Below, one piece after another: positions 1 to 64,000 of a DNA stretch of 64,000 nt (position 1 is its first letter; the number at the start of each line of letters is the position of its first letter). The translations under genes and the position numbers were made by a program. The notes beneath the pieces were generated by a model, which saw nothing but the letters and a program-made list of their open reading frames with translations, was not told the DNA's origin and searched no databases. This DNA comes from Desulfoscipio geothermicus (lineage in GTDB: Bacteria; Bacillota; Desulfotomaculia; Desulfotomaculales; Desulfallaceae): positions 62,001 to 126,000 of the forward strand of contig JAENYF010000001.1 of assembly GCA_016841905.1 (NCBI GenBank), in the 5' to 3' direction.

Positions 1-984
1 GCTGAGACCGGACATGGTTTGGTAACGGATGTTTGTATAAAAAGGAAAATAAGAAATTATGTAAGTCTGAAACATGAGTTTAAATGCCCCTATGATATCT
101 ACGTAAAAGAGAAAGCAGTCTTGGGGCGAGCTCATTTTGATGCTTTTAATAAACTTGGGATTAAATTGGGAGAAGAAACAAAAGTTATAATGCCTGAAAA
201 TATTCTTCCCGATATACAAGATAGCGAATTACCCGAAGGAGTCTCTCTAGAAGAAAATGAACAAGAAGCATTCCTAGTAATAGCAGCAGATGCTGATGTT
301 AAGGTAATAAAGGCAGAACTTAAAGACATTAATTTATCAAGTAATGTAAAAAAATTCATACAAGATAACCTTAAAAATATTAAAGCTAGGAGGCCAAAAT
401 CTGAAGAGGTTGATAAAGGTAGAGAATGGATGTGTAAACATTTTTATGATATTAGAACATTTGGTGCTGTAATGTCCTTAAAATCTGCCCCAAATTGTGG
501 TCAGGTGCGTGGCCCGGTGCAATTTACCTTTGCCCGTTCAGTGGACCCTATTGTTGCACTAGAACACAGCATTACACGCATGGCTGTGGCGACAGAAGCT
601 GAGGCTGAAAAACAGGGTGGAGATAACCGTACGATGGGACGCAAATTTACGGTTCCATATGGGCTTTATCGCGCGCATGGTTTTGTTTCAGCGCCACTGG
701 CTAATCAAACCGGTTTTTCTAATGAGGATCTAGAACTACTCTGGGATACACTTGTGAACATGTTTGAACATGACCGTTCTGCCGCACGTGGGCTCATGGG
801 AACAAGAAAACTGATAATTTTCGAGCATTCGTCAAAGATGGGGGACGTATCGGTGCAAAAACTTTTTGATGCGGTTAAAGTGACCAGGATCGATGAAAAC
901 AAACCGGCCAGGGATTTCAGTGACTACATTATTTCTATCGACGAAGATGCTATCCCCTCAAGCGTAAAGCTTATTAAAAAATAA
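1..984 (+). CDS. cas7: Type I-C Cascade backbone protein Cas7 (Csd2), 5' end cut by window edge
   Basis: The reading frame is open from base 1 and enters as A-E-T-G-H-G-L before VTDVCIKRKIRNYV, a block typical of the N-terminal part of I-C Cas7/Csd2, so the true start lies left of the window and the TTG at 19 is not the start. Cas7 subunits polymerise along the crRNA to form the Cascade backbone. Other family-like stretches are FGAVMSLK with GPVQFTF in the middle and the YGLYRAHGFVSA segment. cas4 follows one base after the stop, so the genes are co-transcribed. cas3, cas5 and cas8c are expected further left but are not visible here. Confidence 0.93.
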   Translation, partial: AETGHGLVTDVCIKRKIRNYVSLKHEFKCPYDIYVKEKAVLGRAHFDAFNKLGIKLGEETKVIMPENILPDIQDSELPEGVSLEENEQEAFLVIAADADVKVIKAELKDINLSSNVKKFIQDNLKNIKARRPKSEEVDKGREWMCKHFYDIRTFGAVMSLKSAPNCGQVRGPVQFTFARSVDPIVALEHSITRMAVATEAEAEKQGGDNRTMGRKFTVPYGLYRAHGFVSAPLANQTGFSNEDLELLWDTLVNMFEHDRSAARGLMGTRKLIIFEHSSKMGDVSVQKLFDAVKVTRIDENKPARDFSDYIISIDEDAIPSSVKLIKK

Positions 985-985
985 T

Positions 986-1681
986 ATGGAGAGCATTTGC
1001 AATGAGGAAGACTACCTGTTGCTTTCCGGAATCCAGCATATGGCCTTCTGTGAACGCCAGTGGGCATTTATCCATATTGAGCAGGCCTGGGCGGAAAACG
1101 TTCGTACATTGGAGGGGAAATTCCTGCATGAACGCGCTGATGATATTTATGATGATGAAACACGCAAAGATATAAGAGTGGTCCGGGCGATGCCGGTTGT
1201 AAGCCACAGGCTCGGACTGCGCGGCGTCGCCGACGTGGTCGAATTTTACAGGATGAGTAAAGCAGCAGAAGAAGTAACCGTACGTCTAAAAAACCGAACA
1301 GGCTGGTGGCGTCCCTACCCCGTAGAATATAAACGTGGCCGTCCCAAGCGTGACGACCGGGATGCAGTGCAGCTTTGCGCACAGGCGCTAGCCCTGGAAG
1401 AAATGTTGAATGTTACAATTGATGCGGGATATCTTTATTACCATCAGATAAGGCATCGTGAACATATCGATCTCGATAAAACGCTGCGTGATCGTGTAGA
1501 GGAACTGACAAAGAATATGCATGAATTAATGGCGGAGGGAAAGACACCGAAAGCAATAAGGGGAAAGCACTGTTCCTTGTGTTCTTTGAAAGAAATTTGC
1601 CAGCCTGACCTAACAGCTCGACATCGCTCGGTTAAAGAGTATTTGATACGCATGGCTGATTTAGAGGTGAAAGATTATTGA
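986..1681 (+). CDS. cas4: CRISPR-associated exonuclease Cas4 (type I-C)
   Basis: 231 residues. Cas4 is a RecB-like nuclease with a 4Fe-4S cluster that trims prespacers and selects PAM-proximal ends with Cas1-Cas2. An N-terminal Cys (HMAFCERQW, about residue 22) and a C-terminal cluster CSLCSLKEIC (about 196-205) supply the four cluster ligands. The central RecB-type motif is visible as YPVEYKRGRPKRDD (about 111-124), with the catalytic E-x-K. ATG lies one base after the cas7 stop. The stop overlaps the cas1 start by four bases, indicating translational coupling. Confidence 0.95.
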   Translation: MESICNEEDYLLLSGIQHMAFCERQWAFIHIEQAWAENVRTLEGKFLHERADDIYDDETRKDIRVVRAMPVVSHRLGLRGVADVVEFYRMSKAAEEVTVRLKNRTGWWRPYPVEYKRGRPKRDDRDAVQLCAQALALEEMLNVTIDAGYLYYHQIRHREHIDLDKTLRDRVEELTKNMHELMAEGKTPKAIRGKHCSLCSLKEICQPDLTARHRSVKEYLIRMADLEVKDY

Positions 1682-2709
1682 GGAGACTACTTAATACTCT
1701 TTATGTAACAATGCCTGAAGCATATTTGGCCCGTGATGGAGAAAACGTGCTGATCAAAGCTGAGAATGAGATTAAATTACGTGTCCCGGTTCATAATTTA
1801 GAAGGGATTGTATGTTATGGTTTTGCCGGAGCAAGCCCCGGTTTGATGCATTTGTGCTGCGAAAGAGGCATTGCGCTTTCCTTCCTAACGGAACACGGGA
1901 AATTTATGGGGCGTGTTACCGGTAGAGTGTCCGGCAATATTCTTCTGAGAAGAAACCAGTATCGCTGGACTGAAAACGCTACCGTATCTTTGAGGCTTGC
2001 CAAGAGGTTTATTTTAGCTAAAATCATTAATGGCAGAGCTGTTTTGCATCGTGCGGTACGGGATCACCCGCAAGCAGTCGACACTGAACTAATAGCCGGC
2101 GTTATGCAAAGTTTAGCAAGCCTAGCCAAGCATTTGGATAGAGCGAAGGATTTAAATACCTTGAGAGGGCTGGAGGGACAAGCTGCTTACCTTTACTTTA
2201 GTGCTTTTAATCAGCTTATACTCAGCCAAAAAGAACATTTCAGCATGACGGAAAGGAATAGGCGCCCTCCATTAGACCGGCTCAATGCATTATTGTCTTT
2301 TCTATATACTTTGCTAACCCATGAGATCGTGGCTGCTCTTGAAAGTATTGGCCTTGACCCTCAGGCCGGTTTTCTGCATAGGGACAGGCCGGGCAGGCCA
2401 AGCCTTGCGCTGGATGTAATGGAAGAGTTAAGGCCTCATTTTGCGGATCGGCTTGCGGTGACGCTTGTAAATCGCAACCAGATAAGTTCTCGCGGATTTG
2501 TCATTAAAGAGAATGGCGCGGTAATAATGGATGAAAAGACAAGAAAAGAAGTGCTTCTCGCCTGGCAGAAACGAAAGCAGGATGAGATTATCCATCCATA
2601 TTTGGAAGAAAAAGTACCACTGGGGCTTGTTCCATACATTCAAGCCATGCTTTTAGCCAGACATATCAGAGGGGATTTAGAAGATTACCCACCGTTTTTC
2701 TGGAAATGA
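1678..2709 (+). CDS. cas1: CRISPR integrase Cas1 (type I-C)
   Basis: 343 residues, the usual I-C length. Cas1 is the metal-dependent integrase that, with Cas2, inserts spacers at the leader end. The N-terminal beta domain begins LLNTLYVTMPEAYLARDGE. The catalytic acid/His residues are expected at Glu in RGLEGQAA (about 165), His in GFLHRDRPGRPS and the acidic pair in LALDVMEELRP. The start is TTG at 1678, overlapping the end of cas4; no better start lies downstream before conserved sequence. cas2 starts nine bases after the stop. Confidence 0.95.
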   Translation: MRRLLNTLYVTMPEAYLARDGENVLIKAENEIKLRVPVHNLEGIVCYGFAGASPGLMHLCCERGIALSFLTEHGKFMGRVTGRVSGNILLRRNQYRWTENATVSLRLAKRFILAKIINGRAVLHRAVRDHPQAVDTELIAGVMQSLASLAKHLDRAKDLNTLRGLEGQAAYLYFSAFNQLILSQKEHFSMTERNRRPPLDRLNALLSFLYTLLTHEIVAALESIGLDPQAGFLHRDRPGRPSLALDVMEELRPHFADRLAVTLVNRNQISSRGFVIKENGAVIMDEKTRKEVLLAWQKRKQDEIIHPYLEEKVPLGLVPYIQAMLLARHIRGDLEDYPPFFWK

Positions 2710-2718
2710 GGTATTTAT

Positions 2719-3021
2719 ATGATGGTACTCATAACTTATGATGTTAGTGTAACGACTGATTTTGGAAAGAAACGTTTGCGCCAGGTTGCCAAACAATGTC
2801 AGAACTTTGGCCAGAGAGTGCAAAATTCTGTTTTTGAATGCTTAGTTGATCCAACACAATTTACTGAGCTTAAGCATCGCTTGGAAGGTATTGTAGACCC
2901 GGAAACAGATAGTTTGCGTTATTATTTTCTAGGGGCAAACTGGAAAAGACGAGTAGAACATTATGGGGTTAAAGAAACCTATGATCCGGAAGGCATACTT
3001 ATTGTTGATGCGAACCTATAG
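2719..3021 (+). CDS. cas2: CRISPR integrase subunit Cas2 (type I-C)
   Basis: 100 residues, full length. Cas2 forms the central dimer of the Cas1-Cas2 integration complex. The ferredoxin-like fold begins with the first strand MVLITYDVS carrying the conserved Asp, followed by GKKRLRQVAKQC and the block QNSVFECLVD. The ATG pair at 2719 follows an AGGT-like ribosome site in the short gap after cas1. This is the last cas gene; the leader and array start 153 bases downstream on the same side. Confidence 0.95.
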   Translation: MMVLITYDVSVTTDFGKKRLRQVAKQCQNFGQRVQNSVFECLVDPTQFTELKHRLEGIVDPETDSLRYYFLGANWKRRVEHYGVKETYDPEGILIVDANL

Positions 3022-3471
<450 letters not shown>

Positions 3472-3628
3472 TAATGGATTTAATACTGATGCACCAATTG
3501 AGTAGTCGCACCCCGCGCGGGTGCGTGGATTGAAACACATCTTGGACTAGATGAAACAATTAAGCAGGCGTCGCACCCCGCGCGGGTGCGTGGATTGAAA
3601 CGCTTAAGAAATAGCATTGAAACCATAA

Positions 3629-3742
<114 letters not shown>

Positions 3743-4209
3743 TAATTATATCATAAATATTATAGTGTCGCACCCCGCGCGGGTGCGTGGATTGAAACAT
3801 CTGCCCAACTGCTGTCAGTATCAATATCATGTCGCACCCCGCGCGGGTGCGTGGATTGAAACAAGCACCTGCCGAGAGTTGACACCAACCACTCCATGTC
3901 GCACCCCGCGCGGGTGCGTGGATTGAAACTTTTTGGCAGCTTTCAAAATAACACTGGCCGAGGTCGCACCCCGCGCGGGTGCGTGGATTGAAACGCTAAT
4001 GGCCTCCACCATGCAGTAAAGTATTTAGTCGCACCCCGCGCGGGTGCGTGGATTGAAACCGCCTGGTCCCTGGTGCATGCAGTATCATGTAGGTCGCACC
4101 CCGCGCGGGTGCGTGGATTGAAACCTCGGTGCCACAATGTTATAGGTAACAGATAAAGCGTCGCACCCCGCGCGGGTGCGTGGATTGAAACGGCGCAGGG
4201 GTGGAGTGA

Positions 4210-4338
<129 letters not shown>

Positions 4339-4687
4339 TGAAGCCATAGAATATGCGTCGCACCCCGCGCGGGTGCGTGGATTGAAACTTCATAACGGTA
4401 ACGGTGGAGCGGTTGAATTATCGTCGCACCCCGCGCGGGTGCGTGGATTGAAACCATATAGTCGTTCGGTCACAAACAGAGCACAAAACGTCGCACCCCG
4501 CGCGGGTGCGTGGATTGAAACTGAATCGATAACTAATTCATATTCAAACATATCGTGTCGCACCCCGCGCGGGTGCGTGGATTGAAACAAGCAGGTGACA
4601 AGCATAGCTGTGACGCAGACGGTCGCACCCCGCGCGGGTGCGTGGATTGAAACTGGTGACCAAGCAGGGTTTGGATAAGCTCCATAG

Positions 4688-5009
<322 letters not shown>

Positions 5010-6257
5010 TAAAAGTCGCACCCCGCGCGGGTGCGTGGATTGAAACTATCCATCTTACACAGGTGGGTAGTATGGAGGGGTCGCACCCCGCGCGGGTGCG
5101 TGGATTGAAACGCTGAGACTGAGGGTGGCTCTGAACCGCACAACGGGTCGCACCCCGCGCGGGTGCGTGGATTGAAACTCGGTCTGTCGTTGTGTCCGTC
5201 CTTGTTACCCTGTCGCACCCCGCGCGGGTGCGTGGATTGAAACACTTAAAGAATCGTGCATGATTAGCCTTAACACAGGTCGCACCCCGCGCGGGTGCGT
5301 GGATTGAAACCGCTTAAAAATCACCCACCAGTTAGCAAGTAGCTGTCGCACCCCGCGCGGGTGCGTGGATTGAAACTAAATAGAGGGCGAACACGAATGT
5401 GTTTTCCCCGTCGCACCCCGCGCGGGTGCGTGGATTGAAACTCACTGGTAAGGGAAAGGAGACATTTAAAAAGCGTCGCACCCCGCGCGGGTGCGTGGAT
5501 TGAAACCTGTTGAAGCAAAGGCATCTTCAACGCAGGGTTTTGGTCGCACCCCGCGCGGGTGCGTGGATTGAAACGATGTTTGCGACAATCCAAACACCGT
5601 TTAGCCTTGTCGCACCCCGCGCGGGTGCGTGGATTGAAACCAACGAAGGATGTCCCATAGCGGCCACCAGCCCGTCGCACCCCGCGCGGGTGCGTGGATT
5701 GAAACAACCGGATACGCATGACCATTATACAACCCCGGCTGTCGCACCCCGCGCGGGTGCGTGGATTGAAACTCAGGTAGCGGCATATCCAGGTACTCTT
5801 TTATAAGGTCGCACCCCGCGCGGGTGCGTGGATTGAAACAATAGCATCTGGTATTGTGTAGGTCCGGCAGAGTCGCACCCCGCGCGGGTGCGTGGATTGA
5901 AACTCAATTATGACTTACGGATAACAACCATCAATAAGTCGCACCCCGCGCGGGTGCGTGGATTGAAACATTATCAAGGCCGTTGCATAGCTCGATCCAG
6001 TGGTCGCACCCCGCGCGGGTGCGTGGATTGAAACTCTTTGGATAATTCAACTGCTCCACCGTTATGAAGGTCGCACCCCGCGCGGGTGCGTGGATTGAAA
6101 CACCGCCGGGATTACCCAGTACCAGACATAGTTCGTCGCACCCCGCGCGGGTGCGTGGATTGAAACTTTTCCTCGGCAGTCAACCAATCTTGGATTCGGG
6201 TCGCACCCCGCGCGGGTGCGTGGATTGAAACTTGTTGGTAGGGGTTACAACCAATAA

Positions 6258-6374
<117 letters not shown>

Positions 6375-6491
6375 TAAAGAGCGAGAGTGTTATTTGTCGC
6401 ACCCCGCGCGGGTGCGTGGATTGAAACTTCAATGATAGAAAATCGTAACGGAACATATAGTCGCACCCCGCGCGGGTGCGTGGATTGAAAC

Positions 6492-6589
6492 ATTTCCTGA
6501 GTAATTAATTGAACAATACCGGCCGTCGCACCCCGCGCGGGTGCGTGGATTGAAACATTTCCTGAGTAATTAATTGAACAATACCGGCC
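6492..6589. repeat. Tandem duplicated spacer-repeat unit in the array
   Basis: The 33-base spacer at 6492-6524 (begins ATTTCCTGAGTAATTAATTG) is repeated exactly at 6557-6589 with one repeat copy between. This is the result expected from unequal recombination or slippage between repeats near the leader-distal end, not from two independent acquisitions. Confidence 0.95.
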
Positions 6590-6853
6590 GTCGCACCCCG
6601 CGCGGGTGCGTGGATTGAAACCAAATGCACAGCCAGATATTAAGGAGTTGCTCGTCGCACCCCGCGCGGGTGCGTGGATTGAAACAATTACGTTGCTGCC
6701 TGGCACTTTAACTATTATGGTCGCACCCCGCGCGGGTGCGTGGATTGAAACTATAATTTCAGGAATGGGTATTCCTAATAATAGGTCGCACCCCGCGCGG
6801 GTGCGTGGATTGAAACCGGTGGGTTGTGGTTTGGCTGGGCAGCTGTGGCTATA

Positions 6854-6885
6854 GTCGTACCCCGCGCAGCGTACATGATTGAACT
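6854..6885 (+). repeat. Degenerate leader-distal terminal repeat
   Basis: Same length as the repeat and same start (GTCGTACCCCGCGC) and a similar end (ATTGAACT), but the middle no longer fits the dyad: the GGGTGCGTGG part is replaced by AGCGTACATG. Decay of the last repeat is usual and confirms array polarity. Confidence 0.9.
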
Positions 6886-7054
6886 ATCTCATCCCGCTCA
6901 GCGCCATGGTATTTTATGGTCGCCAAAATTTGAATAAAAGTGCTCCACATCTAAAATAATTGTGTTATGATTTATTAAGAGGCTAGTCCAATTGATTAGT
7001 TATCTATTAACATTCAAACATTCATTTAAATATACTAATAAGGATGGGGAAGGC

Positions 7055-7453
7055 ATGAGCGACTTGGTTGAGGAACCCAAAAAAAATATTTGTGAAGTAT
7101 TTTGCTTTGATGAGGAAAAGGTCAACCGGATAAAGCAGGAAGTGGTTGCCACCGAAGGACTGGGGCAAATATTTAAAGCCCTGGGTGATGATAACAGGCT
7201 AAAGATCATCTATGCCCTCTCCCGGGAGGAGCTGTGCGTGTGTGATGTGTCTCAGATTATTGAGGGTACTGTGGCAACGGCCTCGCACCACCTGCGGCTG
7301 CTCAAAAATATGGGCCTGGCCAAGAGCAGGAAACAAGGCAAGATGGTTTTTTATTCTTTGCGTGATGATTGTGTCCAAAGCATCATTGAAACCGCCCTGT
7401 GGCATTATCAAGGTGAGCATGAGCTACCAAATGAAGCCGTGAATAGCGGTTAA
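7055..7453 (+). CDS. cadC: CadC-type ArsR/SmtB metal-sensing repressor
   Basis: 132 residues from ATG 7055, preceded by GGGGAAGG; the upstream in-frame extension to 6992 lacks a ribosome site and is not family-like. ArsR/SmtB repressors release DNA when they bind Cd, Pb or Zn. Two metal-site elements of CadC are visible: an N-terminal Cys pair in ICEVFCFDEEKV and the helix motif ELCVCDVS. The winged helix-turn-helix follows (ATASHHLRLLKNMGLAKSRK) and a wing GKMVFYSL. It lies 41 bases upstream of cadA on the same strand, so it very likely controls that gene and itself. Confidence 0.92.
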   Translation: MSDLVEEPKKNICEVFCFDEEKVNRIKQEVVATEGLGQIFKALGDDNRLKIIYALSREELCVCDVSQIIEGTVATASHHLRLLKNMGLAKSRKQGKMVFYSLRDDCVQSIIETALWHYQGEHELPNEAVNSG

Positions 7454-7494
7454 GTAAGCCAAAATGATGTCCCTTAAGAAAGGGGTGAAAGACA

Positions 7495-9612
7495 ATGTCT
7501 GAGCAGCCGGTTGTTAAAACTTACCGTGTCGAGGGCTTCTCTTGAGCGAGCTGTGCCAAGAAGTTCGAAACGAACGTTAAACACCTGGAGGGTGTTTCCG
7601 ATGCAATCGTTAACTTTGGTGCGGCCAAACTGACGGTTTATGGCAATACCACCATTGAAGCCATTGAAAAAGCCGGCGCTTTTGAAAATTTAAAGGTGCG
7701 GAACGAGGATGAATTGCCAGCTGCCCGTAAACCCTTCTGGCAGCAGCGAGAGAACTATAAAGTTTATCTAGCTGCTATTATACTGGTTGGCAGCTGGCTT
7801 TTGACGCTGTACTACGGAGCCGAACATATGATTCCCACCGCTGGCTATGCCACTGCCATCTTGGTGGGGGGCTATGCGCTTTTCATTCAGGGTTTGAAGA
7901 ATTTAAGCAGCCTGACTTTTGATATGAGAACACTAATGACCGTGGCTATTTTAGGCGCCGCCATCATTGGTGAATGGGGCGAAGCCGCCACGGTGGTCAT
8001 CCTATTTGCCATCAGTGAAGCCCTGGAGCGTTATTCCATAGATAAAGCTCGGCAGTCTATCTCCTCTTTAATGGATATAGCTCCCCGGGAAGCGCTGATC
8101 CGCCTGGGCAGGATAGAAATGGTGGTGGATGTTAAGGAAATTCAGGTAGGCGATATTATGATCGTCAAGCCCGGGCAGAAAATAGCCATGGATGGCCTGG
8201 TCATCGGGGGCATCTCCGCGGTAAACCAGGCGGCCATTACCGGAGAATGCATGCCGGTCAGCAAAAATATTGGTGATGAGGTTTTTGCCGGCACGTTAAA
8301 TGTAGAGGGTCTACTGGAGGTAGAGGTAACCAAAAGGGTGGAAGATACTACCCTTTCGAAAATTATTCATTTAGTTGAAGAAGCACAGGCCGAAAGAGCG
8401 CCTGCCCAGGCCTTTGTGGATAAATTTGCTCAATACTATACACCGGCGGTAATCCTCCTGGCGTTCTTTATTGCCACCGTGCCCCCCTTGCTATGGGGCG
8501 GGGATTGGGGCAGCTGGATTTACCAGGGGCTGGCGGTTTTAGTGGTTGGCTGCCCCTGTGCCCTGGTGATTTCTACGCCGGTGGCCCTAGTTACTGCCGT
8601 GGGCAATGCCGCCAGGCATGGGGTGTTAATCAAAGGTGGTGTCTATTTAGAAGCAGCCGGAGCCCTGAAGGTTATCGCCTTTGATAAAACCGGGACCTTA
8701 ACCAAAGGTGAGCCGGAGGTAACCGATGTGGTGGCTTACGGCGGCAATAAAAATAAATTGCTCGCCATTGCTGCAGCCCTGGAAAAAGGGTCACAGCACC
8801 CCCTGGCCTCGGCACTGCTGAGAAATGCAGAGGAGCTGGGCTTGAAATTTAATGACCTGGCTGTGGAGGATTTCCAAGCCATTACGGGCAAAGGGGTCAA
8901 GGGCAAAGTTGATAATCAACTGTACTATATCGGCAACCCCAAGCTTTGGGCGGATTTGCAGCCAGCCTTAGCCGGGAACATCAAAGAGCAAATTTACCGG
9001 TTGCAGGCAGCAGGCAAAACCGTCATGGTTATGGGCACGGAGCAAGAAATCCTGTTAGTAATTGCTGTGTCCGATAAAATAAGGGCCTCCTCTAGAAGAG
9101 TGATCCGCAAGCTGCATCAATTGGGCATCGAAAGAACAGTGCTGCTCACCGGCGATAACCGGCACACTGCCGAGGTGATCGGGAAGCAACTGGGGGTTTC
9201 AGTTATTAAGGCGGATTTGCTGCCGGAAGATAAGTTAAATTACATTAAACAGCTACGCGCCAAAGGGCAAAGCGTGGCTATGGTGGGTGACGGCATGAAC
9301 GATGCGCCGGCGCTGGCCGCTGCCACCGTGGGTGTGGCCATGGGGGGCGCTGGCACAGATACCGCTCTGGAAACGGCGGATATCGCCTTAATGTCCGATG
9401 ATTTAAGCAAATTACCCTATACCATTAAATTAAGCCGGAAGGCTTTAACCATCATTAAGCATAACATTACCTTCTCATTGATGATTAAAGCCCTGGCCCT
9501 GCTGCTGGTGGTTCCCGGCTGTTTAACTCTGTGGATCGCCATCTTTGCCGATATGGGGGCCTCGTTAATAGTCACCTTAAACAGTTTGCGGCTATTAAAG
9601 TTAAAGGAATAA
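7495..9612 (+). CDS. cadA: Cd/Zn/Pb-exporting P1B-type ATPase CadA with in-frame UGA (probable selenocysteine) in its HMA motif
   Basis: The frame runs from ATG 7495 (ribosome site AAAGGGGTG) to 9612, about 705 residues, broken only by TGA at 7543-7545. That codon falls at the first Cys of the HMA metal site: RVEGFS-[UGA]-ASCAKKFE, where the family has CxxC. The rest of the HMA domain continues normally ([21 protein letters not shown]). The core is intact: TGE loop ([11 protein letters not shown]), CPC metal site ([15 protein letters not shown]), DKTGTLTKG phosphorylation site, [11 protein letters not shown] hinge. A naive start at GTG 7696 would drop the whole HMA domain. It is probably a selenoprotein; a plain nonsense mutation leaving a truncated pump is the alternative. 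Operon with cadC. Confidence 0.85.
7543..7575 (+). promoter_or_regulatory. UGA codon with candidate bacterial SECIS hairpin in cadA
   Basis: TGA at 7543-7545 is followed after 17 bases by GTTCG-AAA-CGAAC (7563-7575), a five-pair stem with a 3-base loop, or a four-pair stem with loop GAAAC that starts with G. Bacterial SelB-binding hairpins lie just downstream of UGA with the loop roughly 15-35 bases away and a G at the loop start, so position and shape fit. The stem is short, and no folding program was run. Confidence 0.5.
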
Positions 9613-9729
9613 AACTAACCGCTCATAGTTTAAATTGATATAGTAATTGCGAATAAGCCTTTATAAATAATAGTAGTCGTTGTTCTGATAATAAACTTTG
9701 TACTTCTTATGAGAATTGGTGAAATACTT

Positions 9730-9840
9730 TTGAAAACAGAATATATTGATGAAATAAAAAAAGTGGTCACCGAACCAACCAAGGAATTGTTGCGCTTAAA
9801 AGAGGTAGAGCAAATCAAGTTTCCTGTGTTGGGGAGGTGA
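9730..9840 (+). pseudogene. Small open frame, possible gene remnant
   Basis: A 36-codon frame from TTG 9730 (LKTEYIDEIKKVV... ending KFPVLGR) lies in the gap between cadA and the convergent FtsW-like gene. It is helical and charged, has no clear ribosome site, and no family was recognised. It may be the tail of a lost gene. The rest of 9613-9876 shows nothing else. Confidence 0.2.
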
Positions 9841-9876
9841 CTTAGTGAAATTAGCAGGTCCGGGATTATCGCGGTG

Positions 9877-11187
9877 CTATGTATGATTGACTGTAGTTAT
9901 TAAGGCAACATCTTTGCGCCGGTAGATACTTAACACCAATCCCAATGTCGTCATCTGGATAATCAGATGGGAGCCACCGTAGCTGACCAAAGGCAGACTA
10001 AATGCGGCCAGGGGGGCCAACCCCATGGTCATTAGTATGTTCCAGTAAAATTGAACTAAAAGTAGGCCCACCAAGCCGCTGACCAGTAATCGTCCATAAC
10101 GGTCTTTGACCAGCCTGGAAACGCGAAAGATTCTAACTAATAAAGCAGTAGCCAAAACCACCACGGCCAGACCTGTTATCCAGCCTAAGCTGTATACAAT
10201 ATAGGTAAAAATAAAATCAGTATGCAATTGAGGTAAAATTCCCATAGGAAAGTTGAAACCTTGTCCCCAAAACCCGGCCGACCGGATAGCTTCAATTGAT
10301 TGAATAACTGCATATCCTGCACCCTGGGGATCCTGGTAGGGGTTAAAAAAAGCAAATAACCGTGCGATACGATGGGGATATGTTACCACGCTAAGAATAG
10401 CCAGGGTCAAAGGAAAAATGATTGTTATACCAATATCTTTTATTTTCGCTCCGGATGTACGCATGATAATCAAGAAAATCAGTGAATACAAAAAGGCCGT
10501 TGTTAGGGAGGAACTCATCAAAGCCAGTATAATCGGAAACAGCAGTAGCCCGGAAGTTTTAAACAAATAATTGGGTTGCTGCCAATTCCGGTCCGTAAAG
10601 ATACCGGCAATGGCTACGGTCAGAAAAAACGGGGCGATTTCAGCAAAGTCAATAGTAATGAAACCTAGATTCAGGTAAGGTTTACCATTAATTAACGACC
10701 CCTGCCAGAGGACACAAAGCCAGAGTACCAGCGTCCCCATATATAAAGGCCAGGACATGGATTTAAGTCTCTTATAATTGAAAAAGTACATACCCACCGT
10801 TATTAGCATCCCGGCCAGAGAATAAATAAGGCTTTTTGCAAACAGGGAAGATGACTCGGCAAAAATCAAGCTATTGACTTCCAAGGAATATAAGATAAAG
10901 AGTCCAAAGCCGAGAAAAAAGACAGCCAAAGCCAATATGCTCCACTCAATGCGCGGTTTGTGAATATGGTGTAAATCTTTCCCCAGTTCTCTGGCATTGC
11001 CCATTTGGCTAAGAGCTTTATTAATAGGATCTTCGCCGGGGATGCTATTATTCTCATATTCTTCTACCAGGTCACCGATATGGCTTATTAATTCCAATCT
11101 TATCTGAGCATGCATGTCCTGCCATTTAATTTGCGAACAAACAGTATCAAGATAGGTTTGGATTTTTTCATTTTGCTCCAAGTCCAT
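9877..11187 (-). CDS. HAAS-domain FtsW/RodA/SpoVE-like membrane protein
   Basis: 436 residues. The N-terminal about 85 residues (EKIQTYLDTVCSQIKW..., then GDLVEEYENN) form a soluble helical HAAS/DUF1700-like domain, a fold often paired with PadR regulators. About ten membrane segments follow, with SEDS-family signatures: FFNPYQDPQGAGYAVIQS, GFWGQGFN, HTDFIFTYIVYSLGW and LPLVSYGGSHLI. SEDS proteins polymerise glycan strands in growth, division or sporulation. Start at 11187 follows GGGAGGGG. It overlaps the PadR gene by 20 bases, so the two form one operon. The role as a SEDS polymerase is inferred; regulation by PadR-HAAS is unusual for this family. Confidence 0.85.
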   Translation of the reverse strand: MDLEQNEKIQTYLDTVCSQIKWQDMHAQIRLELISHIGDLVEEYENNSIPGEDPINKALSQMGNARELGKDLHHIHKPRIEWSILALAVFFLGFGLFILYSLEVNSLIFAESSSLFAKSLIYSLAGMLITVGMYFFNYKRLKSMSWPLYMGTLVLWLCVLWQGSLINGKPYLNLGFITIDFAEIAPFFLTVAIAGIFTDRNWQQPNYLFKTSGLLLFPIILALMSSSLTTAFLYSLIFLIIMRTSGAKIKDIGITIIFPLTLAILSVVTYPHRIARLFAFFNPYQDPQGAGYAVIQSIEAIRSAGFWGQGFNFPMGILPQLHTDFIFTYIVYSLGWITGLAVVVLATALLVRIFRVSRLVKDRYGRLLVSGLVGLLLVQFYWNILMTMGLAPLAAFSLPLVSYGGSHLIIQMTTLGLVLSIYRRKDVALITTVNHT

Positions 11188-11521
11188 AAAGAGCCCCCTC
11201 CCCTAAAATCTTATCCACCGTAGAGCGAAATACAGCCCATTCGGTCTTTTTCTCCTGAAGCTGCAGTTTGCCGGTATCCGTTATGCGGTAATATTTTCTG
11301 CGACGGGTCCCTTCCGCTTCGAGCCAATATGATTCCACCATCCTCTTTGCTTCCAGAGCATGTAGTATTGGGTAAAGGGTGCCCTCTTTAAAGGCAAACA
11401 CACCATCGGAGTTCTTTTCAATTTCTTTGATAATTTCATAACCATACATGGGCTGACGGTCAAGTAAAGTTAGAATCAAAGTAACGGTGCTCCCTTTTAG
11501 TAATTCCTTATTAATCTTCAT
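11168..11521 (-). CDS. PadR-family transcriptional regulator
   Basis: About 117 residues from ATG 11521, which follows GGGAGTGAGG; an upstream in-frame ATG at 11557 adds 12 residues without a better ribosome site. The winged-helix domain is typical: GSTVTLILTLLDRQPMYGYE, then KEGTLYPILHALEAKRMVES and RRRKYYRITDTGK. PadR proteins repress neighbouring genes, often membrane proteins with a HAAS prefix domain, as in the overlapping downstream gene. The effector is unknown. Confidence 0.92.
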   Translation of the reverse strand: MKINKELLKGSTVTLILTLLDRQPMYGYEIIKEIEKNSDGVFAFKEGTLYPILHALEAKRMVESYWLEAEGTRRRKYYRITDTGKLQLQEKKTEWAVFRSTVDKILGEGALYGLGAK

Positions 11522-11802
11522 AGCCTCACTCCCAACTGATGAAAGTATCTGTTGCATTGTTTAACGATGCATCGCAATTCTATGTATTATCTTATAGTAT
11601 TTTCTCATTATGTCAAGTTAAATTTAGGCAGCTTAAAGGAGCATACATCAACGGAGTAAAATTCTGAAAACTTCTTGTTAAATACTAAAGCATATAATAA
11701 AATTATATTTGGTATCTATTAGTATCATTTAGTGTCAAATAATAATGTAAATCTCCTTGAAGATACAATATAGTATCTTTAGTTTATGAGGGCTAGATTA
11801 AG

Positions 11803-12619
11803 ATGAAAAACAAAAAACCTTTACGTGCTTTGTTGACAGGCGCCCCTATTGGATGTTTTGGCGGGTTAATCGGTTTAGGCGGAGCAGAGTTCCGGTTGCC
11901 TGTACTGAGCGGCCCATTTAAATATTCAGCCCATCGGCCGTATCTCTCAACTTAGCCGTTAGTTTGATTACACTTTTGTCATCCCTGATTTTCAGAATCC
12001 CTAGCTCACCATTTGTTAAATTATTGCCGCTTTTACCGGTGATTTTAGGCCTTAATTGCGGGAGGAATGGCGGAGCATATATTGGGGCGCTTTATACCAA
12101 AAAAATATCCGAACATGCTTTTGAAAAGGTCATCCTGGTTCTGTTATTATTTATCGGGCTATTGCTGATTGGGGAATCTTTTTACCTCTTTGTTTATAGG
12201 GGGATGCAAGCGCCTTTACCGGTTTTAATCCTTATAGCGCTTGAATTTGGCACAGGCATCGGTATGATCAGCAGTCTGCTGGGGGTTGCCGGCGGTGAGT
12301 TAATTATTCCGACACTAATTCTTGTTTTTGGCGTCGATATTAAACTGGCCGGAACTGCCGGCATTTTAATAAGCCTGCCAACCGTGATTACTGGACTCGG
12401 CAGACATTATGCCAATGGCGCCTTTACGCAAAAAAAGATTTTACTGAATTAGTCCTGCCGATGGAGGTAGGTTCTATTATAGGTGCATTTATCGGTGGGA
12501 TGCTTATATTTTATGTTTCCGGTGGCTCATTAAAGCTAATCCTGGGAGTAATATTAATCATTTCAGCCGTGAAAATATTCACAAAAAACCATACTATCAA
12601 CAAGGCTGATATTTGCTAA
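11803..12619 (+). pseudogene. TauE/SafE-family permease, two frameshifts
   Basis: Starts ATG 11803 and reads KPLRALLTGAPIGCFGG...GGAEFRLPVLSGPFKYSAHR in frame 1. It then continues in another frame as SLNLAVSLITLLSSLIFRIP to ANGAFTQKK, and in a third as FTELVLPMEVGSIIGAFIGG to the stop at 12617-12619. Each join needs one extra base: near 11930-11960 (GG run) and at the A7 run near 12432. The family transports sulfite, sulfonates or other anions across the membrane; GAxxGxxGGLxGxGG-like and GVAGGELIIPTL repeats are visible. It is either a decayed gene or two homopolymer miscalls. Confidence 0.8.
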
Positions 12620-12721
12620 CAAACATTACTTGATCCCCTTAAAATATTTGTCGGAATCTTTGTCAAGGATAAACCCTTTTTTTGCCGAAGGGTATTGGAA
12701 ATATGTGAAGGGATGAGCTTT

Positions 12722-13117
12722 ATGTCTATTAAAACCATGGTTAATATAGATATATGTCTATGCACAGCGATATTAGAAACACACAATATTAAAGGGGCAA
12801 AGAATACTATTAAAGTTTTGTCTTCTGTTTATGAAAGCTATATTCCAGGTATTAAAAGCGGGTTATGTACATTATTGAATCACCATAATAAACCAGAACA
12901 TTACTTAGAAGATATGGCTATAATTAAGACAGCCCTTAAGCTATTTAAGGCTAATGGCTGCGAACCAATTAGTTTAAATATTATTAAGCAAAACCTAATA
13001 CTAGTGAATAATAAAAAAGTTAACACAAATACTGTAACAGTTAATATGTCTGTTGAGCAGATATTAAAGATATTTAAAATAATGAAAGTTCAGACCAATG
13101 AAAAATTGAAGAGGTAA
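12722..13117 (+). CDS. Hypothetical protein
   Basis: 131 residues from ATG 12722 (MSIKTMVNIDICLCTAILE), chosen because GAAGGG lies about ten bases upstream. It is lysine- and isoleucine-rich, with no signal peptide or membrane segment. No family was recognised. It is AT-richer than its neighbours, which may point to foreign origin. It stands alone between the broken TauE gene and the DUF421 gene. Confidence 0.55.
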   Translation: MSIKTMVNIDICLCTAILETHNIKGAKNTIKVLSSVYESYIPGIKSGLCTLLNHHNKPEHYLEDMAIIKTALKLFKANGCEPISLNIIKQNLILVNNKKVNTNTVTVNMSVEQILKIFKIMKVQTNEKLKR

Positions 13118-13475
13118 TCAGGCATTTTAATTATCATCGCGCTTCAAGTATGCTTTAACAAAGCAAAAGAGCTTCCTTTCAGATCCCCTATGCAAGGTTT
13201 ATATTTTACACCATATCCTATTAACCACATATCAAACATCAAAGAAAGTTCCACTACCGTTTGCTCCAAAACCCATTACAATCCCTCTTTAACCAAGGTT
13301 TTATTGTGGTCTCTTTAAATAAGGTGCACCAGTGTAGGAAGGTGCTGACAAACCAAAACGCTCAGCAGATGCTCCGCCAAGTTTAAGTATTTTTTATGGC
13401 AATGAGTAAAAACTAATTTTACAACATTTGTAGCTCTTGTGCTGGGCTAGATAATCTATGAGCAATTAGGGGGGG
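13118..13475. other. Intergenic region, only a short unassigned minus-strand frame
   Basis: No gene recognised on the plus strand. On the minus strand about 13311-13390 reads LGGASAERFGLSAPSYTGAP followed by a stop; it has no start and could be the end of a lost gene. The last bases carry a G-rich ribosome site for the next gene. Confidence 0.3.
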
Positions 13476-14183
13476 ATGCTAATCAATCCCTATGTGGAAA
13501 TACCGCTTCGAGCATTGTTTGCCTATTTATTTCTCTTGCTGTTTACACGGCTCAACGGCCGTGAGCAGATATCCCAGCTGACCTATTTTGAATATGTGGT
13601 GGGAATAACGATTGGTTCCATAGCCGCCACGTTAACTACTACGCTCGAGGATCCGTTTTGGCCCGGCTTATTAGGTATGGCCGTGTGGGCGATCTTGCCC
13701 ATTCTGATGGGCTGGGTGGTGTTAAAATCAGTGCCGGCCCGTAAAATTATTGAGGGAGAACCGATCGTGGTTGTACAAAACGGTAAAATTGATGAAGAGG
13801 CTTTGGCCAGGCAGCGGACTAATTTGGATGATTTTATGTTAATGCTTCGGCAAAAAGATGTTTTTAACATCAGTGATGTGGAATATGCCATATTTGAACG
13901 CAATGGTACCCTTACAGTGCAAAAGAAAAGCCAGCTGAATCCGGTTACTCCGGCGGATTTAAACCTTAGTACCCCGTATCAGGGTTTACCGACTACGCTG
14001 GTCCAAGACGGGGTGATTATTGCCAACAGATTGCATGAAGTCAGCCTGAGTAAAGACTGGCTGTTACAAAAATTACAGGCGGAGCATGGAGTAAGTGATA
14101 TTAGCCAGGTTAGCATCGCCCAACTGGATACCAGCGGTAATTTATACGTTGATTTAATCAACGACGAGCCTGAACATAAATAA
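13476..14183 (+). CDS. DUF421 (YetF-like) membrane protein
   Basis: 235 residues. Three N-terminal membrane helices (PLRALFAYLFLLLFTRLNGR; TYFEYVVGITIGSIAA; LLGMAVWAILPILMGWVVL) are followed by the soluble alpha/beta YetF domain with VEYAIFERNGTLTVQKK and the C-terminal IDxxGxLYVDL motif. A run of G before ATG 13476 acts as ribosome site. Relatives accompany SpoVA genes in spore formers; function is not known. The next genes are two DUF1657 proteins and a second DUF421 protein, forming one cluster. Confidence 0.88.
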   Translation: MLINPYVEIPLRALFAYLFLLLFTRLNGREQISQLTYFEYVVGITIGSIAATLTTTLEDPFWPGLLGMAVWAILPILMGWVVLKSVPARKIIEGEPIVVVQNGKIDEEALARQRTNLDDFMLMLRQKDVFNISDVEYAIFERNGTLTVQKKSQLNPVTPADLNLSTPYQGLPTTLVQDGVIIANRLHEVSLSKDWLLQKLQAEHGVSDISQVSIAQLDTSGNLYVDLINDEPEHK

Positions 14184-14275
14184 GTTTAAACTCCTGGACC
14201 GAATTTTAATATAAAATTAGTTTTCGGGGCATGATTGCATTTGTAAAATAATGAGTTAAGGGAGGTTATATAAAA

Positions 14276-14482
14276 ATGACAGTAGCATCACAGGTAAAAC
14301 AAACTCTTGCCGGGCTGAAAAGTGCCCAGGCTAGCTTAGAAACCTTTGCTATGCAAACTCAAAACCAGCAGGCTAAAGACCTTTACACACAGGCAGCCCG
14401 GCAGGCTCAGACCATTGTGGACAGCTTGGAGCCCAGGATTAATGAGATTGAGCAGCAGGAGCCCCAGTACAAAGGATTCTAG
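14276..14482 (+). CDS. DUF1657 small protein
   Basis: 68 residues, ribosome site GGGAGG before ATG 14276. The sequence QVKQTLAGLKSAQASLETFA with ending EIEQQEPQYKGF is the DUF1657 pattern: a short helical hairpin. DUF1657 genes usually sit next to DUF421 and spoVA genes in spore formers. It is a paralogue of the gene at 14598. Confidence 0.85.
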   Translation: MTVASQVKQTLAGLKSAQASLETFAMQTQNQQAKDLYTQAARQAQTIVDSLEPRINEIEQQEPQYKGF

Positions 14483-14597
14483 TGAGCATGTTTTAGCATA
14501 GCCAGTTTGGTGATGGCTATTTTAACAACCGGATCAGGTGATCCGGTTGTTCCATCCTGGTTTTAGGCACAATAAATATGCAGGGAGGACGATAACC

Positions 14598-14804
14598 ATG
14601 ACCGTAAGCGGCCAGGTTAAGCAAACCGTTGCCAGCCTAAAGGGTACCAAAGCTACTCTAGAAAGCTTTTCTGCTATTGAGCAAAGCGATCAGGCCAAGC
14701 AGGTGCTGCACCAAAACATCGCGCGCCTGGAAGGTGTCATTCAAGATATGGAAAAAAGAGTGGGCATCCTGGAATTTGAGGAACCTCAGTATAAAGGATT
14801 TTAA
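14598..14804 (+). CDS. DUF1657 small protein, second copy
   Basis: 68 residues from ATG 14598 after GGGAGGAC; the in-frame extension to 14538 has no ribosome site. It begins MTVSGQVKQTVASLKGTKAT and ends LEFEEPQYKGF, closely matching the copy at 14276. The two arose by duplication. It is followed by the DUF421-DUF1657 fusion gene. Confidence 0.85.
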   Translation: MTVSGQVKQTVASLKGTKATLESFSAIEQSDQAKQVLHQNIARLEGVIQDMEKRVGILEFEEPQYKGF

Positions 14805-14862
14805 ATCGCCTGTTCAACAATATAGGCGAAAAAAACTATATTTACACAAGGGGTCGATCAGC

Positions 14863-15723
14863 ATGGCCGAATGGCAGGAAGTTATACTGCGCTCCGCCGG
14901 ATTATTTGTCATCACGCTGCTCTTGGTTCGTTCAATCGGCAAAAGACAAGCATCCCGGCTGACCTTTTTTGATTTGGTAACCGTTATTGTTATTGGCGGC
15001 ATCGCTGCCGCTGTATCCTTAAACCTGGTGCCAAACCTGTTGCATGGTTTGCTGGCCATGCTGGTTTGGACTGTGCTGCCGGCACTTATTTATTTGCTGG
15101 CGATTAAATCCAAGATGGTGCGGGATATTGTCCAGGGTAAAGAAACGGTCCTGATCAATCACGGTAAAGTGCTGGAAGATAAATTAATGGAAGCCCGGTT
15201 TACACCGGAAGATTTACTAAGCCAGTTAAGGAAGAAAAATGCTTTTAAAGTGGCTGACGTGGAATTTGCGGTGCTGGAGCCTACCGGCGAGGTGAGCGTG
15301 CTGCTCAAAAAGGATCGGCAGCCGGTTACGTCTCAAACCGCCGGCCTTACTGTTGGTCTGGAAAGTGTACCGCAAACCGTGATTATGGACGGTACCATTA
15401 TGGACGAGCCCCTTACCGTTATGGGGCTGAACAGAAACTGGCTGCATACCGAGCTGGAGAAGGCGGGCGTACCTCTGGAAAATGTATTTATTGGGCAGAT
15501 AGACTCCGTTGGCCAGCTGTATCTGGATCTGTTCGACGACACTATCCAGGTACCCCAGCCCAAAACCAAAGAACTGGCTTGGGCGACCCTTAAGAAATGT
15601 CAGGCGGACTGCGAGCTGTACGCCCTGGGCACCAGGCAGCCGGAAGCTAAGTCGATGTACAGTAAATCGGCTATGGTGCTGGACGAGGTGGTTAATGAAT
15701 TGGAACCGGTACTGAAGAGATAG
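14863..15723 (+). CDS. DUF421 membrane protein fused to a C-terminal DUF1657-like segment
   Basis: 286 residues from ATG 14863. Residues about 1-75 hold three membrane helices, then the YetF domain (VADVEFAVLEPTGEVSVLL; IDSVGQLYLDLFDD). The last about 50 residues (KELAWATLKKCQADCELYAL to LDEVVNELEPVLKR) resemble DUF1657, matching the separate small genes just upstream. The fusion supports physical interaction of DUF421 and DUF1657 proteins. No strong ribosome site is visible, only AAGGGG 13 bases upstream. Confidence 0.82.
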   Translation: MAEWQEVILRSAGLFVITLLLVRSIGKRQASRLTFFDLVTVIVIGGIAAAVSLNLVPNLLHGLLAMLVWTVLPALIYLLAIKSKMVRDIVQGKETVLINHGKVLEDKLMEARFTPEDLLSQLRKKNAFKVADVEFAVLEPTGEVSVLLKKDRQPVTSQTAGLTVGLESVPQTVIMDGTIMDEPLTVMGLNRNWLHTELEKAGVPLENVFIGQIDSVGQLYLDLFDDTIQVPQPKTKELAWATLKKCQADCELYALGTRQPEAKSMYSKSAMVLDEVVNELEPVLKR

Positions 15724-15835
15724 CCTCGCACCGTTTGATATACACACCGGAGCGGCCGGGGTTGAGATGCCTCGCGGGGTCGGCGCTACGCTGGAAAAAA
15801 AGTATTGTCCTTGGCCAGGCTGCCCACTGTTTACT

Positions 15836-16807
15836 TTACACTTCGGCAACGATTCTGCCTGTTTCAGTTAAATCGTAATCCCCCAGACCCTGGACCTCCT
15901 TTTTAAACTCGTCGGACTGGAGAATTTCAATTACTGCACGGGTATGAGGATGATGCAGGTCTTCTTGTTTAATGACCAGTTCGTAACGTTCCTTATGCAG
16001 GGGGAGGAACTCAACTCCCCGTACTTGCATGGCTGCTTTTTCGTTCCCCATGCCTACGTCAGCCTCTCCACGGGCGACGGTGCTGGCCACGCCCAGATGG
16101 GAAAACTCCTCTTTTCCATATCCCGAGATGAGCCGTCTATCCAGTTCCAGGCGGCGGAGTTGTTCGTCCAGTAGAACCCTGGTGCCGCAGCCTTTTTCCC
16201 GGTTGATGAAACGCACATCCGGTCTGGTTAAATCGTGCCAGCCCTTAATATTCTTGGGATTATCCGCGGCCAGGTAAAAGCCCTGCATCCGAATGGCCAG
16301 GTGCACGATGATTGCGGGAACACCGGGCAGAAATCGGCGCACGAAAGGGATGTTATAGCTGCCGGTATCACCGTCCCACAGGTGAATGGCGGCCATATGG
16401 GCTTGGTCCTGATATAACGCCAGCAGGCCGGCGAAGCTGCCCCCATAATTGCGGAAGGCATGGACTTCCTGGGGGTGCCGCTCAAGGTGCCGGGTCAGAA
16501 TATCCAGGAGGATGTCCTGACCGCAGATCACCAGGCCCTGGCGGTAAGCTGATACTTCTTCCGGCTGGTAATTCGGCGGGCCTGCAGGCGGGGTACGGTA
16601 AGGTGCTGCATCCTGGTGGGGCGTTAATTCGCAGCTTTTGCCCTGTTTTTTATAAGCCTCTACATCCTGTCGCTCCACCCGGATTTTTCGGCCTACTCGG
16701 TATGCTGGAAGCTCTCCCCGTTTGATTAATTCATAGACCGTGTTTTTGGTGATTTTTAATAGGTCTGCTACTTCCTGGGGTGTTAATGAACTTGCCTCCA
16801 CCTTCAT
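15836..16807 (-). CDS. HTH regulator with periplasmic-binding-like sensor domain (probable molybdate regulator)
   Basis: 323 residues. Residues about 6-55 form an excisionase/MerR-like helix-turn-helix (LTPQEVADLLKITKNTVYEL, RVGRKIRVERQDVEAY). The rest is a PBP-like domain (LVICGQDILLDILTRHLE; FINREKGCGTRVLLDE; GVASTVARGEADVG) related to ModA-type binding proteins. The start follows GGAGGG. It is divergent from modABC across a 275-base gap, so it probably senses molybdate or tungstate and controls that operon. This ligand assignment is inferred from context. Confidence 0.85.
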   Translation of the reverse strand: MKVEASSLTPQEVADLLKITKNTVYELIKRGELPAYRVGRKIRVERQDVEAYKKQGKSCELTPHQDAAPYRTPPAGPPNYQPEEVSAYRQGLVICGQDILLDILTRHLERHPQEVHAFRNYGGSFAGLLALYQDQAHMAAIHLWDGDTGSYNIPFVRRFLPGVPAIIVHLAIRMQGFYLAADNPKNIKGWHDLTRPDVRFINREKGCGTRVLLDEQLRRLELDRRLISGYGKEEFSHLGVASTVARGEADVGMGNEKAAMQVRGVEFLPLHKERYELVIKQEDLHHPHTRAVIEILQSDEFKKEVQGLGDYDLTETGRIVAEV

Positions 16808-17082
16808 GATTTTCCCTCCTAATATCTTGACAATTATTATAACTTAATTTATTATCATTTCATAGTAGTGTTTTATTATGTTACGTCAAGTCTTGTCTGG
16901 CCAGGGCAAGGACACTATTTTTAATTGATCTATTAATTAGTTATTTAAAGTTCTGTTTTGTCTGGTTGTGTCATGGTGTTTTAGAGAAGGAAGGGTATGG
17001 GAAAGGTTTGAGCTAAACAATTTTAAGGGGCATAAGCAAAAGGAGTGTGCTCACTGATAAATTTATAGGAGGCAAGAAAACA
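16808..17082. promoter_or_regulatory. Divergent control region between the HTH-PBP regulator and modA
   Basis: AT-rich gap separating two divergent genes. The regulator-proximal part carries AT-rich hexamer-like strings (TATTATAACTTAATTTATTATC) in short pieces, and a ribosome site ATAGGAGG precedes modA. No certain operator could be defined by eye. Confidence 0.4.
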
Positions 17083-17871
17083 ATGAAAAGATGGCTAAGT
17101 TTATTAAGCCTGCTGATGTTAATGGTGCTGGCCGGAGCCGGCTGCGGGAGTAATCACGAACAAACGGAGGCAACAGAGCCGGTGCAGCTAACTATATCCG
17201 CTGCCGCCAGTCTTCAGGATGCTGTGGAAGAACTAAAGACTATCTATACCCGGGACAACCCCAGGGTCATCATTACATATAATTTCGGCTCCTCCGGCAC
17301 CCTGCAGAAACAAATTGAGCAGGGTGCCCCGGCGGATCTGTTTATTTCCGCCGGTCAAGCGCAAATGAATGCCCTGGCTGAAAAGGGTCTAATTATTGAG
17401 GGCACCAGAAAAGACCTGGTGGCTAACGATTTAGTCTTAATCACTGGTCAGAATAGCTCCCTGGCCGACTTTGGGGAGCTTACCGGTGCTCAGGTCGGCA
17501 AAATAAGCATTGGTGTACCGGAATCTGTCCCGGCGGGAAAATATGCTCAGGAGGCTTTAGCAAACCTAGGCCTGTGGGAGGATATCCAGACCAAGCTGGT
17601 ACTGGCCAAGGATGTGCGCCAGGTTTTAACTTATGTGGAAACCGGTAATGTGGACGCCGGTCTGGTTTACCGCTCCGATGCATTGATGGGCAAGCATATC
17701 AAGGAGGTGGCCACAGCTCCGGAGGCTAGTCACCAGCCTATCCTTTATCCCATGGCGATAATTAAGGATAGCCAAAATCAAACCGCAGCTAGAGCATTTG
17801 CCAGTTTCCTTGACGGTAAGGAAGCAGGTCAAGTTTTTACCAAATACGGCTTTAAAGCTCTGGAGAATTAA
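17083..17871 (+). CDS. modA: Molybdate ABC transporter substrate-binding lipoprotein ModA
   Basis: 262 residues from ATG 17083, placed by ATAGGAGGCAAG upstream. A lipoprotein signal is visible (SLLMLMVLAGAGCGSN, Cys about residue 23). Mature ModA hallmarks follow: LTISAAASLQDAVEELK, NFGSSGTLQKQIEQGAPADL, GVPESVPAGKYAQEAL, and VETGNVDAGLVYRSDA. It captures molybdate or tungstate outside the membrane and passes it to ModB. The modB start lies nine bases after the stop. Confidence 0.93.
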   Translation: MKRWLSLLSLLMLMVLAGAGCGSNHEQTEATEPVQLTISAAASLQDAVEELKTIYTRDNPRVIITYNFGSSGTLQKQIEQGAPADLFISAGQAQMNALAEKGLIIEGTRKDLVANDLVLITGQNSSLADFGELTGAQVGKISIGVPESVPAGKYAQEALANLGLWEDIQTKLVLAKDVRQVLTYVETGNVDAGLVYRSDALMGKHIKEVATAPEASHQPILYPMAIIKDSQNQTAARAFASFLDGKEAGQVFTKYGFKALEN

Positions 17872-17879
17872 CAGGTAAC

Positions 17880-18551
17880 ATGCTTGTTCAACTAACCGAC
17901 TGGTTTCCGGTCATACTTTCAATCAAGGTAGCTTTGCTCGCCGTAACGGTGGTGCTCGTCACGGGCCTGCCCTTAGCCCGGCTGCTGGCACGCCTCGATT
18001 TTCCAGGAAAAGACATGGTCGAAGCGCTGCTCACCCTGCCCATGGTGCTGCCCCCTTCGGTCATCGGCTATGGACTCTTGATGCTCATTGGCAAAAATGG
18101 CCTGCTGGGCCAAACCCTGGCCGAACTGGGGCTGAGCATTATTTTTACCTGGTGGGCGGCTGTGCTGGCTTCTACCGTCGTAGCCTTTCCCTTGATGTAC
18201 CAAAGCGCCAAGGGGGCATTCCAGAGCGTTAATGTTAATTTTGAGCAGGCCGCCCGCACCCTCGGTGCCAATGAGGTTAAGATATTTTTTACTGTTACTC
18301 TCCCCCTGGCCTGGCCGGGCATACTGGCCGGGTTGGTGCTCTCCTTTGCCCGAGCGCTGGGTGAGTTTGGGGCGACTTTGATGGTGGCCGGCAATATCCC
18401 CGGCCAGACCCAGACCATTCCCCTGGCTATTTATTTTGCCGTCGAATCAGGCAATGAAGGCATTGCCCGGACCCTGGTAGCGATTATTACCGTTTTTAGC
18501 TTCTTGGTTATTTACTGGGTTAATCGCTGGGCCAAGCAACAAAAATATTAA
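17880..18551 (+). CDS. modB: Molybdate ABC transporter permease ModB
   Basis: 223 residues with about five membrane segments. The cytoplasmic EAA-type loop that contacts ModC is clear (FEQAARTLGANEVKIFFTVT, then LPLAWPGILAG), as is the ModB ending with RALGEFGATLMVAGNIPGQT. It forms the translocation channel for molybdate. Between modA and modC with short gaps, in one operon. Confidence 0.94.
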   Translation: MLVQLTDWFPVILSIKVALLAVTVVLVTGLPLARLLARLDFPGKDMVEALLTLPMVLPPSVIGYGLLMLIGKNGLLGQTLAELGLSIIFTWWAAVLASTVVAFPLMYQSAKGAFQSVNVNFEQAARTLGANEVKIFFTVTLPLAWPGILAGLVLSFARALGEFGATLMVAGNIPGQTQTIPLAIYFAVESGNEGIARTLVAIITVFSFLVIYWVNRWAKQQKY

Positions 18552-18565
18552 TTTGCGGTGATATA

Positions 18566-19270
18566 ATGCTTAAAGCCAAACTTACTAAAAAATTATGGCA
18601 CTTTAACCTCGATATTGAATTTGAGCTGGACACCGGTATCCTGGTGCTCTGGGGCCATTCCGGAGCCGGCAAAACCACCTTGCTGCAGTGTTTGGCCGGT
18701 CTGTGCAAGCCGTCGGCAGGCAGCATCCTGCTCAACGGCAGAACGCTTTATTCTTCGGTGAGCAGGGTCAACCTACCTGCCCGACTGAGGAAGGTAGGCT
18801 ATCTCTTTCAGGATTACGCCCTGTTCCCGCATCTGACCGTCAAACAAAACGTGATGTACGGCCTGAAAAACAATTGGAACCACCAGCAGACGAAAAGCCC
18901 GGTTGATCCCCTGGGGCTGCTCAACTCCTTCGGGGTAGGCCACCTGTTGGACCGCTACCCCGGCCAGCTTTCCGGCGGCGAGCAACAGCGGGTAGCCCTG
19001 GTGAGGGCCCTGACGGTACAGCCGGAACTGTTGTTATTAGATGAACCTTTCAGCGCTCTGGACAAAAAAGCCAAGCTCAAACTCCGGCAGGAGCTTAAGG
19101 CTCTTCACGCCCTTTGGCAAATACCCTTTATTTTGGTGACTCACGATGAGGAGGACGCAGGTTTTCTGGGCGACCGGATATTGACGCTGAACCAGGGCAC
19201 AGCTGTGACAGGTGCGATGACGCCCTGGTCGCAGCACTCAACTAGACCTCCGGCAACAGCTATTGGGTAA
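18566..19270 (+). CDS. modC: Molybdate ABC transporter ATP-binding protein ModC, short form
   Basis: 234 residues. Walker [11 protein letters not shown]-loop [14 protein letters not shown], signature [15 protein letters not shown], Walker [13 protein letters not shown] and switch VTHDEEDA are all present. It lacks the C-terminal TOBE/MOP domain found in full-length ModC, and its last 25 residues are not family-like, so a late frameshift or natural short form is possible. It powers uptake through ModB. Confidence 0.9.
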
Positions 19271-19332
19271 ATCCTGCGCAGCAGCTCCTGCTGAACCGGA
19301 AGCTGGACCAGAAAATCTGGGCAGAAGCAGAA

Positions 19333-20361
19333 TTAGATTACGCCTAGCCCGATTAAGAGGCCAAAGCAGCCTGTCAGCATCATATCGCCATAGGGTGCTG
19401 CCTCATGCCAGCCCAAGGGTTTCGCCATAGCCCGTCGCGGCCCGGTTACCGCTATATAGTCCCAGCCCGGCCACATATCCGGGTGCAAGGCTGCGCCATG
19501 CCCGCCGGAATTATAAATCTCCTCATTGGTTAATTCCGTGTTTTGCAACCGCTTTACCAGCGAAGCCAGTGATTCAATGTTCAACATCCCGGTATGATGC
19601 TCAAATAGACCATAGACACGCTGGCCGCAAATAGCTGCTGCCAGTGTATGCGCATTGCCGATATTGACCGCGATGATCCCTTTTTCCAGCTGTGGCCGCA
19701 CAGCCGGATCAGCGGTAATGCCCAACACAGCCGCTGTCCCGGTATCTGTGAGCACTGCGCCCGGCGCTATCTCCCTAACTGCTTTCATTCGGGTATAAAC
19801 CTCCGGTATTTGCCCGGTAAAGATTAAATCCCTCAGCACACCACCCTGGTCAATGAATTCCTTCCATAAGCGGAACCTGAGGGTGCGGTTGCTCTCCTCG
19901 GCGCTAAACCCGTGGTCTTGAACAGCTACGGCCAGCTGGGCAGGCAGGGGCTGGTCAAAGGCGGCCAGGGCTTGTTGAAACGCCGGCAGGTCGATATCCC
20001 CCAGCCAGATCTTATCTGCGTCAGCGGGTGGGGCTTCGACCAGTTCAATTCCCATCTGGCGGACTTTGTTTAGATTATCATTGAAGGTATAGGCGGCATG
20101 CTCTGTGGCATAGACTTTCAAGCCTGCTGCCAGGTGCTGCCTTAAAGCTTTAAAATTGGCACCGCCGCCCATCACATGACCATAAAGATAAATGCTATGC
20201 CCTTGCTGCGTTGCCCGGCGGATCTGCCCGGCAACAAGCTGTGTCCGGCTGGGCATAACCAGCTTGGGACAATTTTCCATATTTTTGCCGGCCTGATAGA
20301 CCAGCACATCCTGTGTCCCGGAACCAACATCAACCGTCAGAATATCTGTTTCTGTCACCAT
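19333..20361 (-). CDS. DUF1786 family protein (ASKHA-like fold)
   Basis: 342 residues. It opens with a phosphate-1-like ASKHA motif (ILTVDVGSGTQDVLVYQ) and has further nucleotide-fold motifs (AVNIGNAHTLAAAICGQRVY; NSGGHGAALHPDMWPGWDY). The family is annotated in databases as putative pyruvate-formate-lyase activating enzyme, without firm proof. The start follows AAAGGAG. It is convergent with modC and has no obvious functional link to it. Confidence 0.8.
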   Translation of the reverse strand: MVTETDILTVDVGSGTQDVLVYQAGKNMENCPKLVMPSRTQLVAGQIRRATQQGHSIYLYGHVMGGGANFKALRQHLAAGLKVYATEHAAYTFNDNLNKVRQMGIELVEAPPADADKIWLGDIDLPAFQQALAAFDQPLPAQLAVAVQDHGFSAEESNRTLRFRLWKEFIDQGGVLRDLIFTGQIPEVYTRMKAVREIAPGAVLTDTGTAAVLGITADPAVRPQLEKGIIAVNIGNAHTLAAAICGQRVYGLFEHHTGMLNIESLASLVKRLQNTELTNEEIYNSGGHGAALHPDMWPGWDYIAVTGPRRAMAKPLGWHEAAPYGDMMLTGCFGLLIGLGVI

Positions 20362-20482
20362 GGACGCTCCTTTACTTTAAATTGATCTAGTATAAAAGTA
20401 CTGTGCAAATTTTACGATAATATGCAGTATATGTATTATACTGCATTTATGTTAAGAGACAACAGGCATCCCTAGAGCTCCC

Positions 20483-20749
20483 TCAGCGCCGTTCCACGAA
20501 CCAGCGGCCGAGGTTGTTGCCCCTGATGCTGGCGCTGCGCTCGAAAAAGATGTATTTTTCCTGTCCTCGGATGTGGACGGTGTAGCGGTCCCCCTGGCCT
20601 CCGGCTTTCCTGGCGGCGGCCGGGCGGACTTCCAGTACCCGATCGATGTTATAGCGCTTCCCGTCCTCCCAGGTGAGGGAGAGTGGCCGCAGCTCTCCCT
20701 CCGGGTTAAAAGCCGCCACCACTTCCACATACACTTTTAAATTTCCCAT
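20483..20749 (-). CDS. Conserved hypothetical protein downstream of immA
   Basis: 88 residues, ribosome site AAGGAGG before ATG 20749. The sequence is beta-rich (VYVEVVAAFNPEGELRPLSL; YNIDRVLEVRPAA; RYTVHIRGQEKYIFFE), with no membrane segment. No named family was recognised. It lies 16 bases downstream of the ImmA gene on the same strand and so belongs to the XRE-ImmA operon opposite the DNA polymerase. Confidence 0.7.
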   Translation of the reverse strand: MGNLKVYVEVVAAFNPEGELRPLSLTWEDGKRYNIDRVLEVRPAAARKAGGQGDRYTVHIRGQEKYIFFERSASIRGNNLGRWFVERR

Positions 20750-20765
20750 GTCCCTGTCCTCCTCC

Positions 20766-21293
20766 TTAGACCTTTTTCAGAAAGTTGGCCTGCGCCTGCA
20801 GCGGCGGGTCAATGACCTTGTACCCCTTACGTTTCAGCACCCGAAATTTAAAGTCCAGCAGCTCCGCCGGCACCTCCAGCAGGCTGGCCGCTCCGAAAAA
20901 CGAAATATCATCATTGAGGAGGTCAAACACCACGTCGTCGCCCATCAGGTAATCGGCGGCAAAAATATTAGCCTCATATTCATAACGCGAGGTTTCGTCA
21001 AACAGGGCAAAATCATGAAACGCCCTAATCTTGGACGCTTTACGGTGCAGCACAGCGTGCCCGATTTCGTGGGCTAGGATAATTCGCTGCAGTTCCTCGG
21101 GCAGGTCGCTGTTCACCGTGATTACCGGCTGCCTGGCCTGGTAAAGGAAAAAACCTTTGCAGTCCCTGGGGCGGCTGCCCATAGCTTCGGTGAGCAGCAG
21201 TATGTTTAGGTCGCGGCAAAGCCGGTAAGGATCTCCCTGGTCGTATTTTTGCTTAATCTGTGTGACCTGGCCGCTAATATACTCAATCGACAT
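20766..21293 (-). CDS. ImmA/IrrE-family metallopeptidase
   Basis: 175 residues. The zinc-binding HExxH motif is HEIGH in IILAHEIGHAVLHRK (about residues 92-106), with a downstream glutamate in YEYEANIFAADYLM. ImmA/IrrE proteases cleave the cognate XRE repressor in response to damage or quorum signals. It is encoded directly downstream of such a repressor (28-base gap). The natural target is therefore likely the 21322 gene. Confidence 0.92.
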   Translation of the reverse strand: MSIEYISGQVTQIKQKYDQGDPYRLCRDLNILLLTEAMGSRPRDCKGFFLYQARQPVITVNSDLPEELQRIILAHEIGHAVLHRKASKIRAFHDFALFDETSRYEYEANIFAADYLMGDDVVFDLLNDDISFFGAASLLEVPAELLDFKFRVLKRKGYKVIDPPLQAQANFLKKV

Positions 21294-21321
21294 CCAACCA
21301 CCTGCTTTGCTGGGATATATA

Positions 21322-21759
21322 TTACTTTTGCTTGTTTTTACGGCCGTAGGTTTTGCGGGCTGCTTCCTTGGCCGCCCAGTAAGCTTTAGTTACCGCAGCA
21401 AAGAAGGCGTCTTTGGCTTCTTGGTCAACAGAACCCCCCGCGAAGAGTGCCGTATTCCGTTCCAGTAAAAAATCGATCTCCTTGGCTGCCTTGTTGCCAA
21501 ACCGTTCCCGGGTTTCCTCTACGTACTCGGTTTTTTCCTGGCCGTAGGTGGGATCTTCAATTTCGTCGTGATCGAGGTAATCAACCGATACCCTGAGGGC
21601 TTCGGCCAGCTTGAGCTTGACATTGCGGCGGGGTAGAACGCCTTCGCTTTCATAGGCCACGACGGCCCGTTTGGAAACGCCCACCAGTTTACCCAGTTCT
21701 TCCTGGGTCAGATTCAGTAACCGTCTTGCCTCGCGCACCTTTTCCGCAAACGTTTTCAT
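21322..21759 (-). CDS. XRE-family HTH repressor with ImmA partner
   Basis: 145 residues. The Cro/C1 helix-turn-helix spans about residues 5-60 (VREARRLLNLTQEELGKLVG; SKRAVVAYESEGVLPRRNVK). The C-terminal half is helical and charged, a plausible site for ImmA cleavage. The start follows AAAGGAAG. It is divergent from the Y-family polymerase, which suggests it represses both directions and is inactivated by ImmA. This regulatory link is inferred from layout. Confidence 0.9.
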   Translation of the reverse strand: MKTFAEKVREARRLLNLTQEELGKLVGVSKRAVVAYESEGVLPRRNVKLKLAEALRVSVDYLDHDEIEDPTYGQEKTEYVEETRERFGNKAAKEIDFLLERNTALFAGGSVDQEAKDAFFAAVTKAYWAAKEAARKTYGRKNKQK

Positions 21760-21823
21760 TTAAACCAGTCTTCCTTTCTCTGGTAACGTTGTAGTAGCAG
21801 TCATTAGCTGCAATTTTTTTGTG

Positions 21824-21852
21824 TTGACAGAACTGCATGGGCCTGTTAAAGT
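21824..21852 (+). promoter_or_regulatory. Sigma-A-like promoter of the Y-family polymerase
   Basis: TTGACA at 21824-21829 and TAAAGT at 21847-21852 with a 17-base spacer, upstream of the polymerase start at 21960. It lies in the divergent gap next to the XRE gene, where an operator is expected. No LexA-type box was seen. Confidence 0.55.
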
Positions 21853-21959
21853 ATAGGGAAGTTAATGAGGTTATATTTTGATTATAGAGGGAGCAACTTC
21901 ACTTGTCAACAAGTTGTTTACAAAAACTACTTAATTTTACGGTAGGCGGAGGTGTGGAG

Positions 21960-23204
21960 ATGCAGCAGCGGCGTATAATTCTGCACAGCGATTTGAATTC
22001 CTTTTATGCTTCCGTGGAGGTAATGCTGGAGCCGGCCTTGCAAGGGAAAGCAGTCGCTGTCTGCGGCAGCACCGAGGACCGGCATGGGATTGTGCTGGCT
22101 AAATCTGAATTGGCTAAAAAGGCAGGGGTTAAGACCGGCCAGGTCACCTGGGAAGCTAGACTGCTGTGCCCGGATCTGATTGTGGTCCCGCCCCAGTACG
22201 AGCAATACCTGAAGTATTCCAGGCTGACCAGGGAGATCTACCAGCGATATACCGACCAGGTGGAGCCTTACGGCATGGACGAGTGCTGGCTGGATGTAAC
22301 GGCCAGCCGCAGACTTTTTGGCAGCGGTGAAAAAATAGCCGAGGAGATCAGGCAGACGGTTAAGGAAGAACTGGGGCTCACGGTGTCCATCGGTGTTTCT
22401 TTTAATAAGATATTTGCTAAGCTGGGCAGCGATATGAAAAAACCGGATGCCATTACCGTCATCAGCCAGGAGGATTTTAAGGAAAAGGTCTGGCCGCTGC
22501 CGGCCGGCGATCTGCTTTACGTAGGCCGGGCGACGGAGAGAAAACTAGCGGCTATCGGCGTGCGCACCATCGGCGATATCGTCGTCCTCGGCCCGGAGCT
22601 AATGCAGCGGCTGTTCGGTAAAAACGGACTGCAGCTGTGGATGTACGCCAGCGGCGGGGATACTTCACGGGTAATGCCGGGGGATTACCAGGTGCCGGTA
22701 AAATCAATCGGTCATGGCATTACCTGCACTGCGGATTTAATCAACAATGAAGAGGTCTGGCGTGTCTTCCTGGAGTTATCTCAGGATATCGGCCACAGGC
22801 TGCGGGTGCATGATTTATTAGCCTGGGGAGTGCAGATAGCCGTAAGAGACAATACGCTATTTTACAAGCAGTACCAGGCGCAATTAGGCTTTGCCACCCG
22901 GAGTCCCATGGAGATTGCCCGGAAAGCCAGGGAACTGTTCGAAAAGAATTACCAATGGCAAAACCAGGTGCGTGCCGTTACCGTGCGGGCCATTAATTTG
23001 GTCCCCAGGTCATGGCCTCAGCAGCTGACTTTATTTGATGACTATGCCCTAAGAGAACGCCGGGCGAGATTAGAGGACGCGATTGAGAGCCTCCGTGCCC
23101 GGTTTGGTAAGCGGGCGGTGTTTAACGCCGTTCTAATGGGGGACTTGAAAATGTCTGGCCGGGGTGCGCAGGAGGTCATTATGCCTGGCGCAATGTATCG
23201 TTAG
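21960..23204 (+). CDS. dinB: Y-family DNA polymerase (DinB/UmuC-like, Pol IV type)
   Basis: 414 residues from ATG 21960, after GGCGGAGG; an earlier TTG at 21903 lacks a ribosome site. Catalytic motifs are intact: first acid in ILHSDLNSFYASVEV and the pair in YGMDECWLDVT. The palm/thumb continue with GVSFNKIFAKLGSDMKKPDA and a helix-hairpin-helix-like YVGRATERKLAAIGVRTIGD; the little-finger region is at the C-terminus (DDYALRERRARLEDAI). The enzyme copies past damaged bases. Divergence from XRE-ImmA suggests damage-linked control. Confidence 0.93.
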   Translation: MQQRRIILHSDLNSFYASVEVMLEPALQGKAVAVCGSTEDRHGIVLAKSELAKKAGVKTGQVTWEARLLCPDLIVVPPQYEQYLKYSRLTREIYQRYTDQVEPYGMDECWLDVTASRRLFGSGEKIAEEIRQTVKEELGLTVSIGVSFNKIFAKLGSDMKKPDAITVISQEDFKEKVWPLPAGDLLYVGRATERKLAAIGVRTIGDIVVLGPELMQRLFGKNGLQLWMYASGGDTSRVMPGDYQVPVKSIGHGITCTADLINNEEVWRVFLELSQDIGHRLRVHDLLAWGVQIAVRDNTLFYKQYQAQLGFATRSPMEIARKARELFEKNYQWQNQVRAVTVRAINLVPRSWPQQLTLFDDYALRERRARLEDAIESLRARFGKRAVFNAVLMGDLKMSGRGAQEVIMPGAMYR

Positions 23205-23323
23205 CTGATACGCAGGAGGAGCGTTATGAATTGATTCAATGCTTAACAATCGCAAAAAATGCTGAAAGTGACCCTATATATTGTTACTAAAGACTCCTAA
23301 CAGTTGCAGCTGATGATAGTGCC

Positions 23324-23375
23324 GGGAATGTCGTAAAACTGCTTATAAATAGTAGTGAGCGACATTCCCTTTTTA
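23324..23375 (+). terminator. Rho-independent terminator after the DNA polymerase
   Basis: GGGAATGTCG (23324-23333) pairs with CGACATTCCC (23360-23369), a ten-pair stem followed by TTTTT. The loop is long (26 bases). The remainder up to 23624 shows no gene. Confidence 0.8.
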
Positions 23376-23624
23376 TTAATTTTTCCCCTTAATTTTATTA
23401 AGTTGTTTTGTTGGATCTTATAGATTAGGAGCCTCTTGCATTAACGTCTCCAAGGGGGAAAGGACTTCACCCCTTCTTTGCCGAATGTTACAAATACTAC
23501 CTAATATCAAAAGACAATAATCAGAGAGTTACTTGTATATTCAATTGGATTTTAGACGAAACAGCAGTAAGTGGTTATTTCGTCCAACCCCAGCCTGTAG
23601 AATAGTTTAAGAGAGGTTTTTCCC

Positions 23625-24908
23625 TTGGTAGATAATTGTTTATTGAAAACAAAAAAAATATTTTATGGATGGATTATACTTATACTTTGTTTTCTGGTGC
23701 TTGTTGCTTCGTTAGGTGTGCGCCTCTCTTTTGGGGCTTTTATTACTTCATGGGAGGCAGGGTTTAACGTTACCAGAGGTACTATAACAATTATTTCAGC
23801 CATAAGTCTTATAACTTATGGGGCTTTTCAGCCTTTGGCGGGGCGATTGAGTGACCTTTATGGTACGAGATTGGTGTTATCAGGGAGTCTAGGTATTATT
23901 GGCTTGGGTTTAATTTTAACTCAATGGTTAAGTAATTATTGGACTCTTTTGTTTCTTTATGGAGTATTCATTTCAATAGGTTTTGCGGGAGCATCAAATG
24001 TAGCTGCATCTGCCGCGGTGATACAATGGTTCCACAAAAAAAGAGGATTTGCCCTTGGATTTGTCACATCAGGAATGGCATTAGGGCAAATGACCTTAGT
24101 ACCCTTGTCCATTTATTTGGTTAAACACTGGAATTGGGAATATACGTTTCTATTTTATGGCTGTGTTATATTATTTATTTTAACGCCCTTAACTTATTTA
24201 TTCTTGCGGTCAAAACCTGATGATATTGGAGAAAAACCGTACGGCATTGACAGTGACAATGCAATAAAACCCCTTGACACTAAAATAGAAGAAACCCCAG
24301 CCCAAAACTCCAAGGGGGAAAGTTTGTTTAATCTTTTAAAAATACGGAATTTCTGGCTTTTAGTAATACCTTTCTTTTTTTGTGGGTTTACCGATCTTGG
24401 TTTAATTGCTACCCACTTGATTCCCTATGCGGAAGGGGAGCATTTCAATGACGAATTAATTGCATTATGTATAAGTGTAGCGGCGTTTTTTAATATCCTT
24501 GGTATACTATTAGCCGGTTATGTTTCTGATTTTGTTAGCAGGAGTAAATTATTAGCAGCTATTTATATTACACGTGCTGTATCTTTTATAATATTACTTA
24601 ACGTAAATAACAGCTATGAACTATTAATTTTTGGTATAGTATATGGGATTACTGATATGGCAACTGCAGCACCTGTTGCTGCCCTGAGTGCAAAGTTATT
24701 TGGCATGTATTCAATAGGAGTGATTATAGGTATTACTGCTGCTTGTCACCAAATAGGCGCAGCTTTTGGTTCTTATTTGCCCGGGCTTATATATGATTTT
24801 ACTAATAGTTATAATACTTCCATTGCCCTATCTGCTATTATTTTGTTTGTGGTTGGCATCTTAAGCTTATATATTAATGAAAAACGTGATAGTATTAAAC
24901 AGTTTTAA
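23625..24908 (+). CDS. MFS transporter, monocarboxylate/oxalate-formate antiporter type
   Basis: 427 residues, about twelve membrane helices. The N-terminal block KKIFYGWIILILCFLVLVAS and the loop GRLSDLYGTRLVLSGS are typical of the OFA/monocarboxylate branch; QWFHKKRGFALGFVTSG is the matching loop 4-5 motif. Substrate probably a small organic acid, not determined. TTG start at 23625 with GAGAGG eight bases upstream. The next gene begins two bases after the stop. This stretch is AT-richer than its neighbours. Confidence 0.85.
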   Translation: MVDNCLLKTKKIFYGWIILILCFLVLVASLGVRLSFGAFITSWEAGFNVTRGTITIISAISLITYGAFQPLAGRLSDLYGTRLVLSGSLGIIGLGLILTQWLSNYWTLLFLYGVFISIGFAGASNVAASAAVIQWFHKKRGFALGFVTSGMALGQMTLVPLSIYLVKHWNWEYTFLFYGCVILFILTPLTYLFLRSKPDDIGEKPYGIDSDNAIKPLDTKIEETPAQNSKGESLFNLLKIRNFWLLVIPFFFCGFTDLGLIATHLIPYAEGEHFNDELIALCISVAAFFNILGILLAGYVSDFVSRSKLLAAIYITRAVSFIILLNVNNSYELLIFGIVYGITDMATAAPVAALSAKLFGMYSIGVIIGITAACHQIGAAFGSYLPGLIYDFTNSYNTSIALSAIILFVVGILSLYINEKRDSIKQF

Positions 24909-24910
24909 TT

Positions 24911-25129
24911 ATGCACAAGAAGAAAATAATTATTCTTTATACGCTTTCAATTATACTCGCCCCAATAGCTTATTACTTATATCATTTTTTATTAGTTACA
25001 AATTATAATCATAGATTTGAAGGATATATTATTCATCCTGTTAGTGCGGTGATTATTATTATTTTAGTATCTGTAATACTGTTTGTTGGTAGTACTTGTA
25101 TGCTATACCGGAGCAGTAGAGATGTATGA
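24911..25129 (+). CDS. Small two-helix membrane protein
   Basis: 72 residues with two membrane segments (IIILYTLSIILAPIAYYLYH and VSAVIIIILVSVILFVGSTC) joined by a short loop. It starts two bases after the MFS stop, so it is co-transcribed and may be an accessory subunit. No ribosome site or family was recognised. Confidence 0.5.
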   Translation: MHKKKIIILYTLSIILAPIAYYLYHFLLVTNYNHRFEGYIIHPVSAVIIIILVSVILFVGSTCMLYRSSRDV

Positions 25130-25218
25130 AAAATACAAGCAGTACTATAGCTATGTATTTTTTATTGCCAAAAAGACAAGGCCTGTAAAACTTTAATAAG
25201 CTCTGTTACTTTTACCTA

Positions 25219-25965
25219 TCATAAATATGGAAAAGGAATGTGTAGTATGCGCATGATTTCCTTTTGGGATTCCATTACCCGCTCTGCGATAAAATCCATG
25301 AATGGTTGGTCATCTAGGTGTGCCTTTTTCAGTAGCGAGATATATTCATGGCGTAAAACCGGCGGTATAATAGCCAACATATACCCATCCTGAATAAGGG
25401 CTGTGTTCATCAGCAAGCGGGCTATGCGCCCATTGCCGTCGATAAACGGGTGGATGAATACAAATCTTTTGTGCAGCTGAGCTGCAAACTTTATAGGGTG
25501 AGATTTATGCCTTCCTTTGTCTGTCCATTTGATTAGCTGATTCATTTCAGTTTGAATCCGCTCCGGTTTACATACCGCATATTTTGAGCCAGTGACGATG
25601 ACCGGGCGGGTGCGGTATTGGCCTGCGGCCTTGGTATCAATTTCCCGGTAGAACATTTGGTGCATAGTCAGGACGTCGGTTTCAGTAATACGGCGATTAC
25701 GCAGTAAAGCGAACATAAAATCATAGGCTTTTGCGTGACCCAGGACTTCGAAAGTGTCTTTCAAAGGTTTACCGCCGACAGTTAGTCCATCTTCCAAAAG
25801 CACTTTTGTCTCGCTTTCGGTAAGCGTGTTCCCTTCAAGGGCATTGCTTGACCATGTGAAGCCTATACGGTAATAAGCTTTAAGCTCAATCAATAGTTCG
25901 CCCTCGAAGGGCCGTAGCTTATCGATGGATGACTTATAAAGGTCAATCTTTTTGTATAAATCCAT
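25219..25965 (-). CDS. Fic-domain protein, class II (N-terminal inhibitory motif)
   Basis: 248 residues. The catalytic motif HPFIDGNGRIARLL matches HxFx(D/E)GNGRxxR, so the AMP- or related nucleotide-transfer activity is probably intact. An inhibitory helix motif of the (S/T)xxxE(G/N) type is visible N-terminally as SNALEG, which marks a self-inhibited class II enzyme. The start follows GAGGGAG. A small HTH gene ends 20 bases upstream on the same strand, giving a two-gene unit that could act as toxin and regulator; this is inferred. Confidence 0.9.
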   Translation of the reverse strand: MDLYKKIDLYKSSIDKLRPFEGELLIELKAYYRIGFTWSSNALEGNTLTESETKVLLEDGLTVGGKPLKDTFEVLGHAKAYDFMFALLRNRRITETDVLTMHQMFYREIDTKAAGQYRTRPVIVTGSKYAVCKPERIQTEMNQLIKWTDKGRHKSHPIKFAAQLHKRFVFIHPFIDGNGRIARLLMNTALIQDGYMLAIIPPVLRHEYISLLKKAHLDDQPFMDFIAERVMESQKEIMRILHIPFPYL

Positions 25966-25985
25966 TTGATTTCTTCTCCCTCAGG

Positions 25986-26201
25986 TTAATATGTGACTTT
26001 TTCGCCGTTTGGCATAATAAAGGTACCTTCATATCGACATCCTGCTGCTTCTGCGATTCGTTTTAATTCGTCAACCGTGAAGCTCTCTCGCTTCATCTTC
26101 TGACTAAAAGCTTGCGGGCTTTTCCCAGTCATTCGTCCGAGTTCGGAAACACTTAACCCGAGTTTGATACATAATATTTTAAGCTGTTCAGAAACCGACA
26201 T
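25986..26201 (-). CDS. Small XRE-type HTH protein upstream of fic
   Basis: 71 residues from ATG 26201, after AAAGGTGAG; a GTG at 26213 is less well placed. Nearly the whole protein is one helix-turn-helix (EQLKILCIKLGLSVSELGRM; GKSPQAFSQKMKRE) with a short C-terminal tail (GTFIMPNGEKVTY). It likely autoregulates the fic operon. Several ATGTTTAA-like repeats in the upstream 60 bases could be its operator. Confidence 0.82.
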   Translation of the reverse strand: MSVSEQLKILCIKLGLSVSELGRMTGKSPQAFSQKMKRESFTVDELKRIAEAAGCRYEGTFIMPNGEKVTY

Positions 26202-26356
26202 GTTAAATCTCACCTTTCATGTTTATATTATAAACAGTAATGTTTAACAAATCAATTATCATGTTTAATATTTACATAATTATGTGAAATAAATAAGCTT
26301 CAGTGACACATCTACATTATTTGGTCTTATAATTAACCGAAGAATCATATAAGTGA

Positions 26357-26385
26357 TTGACAAAACCCGGTCTAGTAGGTATATT
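26357..26385 (+). promoter_or_regulatory. Sigma-A-like promoter of the T-box/oxidoreductase operon
   Basis: TTGACA (26357-26362), 17-base spacer, TATATT (26380-26385). Transcription would begin near 26392, just ahead of the T-box leader. Confidence 0.75.
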
Positions 26386-26424
26386 TATTTATGATTTAAA
26401 AACATAATTTATAATTTCAAAGGC

Positions 26425-26665
26425 ATTGACGGAGAGAGTAAGTTTCAGCCGAACGTGGCAGCGAGCCGGGGCTGGTGCAAGCCGGTATCAGTAGACTGAA
26501 CCCGAAGATCACTCCTGAGCTGCGGACCGAACGAGTAATCCAGTAGGCTCCGACGGTTTTCCCCCGTCACAGGGAACACATATGATGGTATGTTGGTATA
26601 AACGGGTGGTATAGCGAATGTCTTTTAAGGCTTTCGTCCCTTTACGGGATGAAAGCTTTTTTACT
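26425..26665 (+). promoter_or_regulatory. T-box leader (uncharged-tRNA riboswitch), probable Ile specifier ATC
   Basis: The leader has the usual order: GAGAGAGTAAG near the start, apical stem I block GCGAGCCGGGGCTGGTG, specifier region GAAGATCACTCCTGAGC, stem III-like AGTAGGCTCCGACGG, T-box core CGGGTGGTATAGCGA (about 26602-26617), and terminator GGCTTTCGTCCC/GGGATGAAAGC followed by a T run (26629-26663). The specifier read by position is ATC at 26508-26510 (Ile). The core TGGT fits an acceptor ending ACCA, as tRNA-Ile has. It precedes the 2-oxoacid oxidoreductase genes. The specifier needs a structure-based check. Confidence 0.85.
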
Positions 26666-26696
26666 TTGATCAATCATATGACTGGAGGAAGAAGCA

Positions 26697-27281
26697 ATGG
26701 CAACCAATAACATGGTAGAGATTCGCTGGCACGGCCGGGGCGGGCAAGGAGCCAAGAGTGCCTGCCTGCTGCTGGCGGATGTGGCTGGTATAGCAGGAAA
26801 ATTCGTCCAGGGATTCCCGGAGTATGGGCCGGAACGGATGGGGGCCCCGATTACAGCTTATAATCGCATCAGTGAAAAACGGTGTACTATCCATTCCAAC
26901 ATTTACTACCCGGACTATGTGATTGTGGTAGATGAAAGCTTACTGGACAGCGTCGACGTTATCGGAGGACTAAAAGAGGGTGGTGCGATAATAATTAACA
27001 CTACCCTTTCTCCCCAGGAGATGCGTCCCCGGCTGCGGGGTTGGGCCGGAAAAGTCTGTACCATTGATGCCCGCCGCATTTCGGAAGAGATTCTGGGTAA
27101 AAACTTACCGAATACCCCAATGCTGGCCGCTGTGGTTAAGGTGAGCAGCGTTTTGGATGCCGAGCGTTTTTTAGTGGATATTGAAGAATCCTTTAAACAT
27201 AAATTTGCCGATAAGCCCGAGGTTATCGAGGGGAACATGATAACACTAAGAAAATCCATGGCGGAGGTGCAGGTAGGATGA
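26697..27281 (+). CDS. 2-oxoacid:ferredoxin oxidoreductase, gamma subunit (POR/VOR type)
   Basis: 194 residues, ribosome site GGAGGAAG. The family block is at the N-terminus: EIRWHGRGGQGAKSACLLLA, then FVQGFPEYGPERMGAPITAY. The gamma subunit helps bind CoA in the four-subunit enzyme that oxidises or makes 2-oxoacids with ferredoxin. The stop overlaps the delta start (ATGA). The upstream Ile-type T-box favours a branched-chain 2-oxoacid substrate over pyruvate. Confidence 0.92.
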   Translation: MATNNMVEIRWHGRGGQGAKSACLLLADVAGIAGKFVQGFPEYGPERMGAPITAYNRISEKRCTIHSNIYYPDYVIVVDESLLDSVDVIGGLKEGGAIIINTTLSPQEMRPRLRGWAGKVCTIDARRISEEILGKNLPNTPMLAAVVKVSSVLDAERFLVDIEESFKHKFADKPEVIEGNMITLRKSMAEVQVG

Positions 27282-27589
27282 TACATGCGAAAGATATCAA
27301 CGAACGAACCCCCTGGCAGGATCTGACCCCCGGCGGGGAGATCTACGAACCGGGAACCGCACGGCTCTTCAATACTGGTACATGGCGGACCAACACGCCC
27401 GTTTTTCACGAAGCGGCATGTAAACACTGTATGCTTTGCGTGCCCTTCTGCCCGGACATGGCTATTCCGGTGCAGGACGGGAAACGTCTGGACTTTGATT
27501 ATATGCACTGCAAGGGCTGCGGCATCTGTGAGAACGTGTGTCCCTTCCAGGCAATTACCATGGTGAGTGGAGGTGCCCCCAATGAGTGA
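27278..27589 (+). CDS. 2-oxoacid:ferredoxin oxidoreductase, delta subunit (2x[4Fe-4S] ferredoxin)
   Basis: 103 residues. Two 4Fe-4S motifs are visible: CKHCMLCVPFCP and CKGCGICENVCP. These clusters pass electrons between the TPP centre and external ferredoxin. It overlaps the gamma gene at ATGA and the alpha gene by eight bases, so all four subunits are translationally coupled. Confidence 0.94.
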   Translation: MIHAKDINERTPWQDLTPGGEIYEPGTARLFNTGTWRTNTPVFHEAACKHCMLCVPFCPDMAIPVQDGKRLDFDYMHCKGCGICENVCPFQAITMVSGGAPNE

Positions 27590-28772
27590 TCGCCTTTCCG
27601 GCAACGAGGCTGTAGCTTATGCCCTAAAGCAGATAAACCCTGATGTTATGGGAGCGTTCCCGATCACTCCCTCCACCGAAATTCCAGAATACTTCGCCCA
27701 AGCTGTGGCCGATGGCGAGGTAAATACCGAATATGTAACCGTGGAGTCTGAGCACAGTTCCATGTCTGTGTGCATTGCGGCGCAAGCGGCCGGAGCCAGA
27801 GCCGTCTGTGCCACTTCATCTGCCGGACTTGCCCTGATGTACGAGCTTTTGTACGTAGCGGCTTCCTGCCGTCTGCCTATTACACTGGCCTGCGTTAACC
27901 GGGCCCTTACGGGGCCAATTAACATCAACAATGACCACTCCGACTCGATGGGGGCCCGTGATTCCGGCTGGATCCAAATTTATGCCGAGAATAATCAGGA
28001 AGCCTACGATAATTTTCTCATGGCCATGCCGATCGGCGAGACCCCGAGCGTACGCTTACCGGTAATGACCTGTATGGATGGCTTCATTACCAGTCATGCC
28101 GTAGAGAATATCGAGCTTTTGGATACGGATGTGGTGCGCCGGTTTATCGGCGAATATAACCCGGAAAATTATTTGCTGAAAAAAGAAAACCCGCTGGCGG
28201 TAGGACCGTACGATGTGAGTCCCTATTACATGGAACACAAGGTCCTGGAGGCTGAGGCGATGAAGGCGGCCAAGGCCCGCATACTGGAGGTCGCTGCCGA
28301 GTTTGAAAGGATTTCCGGTCGGCGCTACGGCCTGTTTGAAGAATATAGGATGGAGGATGCGGAACTTGCTCTGGTGCTAATCGGGTCCACTGCCGGAACT
28401 GCCAAAGCAGCCGTCGACAAGCTGAGGGAGGAGGGAGTAAAGGCCGGGCTGGTGAAAATCAGGGTATTCCGTCCTTTCCCGGGCGAGGAAGTGGCCCGGG
28501 CACTAGCGGGCACCAAGGCTGTAGCCGTCATGGATAAGTCTGAGGGCTTTTCGGCAAACGGAGGTCCTTTATTTGCCGAGACCCGCAGTGCCTTGTATGA
28601 TTTAAAAAATCGCCCGTATCTGATTGATATCGTTTACGGCCTGGGCGGCCGTGATGTTAAGACCGAGGATATTGAAAAAGTGTTTGGCCGGCTGGCGAAT
28701 ATTGCTGCGACCGGCGAGATTGGACCTGTATATACCCATATGGGGCAGAGGTCAAAGGAGGAGAACGCATGA
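27582..28772 (+). CDS. 2-oxoacid:ferredoxin oxidoreductase, alpha subunit
   Basis: 396 residues from ATG 27582, which follows GGAGGTG. N-terminal block GNEAVAYALKQINPDVMGAF with PITPSTEIPE and the ESEHSSM loop are typical of Por/VorA. C-terminal region GLVKIRVFRPFPGEE matches the transketolase-C domain. It carries the pyrimidine/transketolase part of the TPP site. Overlaps both neighbours. Confidence 0.93.
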   Translation: MSDRLSGNEAVAYALKQINPDVMGAFPITPSTEIPEYFAQAVADGEVNTEYVTVESEHSSMSVCIAAQAAGARAVCATSSAGLALMYELLYVAASCRLPITLACVNRALTGPININNDHSDSMGARDSGWIQIYAENNQEAYDNFLMAMPIGETPSVRLPVMTCMDGFITSHAVENIELLDTDVVRRFIGEYNPENYLLKKENPLAVGPYDVSPYYMEHKVLEAEAMKAAKARILEVAAEFERISGRRYGLFEEYRMEDAELALVLIGSTAGTAKAAVDKLREEGVKAGLVKIRVFRPFPGEEVARALAGTKAVAVMDKSEGFSANGGPLFAETRSALYDLKNRPYLIDIVYGLGGRDVKTEDIEKVFGRLANIAATGEIGPVYTHMGQRSKEENA

Positions 28773-29707
28773 GCACGGTATATAACCTGAAACGGGAAGT
28801 TGAAAAACCGGCCCGGTTCACCGGAGGGCACAGGCTTTGCGCCGGATGTGGCGCCGGAATCGTGGTGTCGGGGGTGCTGCGTGCCCTGACACAAGAAGAA
28901 CGGGCAGTGGTGGTTAATGCAACCAGCTGTCTTGAGGTCTCCACCTTTATGTATCCTTATACTGCCTATATGGACAGCTATATTCATTCGGCTTTTGAAA
29001 ACTCCGCGGCTACCTGTTCCGGAGTGGTAGCAGCATATAACGCTTTGAAGCGCCGCGGCAAGATAGATGGGACCGTCAAATTCATTACTTTTGGCGGTGA
29101 CGGCGGCACTTATGATATAGGTCTGCAATCCCTGTCAGGCGCTATGGAACGCGGTCATGACATGGTTTACGTCTGCTATGACAACGAGGCTTACATGAAT
29201 ACCGGCATCCAGCGTTCCTCTTCAACGCCTCATTTTGCCCGCACGACTACCACGCCGGTAGGATCTGTGGAGCAGGGCAAAAAACAAAATAAAAAAGATC
29301 TGACTGAGATTTTGGTGGCTCATCATATCCCTTTTGCAGCTCAGACGGCTCCTATAGGCAGTTTCAAGGATCTGCACACCAAGTCTTATAAAGCCATTTA
29401 TACGAAGGGCCCTTGCTTTTTGAACGTACTGTCCCCATGTCCTCGCGGCTGGGACTACCCCACGGAAAAATTGGCGGAGATCGCTAGGCTGGCGGTGGAT
29501 ACCTGTGTCTGGCCGCTCTATGAAGTAGAGGAGGGAGTGTGGCATCTGACCTATATTCCGAAGAAAAAGCTGCCCGTGGAAGACTTTCTACGTCCTCAGG
29601 GTAGATTCCGCCATATGTTCCAGTCAGGCAATGAATGGATGATTGAAGAAGCGCAAGCTTATGTTGATCAAAAATGGGAGCGCTTACTGGAACGCACCGG
29701 CGCTTAA
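28769..29707 (+). CDS. 2-oxoacid:ferredoxin oxidoreductase, beta subunit (TPP-binding)
   Basis: 312 residues, ribosome site AAGGAGGAG. The TPP motif GDGGTYDIGLQSLSGAMERG (GDG...N type, with DNEAYMNTGIQRSS) is complete, and Cys ligands appear in HRLCAGCGAG. It binds thiamine diphosphate and a 4Fe-4S cluster. Stop of alpha and start of beta share ATGA. Last gene of the T-box operon. Confidence 0.94.
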   Translation: MSTVYNLKREVEKPARFTGGHRLCAGCGAGIVVSGVLRALTQEERAVVVNATSCLEVSTFMYPYTAYMDSYIHSAFENSAATCSGVVAAYNALKRRGKIDGTVKFITFGGDGGTYDIGLQSLSGAMERGHDMVYVCYDNEAYMNTGIQRSSSTPHFARTTTTPVGSVEQGKKQNKKDLTEILVAHHIPFAAQTAPIGSFKDLHTKSYKAIYTKGPCFLNVLSPCPRGWDYPTEKLAEIARLAVDTCVWPLYEVEEGVWHLTYIPKKKLPVEDFLRPQGRFRHMFQSGNEWMIEEAQAYVDQKWERLLERTGA

Positions 29708-29775
29708 ATTTAAACTTGTACTGGAAATAAAATCTAACAATGTGGTATGATAATTGTTACAAGGAGGTGTTGCCT

Positions 29776-30684
29776 GTGGAACAGACAATGTTCACTAATG
29801 AGGTGGTTTTATCTTGGCTCCAGTATTTTTCACGGAACGTTGATTTTAATCTGACCAAACTGAAGATGCTGGACATTACAGGGAAGAATAAGAACCTGCT
29901 TCCGACCGTGATGAGCAACCGGGCAGTGCTGGTATTTACGGACGCCGGACATCCGGATATCTTCTATGACATGTGGAATGCGGAACTAGGTGACTGCGAT
30001 ATCTGGTACAATGAGGGCTCAGAGCCGGCCGGTGAGATCAAGCACAACAAGGTCTCAGACATGATAAACCGCGGGATTAATGCCTCTGCAGCTATGTTGA
30101 TTATGAATCCTAACGCTGCAACTAATTATCAGATAGGTATTGAGAATAGCCGTTTCTCCTGCGGCTCTGTTCATTATGTGTGCCGGGAAGTTCGGGCGGT
30201 TATAATGAGCAAGCTCAATTTGGGGGACCAGGATAATATATGTATCATCTCAGGTGAGAGCATCGCAGTGGAGGCCGCCATGATTGCTGCTGAGGGCAGT
30301 GTCATCGCTGTGGAATATGACCACCGGGATCGGATTACCATGAAATGTAATGTTGACAAGTTTGGCCTGAACAACGTAATCATCGTTGAATCCCTGAATG
30401 ATGATATCCTAGCTAATCTGCCGGTACCGGACGTAGCGTTTATCGTGGCATCTCCCAGGATCGGCAGTGAAATAAAGAGTCTACTGGCTATCAATCCCGC
30501 CATAGAATTTGTCATCTACACCCTGGATTTCGAAATGCTGACGTCTCTGCCTGCTTTGTTTCGGGAAAACGGTTTGGAGCGTACTGAAGCCATCCATATA
30601 GGGGTTTCGCGAGTCAATAGCAAAAAAATGGTGGAGCCATTTCCAGCCCCCTGGCTGATTTCCGGCAACAGAGTTAAAAGATAG
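29776..30684 (+). CDS. CbiT/CobL-like SAM-fold protein
   Basis: 302 residues from GTG 29776, with AAGGAGGTG seven bases upstream; an in-frame ATG at 29740 has no ribosome site. The C-terminal half resembles the precorrin-8w decarboxylating methyltransferase fold (ICIISGESIAVEAAMIAAEG; SVIAVEYDHRDRITMKCNVD; PDVAFIVASPRIGSEIKSLL). The glycine-rich SAM loop is degenerate (GES instead of GxG), so methyl transfer is uncertain. The N-terminal half was not recognised. Follows the oxidoreductase operon by 68 bases. Confidence 0.55.
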   Translation: MEQTMFTNEVVLSWLQYFSRNVDFNLTKLKMLDITGKNKNLLPTVMSNRAVLVFTDAGHPDIFYDMWNAELGDCDIWYNEGSEPAGEIKHNKVSDMINRGINASAAMLIMNPNAATNYQIGIENSRFSCGSVHYVCREVRAVIMSKLNLGDQDNICIISGESIAVEAAMIAAEGSVIAVEYDHRDRITMKCNVDKFGLNNVIIVESLNDDILANLPVPDVAFIVASPRIGSEIKSLLAINPAIEFVIYTLDFEMLTSLPALFRENGLERTEAIHIGVSRVNSKKMVEPFPAPWLISGNRVKR

Positions 30685-30771
30685 TATTAACGTGGCGGGC
30701 AGGATATCGCCGGCATAGAGTCAGACTGGTTAATTGAGCAATAAGTCAGACATTTTTTTAGAGCAAGTGCA

Positions 30772-30800
30772 AAGGACACCCTTGGGTGTCCTTAAATATT
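30772..30800 (+). terminator. Hairpin terminator after the CbiT-like gene
   Basis: AAGGACACCC (30772-30781) and GGGTGTCCTT (30784-30793) form a ten-pair perfect stem with a two-base connection; a weak T/A tract follows. It separates the gene from the histidine kinase. Confidence 0.7.
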
Positions 30801-30940
30801 TGAAAGTGTCAGTACGGCTTTAAAAAGTTAACATAAAATTTATTGTATAACAAAATATTACATTGTTCTTCGAAGGATAAATGAATCTGCTGTATAAATA
30901 ATAAATAGTCAATAATTTCGTCAACGAGGGGTTGTATATT

Positions 30941-32845
30941 TTGACTACCACTGAAGATGAGATATCTAAACAGTCTGAACAATCTAAACAATCTGCACAA
31001 TATAATGAGCGTATAAAAGAGCTTGAAGCTGAAACTATAAGGTTTGAAGAAGAAATCGGAAAAGAAAAACTGCTTGAAAGCCAAGAACTTTACCATGCCA
31101 TATTTAATAACAGCCTTGACGGTATTTTATTAACCATTCCAGGTGGTACTATACTATCAGCTAACCCTGCTGCATGCCATATGTTTGGTAGAACCGAAAA
31201 GGAGTTATGTGCTGTCCGGCTGAATGAAATCTTTGATATGGATGACTCAAGAGTTGTGAAAGCCTTAAAGGAAAGAAAAAAAGAAGGAAGTATTTCCAGT
31301 GGGATGACACTGTTACGCAAAGATGGAACGAAATTTGATGCTGAAGTAACAGCAAAGCTATTTAAACATAGTAATGGTCAAATTTTATCCAGCATGATTG
31401 TAAGGGATATAACTGGATGCAAAAAGACAGAAGAAGCTCTTCGTTTGTCCGATGATAAATTCTATAAAGCCTTCTATTATAATCAAACAGCAATGGGCAT
31501 CATAAGACTTAAAGACGGTGTATATATAGATGTGAACAATAGTTATGCAAAAGTATTCGGTTATAAACGGGAAGAAATGACAGGTAAAAGTGTTATAGAA
31601 CTCGGTGTCTGGACAGATCTGAAGTATAAGAAAGAAATGGAGAAACAACTTATTGATAATGGTTATATCAGGAATCACGAATATGAATTTAGACGCAAAT
31701 CTGGCGAGACTGGTTATATGGTTTCAACTGTTACATTAATAGATATAGATGGTGAAAGGTGTATACTTTCTTCTTCAATTGATATCGCTGAAAATAAGAA
31801 AGCAGCAAAGGATTTGCGTTTGTCAAAAGAATTATTCTATAAAACTTTTACTTATAACCCGCTGCTAGTAGCTATATCAATAAAAAATGGTATGCTTATA
31901 GAAGTTAATGAAACCTTTGTAAAGAGGTGTGGCTATACCAAGGAAGAGTTGATTGGGTGTACAGTAACTGATATTCATCTCTGGGATATAAACGAACGTC
32001 TTAAATATATCGAAGAGATTGAGAAAAATGGTTTTGTCGAAAACTTTGAAACAAAGTATTATACCAAATCGGGTGAGCCGTTGAATGTTTTACTGTCAGG
32101 GGTTACCATAACATGGAATAACGAGAGGTGTATTCTTACTATTGCAAATGATATTACAGAGTTAAGACGTTACCAGAATGAAATTGCACGTTTAGACCGT
32201 TTGAACTTGGTCGGAGAGATGGCTGCTGGAATCGGTCACGAAATTCGTAATCCTATGACGTTTGTGAGAGGTTTTCTGCAATTACTTGGGGGTAAGGACA
32301 GGTATGCTCAGGACAAGGAATATATGGATTTAATGATCGATGAGCTGGACAGAGCTAATTCTATTATAACTGAGTTTCTTTCACTGGCTAAGAACAAGGC
32401 TGTTGAATTGAAAAGGCAAAATCTAAACCAGAAGATTAGGACTATCTTACCTCTGCTCCAGGCTGATGCCATGAAACAGGATAAAAGTATCATAGTGGAA
32501 CTTGGTGATATTCCATACATACTAATTGATAGAAATGAGATTAAACAGCTTATCCTTAACCTTGTTCGTAATGGTCTTGAAGCAATGTCACCCGGCGGAC
32601 TTCTGTCCATCAAAACATTCAAAGATGATGACAGGATAGTCCTTGCAGTGCAAGACCAAGGTGCGGGAATTGCGCCAGAAGCCTTGGAGAAAATTGGAAC
32701 ACCGTTTTTTACAACTAAAGACAATGGAACGGGTCTGGGGCTTGCTGTTTGCTTTAGCATTGCTCAGAGAAATAATGCCAAAATAGATATTGAAACTGGT
32801 TCTACTGGAACAACGTTTTATGTAAGATTTAAAACCCAAACATAA
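30941..32845 (+). CDS. Soluble PAS-domain sensor histidine kinase (sporulation-kinase type)
   Basis: 634 residues from TTG 30941, ten bases after GAGGGG. No membrane segment. A coiled start is followed by three PAS domains (about 45-165, 170-290, 295-410; e.g. FNNSLDGILLTIPGGTILSA, FGYKREEMTGKSVIELG, CGYTKEELIGCTVTDIH). HisKA has the phospho-His in GIGHEIRNPMTFVRGFLQLL; the ATPase has N box NLVRNGLEAM, G1 DQGAGIAPEAL and G2 GTGLGLAVC. No response regulator is adjacent, as in orphan kinases feeding Spo0F/Spo0A. Signal unknown. Confidence 0.9.
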   Translation: MTTTEDEISKQSEQSKQSAQYNERIKELEAETIRFEEEIGKEKLLESQELYHAIFNNSLDGILLTIPGGTILSANPAACHMFGRTEKELCAVRLNEIFDMDDSRVVKALKERKKEGSISSGMTLLRKDGTKFDAEVTAKLFKHSNGQILSSMIVRDITGCKKTEEALRLSDDKFYKAFYYNQTAMGIIRLKDGVYIDVNNSYAKVFGYKREEMTGKSVIELGVWTDLKYKKEMEKQLIDNGYIRNHEYEFRRKSGETGYMVSTVTLIDIDGERCILSSSIDIAENKKAAKDLRLSKELFYKTFTYNPLLVAISIKNGMLIEVNETFVKRCGYTKEELIGCTVTDIHLWDINERLKYIEEIEKNGFVENFETKYYTKSGEPLNVLLSGVTITWNNERCILTIANDITELRRYQNEIARLDRLNLVGEMAAGIGHEIRNPMTFVRGFLQLLGGKDRYAQDKEYMDLMIDELDRANSIITEFLSLAKNKAVELKRQNLNQKIRTILPLLQADAMKQDKSIIVELGDIPYILIDRNEIKQLILNLVRNGLEAMSPGGLLSIKTFKDDDRIVLAVQDQGAGIAPEALEKIGTPFFTTKDNGTGLGLAVCFSIAQRNNAKIDIETGSTGTTFYVRFKTQT

Positions 32846-32889
32846 ATATACATTTATTGAGAGTATTATTGTGGTATGATATTATACTA

Positions 32890-33119
32890 AAAACTAAAAT
32901 CTTACTCAATTTTGTAAAAGATACTGACTTAAGGTTAGTTCTTAAGCAAGGTTTACAAGTACTAACAAATGAAATTGACACTTTAGAAAAAATTATCGAT
33001 ACAATACAAGAAATACCTTTCGGAGTTTCTTAATTGAAGAAACTAGTTTATACAATGATCTATTGGAGTATGGAATGATGAAAGACTGGATAAACGAACC
33101 TCTTGCATTTCGGGTATAA
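32890..33119 (+). pseudogene. DUF3231-family remnant
   Basis: The N part reads NFVKDTDLRLVLKQGLQVLT then NEIDTLEKIIDTIQEIPF; after a frameshift near 33015 the last part reads EETSLYNDLLEYGMMKDWIN-EPLAF. Both match pieces of DUF3231 (CotF-like bacterial proteins), whose middle is missing here. A second remnant of the same family ending lies at 37320-37433. Confidence 0.6.
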
Positions 33120-33180
33120 AAAGCGAATTGTTAGTGGCTAATGCACATTTCCACTAAGGTGTAGGCCAACTACGCATATA

Positions 33181-33230
33181 AGCCGGGGTAAAGCGAAACT
33201 TTCGATTCTTCGCGACCGGGCTTTTTTTGT
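33181..33230 (+). terminator. Terminator-like hairpin
   Basis: AAGCC...GGCTT with an inner GCGAA/TTCGC stem, followed by TTTTTTT (about 33223-33229). It follows the DUF3231 remnant. The fold has a mismatch, so it is only moderately strong. Confidence 0.5.
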
Positions 33231-33394
33231 TGTCCCATAGCTTGCTTCCTGGCCGGCTACACCGAAAAAAATATTGACATTTGCTGCGCAATTTACTGAA
33301 CGATTGATGAATCATTACTCCCGGTAATGGGTGTACCGGTTAGATCTGCAGAAAAATATTCAAATAGGCAAAAATATAGATAAGGAGTGGATAC

Positions 33395-33611
33395 GGATTA
33401 CGCTTTCACATGTTGGATGAAAATCCGGAGTTTGAGTTGAAAGCAACCAACTCTGGATGTTTAACATTCTCGTCCCCGACATTAAAGATACATTTTCAAA
33501 GGCGATTAGCGCGGGCTGTATAGATGTGCAACCGGTACTGAATTGCCTGATTATGGAGGGTCAAATGCTATATTTATAGACGCTTTCGGCTAAGAAGTGA
33601 AATTGAATAAC
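33395..33611 (+). pseudogene. VOC/PhnB-like (glyoxalase-fold) remnant
   Basis: Pieces in several frames read FHMLDENPEFEL, then NILVPDIKDTFSKAISAGCI and ELPDYGGSNAIFIDAFG. These are the typical blocks of PhnB-like VOC proteins. At least three single-base breaks interrupt it, near 33450, 33537 and 33590. The first domain half is missing, so it is not functional. Confidence 0.65.
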
Positions 33612-33824
33612 AATATTTGGCTTAATAGCTCTTATATCAACAAGCCAAACACAGGATTCCCTGCGCTCGGAGGCAAATGCCAAATCATAAAGTATCATAA
33701 TTAACTCATAGCCATATATAAGATACATTTATGCTATTTATAAAGGATTTAATGCTCTCGTGGTTAAAATAAAGATGAAAGAAAGCAGTTATCGTTGATT
33801 ATGAAGCGTAGTGGAGGCAAAGGC

Positions 33825-34247
33825 ATGCTAAATCTGGATGAAGAGGTGCGCCGCAGGGCGGAAAAGTATTTTGACGATGGTTATAATTGCGCTCAGGCAG
33901 TGGCTTTGAGCAATATTGAAGTTTATAATGGCCGCACTGAAGGCATTATTCAGCTTACTGCCGGTTTTGGGCATGGGATGAATTCCGGGTGCGCCTGTGG
34001 CGCGGTTACCGGTGGGGTGGTGGCGATAGGCGCTTTGCTGGCAGGTCCCGATATTAAGGGGTTTGACCGGACAATTGCTAAGCTTACAGCTGAACTGCAC
34101 CGCCGGTTTGTCGGCGAGTTTGGCTTAACTTGCTGCAAAAAGATTACCGTAACCACCGCTGCGATCACTTTGGAATTATTGCTGTCGCAAAAAGCAAATA
34201 TTAACGGTGCCGGTCACTGTACAAGCGCTCTAAATGAGCCGGACTAA
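33825..34247 (+). CDS. C_GCxxG_C_C family redox protein
   Basis: 140 residues from ATG 33825, seven bases after GGAGG; the upstream in-frame ATG has no ribosome site. The family Cys pattern is visible: GYNCAQAV, then SGCACGAVTGG and LTCCKK. These proteins carry conserved cysteines thought to bind an Fe-S cluster or act in redox; the exact reaction is unknown. The gene sits in an otherwise decayed island. Confidence 0.82.
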   Translation: MLNLDEEVRRRAEKYFDDGYNCAQAVALSNIEVYNGRTEGIIQLTAGFGHGMNSGCACGAVTGGVVAIGALLAGPDIKGFDRTIAKLTAELHRRFVGEFGLTCCKKITVTTAAITLELLLSQKANINGAGHCTSALNEPD

Positions 34248-34670
34248 CTCCCAGCAGGTAAAGAAATTTTATTTTATGCATCAGCCAGGCAGTCTGCCAT
34301 TTGCCGTAAGTAAGCCAGCGCCTGGCCGAAGTTATCACGGGCCCTTTTAACAACACGGTCTTTCCCGCCGGCCTTAGTTTTCGGGAGAATATCCAGTCTT
34401 CCATTAATTCAACTACGGGATAGCCTCTCACTTGCAGGAAGTCCTGGCGCCTGACGAAGATAGCTTGAACACCAAAATAGATGCCGGTTAAAGCTGCTCT
34501 CAGGTTGGAGCCAAGCGCCGCCAGGTAAAAAAACAGGCCGGGTTGATCAAATCTCAATTTGAAAGCGCCACTGACTACCTTTTGATTAGCCAGGGCTGTT
34601 TTGATTTGCTGCAAGCCATTGCCGGGAAGCTTTGTATCGCTATGCAGGAAAAGCAAATCTCCCCTGAAGC
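34201..34670 (-). pseudogene. Family 2 glycosyltransferase (arsenosugar/selenodomain-associated type), N-terminus lost
   Basis: About 155 residues starting abruptly at LLFLHSDTKLPGNGLQQIK, where intact TIGR04283-type proteins already have about 75 residues upstream, so the nucleotide-sugar loop is gone. The rest is intact (ALTGIYFGVQAIFVRRQDFL, GYPVVELMEDWIFSRKLRP). Family members are reported from arsenosugar/selenodomain radical SAM clusters. The break point near 34670 coincides with the start of a truncated radical SAM gene on the other strand, indicating one deletion that cut both. Antisense sequence beyond it is not coding. Confidence 0.72.
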
Positions 34671-35373
34671 AGCACTTGACCTGGAGCAATCCGGGGCGAA
34701 CGCCATTTATCTCATGGCCACTGCCCAGTTAAACTTCCAGCGTTTTTTGGAGATGGGGCGGCAGGTCAGGCGGGAGCTCCGGACCAGCATACCGCTTATT
34801 GCCAATATGGCTGACTTTAATGATGAGCAGGCCGTGGCTTTGCGCCAGGTTGGCTTTGCCGGGATTTATCACGCGGTGCGCATGGGCGAGGGCGTTGTGA
34901 ACCGCATTAAGCTGGAGGACCGGCTGCAGTCCATAAAGGCTGCCAGGCGGGCTGGACTGGCTATAGGCACCTGTGTGGAGCCGATTGGACCTGAGCACTC
35001 TGTTGAGGAAATTGTCGAGAAAATAATCATCGCCAGGGAGGCTAAGCCTGGCTTCAGCGGGGCGATGCGCCGGGTGACGCTGCCTGGGACTTCCTTAAGC
35101 CAATATGGTATGGTGGGTGAGGCACGGATGGCCCTGATTGTAGGAGTAGTCCGCCTAGCCACCCCTCGGGAGGTGCCGGGTAACTGTACCCATGAACCTA
35201 ACGTAATCGGGGCGGTGGCCGGGGCTAACCTGTTCTGGGCCGAAGCGGGCAGCAACCCGCGTGATGTGGTTAATTATACTGAAACAAACCGTGGTTTTGA
35301 CGTGGGCAGATGCAAGGAAATTCTTGTTGACGCCGGCTGGCAAGTCTTAGAAGGCCCGTCTAAATTATGTTAA
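34665..35373 (+). pseudogene. Radical SAM (biotin-synthase-like) protein, N-terminus with CxxxCxxC lost
   Basis: From about 34665 the frame reads ALDLEQSGANAIYLMATAQL, then IPLIANMADFNDEQAVALRQ, GLAIGTCVEPIGPEHSVEEI, and LPGTSLSQYGMVGEARMALI, the core and C-terminus of a BioB-like radical SAM enzyme. The first about 80-100 residues with the cluster-binding Cys triad are missing; the open frame to the left (34543-34665) is antisense to the glycosyltransferase. Enzyme activity is therefore impossible as written. Terminal GWQVLEGPSKLC is intact. Confidence 0.75.
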
Positions 35374-35454
35374 GCATTAAGCTATCCTGAGGGCAATGTT
35401 ATCCTGAGCGTTAGCGGCATGGATGTCTATAAGGAGAAGGAGGTGACTAGTTTA

Positions 35455-36139
35455 GTGAAAACATATTCCGCGGGTATCAGGGAAAAATATTGTTCCTGGC
35501 TGTGCTCGGTGGTATCTACTTTCTTGTTCCCTGGGTCAAGATCCATGTTAACCAGGCCTTCTTTATTTTAAGCAACGTAGATGTGGAGATAGTGCGTGGC
35601 TATATTTTGAGCTTCGGCATCTGGGCGCCCGTTGTCTCCTTTGTCTTAATGATGTTTCAGTCTGTGGCGGCGCCGCTGCCGGCCTCTTCGGCTGGGTCTA
35701 CGGGGCTATACTTTCCTGGTCCAGCGCGATGGCCGGGGCAGTGCTTTGTTTTTATATTGCCAGGTACCTGGGCAGGGATACGGTAGTCAAGTTTACCTCC
35801 GTTAAAGCGCTGAAAAGCGTCGATGATTTTTTCGAGCATTATGGTAAATATGCCATCCTAATTGCCCGGCTTCTGCCCTTTATTTCTTTTGATATTGTCA
35901 GCTATGCTGCCGGATTGACTGCGATGGGATTTTGGCCGTTTTTTATCGCTACCGGGGTGGGCCAACTGCCGTCGACAATTGTTTATTCCTATATCGGCGG
36001 AATGCTTACCGGTTCAATAAGAACAATGGTCTTTGGCCTGTTAATGCTTTTTGCCCTGAGCGCTTTACTGGTGCTCTTGAAGAATGTTTGGAAAGATAAA
36101 AAGCTAAAGGAGGGAAATAAGTTTGTGGAAGAGATTTAA
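35455..36139 (+). pseudogene. TVP38/TMEM64 (DedA-like) membrane protein, broken
   Basis: After GTG 35455 (ribosome site AAGGAGGTG) the family sequence appears in a shifted frame as FRGYQGKILFLAVLGGIYFL to FQSVAAPLPA. It then jumps frame to AGLFGWVYGAILSWSSAMAG and runs on to the stop at 36139. Intact relatives have about eight more residues (FLITFAN-like) at the second join, so a deletion of roughly 25 bases with frame change is likely; the first break looks like one missing A. Conserved GQLPSTIVYSYIGG is present. Confidence 0.75.
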
Positions 36140-37086
36140 GTGCCGGCAGCTGTTGCTGGTACTGCTGGTTCTGGTGCTTACTTTGGCCGTCAGCAACTGT
36201 GGAAAGGAGTCGGCGTCTGTAGACAAGCAATCAATCAAGGAATTTGACATCTCAGTTTATCAGAATAACAATTTTCTCATCACGCCTCAACAGCTGCATT
36301 CCATGTTGGACAGCGAAAACCTGGTCTTGCTTGACTGCAATAATCCTAGTATTTACGCCAAAGAACACATTCCCGGCGCTATCGGGATTGGCTTACAGGG
36401 TTTTTGTGATATTGTGGGCAAACCTGGCGATTCGGGTTGGGGGACCATAAAGGATAAAGAAGATTTGCAGAAAACCTTGGCCTCGTTGGGTATAGACAGG
36501 GAAAAGACGGTGGTTTTTTACTCGGATCTTACCGCCGGCCCGGGAGCCGATGGTAGAGCTGTTTGGCAGTTAAAGATGGCCGGGATGGATAATGTGAAGA
36601 TGCTGGTTGGGGGATCTACTTCCTGGAAAGAGTTGGGGTACCCGACAGCCAAAGAAGTAACCCAGCCTAAACCTGTTTCCGGAGTGGTATTGCAAGATTA
36701 CGATCAGAGGTATCTAGCCACAAAAGATTATGTCTTTGATAATTTAGGTAAAAAAGTGATTATCGACTGCCGTACAGAAGGGAATATCAAGGTTCCCAAA
36801 AGGCCGGGGAACCCCGTGGCGGACACATTAAAGGGGCGGTACATTTAGAATGGAAAGATTTGCTTAATCAAGACGCTACACTTTTAAGAGTCCTGAGGAG
36901 ATAAAAACGCTGATGGCCTCTATTGATGTACAACCGGAAGATGATTTTATAGTTTACTGAACTATGGGTATTAGATCTGGTTATATGACCATGATCCTCA
37001 GAGCCGTAGGCTTTGAGAATGCTAGAAACTATGAAGGCTCTATCTATGAGTGGAGTGGGGACCCGCGTATGCCGATGGAGAAGTAA
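36123..37086 (+). pseudogene. Exported tandem rhodanese (sulfurtransferase), two frameshifts and UGA at the catalytic Cys
   Basis: Starts TTG 36123 after AAGGAGGG; N-terminal hydrophobic signal (LLLVLLVLVLTLAVSNC, lipobox-like). First rhodanese domain (HIPGAIGIGLQGF) lacks a catalytic Cys (FYSDLTAG), as is normal. The second (VIIDCRTEGN... KGAVHLEWKDLL ... SPEEIKTLMASIDVQPEDDF) needs single-base corrections near 36833 (AAAGGGG) and 36882 (CTTTT). Its active loop reads IVY-[UGA]-TMGIRSG, TGA at 36958-36960 being exactly the catalytic Cys position. Either a decaying selenoprotein gene or one with base-call errors. A strong terminator follows. Confidence 0.72.
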
Positions 37087-37095
37087 CTAACTGCT

Positions 37096-37147
37096 GCCGG
37101 ATAATTGCTGAACTATATTCGTTCAGCGGTTGTCCGGCTTTTTTTTG
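37096..37147 (+). terminator. Rho-independent terminator after the rhodanese gene
   Basis: GCCGGATAATTGCTGAAC (37096 on) pairs with GTTCAGCGGTTGTCCGGC, loop TATATTC, then eight T. Long, nearly perfect stem. Confidence 0.9.
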
Positions 37148-37319
37148 GTTAAAAGGGTGCGGTTTGCGTGCAGTTTAGCTGCTTTTGGCGGTGCTATGAT
37201 AGTAATAGGCATAAACATCCACCACTCAGGGAAGGATTAACAATAATAGAAGTATCTTGAGGGGAGGGGCCGGTGCTGCCAATTTTTAAAACTGATGCCT
37301 CAGGAACGACGGCCTGCGT

Positions 37320-37433
37320 TCTTTTTTCATAAAACTGCTGAAAACAGAGATTGAGCTTTACAACAATGTGCTCAAGTATGGCAAGATGAAGAGCTGGACC
37401 AAAGTACCGCCGATGTATGTCAATAAAAAATAA
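37320..37433 (+). pseudogene. DUF3231-family C-terminal remnant
   Basis: Reads FFIKLLKTEIELYNNVLKYG then KMKSWTKVPPMYVNKK and stops at 37433. This is the conserved end of DUF3231 proteins; the N-terminal part is absent. It parallels the remnant at 32890-33119, and the two lie on either side of the decayed island. Confidence 0.6.
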
Positions 37434-37714
37434 GGCTTAAGCTTATTTAGGTAGGACGCTGGCTGTCTGGTCGGTGTCCTTTTGCTGTGCCCCCTGAAGG
37501 AAATGTAAATCATCAATTGATGCCTGAATCGCATAACACTATAATTCTCAGGGAACAAATACTATTAATGATTTTAAATCTTGTTCCTCGCTGCTGCTTG
37601 GGATTATTTGTAATTGACCGCTTACTTTGAGGGGATACAACCTGAGGAGCAGAGAACCATGACGCGGCATTTTGCCTCGGTATGTCATAAGCCAAGAAAG
37701 GATGAGACTGTTTC

Positions 37715-38272
37715 ATGCCTTTGCACTTTATTTACCCGGTTTATTCTGCGCTTTTAATGCTACTCGTGCTGGCGGTGGTGCCAAGAGAACAAATTAAAAA
37801 GTTATCGTTATTCGCTATTATTTTTGGTGCAGGTGCCGACCTTGTAGTTATCGTAGTAATTACTATACTCAGTGTTGGCGAATATATAAACATGGGTCCG
37901 TTTGGCTTTATGGGCATTCCTTTTTTCCCGCTTCTGGCTTGGACGGCCTTCTTTATCTTGTATTTTTATTTCATCCCCGAAAAACCCCCCTGGAAATATA
38001 TTTATGTCTTGCTTGCAGCCGGGTATAGCACCATGTTTTCTAACGTTTTGGAAAATTTGGGCATATTTCGTTGGAATTATGGAAACCTTGTTGTTCCATA
38101 TCTGATCTATTTAGGCTGGTTTTCTCTGGCCAGCTGGTATTACTTAAAGGATATAAGAGAAGAAAAAGTGCACGAAAAACAAAGTACCAACAATCAGAGC
38201 ACCACAAGTATCAGAATTTTAAGGGATCCGGCCTGGAAATTAAATCTCAATGTTAGGAAAAAAATTAAGTGA
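37715..38272 (+). CDS. CBO0543-type integral membrane protein
   Basis: 185 residues with about five membrane helices (FIYPVYSALLMLLVLAVVPR; PFFPLLAWTAFFILYFYFIP; YVLLAAGYSTMFSNVLENLG) and a basic cytoplasmic tail. It is a paralogue of the gene at 40765, sharing the PFGxxGIxFxxxxAWxxFFIxYFYFxPE block. Family known from spore formers; function unknown. Start ATG 37715, no strong ribosome site but TTTCATG context. Confidence 0.75.
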   Translation: MPLHFIYPVYSALLMLLVLAVVPREQIKKLSLFAIIFGAGADLVVIVVITILSVGEYINMGPFGFMGIPFFPLLAWTAFFILYFYFIPEKPPWKYIYVLLAAGYSTMFSNVLENLGIFRWNYGNLVVPYLIYLGWFSLASWYYLKDIREEKVHEKQSTNNQSTTSIRILRDPAWKLNLNVRKKIK

Positions 38273-38450
38273 CTCATACCCTGCTCAACTCATTTAACCT
38301 TTGTTCTACTATAATATGTTAATTTATTGCAGTGGGTCTACTATTAATTGTTTGGTGAGCATCCGGTGGTAAGCCCGGTAACACTTTCTATCGGGTCGGC
38401 ATATTATATAGCGTAAAAAAATACAAATTTAACTAAGGAGGAATGTGTCG

Positions 38451-38555
38451 ATGGGCGGAAGTGCACCTTATTTTGATGGCAGTTTTATTCTTTTTCTGAT
38501 TCTGATTTTGCTGGTGTTTGGCATGGGATTCTTCGGCTACTATGGAGCTAAATAA
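38451..38555 (+). CDS. YjcZ-like small hydrophobic peptide
   Basis: 34 residues, MGGSAPYFDGSFILFLILIL then a Gly/Tyr-rich end (GMGFFGYYGAK). The pattern fits YjcZ-type sporulation peptides, single membrane helices found in many Bacilli and Clostridia. AAGGAGG lies nine bases upstream of ATG 38451. A hairpin CAAAGCGC/GCGCTTTG follows at 38563-38589 and a strong terminator at 38662. Confidence 0.8.
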   Translation: MGGSAPYFDGSFILFLILILLVFGMGFFGYYGAK

Positions 38556-38661
38556 TTTAACTCAAAGCGCTCCCCCTGCGGGCGCTTTGGTATAATCACC
38601 TCCTGTACAGAATATAATTAATCAACACCCCCGACAAAATAATCCACATATTATTCTGTCT

Positions 38662-38709
38662 CCCAGCCCCCGGTTCCGCGTGTGAAGGAACAGGGGCTGG
38701 GCTTTTTTT
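38662..38709 (+). terminator. Rho-independent terminator
   Basis: CCCAGCCCC (38662-38670) pairs with GGGGCTGGG (38693-38701), followed by CTTTTTTT. It ends transcription from the small-peptide gene and insulates hcp. Confidence 0.85.
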
Positions 38710-38888
38710 GAGGCCCCGGCGCTGCCGGTGGAGCTAGCCAAAGGATGCATTTATGGTTGCCGGGAGATTAAATTAAAATTTTCGATAATTGACTAATAAG
38801 CTGCTCTTCGCCGGTTAAGTTGGACAAGCACCCGGACCCGTTAAGTTGCTTAACTAAACTAATTAGTGATTAACTTAATACCCGTGGT

Positions 38889-38902
38889 GTGATCTGAATC
38901 AT
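38889..38902. promoter_or_regulatory. CRP/FNR-family (HcpR-like) operator candidate upstream of hcp
   Basis: GTGATCTGAATCAT is a near-palindrome of the GTGA-N-TCAC class used by CRP/FNR and HcpR regulators. It lies about 80 bases upstream of hcp. HcpR-type control of hcp under nitrosative stress is known in anaerobes; the link here rests on motif and position only. Confidence 0.4.
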
Positions 38903-38983
38903 AGTTTGCTGCTGCCCAGAGCGGTAAACTAATTACAACAAAGCAAATAAACGAAAAAAATAAACTTGAAGGGGGTAAAAAAT

Positions 38984-40267
38984 ATGTTTTGTTATCAGTG
39001 TGAACAAACAGCCGGCGGCACTGGCTGCACCAAAGTAGGAGTATGCGGTAAAAATGAGGATGTGGCAAGCTTACAGGATGCCCTGATTATCGGGCTCAAA
39101 GGCGTCGCAGCTTATGCCTTCCACGCCAGGGAGCTGGGTTATCGGGACGAAGAAGCAGATGCGTTTATGCATGAAGCCTTGTTTACTACTCTGACCAACG
39201 TCAACTTTGACCTCAATGACATGGTCAAAAAAGTGCTTAAATGCGGTGAAATGAACCTGCGGGCAATGGAAATTTTAGATAAAGCCAATGTGGAACGGTT
39301 TGGCTCCCCAGAACCAACCCAGGTATTTACCGGCTTGAAACCCGGCCCAGCGGTTTTAATCACCGGTCATGACTTTTTAGATATGTATGAACTGCTCGTA
39401 CAGGCCGAAGCTGCCGGAGTTAACGTATATACCCACGGCGAAATGCTGCCAGGACATGCTTACCCCGAACTGAAAAAGTTCAAGAACCTGGTGGGCCATT
39501 ACGGTACCGCCTGGCAGAACCAGAAGAAGGAATTTGACGAATTCCCCGGCTCTATCCTGGGTACCACCAACTGTGTGCTGATACCAAAAGAATCTTATAA
39601 AGACCGCATGTTTACCTGCGGTATTGCTAAACTGCCTGGAGTAACCCATATTGAAAATAGGGACTTCACAGCAGTAATTGAAAAAGCGAAAACCCTGGGC
39701 GCGCTGCCCGAGAAAGAAGGTGGCATCCTGACTACCGGTTTCCACCACAACTTCGTGCTCTCCATTGCTGACAAAGTAGTGGACGCTGTTAAAACCGGCA
39801 AGATCCGCCATATCTTTCTGGTGGGCGGCTGTGAAGGTGCCAGGGCCTCCCGCAGCTATTACACCGATTTGGTGAAGCAAATACCGGAGGACTGTATTGT
39901 CATTACCCTGGGCTGCGGCAAGTACCGCTTCAATTACCTCGAACTGGGCGACATCGACGGCATCCCGCGCCTGCTGGATATGGGCCAGTGCAACAACGCT
40001 TACTCCGCAATTCAGGTGGCCGCAGCCCTGGCTAAAGTGTTTAACTGCGGCCTTAACGACCTGCCCCTGAGCCTGGTGCTGTCCTGGTTCGAGCAAAAAG
40101 CAGTGGCTATCCTGTTCACCCTGCTGCACCTGGGCATTAAGAACATTCGCATCGGCCCGTCGGTTCCTGCGTTTTTGACCCCCAATGTGCTGGCTGTTCT
40201 GCAGGAGAACTATAACCTCCAGCTGATCACCACGGCGGAGGAAGACTTGAAGAACATACTGGGTTAG
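38984..40267 (+). CDS. hcp: Hybrid-cluster protein / hydroxylamine reductase
   Basis: 427 residues from ATG 38984, with GAAGGGGG eight bases upstream. The N-terminal cluster ligands appear as CYQCEQTAGGTGCTKVGVC. Hybrid-cluster ligands appear in HGEMLPGHAYPELKKF, TTNCVLIP, LVGGCEGARASRSYYTD and LGCGKYRFN. The length is that of the shorter class III form that lacks the helical insert. The enzyme acts in detoxifying NO or hydroxylamine in the cytoplasm. It is monocistronic. Confidence 0.94.
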   Translation: MFCYQCEQTAGGTGCTKVGVCGKNEDVASLQDALIIGLKGVAAYAFHARELGYRDEEADAFMHEALFTTLTNVNFDLNDMVKKVLKCGEMNLRAMEILDKANVERFGSPEPTQVFTGLKPGPAVLITGHDFLDMYELLVQAEAAGVNVYTHGEMLPGHAYPELKKFKNLVGHYGTAWQNQKKEFDEFPGSILGTTNCVLIPKESYKDRMFTCGIAKLPGVTHIENRDFTAVIEKAKTLGALPEKEGGILTTGFHHNFVLSIADKVVDAVKTGKIRHIFLVGGCEGARASRSYYTDLVKQIPEDCIVITLGCGKYRFNYLELGDIDGIPRLLDMGQCNNAYSAIQVAAALAKVFNCGLNDLPLSLVLSWFEQKAVAILFTLLHLGIKNIRIGPSVPAFLTPNVLAVLQENYNLQLITTAEEDLKNILG

Positions 40268-40764
40268 GCCGGCGCAAAAGGCAGCCGGTCAGGTTTAGGC
40301 AGATGATGACGAGGAGGCCTTAACCTGGCCGCTCAGGATTTGACTGCATTTAAGGCTGCCGCAGCCAATTATCGCGCCTGTTGAGTGAATATAGAAAACA
40401 ACGTCTTGTTTGTCATGGCCGATGAAATATTTGCTGAAGCCGTACAGGACGGTCTATTAGTCAAGTGTCATCGGGCATTGCGTTCATGAACAGTTGCATG
40501 CCATGATTATGGTCGAAAGGGCATTGACCGGGTAGTGAACCGGGCTTTATGATGGCATGGCGCCTGGGGGTAAAGGCTGATGCGGCGTGGCCACCCTAGC
40601 AAATATGTGTCGCTAATTGTTGCTGGTAGGCAGCGGGAACCCGCTGCTGCCAGTTTTTTATGCCCTATAGGGTATTGCTTTCCTGCCCAAACCTTGAGTA
40701 GCTGTAAGCAGAGGATAAAAAAAGTAAGCCCGGGTATAAATAATAAAAACCAAAGCTAGGAGCA
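40268..40764. other. Region without a clear gene; broken open frame
   Basis: After GAGGAGG a frame reads LAAQDLTAFKAAAANYRAC, then TGA (40382-40384), then VNIENNVLFVMADEIFAEAV to a stop at 40490. Later pieces (HEQLHAMIMVERALTG; YDGMAPGGKADAAW) suggest a decayed gene with several stops. No family was recognised. No convincing terminator was seen. Confidence 0.35.
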
Positions 40765-41319
40765 ATGAATATGCCGGTTAAATTAATACCTTTTATCTAC
40801 ACCGCCGTCTTAGCTTTAATTTTAATCGCCACCGTGCCTAAAGAGATAATTCGCCGCTTAGCCATTTATGGGATTATTTTCGGGGCGGTCTTTGACATTG
40901 TGCTGGTAGTGGTGACAGATGCTTTGGGGGAATTCGGTTATAGAAATTATGAGCCGTTTGGCCTACTGGGCATACACTTTTTAGCCCCCATCGCCTGGGC
41001 AATATTTTTTATCATGTATTTCTATTTCCTACCGGAAAGAAAACCTTTGGTTTATGTCTACGTAATGGTAGCGATACTGGCCAGCATCGCTTTTTGCCAA
41101 ACGCTGGCGAAGCTTGGTGTTTTATATTTAACGCATGACATCCTCGACTCAATAATCCCTTTTTTAATCTGGTATCCGGCGGTTACCTGGGGCTATTACC
41201 GACTGACCGGGTATTTTGCGGAGTGTCTGACTGAAATAGAGCAGTCCAGGCCGTTGATGCCGGACCTGGAGCCGGCCAGGATGCAGTTCCAATGGGGAAA
41301 AAAGGAGCCGGTTGATTAA
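40765..41319 (+). CDS. CBO0543-type integral membrane protein, paralogue
   Basis: 184 residues, ATG 40765 after TAGGAGC. About five membrane helices (LIPFIYTAVLALILIATVPK; LAPIAWAIFFIMYFYFLPER). Same block pattern as the gene at 37715. Function unknown; both lie near sporulation-related genes. Confidence 0.75.
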   Translation: MNMPVKLIPFIYTAVLALILIATVPKEIIRRLAIYGIIFGAVFDIVLVVVTDALGEFGYRNYEPFGLLGIHFLAPIAWAIFFIMYFYFLPERKPLVYVYVMVAILASIAFCQTLAKLGVLYLTHDILDSIIPFLIWYPAVTWGYYRLTGYFAECLTEIEQSRPLMPDLEPARMQFQWGKKEPVD

Positions 41320-41627
41320 AAAAAGAGGGCAGGGAAAAAGCCCTGGGAAAGGACGCTACCTTGCACTGAGGTGGCGTTGCTCATTTCATTTAATCTGCTT
41401 GTTGCTTCGTTAATTTATCGATAATTTACTTTTCAGCTAGGTATAAATTCCCTGCCCTGCATAAGAAGAACCACCCCAGTAAACAATAACCAATAGGACA
41501 TGGTTTCTGCCCCTGGAACCAATTTGTAACCGGGCTGAGCTAAACAGACCCGCTACAAAACCGGCAGAGACCAGGCTTGAAACCATCCTTGTTATTATCC
41601 CGGCAGAAAGATTAAGAGGTGAGCTGG
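41320..41627. other. Intergenic region, nothing recognised
   Basis: No coding pattern, strong hairpin or promoter could be supported. The last bases (AGAGGTGAG) are the ribosome site for the germination permease. Confidence 0.5.
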
Positions 41628-42752
41628 ATGCTCGAACAAGGTAAAATCGAGGGCAGGCAGGCCATAGCTTTAATGCTCAGCCTGATACTGCCCACGGCCA
41701 TTTTAGTCGTGCCCGCTGTTGTGGTTAGCGGTGCCAGGCAGGACGCCTGGCTGTCGTTGCTGACGGCTACTTTGCTGGGGTTGGTCATTGCCTGGCTGGT
41801 GGTTAGCCTGAGCCAGCGCTTTCCGGGTAAGACGCTGTGTGAATACGTGGAAGATGTCCTGGGCAAGGTACTGGGCAAGATTGTTTGCCTTAGCTATATC
41901 TGGCTATTTTTTTTGTATGCCGGCTCTGGGGCTGTCCGGGAGTTTAGCTATTTTTTGGTGTCTGCCCTGATGCCCGAAACCCCGATGGTGGTTTTTTCTA
42001 TTAGCGTGGTTACTGTGGCGGCTTATGCGGTTCGCAACGGCCTGGAGGTGCTCTGCCGCTTTAACTGGTTATTCATACCCGTCACAGGCTTACTGGTGAT
42101 TGTGTTTATGTTGTCCACACTGGATATGCAACCGGCTAATTTGTTGCCGGTTTTTGACACAGGTTTCTTACTGCCGGTTTTAAAAAGCAGCGTTGTGCCG
42201 TCCATGTGGCTGGGGGAGATTGTTCTCTTGGCTATGCTCATCCCCTACCTGAACAAGCCCCAGGGTGCCCGGCGGGTCGCTATGCTGTCCGTATTACTCA
42301 GCGGGGTTTTATTAACGGTGAGCGTACTGGAGGCTATATTAATTTTCGGCCCAAACTACACGTCTAACTGGGTGTTCCCTATTTACAACGTTATCCGTAT
42401 CATCTCCATCGCCAATTTCCTGGAACGGTTGGAGTCTGTTGTTGTCGTGTTCTGGGTTCTCGGGGGCATTGTCAAAATCGGGGTGTTTTATTATGCCGCC
42501 GTGCTTGGCAGCGCCCAGTGCCTGGGTCTCAGGGATTACCGTCCCCTGGTACTGCCGGTGGGGGTGCTTCTGGTGACCTTTGCCAAATTTCTGCACGGGC
42601 AAAATATCACAGACATGTTATATTATATTGTACACGTTCAGGTGCCCTTTATGCTGCTGGTTTTTGAAGTGGGGCTGCCGCTGCTGTTGTTGAGCGTGGC
42701 TCTGGTCAGGGGTAAGGGCCGGCGATATAAGGCTAATAAAAATAATGCCTGA
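41628..42752 (+). CDS. GerAB-family spore germination permease
   Basis: 374 residues from ATG 41628, after AGAGGTGAG. About ten membrane helices; family blocks include EGRQAIALMLSLILPTAILV at the N-terminus, LWLG-like SMWLGEIVLLAMLIPYLNKP in the middle, and FPIYNVIRIISIANFLERLE. GerAB subunits are the amino-acid-permease-like sensors of germinant receptors in the spore inner membrane. GerAA and GerAC partners are not adjacent, so it is an orphan. Confidence 0.88.
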   Translation: MLEQGKIEGRQAIALMLSLILPTAILVVPAVVVSGARQDAWLSLLTATLLGLVIAWLVVSLSQRFPGKTLCEYVEDVLGKVLGKIVCLSYIWLFFLYAGSGAVREFSYFLVSALMPETPMVVFSISVVTVAAYAVRNGLEVLCRFNWLFIPVTGLLVIVFMLSTLDMQPANLLPVFDTGFLLPVLKSSVVPSMWLGEIVLLAMLIPYLNKPQGARRVAMLSVLLSGVLLTVSVLEAILIFGPNYTSNWVFPIYNVIRIISIANFLERLESVVVVFWVLGGIVKIGVFYYAAVLGSAQCLGLRDYRPLVLPVGVLLVTFAKFLHGQNITDMLYYIVHVQVPFMLLVFEVGLPLLLLSVALVRGKGRRYKANKNNA

Positions 42753-42934
42753 AGGCACCAGGCCGTGCTTTTACAACAGAAGTTGGGCTAATCTCTGAAG
42801 GATATTTAACCTTAATAGTTAATTAAACAGCAAGCATTGCGTATCCAAGAGCAGTGGAAAGGCAATGCCTAAGAAAATTAGATTGTTTGGCCCGGCCGGC
42901 CGATAAGCCTGAGAATGATAGTGACTCCCGTCAG

Positions 42935-42958
42935 ATCGCCTTAATTGGCGTTTTTTTT
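42935..42958 (+). terminator. Small terminator-like hairpin
   Basis: CGCC-TTAATT-GGCG followed by eight T. The stem is short, but the T run is long. It lies downstream of the germination permease and upstream of the convergent ferritin-like gene. Confidence 0.5.
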
Positions 42959-42986
42959 CGTTGCGTCATTTGCCGGGGATGGACGA

Positions 42987-43595
42987 CTATTTGGGGGGCT
43001 GATCTGGCGGGTCCGGCGCCGTCTTGGAGGTATCTCGGTGCGGCAATTGCGGTTGGCAATATTTCTGCATAACCTGGTTAAAGAGGGTGATGTGGTGCAA
43101 TTCGTCCAGGATGATTCTCTCCAGCAATTCTTTTATATACGGGTCATCGATCATGCACTGGTGTACGCGGTAGTTGGTAACAGCCGCCCATTCGCTGCCG
43201 ATATCCATGGCGATCCGGTCACATAAATCGTTACCGTAAAATATATATGAGGCGTCCCAGTATTTTTCCTCGTTGGTATAAGTAAATACCCGGTAACGGG
43301 GGTCTACCCCGAGCATCATAATAGTTTCCGCCAGCATTTCCTGATGATGCATCTCCACAAGGGATACGCACCCCAGCAGATCAGCCACTTCACTGTACTG
43401 ATTTTCCAGTACAAAGTGGTGATAATTGTATTGCATAATCGCACTAGTTTCACTGACCACCCCGGCATAATCCTCCAGCAGCAGCCGGGCATAAGCGGGG
43501 TTTTGCCTTGCCACCCGTACTTCTGGGTAAGGAGCCGGGTAGGCGCACCTGTAAAGAGCGGGAGTAACACACCCTTTTTCTTGTGCATTGGCCAT
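42987..43595 (-). CDS. Ferritin-like / CotJC-like diiron or dimanganese protein
   Basis: 202 residues. Ferritin-fold metal ligands are visible as Glu in VVSETSAIMQYNYHHFVLEN, E-x-x-H in LVEMHHQEMLAETIM, and DELHHITLFNQVM near the end. The N-terminus is proline/tyrosine-rich and the C-terminal 15 residues are Pro/Asp-rich. Related proteins include spore-coat manganese catalases and rubrerythrin-like proteins; the exact role is open. Start ATG 43595 after GGGAGG. Confidence 0.75.
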   Translation of the reverse strand: MANAQEKGCVTPALYRCAYPAPYPEVRVARQNPAYARLLLEDYAGVVSETSAIMQYNYHHFVLENQYSEVADLLGCVSLVEMHHQEMLAETIMMLGVDPRYRVFTYTNEEKYWDASYIFYGNDLCDRIAMDIGSEWAAVTNYRVHQCMIDDPYIKELLERIILDELHHITLFNQVMQKYCQPQLPHRDTSKTAPDPPDQPPK

Positions 43596-43966
43596 TTAGT
43601 ATACCTCCCATCGGTAATTCATTCTCTATCATTGTATTGAGGTACGGTTATATTTATGAAAATTGTTGCGTTCCTACACCTTAATCACCATTTAATATCA
43701 CCTTTCCCAGATAAGCGTGTCCCCTGCAATATGTCATCAAGAGCTTAAATTATTGTCAACAGCCATAATTTATGTTATTTTAGTTGAATGATGAACGTTG
43801 CAGCAGAAGTGACTGGAGAAGTATGTTGAGGCTGTTTCCAAGGCTCAAACCGGGCATAGGGACAGCCTCCAATTCTTGACTAATTGTGGTTTTGCTAATC
43901 TAAGGCGGCTTGTCTCACTCGATAAATAATAACTGGTGGAATAATGAACAGGATTGAGGTAAACTA
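43596..43966. other. Intergenic region with weak inverted repeat
   Basis: Holds the divergent starts of the ferritin-like gene and uppP. An inverted repeat GAGGCTGT (43828-43835)/ACAGCCTC (43862-43869) is present without a clear T run. Nothing else was recognised. Confidence 0.4.
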
Positions 43967-44794
43967 ATGTTTTTTATGGAACTTCTCAAAGCAGTTTTTT
44001 TAGGCGTGGTGGAAGGAATTACCGAATGGCTCCCGATTAGTAGTACCGGTCATATGATTTTAGTAGAGGAATTCATCCAATTAGAAGCTTCAGCAGCCTT
44101 CAAGGAGACATTTTTTGTGGTTATTCAACTGGGGGCCATTATGGCTGTCGTCCTGCTGTATGCACACAAATTGAATCCCTATTCTCCAAAAAAGTCCCAG
44201 GAAGAGAAGCGGGATACTATGGCGATTTGGTATAAAGTACTAGTTGGGGTTTTGCCTGCCGCAGTGTTAGGTTTTTTGTTTGATGATTGGTTGAATGATC
44301 ACTTTTACAATTACATAACAGTTGCGGTTATGTTGATTGTCTATGGGATTCTTTTTATTATCATTGAAAACCGAAATCAAGGACGCCATTTCAAGATTCA
44401 GACCTTCAACGAGTTGACGTATAAAACTGCCTTTATTATCGGGATGTTCCAGGTGTTGTCCTTAATTCCCGGAACGTCACGTTCGGGAGCCACCATCTTA
44501 GGTGCTATATTACTGGGTACTTCCCGTCATATTGCGGCAGAGTATTCCTTCTTCTTGTCTATCCCTGTAATGTTCGGGGCCAGTGCCTTAAAACTGTTTA
44601 AATTCGGCTTTAATTTTACTGTTTTGGAAGCCAGTATTTTATTGACCGGAATGGTCGTGGCTTTCGTGGTGTCCGTGCTAGCTATTAAGTTTTTGATGGG
44701 GTATATCAAAAACAACGACTTTAAAGCCTTCGGTTGGTACCGTATTGTTTTAGGTGTTTGTATCTTAATCTATTTCGCATTTACTATTCGCTGA
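43967..44794 (+). CDS. uppP: Undecaprenyl-diphosphatase UppP (BacA)
   Basis: 275 residues, eight or so membrane helices. The catalytic motifs are clear: [20 protein letters not shown] (E-x3-E and PxSSxxH region) and [19 protein letters not shown]. The enzyme regenerates undecaprenyl phosphate, the lipid carrier for cell wall building blocks, and can give bacitracin resistance. ATG 43967 follows GAGG by about eight bases. Confidence 0.95.
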
Positions 44795-44933
44795 TAAATA
44801 AAAATGGTAATTCTAAGAAAGCCATCGATAGCCGGGTACCCACAGGTAACCAGGACAATGGTACCGACCAACTTTTTATGGAGCAGCAGTCTGGTAATCT
44901 AGCCAATCGCCTGAAAAAAAATCAAAATATTTA

Positions 44934-44984
44934 TTGACATATGACATAAAGATTGTATAATAAAACACGAAAAAGACATATGTC
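44934..44984 (+). promoter_or_regulatory. Promoter with ACATATGT operator, copy 1
   Basis: TTGACA (44934-44939), 16-base spacer, TATAAT (44956-44961), then the palindrome GACATATGTC at 44975-44984. A second related site (ATTGACATATGACATAA) overlaps the -35. The layout is base for base the same as in copy 2 at 47775-47825, including the 13-base distance from -10 to palindrome. Confidence 0.8.
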
Positions 44985-45008
44985 ATAAATCACAGGGCGA
45001 TGAGTCAT

Positions 45009-45062
45009 GTGCCAATAAGAGATGTAACTGGCCAGATGGGTGGAACCGCGGCTGGTAGATGA
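45009..45062 (+). pseudogene. DUF5320 gene remnant
   Basis: GTG 45009 reads MPIRDVTGQMGGTAAGR then TGA. The leader and first codons line up with the intact gene at 47850 (MPRGDGTGPMGRG). Everything after about 17 codons is missing. It is part of a decayed copy of the 47.8 kb operon front. Confidence 0.65.
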
Positions 45063-45089
45063 AGAAAATAACTACAACAGAGGTGTATG

Positions 45090-45473
45090 ATGATTTATTC
45101 TGTTAAAGTAATTGAACATTTTATGAGTCCTCAAAATGCTTATAGTATGCCCGATGCCGATGCCGAAGGGAGCTTTGGAGACCCATCCTGTGGAGATGCT
45201 CTAACCTTTTATCTAAAAATTAAAGACAATTATATTCAAGAGATCAGCTATCTTGTATTTGGTTGTGTTGCATCTATTGCAACATCCAGCATGACGTCAG
45301 TGTTGGCAAAAGGCAAGAGTTTAGATGAGGCGCTAAAAATCACTGAAGAGGATGTTATAGAGGCTTTGGATGGTCTTCCGGAAAACAAGGTGCATTGCTC
45401 AAACTTGGGTGTAAGCGCTTTGCGAAATGCAATCAACAATTATTTTAAGGCTAATAGAACGGAGGATGCTTAA
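45090..45473 (+). CDS. IscU/NifU-N-like iron-sulfur scaffold protein, copy 1
   Basis: 127 residues from ATG 45090 (aligned with the paralogue at 48563). All three scaffold cysteines are present: DPSCGDALTFY, VFGCVASIATSSM and VHCSNLGVSAL, matching the ACGD, FGCxAS and HCS motifs of IscU. Proteins of this type assemble or carry Fe-S clusters. It sits behind a promoter-operator shared with the intact module downstream, and it is the only intact gene of the decayed copy. Confidence 0.88.
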   Translation: MIYSVKVIEHFMSPQNAYSMPDADAEGSFGDPSCGDALTFYLKIKDNYIQEISYLVFGCVASIATSSMTSVLAKGKSLDEALKITEEDVIEALDGLPENKVHCSNLGVSALRNAINNYFKANRTEDA

Positions 45474-45475
45474 CC

Positions 45476-45592
45476 ATTAAGATTCCAATTGTAGATGAGC
45501 GGCTCTGCATGGGCTGCCGTGCATTAGCCTGTGTTACCAAATATGTTCCCCTGTGGGAGCTGATTTTTAGTGCGGAGCACATGGAAAGATGA
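45476..45592 (+). pseudogene. Remnant of a ferredoxin-domain MinD-type ATPase
   Basis: Reads IKIPIVDERLCMGCRALAC in the frame after the IscU-like stop. This matches VKIPAVDEQLCMGCRTCTYF of the ATPase gene at 49318, also at the DNA level, and then loses similarity. The Walker A region before it and everything after are gone. Confidence 0.75.
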
Positions 45593-45618
45593 TTCTGCAA
45601 TTGAAGGAAGTGACTGGA

Positions 45619-46845
45619 ATGGAGGAAGGCGAAAGGACTGCACTTCTTGCGATTGCCATGAATCTCGTTATATTTGGAATTAAGTATGTATCTGCATCTG
45701 CTACCGGCAGCATCGCATTGAAAGCAGAAGCTTTTCACACTTTGGCGGACTTTGTTGCATCTTTAACTGTTTTTGCAGGACTAAAGATAGCCAAACGAAA
45801 AACCAAATCATTTCCTTACGGACTTTATAAAATTGAGAATTTAATGTCCGTTATTATTTCTTTAGTTATTCTCTATACGGGCTATGAGATTATTTTAGAT
45901 GTTGTAAATACTAACTTAACTGAACTGAGAAATTTAGGATTTGCCATAGTTAGCTTATTGATTGCAATGTTACTCACTTTCTGGTTTTCGAAATATGAGA
46001 GAAAAATTGGACAAAGAATTAATTCACCAATTCTCTTGGCCGATGCGTCTCATATTCGTATTGATGTGTTAAGCAATTTAATTGTTTTATTGGCAGTGGT
46101 TTCTAGCATATTTGGTTTTCATTTTGACAAAATAGCCGCTCTGGTTGTAGTTATATTTATTGCTAAGACAGGCATTCAGATATTAATGGATGGAATTAGG
46201 GTGCTATTAGATGCTTCTGTGGATTACGAAACTCTAAGCAAAGTTGAGAAAATAATTTTGGATACACCCCAGGTTATCGAGCTCAAAACTTTAACAGGTC
46301 GTAATTCCGGACGATATAAATTTATCGAGGCTGATATTGTACTGAAGACTCATAATTTGGATAAAGCTCATTTTATTGCAGAAAGAATTGAGCGAATTAC
46401 CAAAGAGGAAATTAAGAATATTGACCAGGTCCAAATCTATTATGAACCGTTGCAGAAAGAAGAAATTATTTATGTTTTGCCATTGACAGAAGATCAGGCA
46501 TTAATCAGTCCACATTTTGGAGAGGCGCCTTATTTTATGCTGGTTACATTTAGATCAGGAACTAAGATTGCCGGCAAAACTGACATACTCACCAATCCTT
46601 ATGCAAATATTCAAAAAGGCAAAGGTATTCTAGCTGCAGAATTACTAGTAAAAAACATGGTTGATTTTATACTGGTTAAAAATGGCTTCGAAAGTAAAGG
46701 CCCACATTATGTATTTTCGAATGCTAATGTCGAGGTTATTGTAACCAACGAGGTATCGCCGGAACAGGCTTTTAAAGAGCTTGGATTAATATTCGATTCA
46801 ACTCTGGATTCAACGAAGATTGGTGGAAACAAATATGATCATTAA
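45619..46845 (+). CDS. Cation diffusion facilitator fused to a C-terminal NifX-like domain
   Basis: 408 residues from ATG 45619, eight bases after AAGGAAG; ATG 45589 has a poorer site. The first about 200 residues are a CDF membrane domain: six helices with metal ligands in AEAFHTLADFVASLTV (HxxxD) and LLADASHIRIDVLSNLIVLL (DxxxD-like). A cytoplasmic domain follows. The last about 115 residues resemble the dinitrogenase Fe-Mo cofactor/NifX fold (LISPHFGEAPYFMLVTF, KGKGILAAELLVKN). CDF proteins export Zn, Fe, Co or Mn; the fused domain suggests iron or an iron-containing cofactor. Confidence 0.88.
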   Translation: MEEGERTALLAIAMNLVIFGIKYVSASATGSIALKAEAFHTLADFVASLTVFAGLKIAKRKTKSFPYGLYKIENLMSVIISLVILYTGYEIILDVVNTNLTELRNLGFAIVSLLIAMLLTFWFSKYERKIGQRINSPILLADASHIRIDVLSNLIVLLAVVSSIFGFHFDKIAALVVVIFIAKTGIQILMDGIRVLLDASVDYETLSKVEKIILDTPQVIELKTLTGRNSGRYKFIEADIVLKTHNLDKAHFIAERIERITKEEIKNIDQVQIYYEPLQKEEIIYVLPLTEDQALISPHFGEAPYFMLVTFRSGTKIAGKTDILTNPYANIQKGKGILAAELLVKNMVDFILVKNGFESKGPHYVFSNANVEVIVTNEVSPEQAFKELGLIFDSTLDSTKIGGNKYDH

Positions 46846-47641
46846 AACATTAGCAGAAAACATATCGAATGTTGAAGATTTGGGAAGCGAGCATGGATTG
46901 AGTCTATTTATCGAAACAAAACATCATAAAATATTATTTGATACCGGAGCCGGTGCTCTCTTTAGCGAAAATGCAGCAAAAATGAAGGTAAATTTGGCAG
47001 AGGTAGAACTGGCGGTAATTTCTCATGGTCATTATGATCATGGAGGAGGTCTTAGAACTTTTTTGAACATAAACAATAAAGCCAAAGTTTACTTGCAACA
47101 AAAAGCTTTTGAAAAACACTATTTAAACATAGCAGATGGAGTAAAGAAGGATATTGGATTAGATGAAACACTATTGCCGCATGAGCGCCTGGTTTTTATG
47201 CAAGACCGGCTGTTCATAGATGAAGAACTTGAATTGTTCTCTAGTGTATTAGGTGAACGGCTAAGACCATCAGGCAACAGGCACTTGATTAGCAAGGTTG
47301 GAGAAAGCTTTATGCTAGATGATTTTGCGCATGAACAAAATCTGATTATAAATGAAGATGGTAAAAATATGCTGGTAACCGGTTGTGCTCATAATGGTAT
47401 TGTAAATATCCTTGAACATTTTCGCAAAGAAAAAAATTCTAAACCGGATTATGTTATTGGCGGTTTTCATCTTCAGGGTGAGCAACCTGATGTTGTTGTT
47501 GAAATTGGCAAATACCTAATGGAGACAAAAGCCAAATATTATACCTGTCATTGTACAGGAATTGAATCATATAAACTGTTGAAGTCTATAATGGGAGAAA
47601 ATATTGAGTATCTCTCGACGGGCAGTCAGTTGATCATATGA
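46835..47641 (+). CDS. Metallo-beta-lactamase-fold hydrolase (MPT synthase-like)
   Basis: 268 residues from ATG 46835, overlapping the CDF stop by 11 bases. The metal-binding motif is SHGHYDHGGGLRTF (HxHxDH type), followed by GCAHNGIVNI and YVIGGFHL with CHCTG near the end. It matches the subgroup named 7,8-dihydropterin-6-methyl-4-aminobenzene-phosphate synthase, which in bacteria has no firm role. Coupling to CDF-NifX suggests a link to metal handling. Confidence 0.88.
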   Translation: MIIKTLAENISNVEDLGSEHGLSLFIETKHHKILFDTGAGALFSENAAKMKVNLAEVELAVISHGHYDHGGGLRTFLNINNKAKVYLQQKAFEKHYLNIADGVKKDIGLDETLLPHERLVFMQDRLFIDEELELFSSVLGERLRPSGNRHLISKVGESFMLDDFAHEQNLIINEDGKNMLVTGCAHNGIVNILEHFRKEKNSKPDYVIGGFHLQGEQPDVVVEIGKYLMETKAKYYTCHCTGIESYKLLKSIMGENIEYLSTGSQLII

Positions 47642-47774
47642 GTACTATTGCGGTTGGATTGTTCTTGCTTTGATGAATGCCTAAACGGCAATAACGCTTG
47701 ATTTTTCATTAAGAGGGAATATGACGACAAGTAATTATTATGAGCTTTTGTTAAATAAAAACATGGAGTAGTTA

Positions 47775-47825
47775 TTGACATATGTGATAAACGTTGTATA
47801 ATAAGAAATATAAAAGACATATGTC
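47775..47825 (+). promoter_or_regulatory. Promoter with ACATATGT operator, copy 2
   Basis: TTGACA (47775-47780), 16-base spacer, TATAAT (47797-47802), palindrome GACATATGTC (47816-47825), then AAGGAGGTG and the DUF5320 start. The site in the -35/spacer reads ATTGACATATGTGATAA. A repressor-type position fits control by the DUF134 protein of this operon; that is an inference. Confidence 0.82.
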
Positions 47826-47849
47826 ATAAACCACAAGGAGGTGAGTCAT

Positions 47850-48119
47850 GTGCCAAGAGGAGATGGAACCGGCCCGATGGGACGGGGACCAATGTCTGGT
47901 AGAGGTGCAGGGCCCTGTAGTCTAGGAAATGTAGCTCAATCCCTTGTAGGCCTGGGACTGGGATTAGCACTTAGACGCAGGCGCGGCTCCGGGCAGTGGG
48001 TAGACAGATTTAATAACATAGACCAGACTGCCTCTACACCAAAAGAGCTGTTGCAAGAACAAAAAGCTGTGCTGCAAAGGCGGCTGGAAGTTATTGACCG
48101 GCAGCTGGAAAATTTATAA
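47850..48119 (+). CDS. DUF5320 small protein (Gly/Arg-rich)
   Basis: 89 residues from GTG 47850, with AAGGAGGTG six bases upstream. The start MPRGDGTGPMGRGPMSGRGA is the DUF5320 signature; the end is a coiled coil (LLQEQKAVLQRRLEVIDRQL). Such proteins occur next to Mrp/NifX Fe-S genes in anaerobes. Function unknown. First gene of the 47.8-52.2 kb operon. Confidence 0.85.
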   Translation: MPRGDGTGPMGRGPMSGRGAGPCSLGNVAQSLVGLGLGLALRRRRGSGQWVDRFNNIDQTASTPKELLQEQKAVLQRRLEVIDRQLENL

Positions 48120-48182
48120 AATGCAATAAAGTAGCCGGAGGACGCTCTGGCTATTTCTCTGGTAGATTGAGGTGAAAGATTT

Positions 48183-48563
48183 ATGTCCAGGCCAAGAAAA
48201 TGGAGAAAGGTCTGTTGTTTGCCGAAAAACAACCGCTTTGGCCCCCTGAATAAACCGGCTAATACCGAGCGTTTTCTCAGGATGACAGTTGATGAATACG
48301 AGACCATTAGGCTTATTGACCTGGAGGGCTTTACCCAGGAAGAGTGTGCCGGTCAAATGAACATAGCCCGTACAACTGTGCAAGGGATTTATACTGAGGC
48401 CAGAAGAAAAGTCGCCCAATGTCTAGTAAACGGGAAAGTGTTGCTAATCGAGGGTGGCGAATACCGGCTTTGCGACAGCTATGGCAAAGGCTGCGGCGGC
48501 AGTGGCTGTCGCAGAAATAGGTATAATATAGGCTTAAGGGGTAATGAGAGTAGAGGTGAGTAG
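48183..48563 (+). CDS. DUF134 HTH regulator
   Basis: 126 residues. It opens with RPRKWRKVCCLPKNNRFGP, a DUF134 signature, and has a sigma-70-region-4-like helix-turn-helix (MTVDEYETIRLIDLEGFTQE; CAGQMNIARTTVQGIYTEAR). A Cys-rich tail (DSYGKGCGGSGCRRN) may sense metal or redox state. It probably controls this operon through the shared ACATATGT site. The stop overlaps the next start. Confidence 0.88.
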   Translation: MSRPRKWRKVCCLPKNNRFGPLNKPANTERFLRMTVDEYETIRLIDLEGFTQEECAGQMNIARTTVQGIYTEARRKVAQCLVNGKVLLIEGGEYRLCDSYGKGCGGSGCRRNRYNIGLRGNESRGE

Positions 48564-48970
48564 TGATTTATTCTGATCGAGTACTTATGCATTGTTTGTG
48601 GCCTCAAAATGCTTATAGTATGCTTGATGCAGATGCTGTAGGAAGCTATATAGAGCCCTCCTGCGGAGATGCTTTGACCTTTTATATAAAGGTAAAAGAC
48701 AATTGTATTCAAGATATCAGCTATCTTGCTTCCGGCAGTTGTGTCTCCATTGCAATATGCAGCATAGCCTCAGAGTTGGCCAAAGGTAAATACTTGGATG
48801 ATGCATTAAAAATCACTGCAGAGGATATTATTGAGGGTTTGGGTGGTCTCCCGGAAAACAAGGATCATTGCTCAAATCTAGCCGTAAGCACTCTGCGTAA
48901 GGCCATCAATAACTATCAAAGAATAACTGGAACGGAGGATTATTATGAAAATAGCAATACCTGTGGATAA
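48563..48970 (+). CDS. IscU/NifU-N-like scaffold protein, copy 2
   Basis: 135 residues from GTG 48563, ribosome site GAGGTGAG. Paralogue of 45090. SCGDALTFY and DHCSNLAVSTL cysteines are kept, but the middle one is moved: ASGSCVSIAICS against VFGCVASIATSS, so the Cys is one position later. Extra cysteines are present (DNCIQ, AICS, NTCG). Its C-terminus overlaps the next gene by 26 bases. Confidence 0.85.
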   Translation: MIYSDRVLMHCLWPQNAYSMLDADAVGSYIEPSCGDALTFYIKVKDNCIQDISYLASGSCVSIAICSIASELAKGKYLDDALKITAEDIIEGLGGLPENKDHCSNLAVSTLRKAINNYQRITGTEDYYENSNTCG

Positions 48971-49316
48971 GCCAAATTTAGCAGCCGGCGTAAATCAGAA
49001 TTTCGGACGGACCCCCTATTTCCTTATTTATGACACTGAAACCAAGGAAGACGTATTTATTGATAACAGTGCAGCAGCTAGTCAGGGTGGCGCCGGTATT
49101 AAAGCAGCACAAAGCATTGTGGACAATAACGCGGAGGCAGTGTTAACTCCCCTCTGTGGAGAAAATGCCGCCGGGGTGCTCAACGCCGCCGGTATCAAAA
49201 TATATAAGACCGTAAGGGATGCTTTGGTTATGGACATGATCAATGCCTTCATGGAGGGCAAGCTAGCCATATTAGAAGATATTCATCCCGGCTATCATGG
49301 ACAAGTCGGCAAATAA
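48945..49316 (+). CDS. NifX/NifB-type dinitrogenase iron-molybdenum cofactor domain protein
   Basis: 123 residues; ATG 48945 follows GGAGG. The fold signature is NQNFGRTPYFLIYDTETKED and GGAGIKAAQSIVDNNAEAVL. Small proteins of this type bind Fe-S or Fe-Mo cofactors in transit. Overlaps the scaffold gene before it and abuts the ATPase gene after it. Confidence 0.88.
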   Translation: MKIAIPVDKPNLAAGVNQNFGRTPYFLIYDTETKEDVFIDNSAAASQGGAGIKAAQSIVDNNAEAVLTPLCGENAAGVLNAAGIKIYKTVRDALVMDMINAFMEGKLAILEDIHPGYHGQVGK

Positions 49317-49317
49317 T

Positions 49318-50187
49318 ATGCGGATAGCAGTGCTTAGCGGTAAGGGTGGCACCGGCAAGACACTGATAGCGGTAAATTTAGCAGTTGCGGCGAAAGACTC
49401 CACCTATATAGATTGCGACGTGGAAGAACCCAACGGGCACCTGTTTCTCAAACCCGAAGTAGTTCAGGAGGAAGAAATAACCGTTAAGATTCCGGCTGTA
49501 GATGAGCAGCTTTGCATGGGCTGCCGGACCTGTACCTATTTTTGCCGGTTCAATGCCTTAGCTTACATTAATGACAAGTTGAAAATCTTTGCTGACGTTT
49601 GCCACTGCTGTGGGGGCTGTGTGCTGTTATGTCCTGTAGAAGCTCTGTCGGATATAGATAAGGTAATCGGAAAAATACAAAAAGGCGCTAAGGATAATAT
49701 AAACGTAAATACAGGCATATTGGACTTTGGCGTTGAGTCGGGTGTTCCGATTATCAAGAAACTGCTCAGTGAGTATGTTCCTGATAGCAAGGACCTGACT
49801 TTAATTGACTGCCCGCCGGGCAGTGCCTGTATTGTCATGGAGAGCATCAAGGACGTGGATTATTGCATCCTGGTGGCCGAGCCTACCGTGTTCGGTGTGC
49901 ATAATCTCAATATGGTTTATGAACTGGTTAAGTTATTTGACAAGCCTCATGGGGTGGTGCTGAATAAATGTTTGGAAGGAGAAAATCCTGCCGAGAAATT
50001 CTGCATCGAAAAAGGCATTAAGATTTTAGGCCGCATACCCTTTGACCATGAGCTGGGCACGATAAATTCCAATGCCCGGATTGCAGTTAGGGAAAGTGAA
50101 GGATATCAAAAGTTGTTTGCCGGCCTGCTGCAAAAAGTGACTGAGGAGGTGCATCAACATGAAGCAGTTACTCATCCTCAGCGGTAA
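49318..50187 (+). CDS. MinD-superfamily P-loop ATPase with inserted 2x[4Fe-4S] ferredoxin domain, first
   Basis: 289 residues from ATG 49318, one base after the previous stop. Deviant Walker A is VLSGKGGTGKTLIAVNLAVA. The ferredoxin insert (about 60-110) shows CMGCRTCTYFCRFNAL and CCGGCVLLCP. Switch region DCPPGSAC. These ATPases occur as pairs in anaerobes next to NifX/Mrp genes and are thought to handle Fe-S clusters. It overlaps the second ATPase by 29 bases. Confidence 0.9.
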   Translation: MRIAVLSGKGGTGKTLIAVNLAVAAKDSTYIDCDVEEPNGHLFLKPEVVQEEEITVKIPAVDEQLCMGCRTCTYFCRFNALAYINDKLKIFADVCHCCGGCVLLCPVEALSDIDKVIGKIQKGAKDNINVNTGILDFGVESGVPIIKKLLSEYVPDSKDLTLIDCPPGSACIVMESIKDVDYCILVAEPTVFGVHNLNMVYELVKLFDKPHGVVLNKCLEGENPAEKFCIEKGIKILGRIPFDHELGTINSNARIAVRESEGYQKLFAGLLQKVTEEVHQHEAVTHPQR

Positions 50188-51034
50188 AGGAGGCACGGGT
50201 AAAACAACCATTGCCAGTGCGTTTATTAAATTATCCGGCGCTAAAGCCTATGCTGATTGTGATGTAGATGCACCTAACCTGCATTTGCTTATGGGGCAAG
50301 CTTCGGAACCCAAGCGGACAGCTTATTTTGGCATGCCCAAAGCAGAAATAAACCCAGAATTATGTATTCGATGTGATGAGTGCAGAAAATACTGCCGGTT
50401 TAATGCCATTCTAGTAGACGAAGATTATACGGTGGACCCTTATGCCTGTGAAGGCTGCGGAGTTTGTGAATTTATTTGCCTTGAAGGTGCTGTATCCTCA
50501 GTACCTGCAGTGGCAGGAGAATTGATGCTGTATACCGAGGAGGACAAGGTTTTTTCCACCGCCCAGCTTAAAATGGGCAGCGGTAACTCAGGGATGCTGG
50601 TTACTGAGGTAAAAAAGCAGATGCAAGAATCAGCAGCAGCTGATGCTGATATAGCCATTATTGATGGCTCTCCGGGTATTGGCTGTCCGGTAATTGCCTC
50701 ACTCAGCGGCGTTGATCTGGTCCTGGTTGTTGCTGAACCTTCCATATCCGGCATCAGCGATATGGTGCGCATTTTAAAAACAGCCGGTGTTTTCCGAACT
50801 AATACGGTGGTTTGCATAAATAAGTATGACACTAATCTTGAGAATGCTAACCAGATTGAAGCGTTTTGTCAAGAAAATAATATCTCTTTTGTCGGCAGAA
50901 TACCCTTTGATGCGAGTGCGGTAAAAACAATTAATAATGGACAAACTATTGTGGATATAGATTGCTTGTCGGGTCGCGCGGTTAGAGATGTTTATGCTAA
51001 AACAATGGACTATCTGGCGGTAAACAATAATTAA
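50159..51034 (+). CDS. MinD-superfamily P-loop ATPase with ferredoxin insert, second
   Basis: 291 residues, ribosome site GAGGAGGTG. Walker A ILSGKGGTGKTTIASAFIKL; DCDVDAPNLHLLMG; ferredoxin insert CIRCDECRKYCRFNA and CEGCGVCEFIC. Switch DGSPGIGCPVIASL. It is the partner of the first ATPase and likely forms a heterodimer with it (family knowledge and layout). Confidence 0.9.
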   Translation: MKQLLILSGKGGTGKTTIASAFIKLSGAKAYADCDVDAPNLHLLMGQASEPKRTAYFGMPKAEINPELCIRCDECRKYCRFNAILVDEDYTVDPYACEGCGVCEFICLEGAVSSVPAVAGELMLYTEEDKVFSTAQLKMGSGNSGMLVTEVKKQMQESAAADADIAIIDGSPGIGCPVIASLSGVDLVLVVAEPSISGISDMVRILKTAGVFRTNTVVCINKYDTNLENANQIEAFCQENNISFVGRIPFDASAVKTINNGQTIVDIDCLSGRAVRDVYAKTMDYLAVNNN

Positions 51035-51055
51035 TAACAAAAGGAGTTTAGGCAA

Positions 51056-51850
51056 ATGAGTGATCTTAGCGGTCAAAATAGCAGCAGCAGTGAAGATTTT
51101 TCCGTACAACTACATGAATTAAGCAACGTCAAAAAGGTGATCGCTGTAGTTAGTGGCAAAGGCGGGGTTGGCAAATCTTTAGTTACCTCTCTGCTGGCAG
51201 TGGCTATGAGCAGAAAGGGTTATCATGCGGCCGTTCTTGATGCCGACGTAACCGGCCCCTCCATTCCTAAAATCTTTGGGGTCAAGGAAACACCTACATC
51301 TGATGCTGCGGGCTTATACCCCAGTAAAAGCAAAACCGGTATTGATATCATGTCCATGAACCTGTTGCTGCCCAGCGACACAGATCCGGTGATATGGCGG
51401 GGTCCAATTATTTCCGGCGCCGTTAAGCAGTTCTGGACGGATGTTATTTGGACGGATGTGGACTTCATGTTTGTTGATATGCCGCCGGGCACCGGTGATG
51501 TGCCCCTTACAGTATTTCAATCCATTCCCGTGAATGGCATTATTGTGGTCACTTCTCCGCAGGAACTCGTTTCAATGATCGTGGCCAAAGCAGTGAAGAT
51601 GGCCGAAGTGATGAACATACCGGTCCTTGGCTTGGTGGAGAACATGTCCTATTTTAAGTGCCCGGATAACGATAAGGAATACAAGATTTTTGGTGATAGC
51701 CACATTGAGGAAGTTGCTCAACAGCATAACCTGAAGGTACTGGCTAAATTGCCGATTGACCCGGCCATAGCAAGCGCCTGTGACAGCGGCTTAATCGAAG
51801 AGTTGGATGCTGCTGACTGGCTGGAGCCTGTGGCCCAAATATTAGAGTAA
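51056..51850 (+). CDS. Mrp/NBP35-type iron-sulfur carrier ATPase
   Basis: 264 residues, ribosome site AAAAGGAG. Walker A VVSGKGGVGKSLVTSLLAVA, switch MPPGTGDVPLTVFQSIP, and the C-terminal LVENMSYFKCPDNDKEYKIF. In most Mrp proteins this last motif is CPxC and binds a bridging cluster; here only the first Cys is present (CPDND). It is therefore unusual, or the cluster site uses other ligands. Confidence 0.9.
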   Translation: MSDLSGQNSSSSEDFSVQLHELSNVKKVIAVVSGKGGVGKSLVTSLLAVAMSRKGYHAAVLDADVTGPSIPKIFGVKETPTSDAAGLYPSKSKTGIDIMSMNLLLPSDTDPVIWRGPIISGAVKQFWTDVIWTDVDFMFVDMPPGTGDVPLTVFQSIPVNGIIVVTSPQELVSMIVAKAVKMAEVMNIPVLGLVENMSYFKCPDNDKEYKIFGDSHIEEVAQQHNLKVLAKLPIDPAIASACDSGLIEELDAADWLEPVAQILE

Positions 51851-51869
51851 ATGGAGGAGAGATTAAACG

Positions 51870-52226
51870 ATGAAGATTGCTGTAGCTAGTGATAATGGAA
51901 TGGTTACTGAGCATTTTGGACATTGTCGGGGCTTTATGATCTTTGATACTGAGAACGGTCAAATCCTGAAGAGTGAGACGGTGGCTAACCCAGGACACAA
52001 GCCGGGGTTTTTGCCAAACTTCCTCAATGACCAGGGAGTTCAGGTGATTATATCCGGAGGCATGGGAGCCGGGGCGATCGACATATTTAACGAAAAGAAT
52101 ATTGAGGTCATTGTCGGCGCCCGCGGTGTCGCTAAAGAGGCGGTTGAATTATATCTGCAGGGTGCGCTGCAATCCACCGGCTCTGTTTGCCACGAGCATC
52201 AACATTTAGATGATTGCGGTCATTAG
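51870..52226 (+). CDS. NifX/NifB-type cofactor domain protein, second
   Basis: 118 residues, ribosome site GGAGG. The start VASDNGMVTEHFGHCRGFMI and the block QVIISGGMGAGAIDIFNEKN are typical. The end is His/Cys-rich (VCHEHQHLDDCGH), a likely metal-binding tail. Last gene of the operon; a terminator follows. Confidence 0.9.
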   Translation: MKIAVASDNGMVTEHFGHCRGFMIFDTENGQILKSETVANPGHKPGFLPNFLNDQGVQVIISGGMGAGAIDIFNEKNIEVIVGARGVAKEAVELYLQGALQSTGSVCHEHQHLDDCGH

Positions 52227-52279
52227 CCACTGCTTTCGTGCTGCACTATTTGACGGGAGGCAGCCTGAGCCTGGTAAAC

Positions 52280-52325
52280 ATACCCCCTATGATAGAATTC
52301 AACCACTATCTAGGGGGTATATTTT
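52280..52325 (+). terminator. Terminator of the Fe-S operon
   Basis: ATACCCCCTA (52280-52289) pairs with TAGGGGGTAT (52311-52320), with an inner GATAG/CTATC pairing, followed by ATTTT. Confidence 0.82.
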
Positions 52326-52481
52326 GGTAAATTTTTAATTGGTGCTGGGCATCCATCATTTTGTGGCAAATGCTACAATAGCCGGCCCGCCGGTTAGCAG
52401 CTAATATTGCGTTTTGGGAAGGAATTTGTGGCTACATGTAGAATGCTTGTATGCGTCCATTCCTAATTTCCTTACCGGCAG

Positions 52482-52835
52482 GTGTGTTTTGTGCAATATG
52501 CACTTTCTGAATTAGTAGATATCCCCACCATTCAAAAGCTAATGGAAGGCTTACATTTAGGCTCAGATATTCTTTCAGCCATACTTGATGTTGACGGCAA
52601 TATTTTGGTTTGCGCAGGATGGCGTGATATCTGTGTTAAGTTCCATCGAGTAAATAGTGCATCTGCATTATTATGCAGACAAAGTGACTTATAGGGGAAG
52701 CCCTTTTTTAGTACTAAAGCTAATGGTAAAGGGCTTGGGCTAGCCAGCTGTTATAACATTGCTGCTTGTCATCATGCAGTAATCGATTTCGCGACTAGTC
52801 CGGGCGGTACTACCTTTTTCGTGTGCTTTACCTGA
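52482..52835 (+). pseudogene. PocR-domain sensor histidine kinase, internally deleted
   Basis: From 52482 the frame reads a PocR-type sensory domain (ALSELVDIPTIQKLMEGLHL; ILSAILDVDGNILVCAGWRD; CVKFHRVN) and stops at 52694. Immediately after, another frame reads PFFSTKANGKGLGLASCYNI and FATSPGGTTFFVCFT, the last part of a histidine-kinase ATPase domain. The HisKA domain and most of the ATPase domain are missing. It is a large internal deletion with frameshift. Confidence 0.8.
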
Positions 52836-52877
52836 AAAAACTTCGTTAATAAAGACAGAGCATAAAGTAAAACAGAG

Positions 52878-52915
52878 ACAGCGGAAATAACAGGTGTTGC
52901 TGTTATTTCCGCTGT
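52878..52915. terminator. Bidirectional terminator between the kinase remnant and serC
   Basis: ACAGCGGAAATAACAG (52878-52893) and CTGTTATTTCCGCTGT (52900-52915) form a perfect 16-pair stem. On the minus strand it lies directly downstream of serC. The T run is short on both sides. Confidence 0.8.
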
Positions 52916-52932
52916 TTAATAACTTGCGATAT

Positions 52933-54009
52933 TTACTTATTGGCTATTTCGAATTTCTTCATGAAATCAACCAGCTTCTTAACGCCCTCCAACGGCATGG
53001 CGTTATAAATACTGGCCCTCATGCCGCCCACCGACCGGTGCCCGGCCAGCGTAACAAAACCTTCCTTTTCGGCCTCTGCAATAAACTTTTTATTTAAATC
53101 ATCGCTTTTGGTAAGGAAAGGGATATTCATCAGTGAACGATACCGCTTATCCACAGGTGAAGAAAATAGTTTGGACTCATCAATGATATCATATAACAGA
53201 CCGGCTTTTTCCCGGTTGATCGCCTCAATTGCTTTTACACCGCCCAATTGCTCGATATGTTCAAACACCAGACCTGCCGTATAGATGCTGTAGCAGGGGG
53301 GTGTATTGTACAGCGATTTTTCTTTGTCATGGGTAGCGTAGCGGAAAATTACCGGTACCTGATCGGCATGTTTGCCGATCAAATCCTTGCGAATAATGAC
53401 CACCGTCACGCCAGAGGGACCCAGGTTCTTCTGGGCGCCAGCAAAAATCAGTCCAAATTTGGTTACATCAATTTCCTCAGACATAATATTGCTGGACATA
53501 TCGGCTACCAGGGGGATATTGCCTGTATCCGGTATGCTGGGATATTTAGTCCCTTCAATGGTATTGTTGGTGCAGATATGTACATAATCCGCATCTGGAG
53601 AGAATTGATAGTCTTCCGGAATATATGAGAAATTCTTATCTTCAGAAGAGGCCACAATATTAACGGTTGCTTGCACTTTGGCTTCATCAATGGCTTTTTT
53701 GGTCCAGTTGCCGGTATGAATAAAATCAATTTTCCGGTTTTGACCCAATAAATTCATTGGAATCATAGCAAATTGCTGTGAAGCGCCGCCTTGCAGGAAT
53801 AAAACACTGTAGTTATCCGGGATACTCATCAGCTTCCGCAAGGTAGCTTCGGCTCTTTCATGAATTTCCATATAAACGTTGGAGCGGTGGCTCATTTCCA
53901 TTACGGACATGCCGCTGCCTTTGTAATCAAGCATTTCCTCCGCCGCTTTTTTAAGTACAGGTTCGGGTAGCATCGAGGGTCCGGCTGAAAAGTTATACAC
54001 TCTGCTCAT
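52933..54009 (-). CDS. serC: Phosphoserine aminotransferase SerC
   Basis: 358 residues. PLP enzyme converting 3-phosphohydroxypyruvate to phosphoserine in serine biosynthesis. Family blocks: YNFSAGPSMLPEPVLKKAAE, SHRSNVYMEIHERAEATLRK, FLQGGASQQFAMIPMNLL, the PLP-Lys segment GLIFAGAQKNLGPSGVTVVI, and HRSVGGMRASIYNAMPLEGV. Start ATG 54009, ribosome site AAAGGAG. It is monocistronic here; no serA is adjacent. Confidence 0.96.
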   Translation of the reverse strand: MSRVYNFSAGPSMLPEPVLKKAAEEMLDYKGSGMSVMEMSHRSNVYMEIHERAEATLRKLMSIPDNYSVLFLQGGASQQFAMIPMNLLGQNRKIDFIHTGNWTKKAIDEAKVQATVNIVASSEDKNFSYIPEDYQFSPDADYVHICTNNTIEGTKYPSIPDTGNIPLVADMSSNIMSEEIDVTKFGLIFAGAQKNLGPSGVTVVIIRKDLIGKHADQVPVIFRYATHDKEKSLYNTPPCYSIYTAGLVFEHIEQLGGVKAIEAINREKAGLLYDIIDESKLFSSPVDKRYRSLMNIPFLTKSDDLNKKFIAEAEKEGFVTLAGHRSVGGMRASIYNAMPLEGVKKLVDFMKKFEIANK

Positions 54010-54338
54010 TCATATTCTCCTTTGTTATTTATTAGATTTTAAAATGCAGTGGTTTTAATACCTCATTTGTCTTTCCTTTATAATACTAGACAAACCTATT
54101 ATAATATAATATATCACTGGACGTCGGAAAATAAAATATTAACAAAGAAAATTAACTTTCGGTAGGCCGTTTTTCTTAACTGCACTTTTCTGGGCGCAGA
54201 TGCGCGGCTATGGGAAGACGTGGTATATCATATCCCTTTTTCCTGATTCTATCATAAGAGCGAAAATGTAAATACTAGCGAGAATTAGGCAGGTTCAAAA
54301 GCTGTCCTTTAATCCTGAGGATATTTAAGGTGATAAGC

Positions 54339-55096
54339 ATGCAAAAAATTGTATTCGGTAAAGATGTAAGGCTTGCCTGGGGACTGGCGTTAATTGGGCT
54401 TCTGGCGGGAATTGCAACGGCTGCGTGGCAATTAAGCAACCCATCTTTATTTAAAATAGCCCTGCCAAGTAATGTAAGTAAGGAGACCGTGATTGCGGCA
54501 GCTGGTTTCCAAGTTATGATCATGACCTTTATGCTGTCAATTATTGGAATTAAACTGGCCAAAAAAGTGGCTTCCAGTTGCATTCGGAATTTAGCAAGCA
54601 TGATACACTGCTGATGATAACGGCGAGTGGCATGACTGGCTTTATTATCGTAGCTATGGATAAATTTGTTTTTGGCCGTTACTTGGGTGAGTACGCAAGC
54701 ACTGAATTTCATCTCAACTTTTTAGAGCTGGCAGCATCTGTACTTTATGGCGGTATTGTCGAGGAAGTTATGCTGCGTTTATTCACTGTTAGCTTATTGG
54801 TATTCATATTGTATAAGGTTTTCGCCGGAAGCAAACCGGCTGCAGAGATACCGGTTTGGATTTATTTTGCTGCCATATTTATTGCGGCCACGATTTTTGC
54901 TGCAGGTCATTTGCCCGCCACTAAAATTGCCTATGGCCTTTCCACACCCATTATTTTGCGCAGCTTCCTCTTAAATGGCATGGGAGGCCTGGTATTTGGC
55001 TATTTTTACTGGAAAGATGGTCTGACGATGGCTATGGTTTCTCACGCAACTGTGCATTTATTTAGATTATTTATCTTTATGCCCCTGTTCTTTTAA
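54339..55096 (+). pseudogene. CPBP-family intramembrane metalloprotease, frameshifted
   Basis: From ATG 54339 the frame gives VFGKDVRLAWGLALIGLLAG to GIKLAKKV. The second frame, opening before 54578, gives FQLHSEFSKHDTLLMITASG to the stop at 55096. The CPBP motifs are in the second part: GGIVEEVMLRLF (EExxxR), AGHLPATKIAYG and SHATVH. One extra G in the GG at about 54572 would join the two. It could be a real break or a homopolymer miscall; the protease core is otherwise complete. Confidence 0.78.
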
Positions 55097-55123
55097 GCTG
55101 TCTTATTGAAGGAGCAATGCATC

Positions 55124-55631
55124 ATGATTAGACAGGCTACGGAAAAGGATTTATATGGACTATTGGCGATTTATAATGAGGCAATCTTAAATACAACCGC
55201 AACCTACGATTATCAGCCACAAACCATTGAGGAACGCAAACTCTGACTGGCTCAGCATGCCGAGAACGGCTATCCGGTTTTTGTTTATGCAGCAGGTCAT
55301 CGGGTGGTTGGCTTTGCCACCTATGGACCCTTTAGAATCAAACCGGCTTATAATATACAATTGAACACTCATTTTATGTAAGTGCTGAATCTTGAGGCCG
55401 GGGCATTGGTATGGCGTGTTAAAAGCAATCATCAAGCACGCCCGGGCAAGGGAATGTGACCGTGATTGCTGTCATCGATGCCTATAATGAACCCAGCATT
55501 AAAGTGCATGAAAAATTAGGATTCCAGTACGCGGGGACCATCAACGAGCAGGCTATAAATTTGGTCAGTGGTTAGACGTTGTCTTTTACCAGTTGGGGCT
55601 GACCGGTCCCAAAAATCCAACCGAGGACTGA
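55124..55631 (+). pseudogene. GNAT acetyltransferase (phosphinothricin-type), multiply broken
   Basis: ATG 55124 after AAGGAGC reads MIRQATEKDLYGLLAIYNEA to EERKL, then TGA (55244) where relatives have Trp. It goes on in frame (AQHAENGYPVFVYAAGHRVV), shifts near 55350, and has another TGA (55393) at an Arg position in the acetyl-CoA loop (SRGRGIG). Further breaks occur near 55418. Ends GLTGPKNPTED. Clearly decayed. Confidence 0.82.
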
Positions 55632-55739
55632 GCGAGCCTTATAGGAATGTAGGCAACATAACAAAATATTACCCTGGTAGCACTATGTGACTTTACTTTT
55701 ACGGCGTCTTCAACTAAAATTGTATCAATTGAATTACAC

Positions 55740-55997
55740 TTACAGCGATGATAGGAAGAAGTAGATCAGTTGATATCATTTCAGAGAGCGGCCGGTTGGT
55801 GAGAGACTGCAGATACACTGAGACGAATACATCCTGGAGCCGTTGCCTGAATTAATAGTAGGGTTTGACGGGTACGCCCGGTATAGCGTGTGAGTGTGTC
55901 GGCACTCGTTGAGGGGAATTTTTCGTGAGGAATTCCCGAGTCAGAGGTGGTACCGCAATTAATGCCCTCTGTTCCATTTTGGAGCAGAGGCTTTTTT
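55740..55997 (+). promoter_or_regulatory. T-box leader of tyrS
   Basis: The core AGAGGTGGTACCGCA is at 55943-55957, followed by terminator CCTCTGTTCC/GGAGCAGAGG and a T run (55965-55997). Stem I region starts with GATGATAGGAAGAAGTAG near 55748. A possible Tyr specifier TAC is at 55814-55816 (GCAGATACACTGAGACGAA). Uncharged tRNA-Tyr would stabilise the antiterminator and switch on tyrS. Confidence 0.92.
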
Positions 55998-56029
55998 ATT
56001 ATAAAATATTGGGTAAAGGAGTTGTGCTA

Positions 56030-57253
56030 ATGAATATTTATGATGAACTGGTAGCCCGTGGTTTAATTGCTCAGGTTACCGACGAAGAAGAAATTAAAGA
56101 TCTGGTTAATAATGGTAAGGCAACCTTTTATATTGGCTTCGACCCAACTGCGGATTCCTTGCATGTCGGCCATTTTATGGCTCTAAGCCTGATGAAACGT
56201 TTGCAGATGGCCGGCAACAAACCGATTGTGCTGCTTGGCGGCGGAACAGGTTTAATCGGAGATCCCTCCGGCCGGACGGATATGCGGTCTATGCTGACCC
56301 CTGAAGCAATTCAGTACAATATTGATTGTTTTAAAAAACAGATGGAACGCTTTATCGAGTTTGGTGCAGATAAGGCGATTATGGTCAATAATGCAGACTG
56401 GCTCGCCAAGCTGAATTATATTGAAATGCTCCGTGATGTCGGACCCCATTTTTCTGTTAATAATATGCTGCGTGCCGAATGCTATAAGCAGAGAATGGAA
56501 AAGGGGTTGTCCTTTTTAGAACTGAATTACATGATCATGCAATCTTACGACTTTTATTATCTGTTCCAGTATCACAGCTGCAATATGCAGTTTGGCGGCG
56601 ATGACCAGTGGTCTAATATGCTGGGTGGTACCGAGTTGATTCGCCGTAAGTTGGGCAAGGACGCTTACGCCATGACCATTACCCTGCTGCTTAACTCCGA
56701 GGGTAATAAGATGGGCAAGACAGCCAAGGGTGCTGTTTGGCTTGACCCCAACAAAACTTCACCTTTTGAATTCTTTCAGTACTGGCGCAATGTGGGCGAC
56801 AACGATGTGCTCAAGTGCATACGGATGCTGACCTTCCTGCCGCTGGAACAAATTGATGATATGGACCAATGGGAAGGCAGTCAGCTCAACGAAGCCAAGG
56901 AAATTCTGGCCTATGAACTGACTAAGCTGGTGCACGGGGAAGAAGAAGCGCAAAAGGCCCGGACCACTTCCCTCGCTCTTTTCGCCGGCGGTACGGATGA
57001 TGCCAACATGCCAACCACGGAAATCTTCAGCGAGCAGCTCACCGATGGCGGGATCGGTATTATCGATTTGCTTGTGGCCTGTGGCTTATCGGTTTCCAAG
57101 AGTGAAGCAAGGCGTCTGGTGCAACAGGGTGGTGTATTTATTAATGATACTAAAGTTGCATCCATAGAGCATAAAATTACATTAGAAGATTTGAAAAACA
57201 GTGTTAAAATACGTAAAGGTAAGAAAACTTACCATAGGGCTTTACTGAAGTAA
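56030..57253 (+). CDS. tyrS: Tyrosyl-tRNA synthetase
   Basis: 407 residues from ATG 56030, with AAAGGAG about eight bases upstream; an in-frame start farther left (55925) would lie inside the T-box. Class I motifs: HVGH in PTADSLHVGHFMALSLMK and KMGKT (KMSKS equivalent) in SEGNKMGKTAKGAVW. The tyrosine pocket is in MQSYDFYYLFQ. An S4-like RNA-binding domain ends the protein (KSEARRLVQQGGVFINDTKV). A terminator follows at 57319. Confidence 0.97.
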   Translation: MNIYDELVARGLIAQVTDEEEIKDLVNNGKATFYIGFDPTADSLHVGHFMALSLMKRLQMAGNKPIVLLGGGTGLIGDPSGRTDMRSMLTPEAIQYNIDCFKKQMERFIEFGADKAIMVNNADWLAKLNYIEMLRDVGPHFSVNNMLRAECYKQRMEKGLSFLELNYMIMQSYDFYYLFQYHSCNMQFGGDDQWSNMLGGTELIRRKLGKDAYAMTITLLLNSEGNKMGKTAKGAVWLDPNKTSPFEFFQYWRNVGDNDVLKCIRMLTFLPLEQIDDMDQWEGSQLNEAKEILAYELTKLVHGEEEAQKARTTSLALFAGGTDDANMPTTEIFSEQLTDGGIGIIDLLVACGLSVSKSEARRLVQQGGVFINDTKVASIEHKITLEDLKNSVKIRKGKKTYHRALLK

Positions 57254-57318
57254 AGAATTGGCAATACGGAGGGAATAGGGCTAAAAATTTTCCTTACAGC
57301 AAAGACTTAGCAATAGTG

Positions 57319-57356
57319 AAGGGATAGTCCTGGAAGAGTCTATCCCTTCTTGTTTT
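57319..57356 (+). terminator. Terminator of tyrS
   Basis: AAGGGATAG (57319-57327) pairs with CTATCCCTT (57340-57348), followed by CTTGTTTT. The gap from here to 57730 holds no supported gene. Confidence 0.78.
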
Positions 57357-57730
57357 AGCACTGGCTCTGCTTACCTCGGCTTACCGTTGTGCGCTGCAGG
57401 TAAGGAAGGCAGTTGCCTGGTAGTGCGACGGCTACTGTGGTGCGGTTGCTGTGAACAGATCTACTTGAAGGTTGGGACGGTAAAGCGAATTTTTTCATGT
57501 TGATGTTTAGGGGAAAGTGCGTTTGCTTGGTTGATGTACGGCTGTTGCAGGGATGTTCGGTTGAAATTGAATTTAGCAAAAATATAATGAGGCGCTGGTT
57601 AAACAGAGTATCAATTGAAAAAAAAGCCAAGCTAAATTGCCATTTGATAAAATTAAATGCATAGTGCCATTATTTAACAAAAGTACATTTTCTTTGGGGT
57701 GCTCTTTTTATGCTCAAACTAGAATCCGTA

Positions 57731-57770
57731 TAATTTAGTATTGACATACTAAATTACTCAATAACATAAA
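57731..57770 (+). promoter_or_regulatory. Promoter-like TTGACA inside a palindromic operator
   Basis: TAATTTAGTA (57731-57740), TTGACA (57741-57746), TACTAAATTA (57747-57756): two perfect ten-base inverted arms around the -35 hexamer. An AT-rich candidate -10 (ACATAA-like) lies about 17 bases on. A repressor bound here would block the promoter. Confidence 0.5.
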
Positions 57771-57797
57771 ACAAGCACTCCAGAGAGGATGACATAA

Positions 57798-58013
57798 GTG
57801 AATACGCATATAGATGGAGCCTTAAAAAGGCCGCCAATCACATTGATTGGCGGCCTTGATAAAACAGGTATTTTAGAAAAACGTTATATATCTCTGTGTA
57901 GTAAGCTTGCATATAGGCCAGGAACATTTTGGCGCCATATGATATCTATCCGGCATGCAAATTTTATCCTGCCATCGTTAATCCAGCAAGTTGAAAAATA
58001 CACAAAAATTTAA
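57798..58013 (+). CDS. Small hypothetical open frame, doubtful
   Basis: 71 codons from GTG 57798 with GAGAGG nine bases upstream and the palindromic promoter 40 bases before. It reads MNTHIDGALKRPPITLIGGL, then CSKLAYRPGTFWRHMISIRH. Codons 11-19 are the strong hairpin that serves as terminator for the minus-strand operon, which argues against a real gene. No family recognised. Confidence 0.3.
   Translation: MNTHIDGALKRPPITLIGGLDKTGILEKRYISLCSKLAYRPGTFWRHMISIRHANFILPSLIQQVEKYTKI
57829..57855 (-). terminator. Terminator of the minus-strand molybdate/tungstate operon
   Basis: GGCCGCCAATCA (57829-57840), loop CAT, TGATTGGCGGCC (57844-57855): a perfect 12-pair stem. On the minus strand it is followed by TTTTT (57824-57828). 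It lies about 155 bases downstream of the ATPase gene. Confidence 0.85.
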
Positions 58014-59053
58014 AATACATGCACTGCTGTAGTTTTAAAAACCGCCCAAACATTTTTGCCGGGTTCCAAGTTCATTTTATCTATTGCTTGCCTGGTAATC
58101 AGTGCCACCAAAGAAATGCCTGCATCAAGCACCACTTTGAAAACAGGCCCCCGGGGGATGATTTCAGCAATCCGGGCAGGAAGGGTGTTCTGTGCACTGC
58201 TGAATAGTTTGTCCTCAGCAATAATGATATCTTCTGAGCGAAAGGCAACCCTAACCCTGCCGATTAGGTTTGACACCACATGGATACGAACTGGGCCAAT
58301 ATGAACATACTTAACACCATCTTCATCAATTAGATCACCGCTAAAAATATTATCCATTCCTACAAATTCCGCGACAAACTGCGACCGGGGTTTTTGAAAA
58401 ACCTCTTCCGGGCTGCCCACTTGAACGATTTCCCCGTTAAACATAACCCCTACGCGATCTGCCAGCACCAGAGCTTCATTAAAGTCGTGGGTGATGTGGA
58501 TGGTCGTTGTTTTGATCTGCCCATGAATATTTTTCAATTCCTGTTGAAAAACTTCTTTGGTGTGTGGATCTAACGCGCTCAAGGGTTCATCCAGCAAGAG
58601 GACCTCGGGCTCTGCAACCAGTGCCCTGGCGAGGGAGACTCTTTGTTGCTCCCCGCCGCTCAAGGTTGCGGGGTAGCGCTTCAATAGCTTCCCGATGTGC
58701 AGCAGCGTTGTTATTTGTTCAAGCTTTTGTTTCATGACCGTGGTTGCCGTATGCTTCAGCTTAAGTGCAAAAATTATATTTTCTTGTACAGTCAAGTGGG
58801 GGAACAACATGTAATCTTGATAAACGAAGCCAATATGCCTCGACTCCGGATACTCTGTCGTTACATTGCGGTCATTAAGCCATACCTCTCCCTGATCAGG
58901 CTTATACATTCCGGCAATAACTTCCAGAATAACTGTTTTGCCTGTCCCTGTCGGGCCCAGGATAACAAAATATTCGTTATCCTCTATATTTAAATTTATA
59001 TTTTTCAGTTGGAAATCGCCCAGATTTTTGTATATATTACATAAACGAATCAT
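58010..59053 (-). CDS. Molybdate/tungstate ABC transporter ATP-binding protein with TOBE domain
   Basis: 347 residues. Walker A GPTGTGKTVILEVIAG, Q-loop FVYQDYMLFPHLTV, signature [15 protein letters not shown], Walker B VLLLDEPLSALD, and ITHDFNEALVLADRVGVMF. The C-terminal about 70 residues form a TOBE domain (NTLPARIAEIIPRGPVFKVV). Unlike the short ModC at 18566 it is full length. It is the last gene of a three-gene minus-strand operon. Confidence 0.92.
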   Translation of the reverse strand: MIRLCNIYKNLGDFQLKNINLNIEDNEYFVILGPTGTGKTVILEVIAGMYKPDQGEVWLNDRNVTTEYPESRHIGFVYQDYMLFPHLTVQENIIFALKLKHTATTVMKQKLEQITTLLHIGKLLKRYPATLSGGEQQRVSLARALVAEPEVLLLDEPLSALDPHTKEVFQQELKNIHGQIKTTTIHITHDFNEALVLADRVGVMFNGEIVQVGSPEEVFQKPRSQFVAEFVGMDNIFSGDLIDEDGVKYVHIGPVRIHVVSNLIGRVRVAFRSEDIIIAEDKLFSSAQNTLPARIAEIIPRGPVFKVVLDAGISLVALITRQAIDKMNLEPGKNVWAVFKTTAVHVF

Positions 59054-59069
59054 TTCCTGCTCCTACCCC

Positions 59070-59867
59070 TTAACTCATGCGGGAAGCAGGGCTATGCTTC
59101 CCACCAACGATTTCAAAAATAAAAAGAGAAATTAAGGAAATAATTATTAAACAGGTAGCAGAAGCCATAGCCATTTCAAGATTGCCTATCGACATGTTTA
59201 AGAACAGTGCCACCGGCAAGGTCTCGGTAACCATGCGGGTGGCACCGGCCACCATTAAGGCGCAGCCAAATTCGCCAATGGCCCGCGCCCAGCTGATCAC
59301 CAGACCGGCAATAATACCGTTTTTGGCCAGCGGCAGGGTAATCTTATAGAAAGCCTGCCATTGCGTACAGCCCAGTGTCCGGGCTACAAACTCCAGGCGG
59401 GGATTGATATCGGAAATTGTAGACTTTAGCACTCTGACCATATAGGGTGTAATGATAAAGAACTGTGCCAGGATGATCCCATTCACCGAAAAAATAAACC
59501 TTAAACCATGCTCGGCTAAGGCTCGACCGAATGTAGTCGTGCCGAAGAGCAGCAGCAAAGCGACGCCGCAAACCAGTGGAGGGAGCGATAAGGGGATGTC
59601 CAATATCACACCGACTAATTTGCGTCCCGGAAAGCTAAAACGCTCCAGTCCGTAAGCAACGGGAATGGCAAAAACAATACAGATTAGTGTTGACGTAAAG
59701 GAAGTAAACAAACTTAGTCGAATAGCAAATTGAATTTCTTTGCTGGCAATACTCTGCGCCATCCCGGCCAACCCCTTCCATACGATATTGGCTAAAGCAG
59801 AGAATACAAAGCCAAATAAAATAAGAATAAATAGCACCAGCAAAGCATGAAAAAGTCGGTTTTTCAT
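59070..59867 (-). CDS. Molybdate/tungstate ABC transporter permease
   Basis: 265 residues from ATG 59867, six bases after AGGGGG. About six membrane helices; EAA-like loop RLEFVARTLGCTQWQAFYKI followed by TLPLAKNGIIAG, and the ending RAIGEFGCALMVAGATRMVT typical of WtpB/ModB. Operon with the genes on both sides (16-base gap to the ATPase). Confidence 0.9.
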   Translation of the reverse strand: MKNRLFHALLVLFILILFGFVFSALANIVWKGLAGMAQSIASKEIQFAIRLSLFTSFTSTLICIVFAIPVAYGLERFSFPGRKLVGVILDIPLSLPPLVCGVALLLLFGTTTFGRALAEHGLRFIFSVNGIILAQFFIITPYMVRVLKSTISDINPRLEFVARTLGCTQWQAFYKITLPLAKNGIIAGLVISWARAIGEFGCALMVAGATRMVTETLPVALFLNMSIGNLEMAMASATCLIIISLISLFIFEIVGGKHSPASRMS

Positions 59868-59934
59868 CGACATCCCCCTCACTTCGTCTCTATATCAGGT
59901 GGTTTAGCGTCAACAATATACTTTGATTATTTGA

Positions 59935-60768
59935 TTATTCAATGACCTTGAATCTATGTTTAGTAAATATGGCTTTCCCTTCTTTAGAGGCAACAAAATC
60001 AACAAAAGCCTGGGCCGGCTCAGCATTTTTGGTGAAACTCAATACGCAAACCGGTGCTTTATCAATGACGTTTTGTTCCTCAGGAATAGAGATAACTTCG
60101 ATATCCTTTACGCCAAAACCATTATCTTCAAAGACCAACCCGGCGTCGGCCTGTTTCAGCCCGATTTTGGTCACGATTTCATTGACAGTAGCTGTTCGTG
60201 CGACTACATTATTTTCAATACTGGTCAGCTTACTTTTCTGAAAAATTTTAGCTCCTTTTTTACCGATGGCAGTAGCTTTTTCATCACCCAAGACGAGCTT
60301 TACACCCGGTTTGGCCAAATCTTCAAGGCAAGTAATACCGGCAGGGTTTCCTTGGGGTACAGCAATCGCCGGGATATGATAGGCGACTTCAACATATTTG
60401 TCGGCAAAACCTTTTTGCTTAGCAATGTCCATGTCATTTAGAGAAGCGCATAATAAGACATCCCCTTGCTTGTTAATTTCCAGTTGACTTAAGATTTGTG
60501 CCGTGTTGGCATAATTAAAATTCACTTGGGCTCCATACTTCTCTGTAAAGGCTTGTCCCATCTCATCCATCACTTTACTAAATCCGGCTCCACTGTAAAC
60601 CTGCAGGCTCTGTCCCTGATATGGCAAGGTTTGATTTTGTGTTGTCTCCGTTTTTTTCATATCACTCATTTGCTCGGTACTTGATTGCTGGTCACAGCCA
60701 ACTAGACATAAAGTCGACATTAATAAAGACGCCACAAGTAATACGAGCCAACTTTTCAGCTTAATCAT
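59935..60768 (-). CDS. Molybdate/tungstate-type substrate-binding lipoprotein
   Basis: 277 residues from ATG 60768 (MIKLKSWLVLL), eight bases after AAGGA. Lipoprotein signal SLLMSTLCLVGCDQQ. Binding-protein blocks LQVYSGAGFSKVMDEMGQAF, NYANTAQILSQLEINKQGDV, VPQGNPAGITCLEDLAKPGV, and GLKQADAGLVFEDNG are of the ModA/WtpA class. The oxyanion cannot be told from sequence by eye; a separate modABC at 17.1 kb makes a tungstate role plausible. Confidence 0.86.
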   Translation of the reverse strand: MIKLKSWLVLLVASLLMSTLCLVGCDQQSSTEQMSDMKKTETTQNQTLPYQGQSLQVYSGAGFSKVMDEMGQAFTEKYGAQVNFNYANTAQILSQLEINKQGDVLLCASLNDMDIAKQKGFADKYVEVAYHIPAIAVPQGNPAGITCLEDLAKPGVKLVLGDEKATAIGKKGAKIFQKSKLTSIENNVVARTATVNEIVTKIGLKQADAGLVFEDNGFGVKDIEVISIPEEQNVIDKAPVCVLSFTKNAEPAQAFVDFVASKEGKAIFTKHRFKVIE

Positions 60769-60847
60769 GAACATCTTCCTTTCTAAGACCTAAAACTAAA
60801 TTTAATAATTTTATGTTTGCTAAAGCTTGGTGTGAATGGCTACCCAT
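60761..60847 (-). CDS. Small upstream frame overlapping the binding-protein start
   Basis: 28 codons: MGSHSHQALANIKLLNLVLG, then LRKEDVHD and stop. The same frame is open further left (CFVLKHDFTLH), and a near-perfect ribosome site AGGAGG lies before an ATG one base out of frame (about 60879), so one missing base could hide a slightly longer gene. It may be a leader peptide or a small conserved protein of the operon. Confidence 0.35.
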   Translation of the reverse strand: MGSHSHQALANIKLLNLVLGLRKEDVHD

Positions 60848-60881
60848 ATGTAAGGTAAAATCATGTTTTAATACAAAGCAT

Positions 60882-61317
60882 TCTCCTATCCTCCTTTCCT
60901 CAACAAGATGAATTCAATATTAATCCTGCAACCCTATATATTTGATCTAAGCCTTATCACACCCAGATCAGTAATAATAGTTATTTTCCCAATAGATAAT
61001 ATTGTTATTATTTTAGCACATAAAATAACTTAATTAAATATAAAACAGCTTAACATAATATAAAATAACTCAATTCTTTGTGTGTTCTATTCTATAGTTC
61101 ATTTATGTTGATTTATATATGGTTACGTTTACAATTGCTACAATTATTACACTATTGAAAATTTGTCATTTTATAGTAAGAAATATGCTGCCAATGAGAT
61201 TTTGCAAAAAAATGATCAATAAGAAACTAGATTGACGACGAGGAAACAGGGTACAGCAGGAATCCTAAAAGAAAAAGTATCCTTCGCATATTCAGAAGGC
61301 AATGTATATAATAAATA
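60882..61317. other. Long AT-rich intergenic region
   Basis: No gene seen. It should carry the promoter of the minus-strand Mo/W operon. Multiple short TTATT/AATAA runs make promoter choice by eye unreliable. Confidence 0.5.
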
Positions 61318-61531
61318 ATGGATGTAATTATACCTGATATTAAATTTGAAATTAAACAGAACATTGCTGACCTCTCAGTCTCTGAAGGCTGGCAAAAAGA
61401 GTTAAATCTGGTCAGGTATAACGGATATCCGGGATTGGTCGCCGGAGCATGAGAAAGTGGGTAAAGGATTGACCTTCACCCTAGAGGAGTTTAAGAAACT
61501 GAAGGATATTCTAAATAAAATAAATTTATAA
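61318..61531 (+). pseudogene. YdbC-like PC4-domain protein, small internal deletion
   Basis: ATG 61318 reads IPDIKFEIKQNIADLSVSEG then WQKELNLVRYNG. In another frame it goes on as DIRDWSPEHEKVGKGLTFTL, EEFKKLKDILNKINL, stop 61531. Relatives have about five more residues (RPPKY-like) at the join near 61428. PC4-like proteins bind single-stranded DNA. Broken by the deletion. Confidence 0.72.
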
Positions 61532-61575
61532 GCCCCGCTTTATTGATGCTGAGGAAAATAGCAGGCTAAACTGCC

Positions 61576-61800
61576 AGTGGTTTTACTACCCTTGAATTGA
61601 AAAACAATTTTATCGGAACTTGCCTTGAAGGCATCATTTATTGTGAAGCTGCTGCGGAACATATCGGCAAAACAACTCAAATTTGGGTTGCCGCCGTTAA
61701 GAATGAAGCTGGGAGAAAAATAGCATTATTTCGGTGTGCGCAAATGATTCTTTATCAATGTTCTTATAAAAACCTTTCAATGTCGTCAATTCGAGCATAA
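61576..61800 (+). pseudogene. Hotdog-fold (PaaI-type) thioesterase, N-terminus missing
   Basis: Reads ASGFTTLELKNNFIGTCLEG, then YCEAAAEHIGKTTQIWVAAV, KNEAGRKIALFRCAQMILY. This is the C-terminal half of a PaaI-type hotdog domain. The active-site half upstream is absent, and no start is visible. Confidence 0.65.
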
Positions 61801-61869
61801 AGTAATTTACATGCTGATTGCTTATTTGATTAGCCTGGTATTTTATGGTTGCTTAAATTGACGACATTG
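61779..61869. repeat. Perfect 14-base inverted repeat
   Basis: CAATGTCGTCAATT (61779-61792) and AATTGACGACATTG (61856-61869) flank 63 bases. It overlaps the end of the thioesterase remnant. It could be a hairpin or the ends of a tiny mobile element; no target duplication was seen. Confidence 0.6.
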
Positions 61870-62594
61870 GTTTGCCAAATTGTCTGGAACAACTACTTGG
61901 TCAAAAGTAATAATATATCTTCACCCTGACTTGCTATCTTAATCTGCCAACCTTTATTCCTTGATCATACTCTCCTAGAGGCTGGGATTGTTTTGGTATA
62001 GAAGAGACCCTCCTTGAGAGCCTCTTTTGTGAACAAAGACTAAATAGTAGTAAGCCAAACCTCGATTTTGACACTGCTATCCAAAGGGATACGGTAATAT
62101 CAACGGTTTCCGAGCACACCAAATAGACGTACCACTACATTAATTATCCCTTTATATGACAAAACGATGCGTATTCCTTAAAAGCAAAGAGGTGGCCTGG
62201 CAGGAGATATTTTCTTGGTTTAGAAGGTTATTATAGTAACCCACTAATATTAACTCTATATTTATTGCCATAGAATTGGGCTTGGAAGCCTTTGTGTTGC
62301 TTCCGACAAATATAATCATGGGCAGGTAATATCTGCTTATCTATTACGAGAAATGCCGTTAGGAATAAGGATTTTTGGCTGGCAAAAGTGATCCGGCCTC
62401 AGCCTACTTTTTTAGTTGAGATCATCCCGGTGTCTGGCGACGGCGGAGCCACGGGAGATAAATAAAGATTTTCTATTTGGGTAGAATCTTAAGCCATGAT
62501 GAAACCGGCAAGGGCTAAGCATTAGCGTTCATATATATGGTTACAATATGAAATTGGTATACAGGGATATTGGGGAAACTAGGGGGACGAGCCT
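61870..62594. other. Region without recognisable genes
   Basis: Only short frames with frequent stops on both strands. One hairpin-like string (GAGACCCTCCTTGAGAGCCTC) in pieces around 62005 has a T run after it. Probably decayed sequence. Confidence 0.45.
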
Positions 62595-62792
62595 TTGAAC
62601 AATGAAGTGCTTAAAGAGTTGGTGCGGATGAATAAGCTAACCATTCATTTGCTGCAAATCCGAGAGATTACCGTGGTGAAAATGAGTATTATTATGAAGG
62701 CTACCAGAGAGCAAATTATTATTTACAGCCGAAAAAGCATGAGACCGCTGGAGAAATATGCCGTGTTATGGTCTCCAATAATTACATTCTAA
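62595..62792 (+). pseudogene. Possible coat-protein-like remnant
   Basis: TTG 62595 after GGGGGACG reads NNEVLKELVRMNKLTIHLLQ. Around 62655 another frame reads YRGENEYYYEGYQRANYYLQ, then PKKHETAGE, which seems the true continuation. The Tyr-rich text recalls spore coat proteins, but no family was recognised. Confidence 0.3.
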
Positions 62793-62935
62793 ATATTTAT
62801 TGGCCGAGCTGAGAGAGCGGTTTGCAAGCTTAGGAATAATTTTCATAGCAGGAATAAGTTGCGAACTGACCATACTCAGGTCATAAACAGGAAATTGCGG
62901 CAACGTATGTCGTGAAATAAAATGGAGGTATCTGT

Positions 62936-63568
62936 ATGTACAAAGAAATTTGTTTTAAAACAGCTGAAGTGTTTAAACCAGATGATATCTTATCCCATTG
63001 GATTATCAACCTGGCTTTAATAAGAAATGATTTGTTGTATTCCAATGAATACGCTTTTAATCATTTCGAAAGGGAAGCTGCGGTAGAGAATGGCCGGTTT
63101 ATCAATTATTTAAGAATTGCTTTATCCCATTATATGGCAGCCATGAAGTTTTTAGATAAATATCATAGTGAACCTGTGATTATTGGCTTTATTGAGACTT
63201 TAGATGCAAAGAACAAAGAAAAATATGCCGGCATACTCAGCAATGTATCACCTTATGATAGCTCTTTTGTGAAAAACCTATGCGAGCCACTAGTTGGTGC
63301 AACCATGCATTATGCAGATAATCAAGAGGATATCAATAAATATCTGGCCAGTTACCAGGAGGGGACCATCGTTATTAAAGGTGACAAAATAAGATTTGTC
63401 GATTTGGAATTTGCAGATGATTGTGCTACTTATTTGAGTTTTACTCATCTACATTCAGAGGAAGCCGAGGCCTTTTGTAAAGAAATAGGTAATAAATTTC
63501 TTGAGCTAATGTCTTTTATTGAAGAAGTGATCCCGGTCTATTTGTCTCAAAAAATAGCAACGTCATAA
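62936..63568 (+). CDS. Hypothetical protein
   Basis: 210 residues, ATG 62936 after ATGGAGG. Soluble, mostly helical (FKPDDILSHWIINLALIRND; FINYLRIALSHYMAAMKFLD), with a possible beta part (GTIVIKGDKIRFVDLEFADD). No family was recognised. The following hydrolase gene starts 16 bases later. Confidence 0.7.
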   Translation: MYKEICFKTAEVFKPDDILSHWIINLALIRNDLLYSNEYAFNHFEREAAVENGRFINYLRIALSHYMAAMKFLDKYHSEPVIIGFIETLDAKNKEKYAGILSNVSPYDSSFVKNLCEPLVGATMHYADNQEDINKYLASYQEGTIVIKGDKIRFVDLEFADDCATYLSFTHLHSEEAEAFCKEIGNKFLELMSFIEEVIPVYLSQKIATS

Positions 63569-63584
63569 ATGGGGAAGTGGCTTG

Positions 63585-64000
63585 ATGGCGGGAACAATAG
63601 TGATGCTCCATGGCATGATGGGCGGGGCCTGGTGCTGGGATAATTATAAGATTTTTTTTACAGACAGGGGTTACCGGTGCCATGTACCCGTGCTGCGTTA
63701 CCATGATATGGACCCACGGGATAAGCCTGACCCGCGCCTGGGGGCCACCAGCTTATTGGATTACGCCCGGGACCTGGAAGAGGAGATCAGGCAGTTGGCT
63801 GAGCGTCCTGTGCTGCTGGGGCATTCGATGGGTGGGCTGTTGGCGCAAATACTGGCCAGCCGTGACTTGGCCCGGGCGCTGGTGCTGCTGGCGCCGGCAG
63901 CACCGGCTGGGATATGGTCTGTGACTGTGTCTGAGATAAAAAACTTTTTGCGGCTCCTGCGACAAGTGAGCTTCCGGCGAGGAGCCTTTCGCATTTCTTA
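63585..64000 (+). CDS. Alpha/beta hydrolase, 3' end cut by window edge
   Basis: ATG 63585 after GGGGAAG; 138 codons visible and open to the edge. Oxyanion-hole segment MLHGMMGGAWCWDNYK and nucleophile elbow LLGHSMGGLLAQI are typical of lipase/esterase-type alpha/beta hydrolases. Asp and His of the triad would lie beyond the window. Substrate unknown. GC-richer than the gene before it. Confidence 0.88.
   Translation, partial: MAGTIVMLHGMMGGAWCWDNYKIFFTDRGYRCHVPVLRYHDMDPRDKPDPRLGATSLLDYARDLEEEIRQLAERPVLLGHSMGGLLAQILASRDLARALVLLAPAAPAGIWSVTVSEIKNFLRLLRQVSFRRGAFRIS

Follow-up and report, generated by a model that had tools for sequence, protein, structure and literature searches.

A UGA-interrupted tandem rhodanese in Desulfoscipio geothermicus as a decayed member of a putative selenocysteine-containing lipoprotein family with a predicted two-hairpin SECIS

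Within a stretch of 64,000 nucleotides from Desulfoscipio geothermicus (contig JAENYF010000001.1, positions 62,001 to 126,000, hereafter the window), a UGA triplet interrupts a tandem rhodanese gene at the place of the nucleophilic residue. This raises the question of whether the triplet is a selenocysteine (Sec) codon or an ordinary stop, and whether the gene that carries it can still be functional. The reading that we favour, with a probability of about 0.86 on the sequence evidence, is that the gene derives from a family of Sec rhodaneses with a two-hairpin SECIS, and that the operon encoding it was recently broken in this organism. Members of this family would be secreted, lipoprotein-type tandem rhodaneses, in which the nucleophile of domain 2 is a UGA-encoded Sec.

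The UGA codon and its counterparts in homologous genes

The pseudogene (36123–37086, forward strand) is assigned to a tandem-rhodanese lipoprotein with a putative Sec in domain 2 on the basis of its alignment, the identity of its joined reading to the intact orthologue and two matches to PF00581, which are obtained once its three frames (36123–36782, about 36782–36876 and about 36880–37086, all on the forward strand) are joined. The active loop of the second domain reads IVY-U-TMGIRSGY and, in profile alignments to solved enzymes, the UGA (36958–36960, forward strand) occupies the column of the catalytic Cys of the T. thermophilus rhodanese 1uar (VVYC) and of 8k55. The initial annotation, which had proposed both a tandem rhodanese in this interval and a UGA at the catalytic Cys of its second domain, is borne out on these two points. 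The nucleophile belongs to the second of the two rhodanese domains, and the loop of domain 1 (YSD) contains no Cys. The model of the intact orthologue has a mean pLDDT of 87.5, and tandem thiosulfate sulfurtransferases are the structures that it matches best in the PDB. A lipobox-like motif is found near the N-terminus of almost all complete members, so the rhodanese should be located outside the cytoplasm; in the window copy, the lipobox region (36189–36200, forward strand) reads VSNC, versus SGC/AGC/SAC-type sequences in nearly all homologues.

A first search of 150 related genomes identified full-length homologues that share 49–94% identity with the window reading and contain a single in-frame TGA. 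A wider scan, with two peptide patterns typical of the Sec rhodanese group, covered 84,980 species genomes and yielded 38 loci with a single TGA, located at the catalytic column, and TAA or TAG as the end codon. These loci come from four bacterial phyla and belong to Clostridia (including Sporotomaculum, Desulfoscipio MAGs, Pelotomaculum, Tepidibacter, Romboutsia, Clostridium frigidicarnis, Peptoclostridium and Desulfosporosinus), Aquicultor-type Actinomycetota, Fusobacteriaceae and one Desulfobacteraceae MAG. The 36 Sec rows included in a 56-protein tree were separated from the remaining sequences by a branch with support values of 100/99, and the nearest relatives of this clade (L036–L039) have a Cys at the column, within CTKG/CTVGIRS. 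No Cys member was seen inside the Sec group in the scan with the two group-typical patterns, and no relatives were found among the viral contigs. The residue at this column in homologues had been put forward as a test of the Sec proposal, and both residues are present, Sec in the 38 loci and Cys in the sister group. Two further Sec rhodanese sequences may be decaying or mis-assembled copies: a second, N-terminally truncated one in Desulfosporosinus metallidurans (L095), and L091, which matches from residue 80 only.

The genome itself encodes a full-length SelB, a tRNA-Sec (anticodon tca), three FdhA and one SelD, and each of these FdhA and SelD genes contains one TGA; a HesB-like selenoprotein was searched for and none was found. 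The use of Sec by this organism, as initially proposed, is thus confirmed at the gene level by SelB, tRNA-Sec and SelD, and the lack of Sec machinery, which had been named as an argument against the proposal, was tested for and the machinery is present. SelB was detected in all 24 genomes tested (the genome studied here and 23 relatives), including those devoid of the rhodanese, so the loss of the rhodanese does not amount to the loss of the Sec trait. A scan of the window against G004, the reference genome used below, for further conserved in-frame UGAs proved too noisy to be of use, since antisense and off-frame readings are also conserved at such identity.

These data bear on two other explanations for the UGA. 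It could be an ordinary stop, as UGA is by default, with the 3' part of the gene as untranslated debris of a truncated rhodanese, and the C-terminal part of the window copy does lie in a frame different from that of the start. However, in 38 loci from four phyla the region beyond the UGA is conserved at both the protein and the RNA level, the PDB profile alignment continues through it, and the genome has the Sec machinery; we consider this explanation very improbable. Alternatively, UGA might be generally reassigned or suppressed in this organism, independently of Sec, given that several genes have an in-frame TGA, but the genes concerned encode FdhA and SelD, which are classical selenoproteins, both SelB and tRNA-Sec are present, and code 11 yields ordinary open frames across the window, which leaves this possibility with almost no credence. 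The UGA of the window is very probably, by origin, a real Sec codon, and we infer that such a UGA directs Sec insertion in this family. SelB and Sec-tRNA would decode it under the guidance of a downstream SECIS composed of two tandem hairpins.

The predicted two-hairpin signal

Judged from the aligned sequences, the nucleotides 3' of the UGA are conserved far beyond what the protein would require, with synonymous sites frozen (Leu CTC in 35/38, Gly GGC in 38/38 and Phe TTT in 37/38), a pattern that extends to AT-rich clostridia. Two tandem hairpins were obtained in each of the seven diverse members folded, with a variable register for hairpin I. In the window, hairpin I (36974–36996, forward strand; GAUC-U-GG-N-U / A-N'-CC-A-(bulge)-GAUC) is placed 13 nt after the UGA and is proposed, from folding, z values and covariation, as the SECIS spacer. 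It is followed by hairpin II (36997–37017, forward strand; CUCAGAGCC-GUA-GGCUUUGAG), the proposed SelB-binding part, in which the G of the apical loop is at position 37006, at a distance of 45 nt from the UGA.

In comparisons of stability with synonymous-codon randomisations, the mean z was −2.8 for hairpin I (columns 17–39), −4.1 for hairpin II (columns 40–60) and −4.0 for both hairpins jointly, with 37 of the 38 loci at 0.05 or under in the joint comparison; the signal was absent from 13 Cys homologues. Across 39 sequences, 90.7% of the cells of the two hairpins were paired and the covariation score was 0.133, values that none of 500 shuffles matched (controls that leave some shared ancestry), and sliding the partners by 1–3 columns decreased the paired cells to 28–46%. 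One pair of hairpin I (columns 24:31) changes by lineage, with AU in 23 sequences, UA in 7 and CG in 3. RNAalifold returned hairpin II only, and the register of hairpin I shifts between lineages. The hairpin suggested in the initial annotation (AUGG/CCAU plus GUAU/AUAU) was not retained, as it performed no better than shuffles on 39 sequences (191/500 for pairing and 190/500 for changes on both sides).

The published bSECIS model specifies a stem of 4–16 bp and an apical loop of 3–9 nt, located 16–37 nt from the UGA, whose first two positions include a G, often with G or U as the following base (PMC13188914). Hairpin II has the stem and apical loop of this model, the latter being G[U/G]N in 38/38 loci, including Fusobacteria, in which the codon is one for Gly instead of Val, but hairpin II is located outside the spacing range, at 45 nt. 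The loop of hairpin I lies 22 nt after the UGA, and its usual tetraloops (AUGC, AUAU and ACAC) lack a G at both of the first two positions. A search of the window against Rfam gave no match at the gathering score.

The other selenoprotein genes provide a comparison. FdhA genes of the same genomes and lineage have a hairpin with a GGU-type loop about 18 nt after the UGA. In SelD of the same lineage (L111–L143, e.g. L112 and L113), a short hairpin starts about 11–13 nt after the UGA (mean z −2.35), and a second hairpin (mean z −3.26) has, in 27 of 32 genes, a GUN triloop at 33 nt from that codon. The layout predicted for SelD of desulfotomaculia and their relatives is similar to that of the rhodanese. 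From this parallel and the G[U/G]N loop of hairpin II, we infer that the first hairpin serves as a spacer and the second binds SelB: hairpin I would fold the spacer, and hairpin II would present its apical loop to SelB. The roles could also be reversed, with hairpin I as the SelB-binding SECIS and hairpin II maintained for some other reason, such as ribosome stalling. The position of the hairpin I loop, within 16–37 nt of the UGA and close to the approximately 18 nt observed for FdhA in the same genomes, is consistent with this assignment, but the lack of a G at the first two positions of its usual tetraloop and its varying register are not, and the G[U/G]N loop belongs to hairpin II in all 38 loci and mostly to the second hairpin of SelD; we consider such a reversal unlikely. 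Keeping to hairpin II as the putative SelB-binding element, there is in our view an even chance that these signals correspond to a distinct SECIS layout, in which a compact spacer hairpin positions a G[U/G]N triloop hairpin for binding by SelB, at a distance of up to 45 nt from the UGA. This layout would be common to the new family of Sec-rhodanese lipoproteins and, with a shorter spacer, to the SelD of desulfotomaculia, and programs that search at 16–37 nt would miss it in the rhodanese.

Genomic surroundings and relationship to known rhodaneses

Of the 35 Sec loci long enough for the surroundings to be judged, 31 have an intact gene for a VTT membrane protein (PF09335) immediately upstream of the rhodanese, on the same strand and usually overlapping its start. 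Genes for arsenosugar-type glycosyltransferases (TIGR04282 and TIGR04283) are located nearby in 12 loci, together with a radical SAM gene of the ArsS type in four of them and BioB/PylB-like in the other eight. The protein would most likely be an extracytoplasmic sulfane-sulfur transferase, with the VTT protein encoded upstream as its probable partner, and in desulfotomaculia and desulfosporosini this pair would adjoin the arsenosugar-type glycosyltransferase genes. In several lineages, the neighbours of the Sec rhodanese also include iron-sulfur (CCG-type) proteins, which are encoded next to VTT genes or fused to a VTT domain (L083, L087 and L092).

Sec-containing rhodaneses are known from predictions, and five forms were listed in a 2026 review (PMC13188914). 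By class, form 4 comes closest. It is a Sec-containing rhodanese-related sulfurtransferase of COG2897 reported from the Sargasso Sea in 2005 (PMC1088965; PMC13188914), and is also a tandem rhodanese with Sec in a rhodanese domain and a UxxG motif. It is known from marine metagenomes, its descriptions in the texts consulted contain no lipoprotein signal, VTT partner or two-hairpin SECIS, and it may belong to the same clade. Forms 1–3 and 5 (PF00581/COG0607 types, form 2 being COG0607; NF041203 LYCAU and NF045694 TsoB) are likewise rhodanese-domain selenoproteins but differ in their architecture or in their motifs (UxxS, CxU and UxxxxU), and matches to the LYCAU and TsoB models were far under the cut-off. 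Thiosulfate/3-mercaptopyruvate sulfurtransferases (SseA, CysA2/3 and 1uar) share the fold and the catalytic column but are Cys enzymes; two members scored 64–70 bits with NF008557 (SseA), versus a cut-off of 250. The N-terminal 190 residues are similar to those of ExtH, a rhodanese of selenite/tellurite reduction (NF040901), with 54–66 bits versus a cut-off of 200. The DedA-rhodanese fusions of COG0586 (PMC10127716) have a DedA-type membrane domain and a similar link to rhodanese; however, they are single fused proteins for which Sec is not mentioned, whereas the genes described here are separate and overlapping, with a predicted Sec.

No NCBIfam model was matched at its cut-off by the two members scored, none of the NCBIfam families matched by ten aligned members names a Sec-rhodanese subfamily, and no publication naming a lipoprotein, VTT-paired Sec-rhodanese subfamily was found in the literature searched. 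Sec rhodaneses as such are known, but this lipoprotein, VTT-paired subfamily, with its two-hairpin SECIS of long spacing, is a variant that has apparently not been described. It would constitute a widespread and apparently unnamed selenoprotein subfamily, which annotation with UGA as a stop truncates just before the active site, and a testable case for the reach and structure of SelB action. It would also provide a selenium-dependent extracellular rhodanese linked to VTT/DedA membrane proteins, the tie of which to rhodaneses has been called unclear (PMC10127716).

Decay of the window copy and of its operon

Breaks in the window copy were defined relative to the intact orthologue of G004, which coincides in position and length with the one on Sporotomaculum syntrophicum contig NZ_LSRS01000008 (L059). 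The window rhodanese lacks a single frame from start to stop, even when the UGA is set aside, as a result of a 1-base deletion in a GGGG run (36779/36780, forward strand) and a 4-base deletion (36874/36875, forward strand). The suspicion raised in the initial annotation that the gene might be dying is supported by these frame breaks. Its two gaps of 1 base were placed incorrectly, at about 36833 and 36882, and only the first is of the size proposed, the second involving the loss of 4 bases. No other copy of the rhodanese was found in the genome.

The remainder of the operon is also damaged. The VTT (DedA/TVP38-like) gene, which overlaps the start of the rhodanese (35419–36139, forward strand; PF09335), is a pseudogene that has lost 1 base at 35458 and 28 bases at 35681. 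Upstream, a 2.35-kb deletion (junction at 34673–34675, forward strand; concatenated coordinates 36607–38954 of G004) took a TIGR04282-type and a flippase-like gene, together with the N-terminal part of a TIGR04283-type gene and the beginning of a radical SAM gene. What is left on either side is a remnant of the TIGR04283 (arsenosugar-type) glycosyltransferase gene (34201–34673, reverse strand) and a remnant of the BioB/PylB-like radical SAM gene (34675–35373, forward strand), the latter within a chimeric open frame (34543–35373). A C_GCAxxG_C_C family gene adjoining the operon (33795–34247, forward strand; PF09719/TIGR01909) has an open frame.

The breaks could instead be errors of sequencing or assembly in an intact gene for a working selenoprotein, since one of them is the loss of 1 base from a G run and the assembly is a draft of 91 contigs. 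Individual breaks may indeed have this origin, but the remaining ones amount to 4, 28 and about 2,350 bases within a single operon, which makes assembly error unlikely for all of them, and elsewhere in the window the frame-changing differences from G004 are mostly intergenic. The Ka/Ks ratio of the rhodanese is also raised, at 0.69 (from 14 differences only) versus about 0.05–0.34 for other window genes, and its lipobox is altered. We regard an intact gene as improbable. On the evidence of its sequence, the window copy is a recent pseudogene that could not make the selenoprotein now; the four small deletions and the 2.35-kb deletion broke the operon, which would yield at most a truncated, inactive N-terminal product. 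Selection on the operon would have been lost recently, with Sec decoding kept for use elsewhere in the genome, and the window copy would represent a selenoprotein operon caught in the course of its loss. Around the rhodanese (34675–37191), Ks relative to G004 is about 0.02, versus 0.05–0.33 for most window genes and 0.1–0.3 across the greater part of the window, and this low value suggests a recent exchange or recombination of the stretch between the lineages of the window and of G004.

Two further observations were made elsewhere in the window. A gene of 269 aa that is intact in G004 is broken by several 1-base differences at 11936–12597 and is a probable pseudogene. A repeat array at 3760–4728, the translation of which includes NPRTRAGCD, lies downstream of probable cas genes (986–3021) and resembles a CRISPR array.
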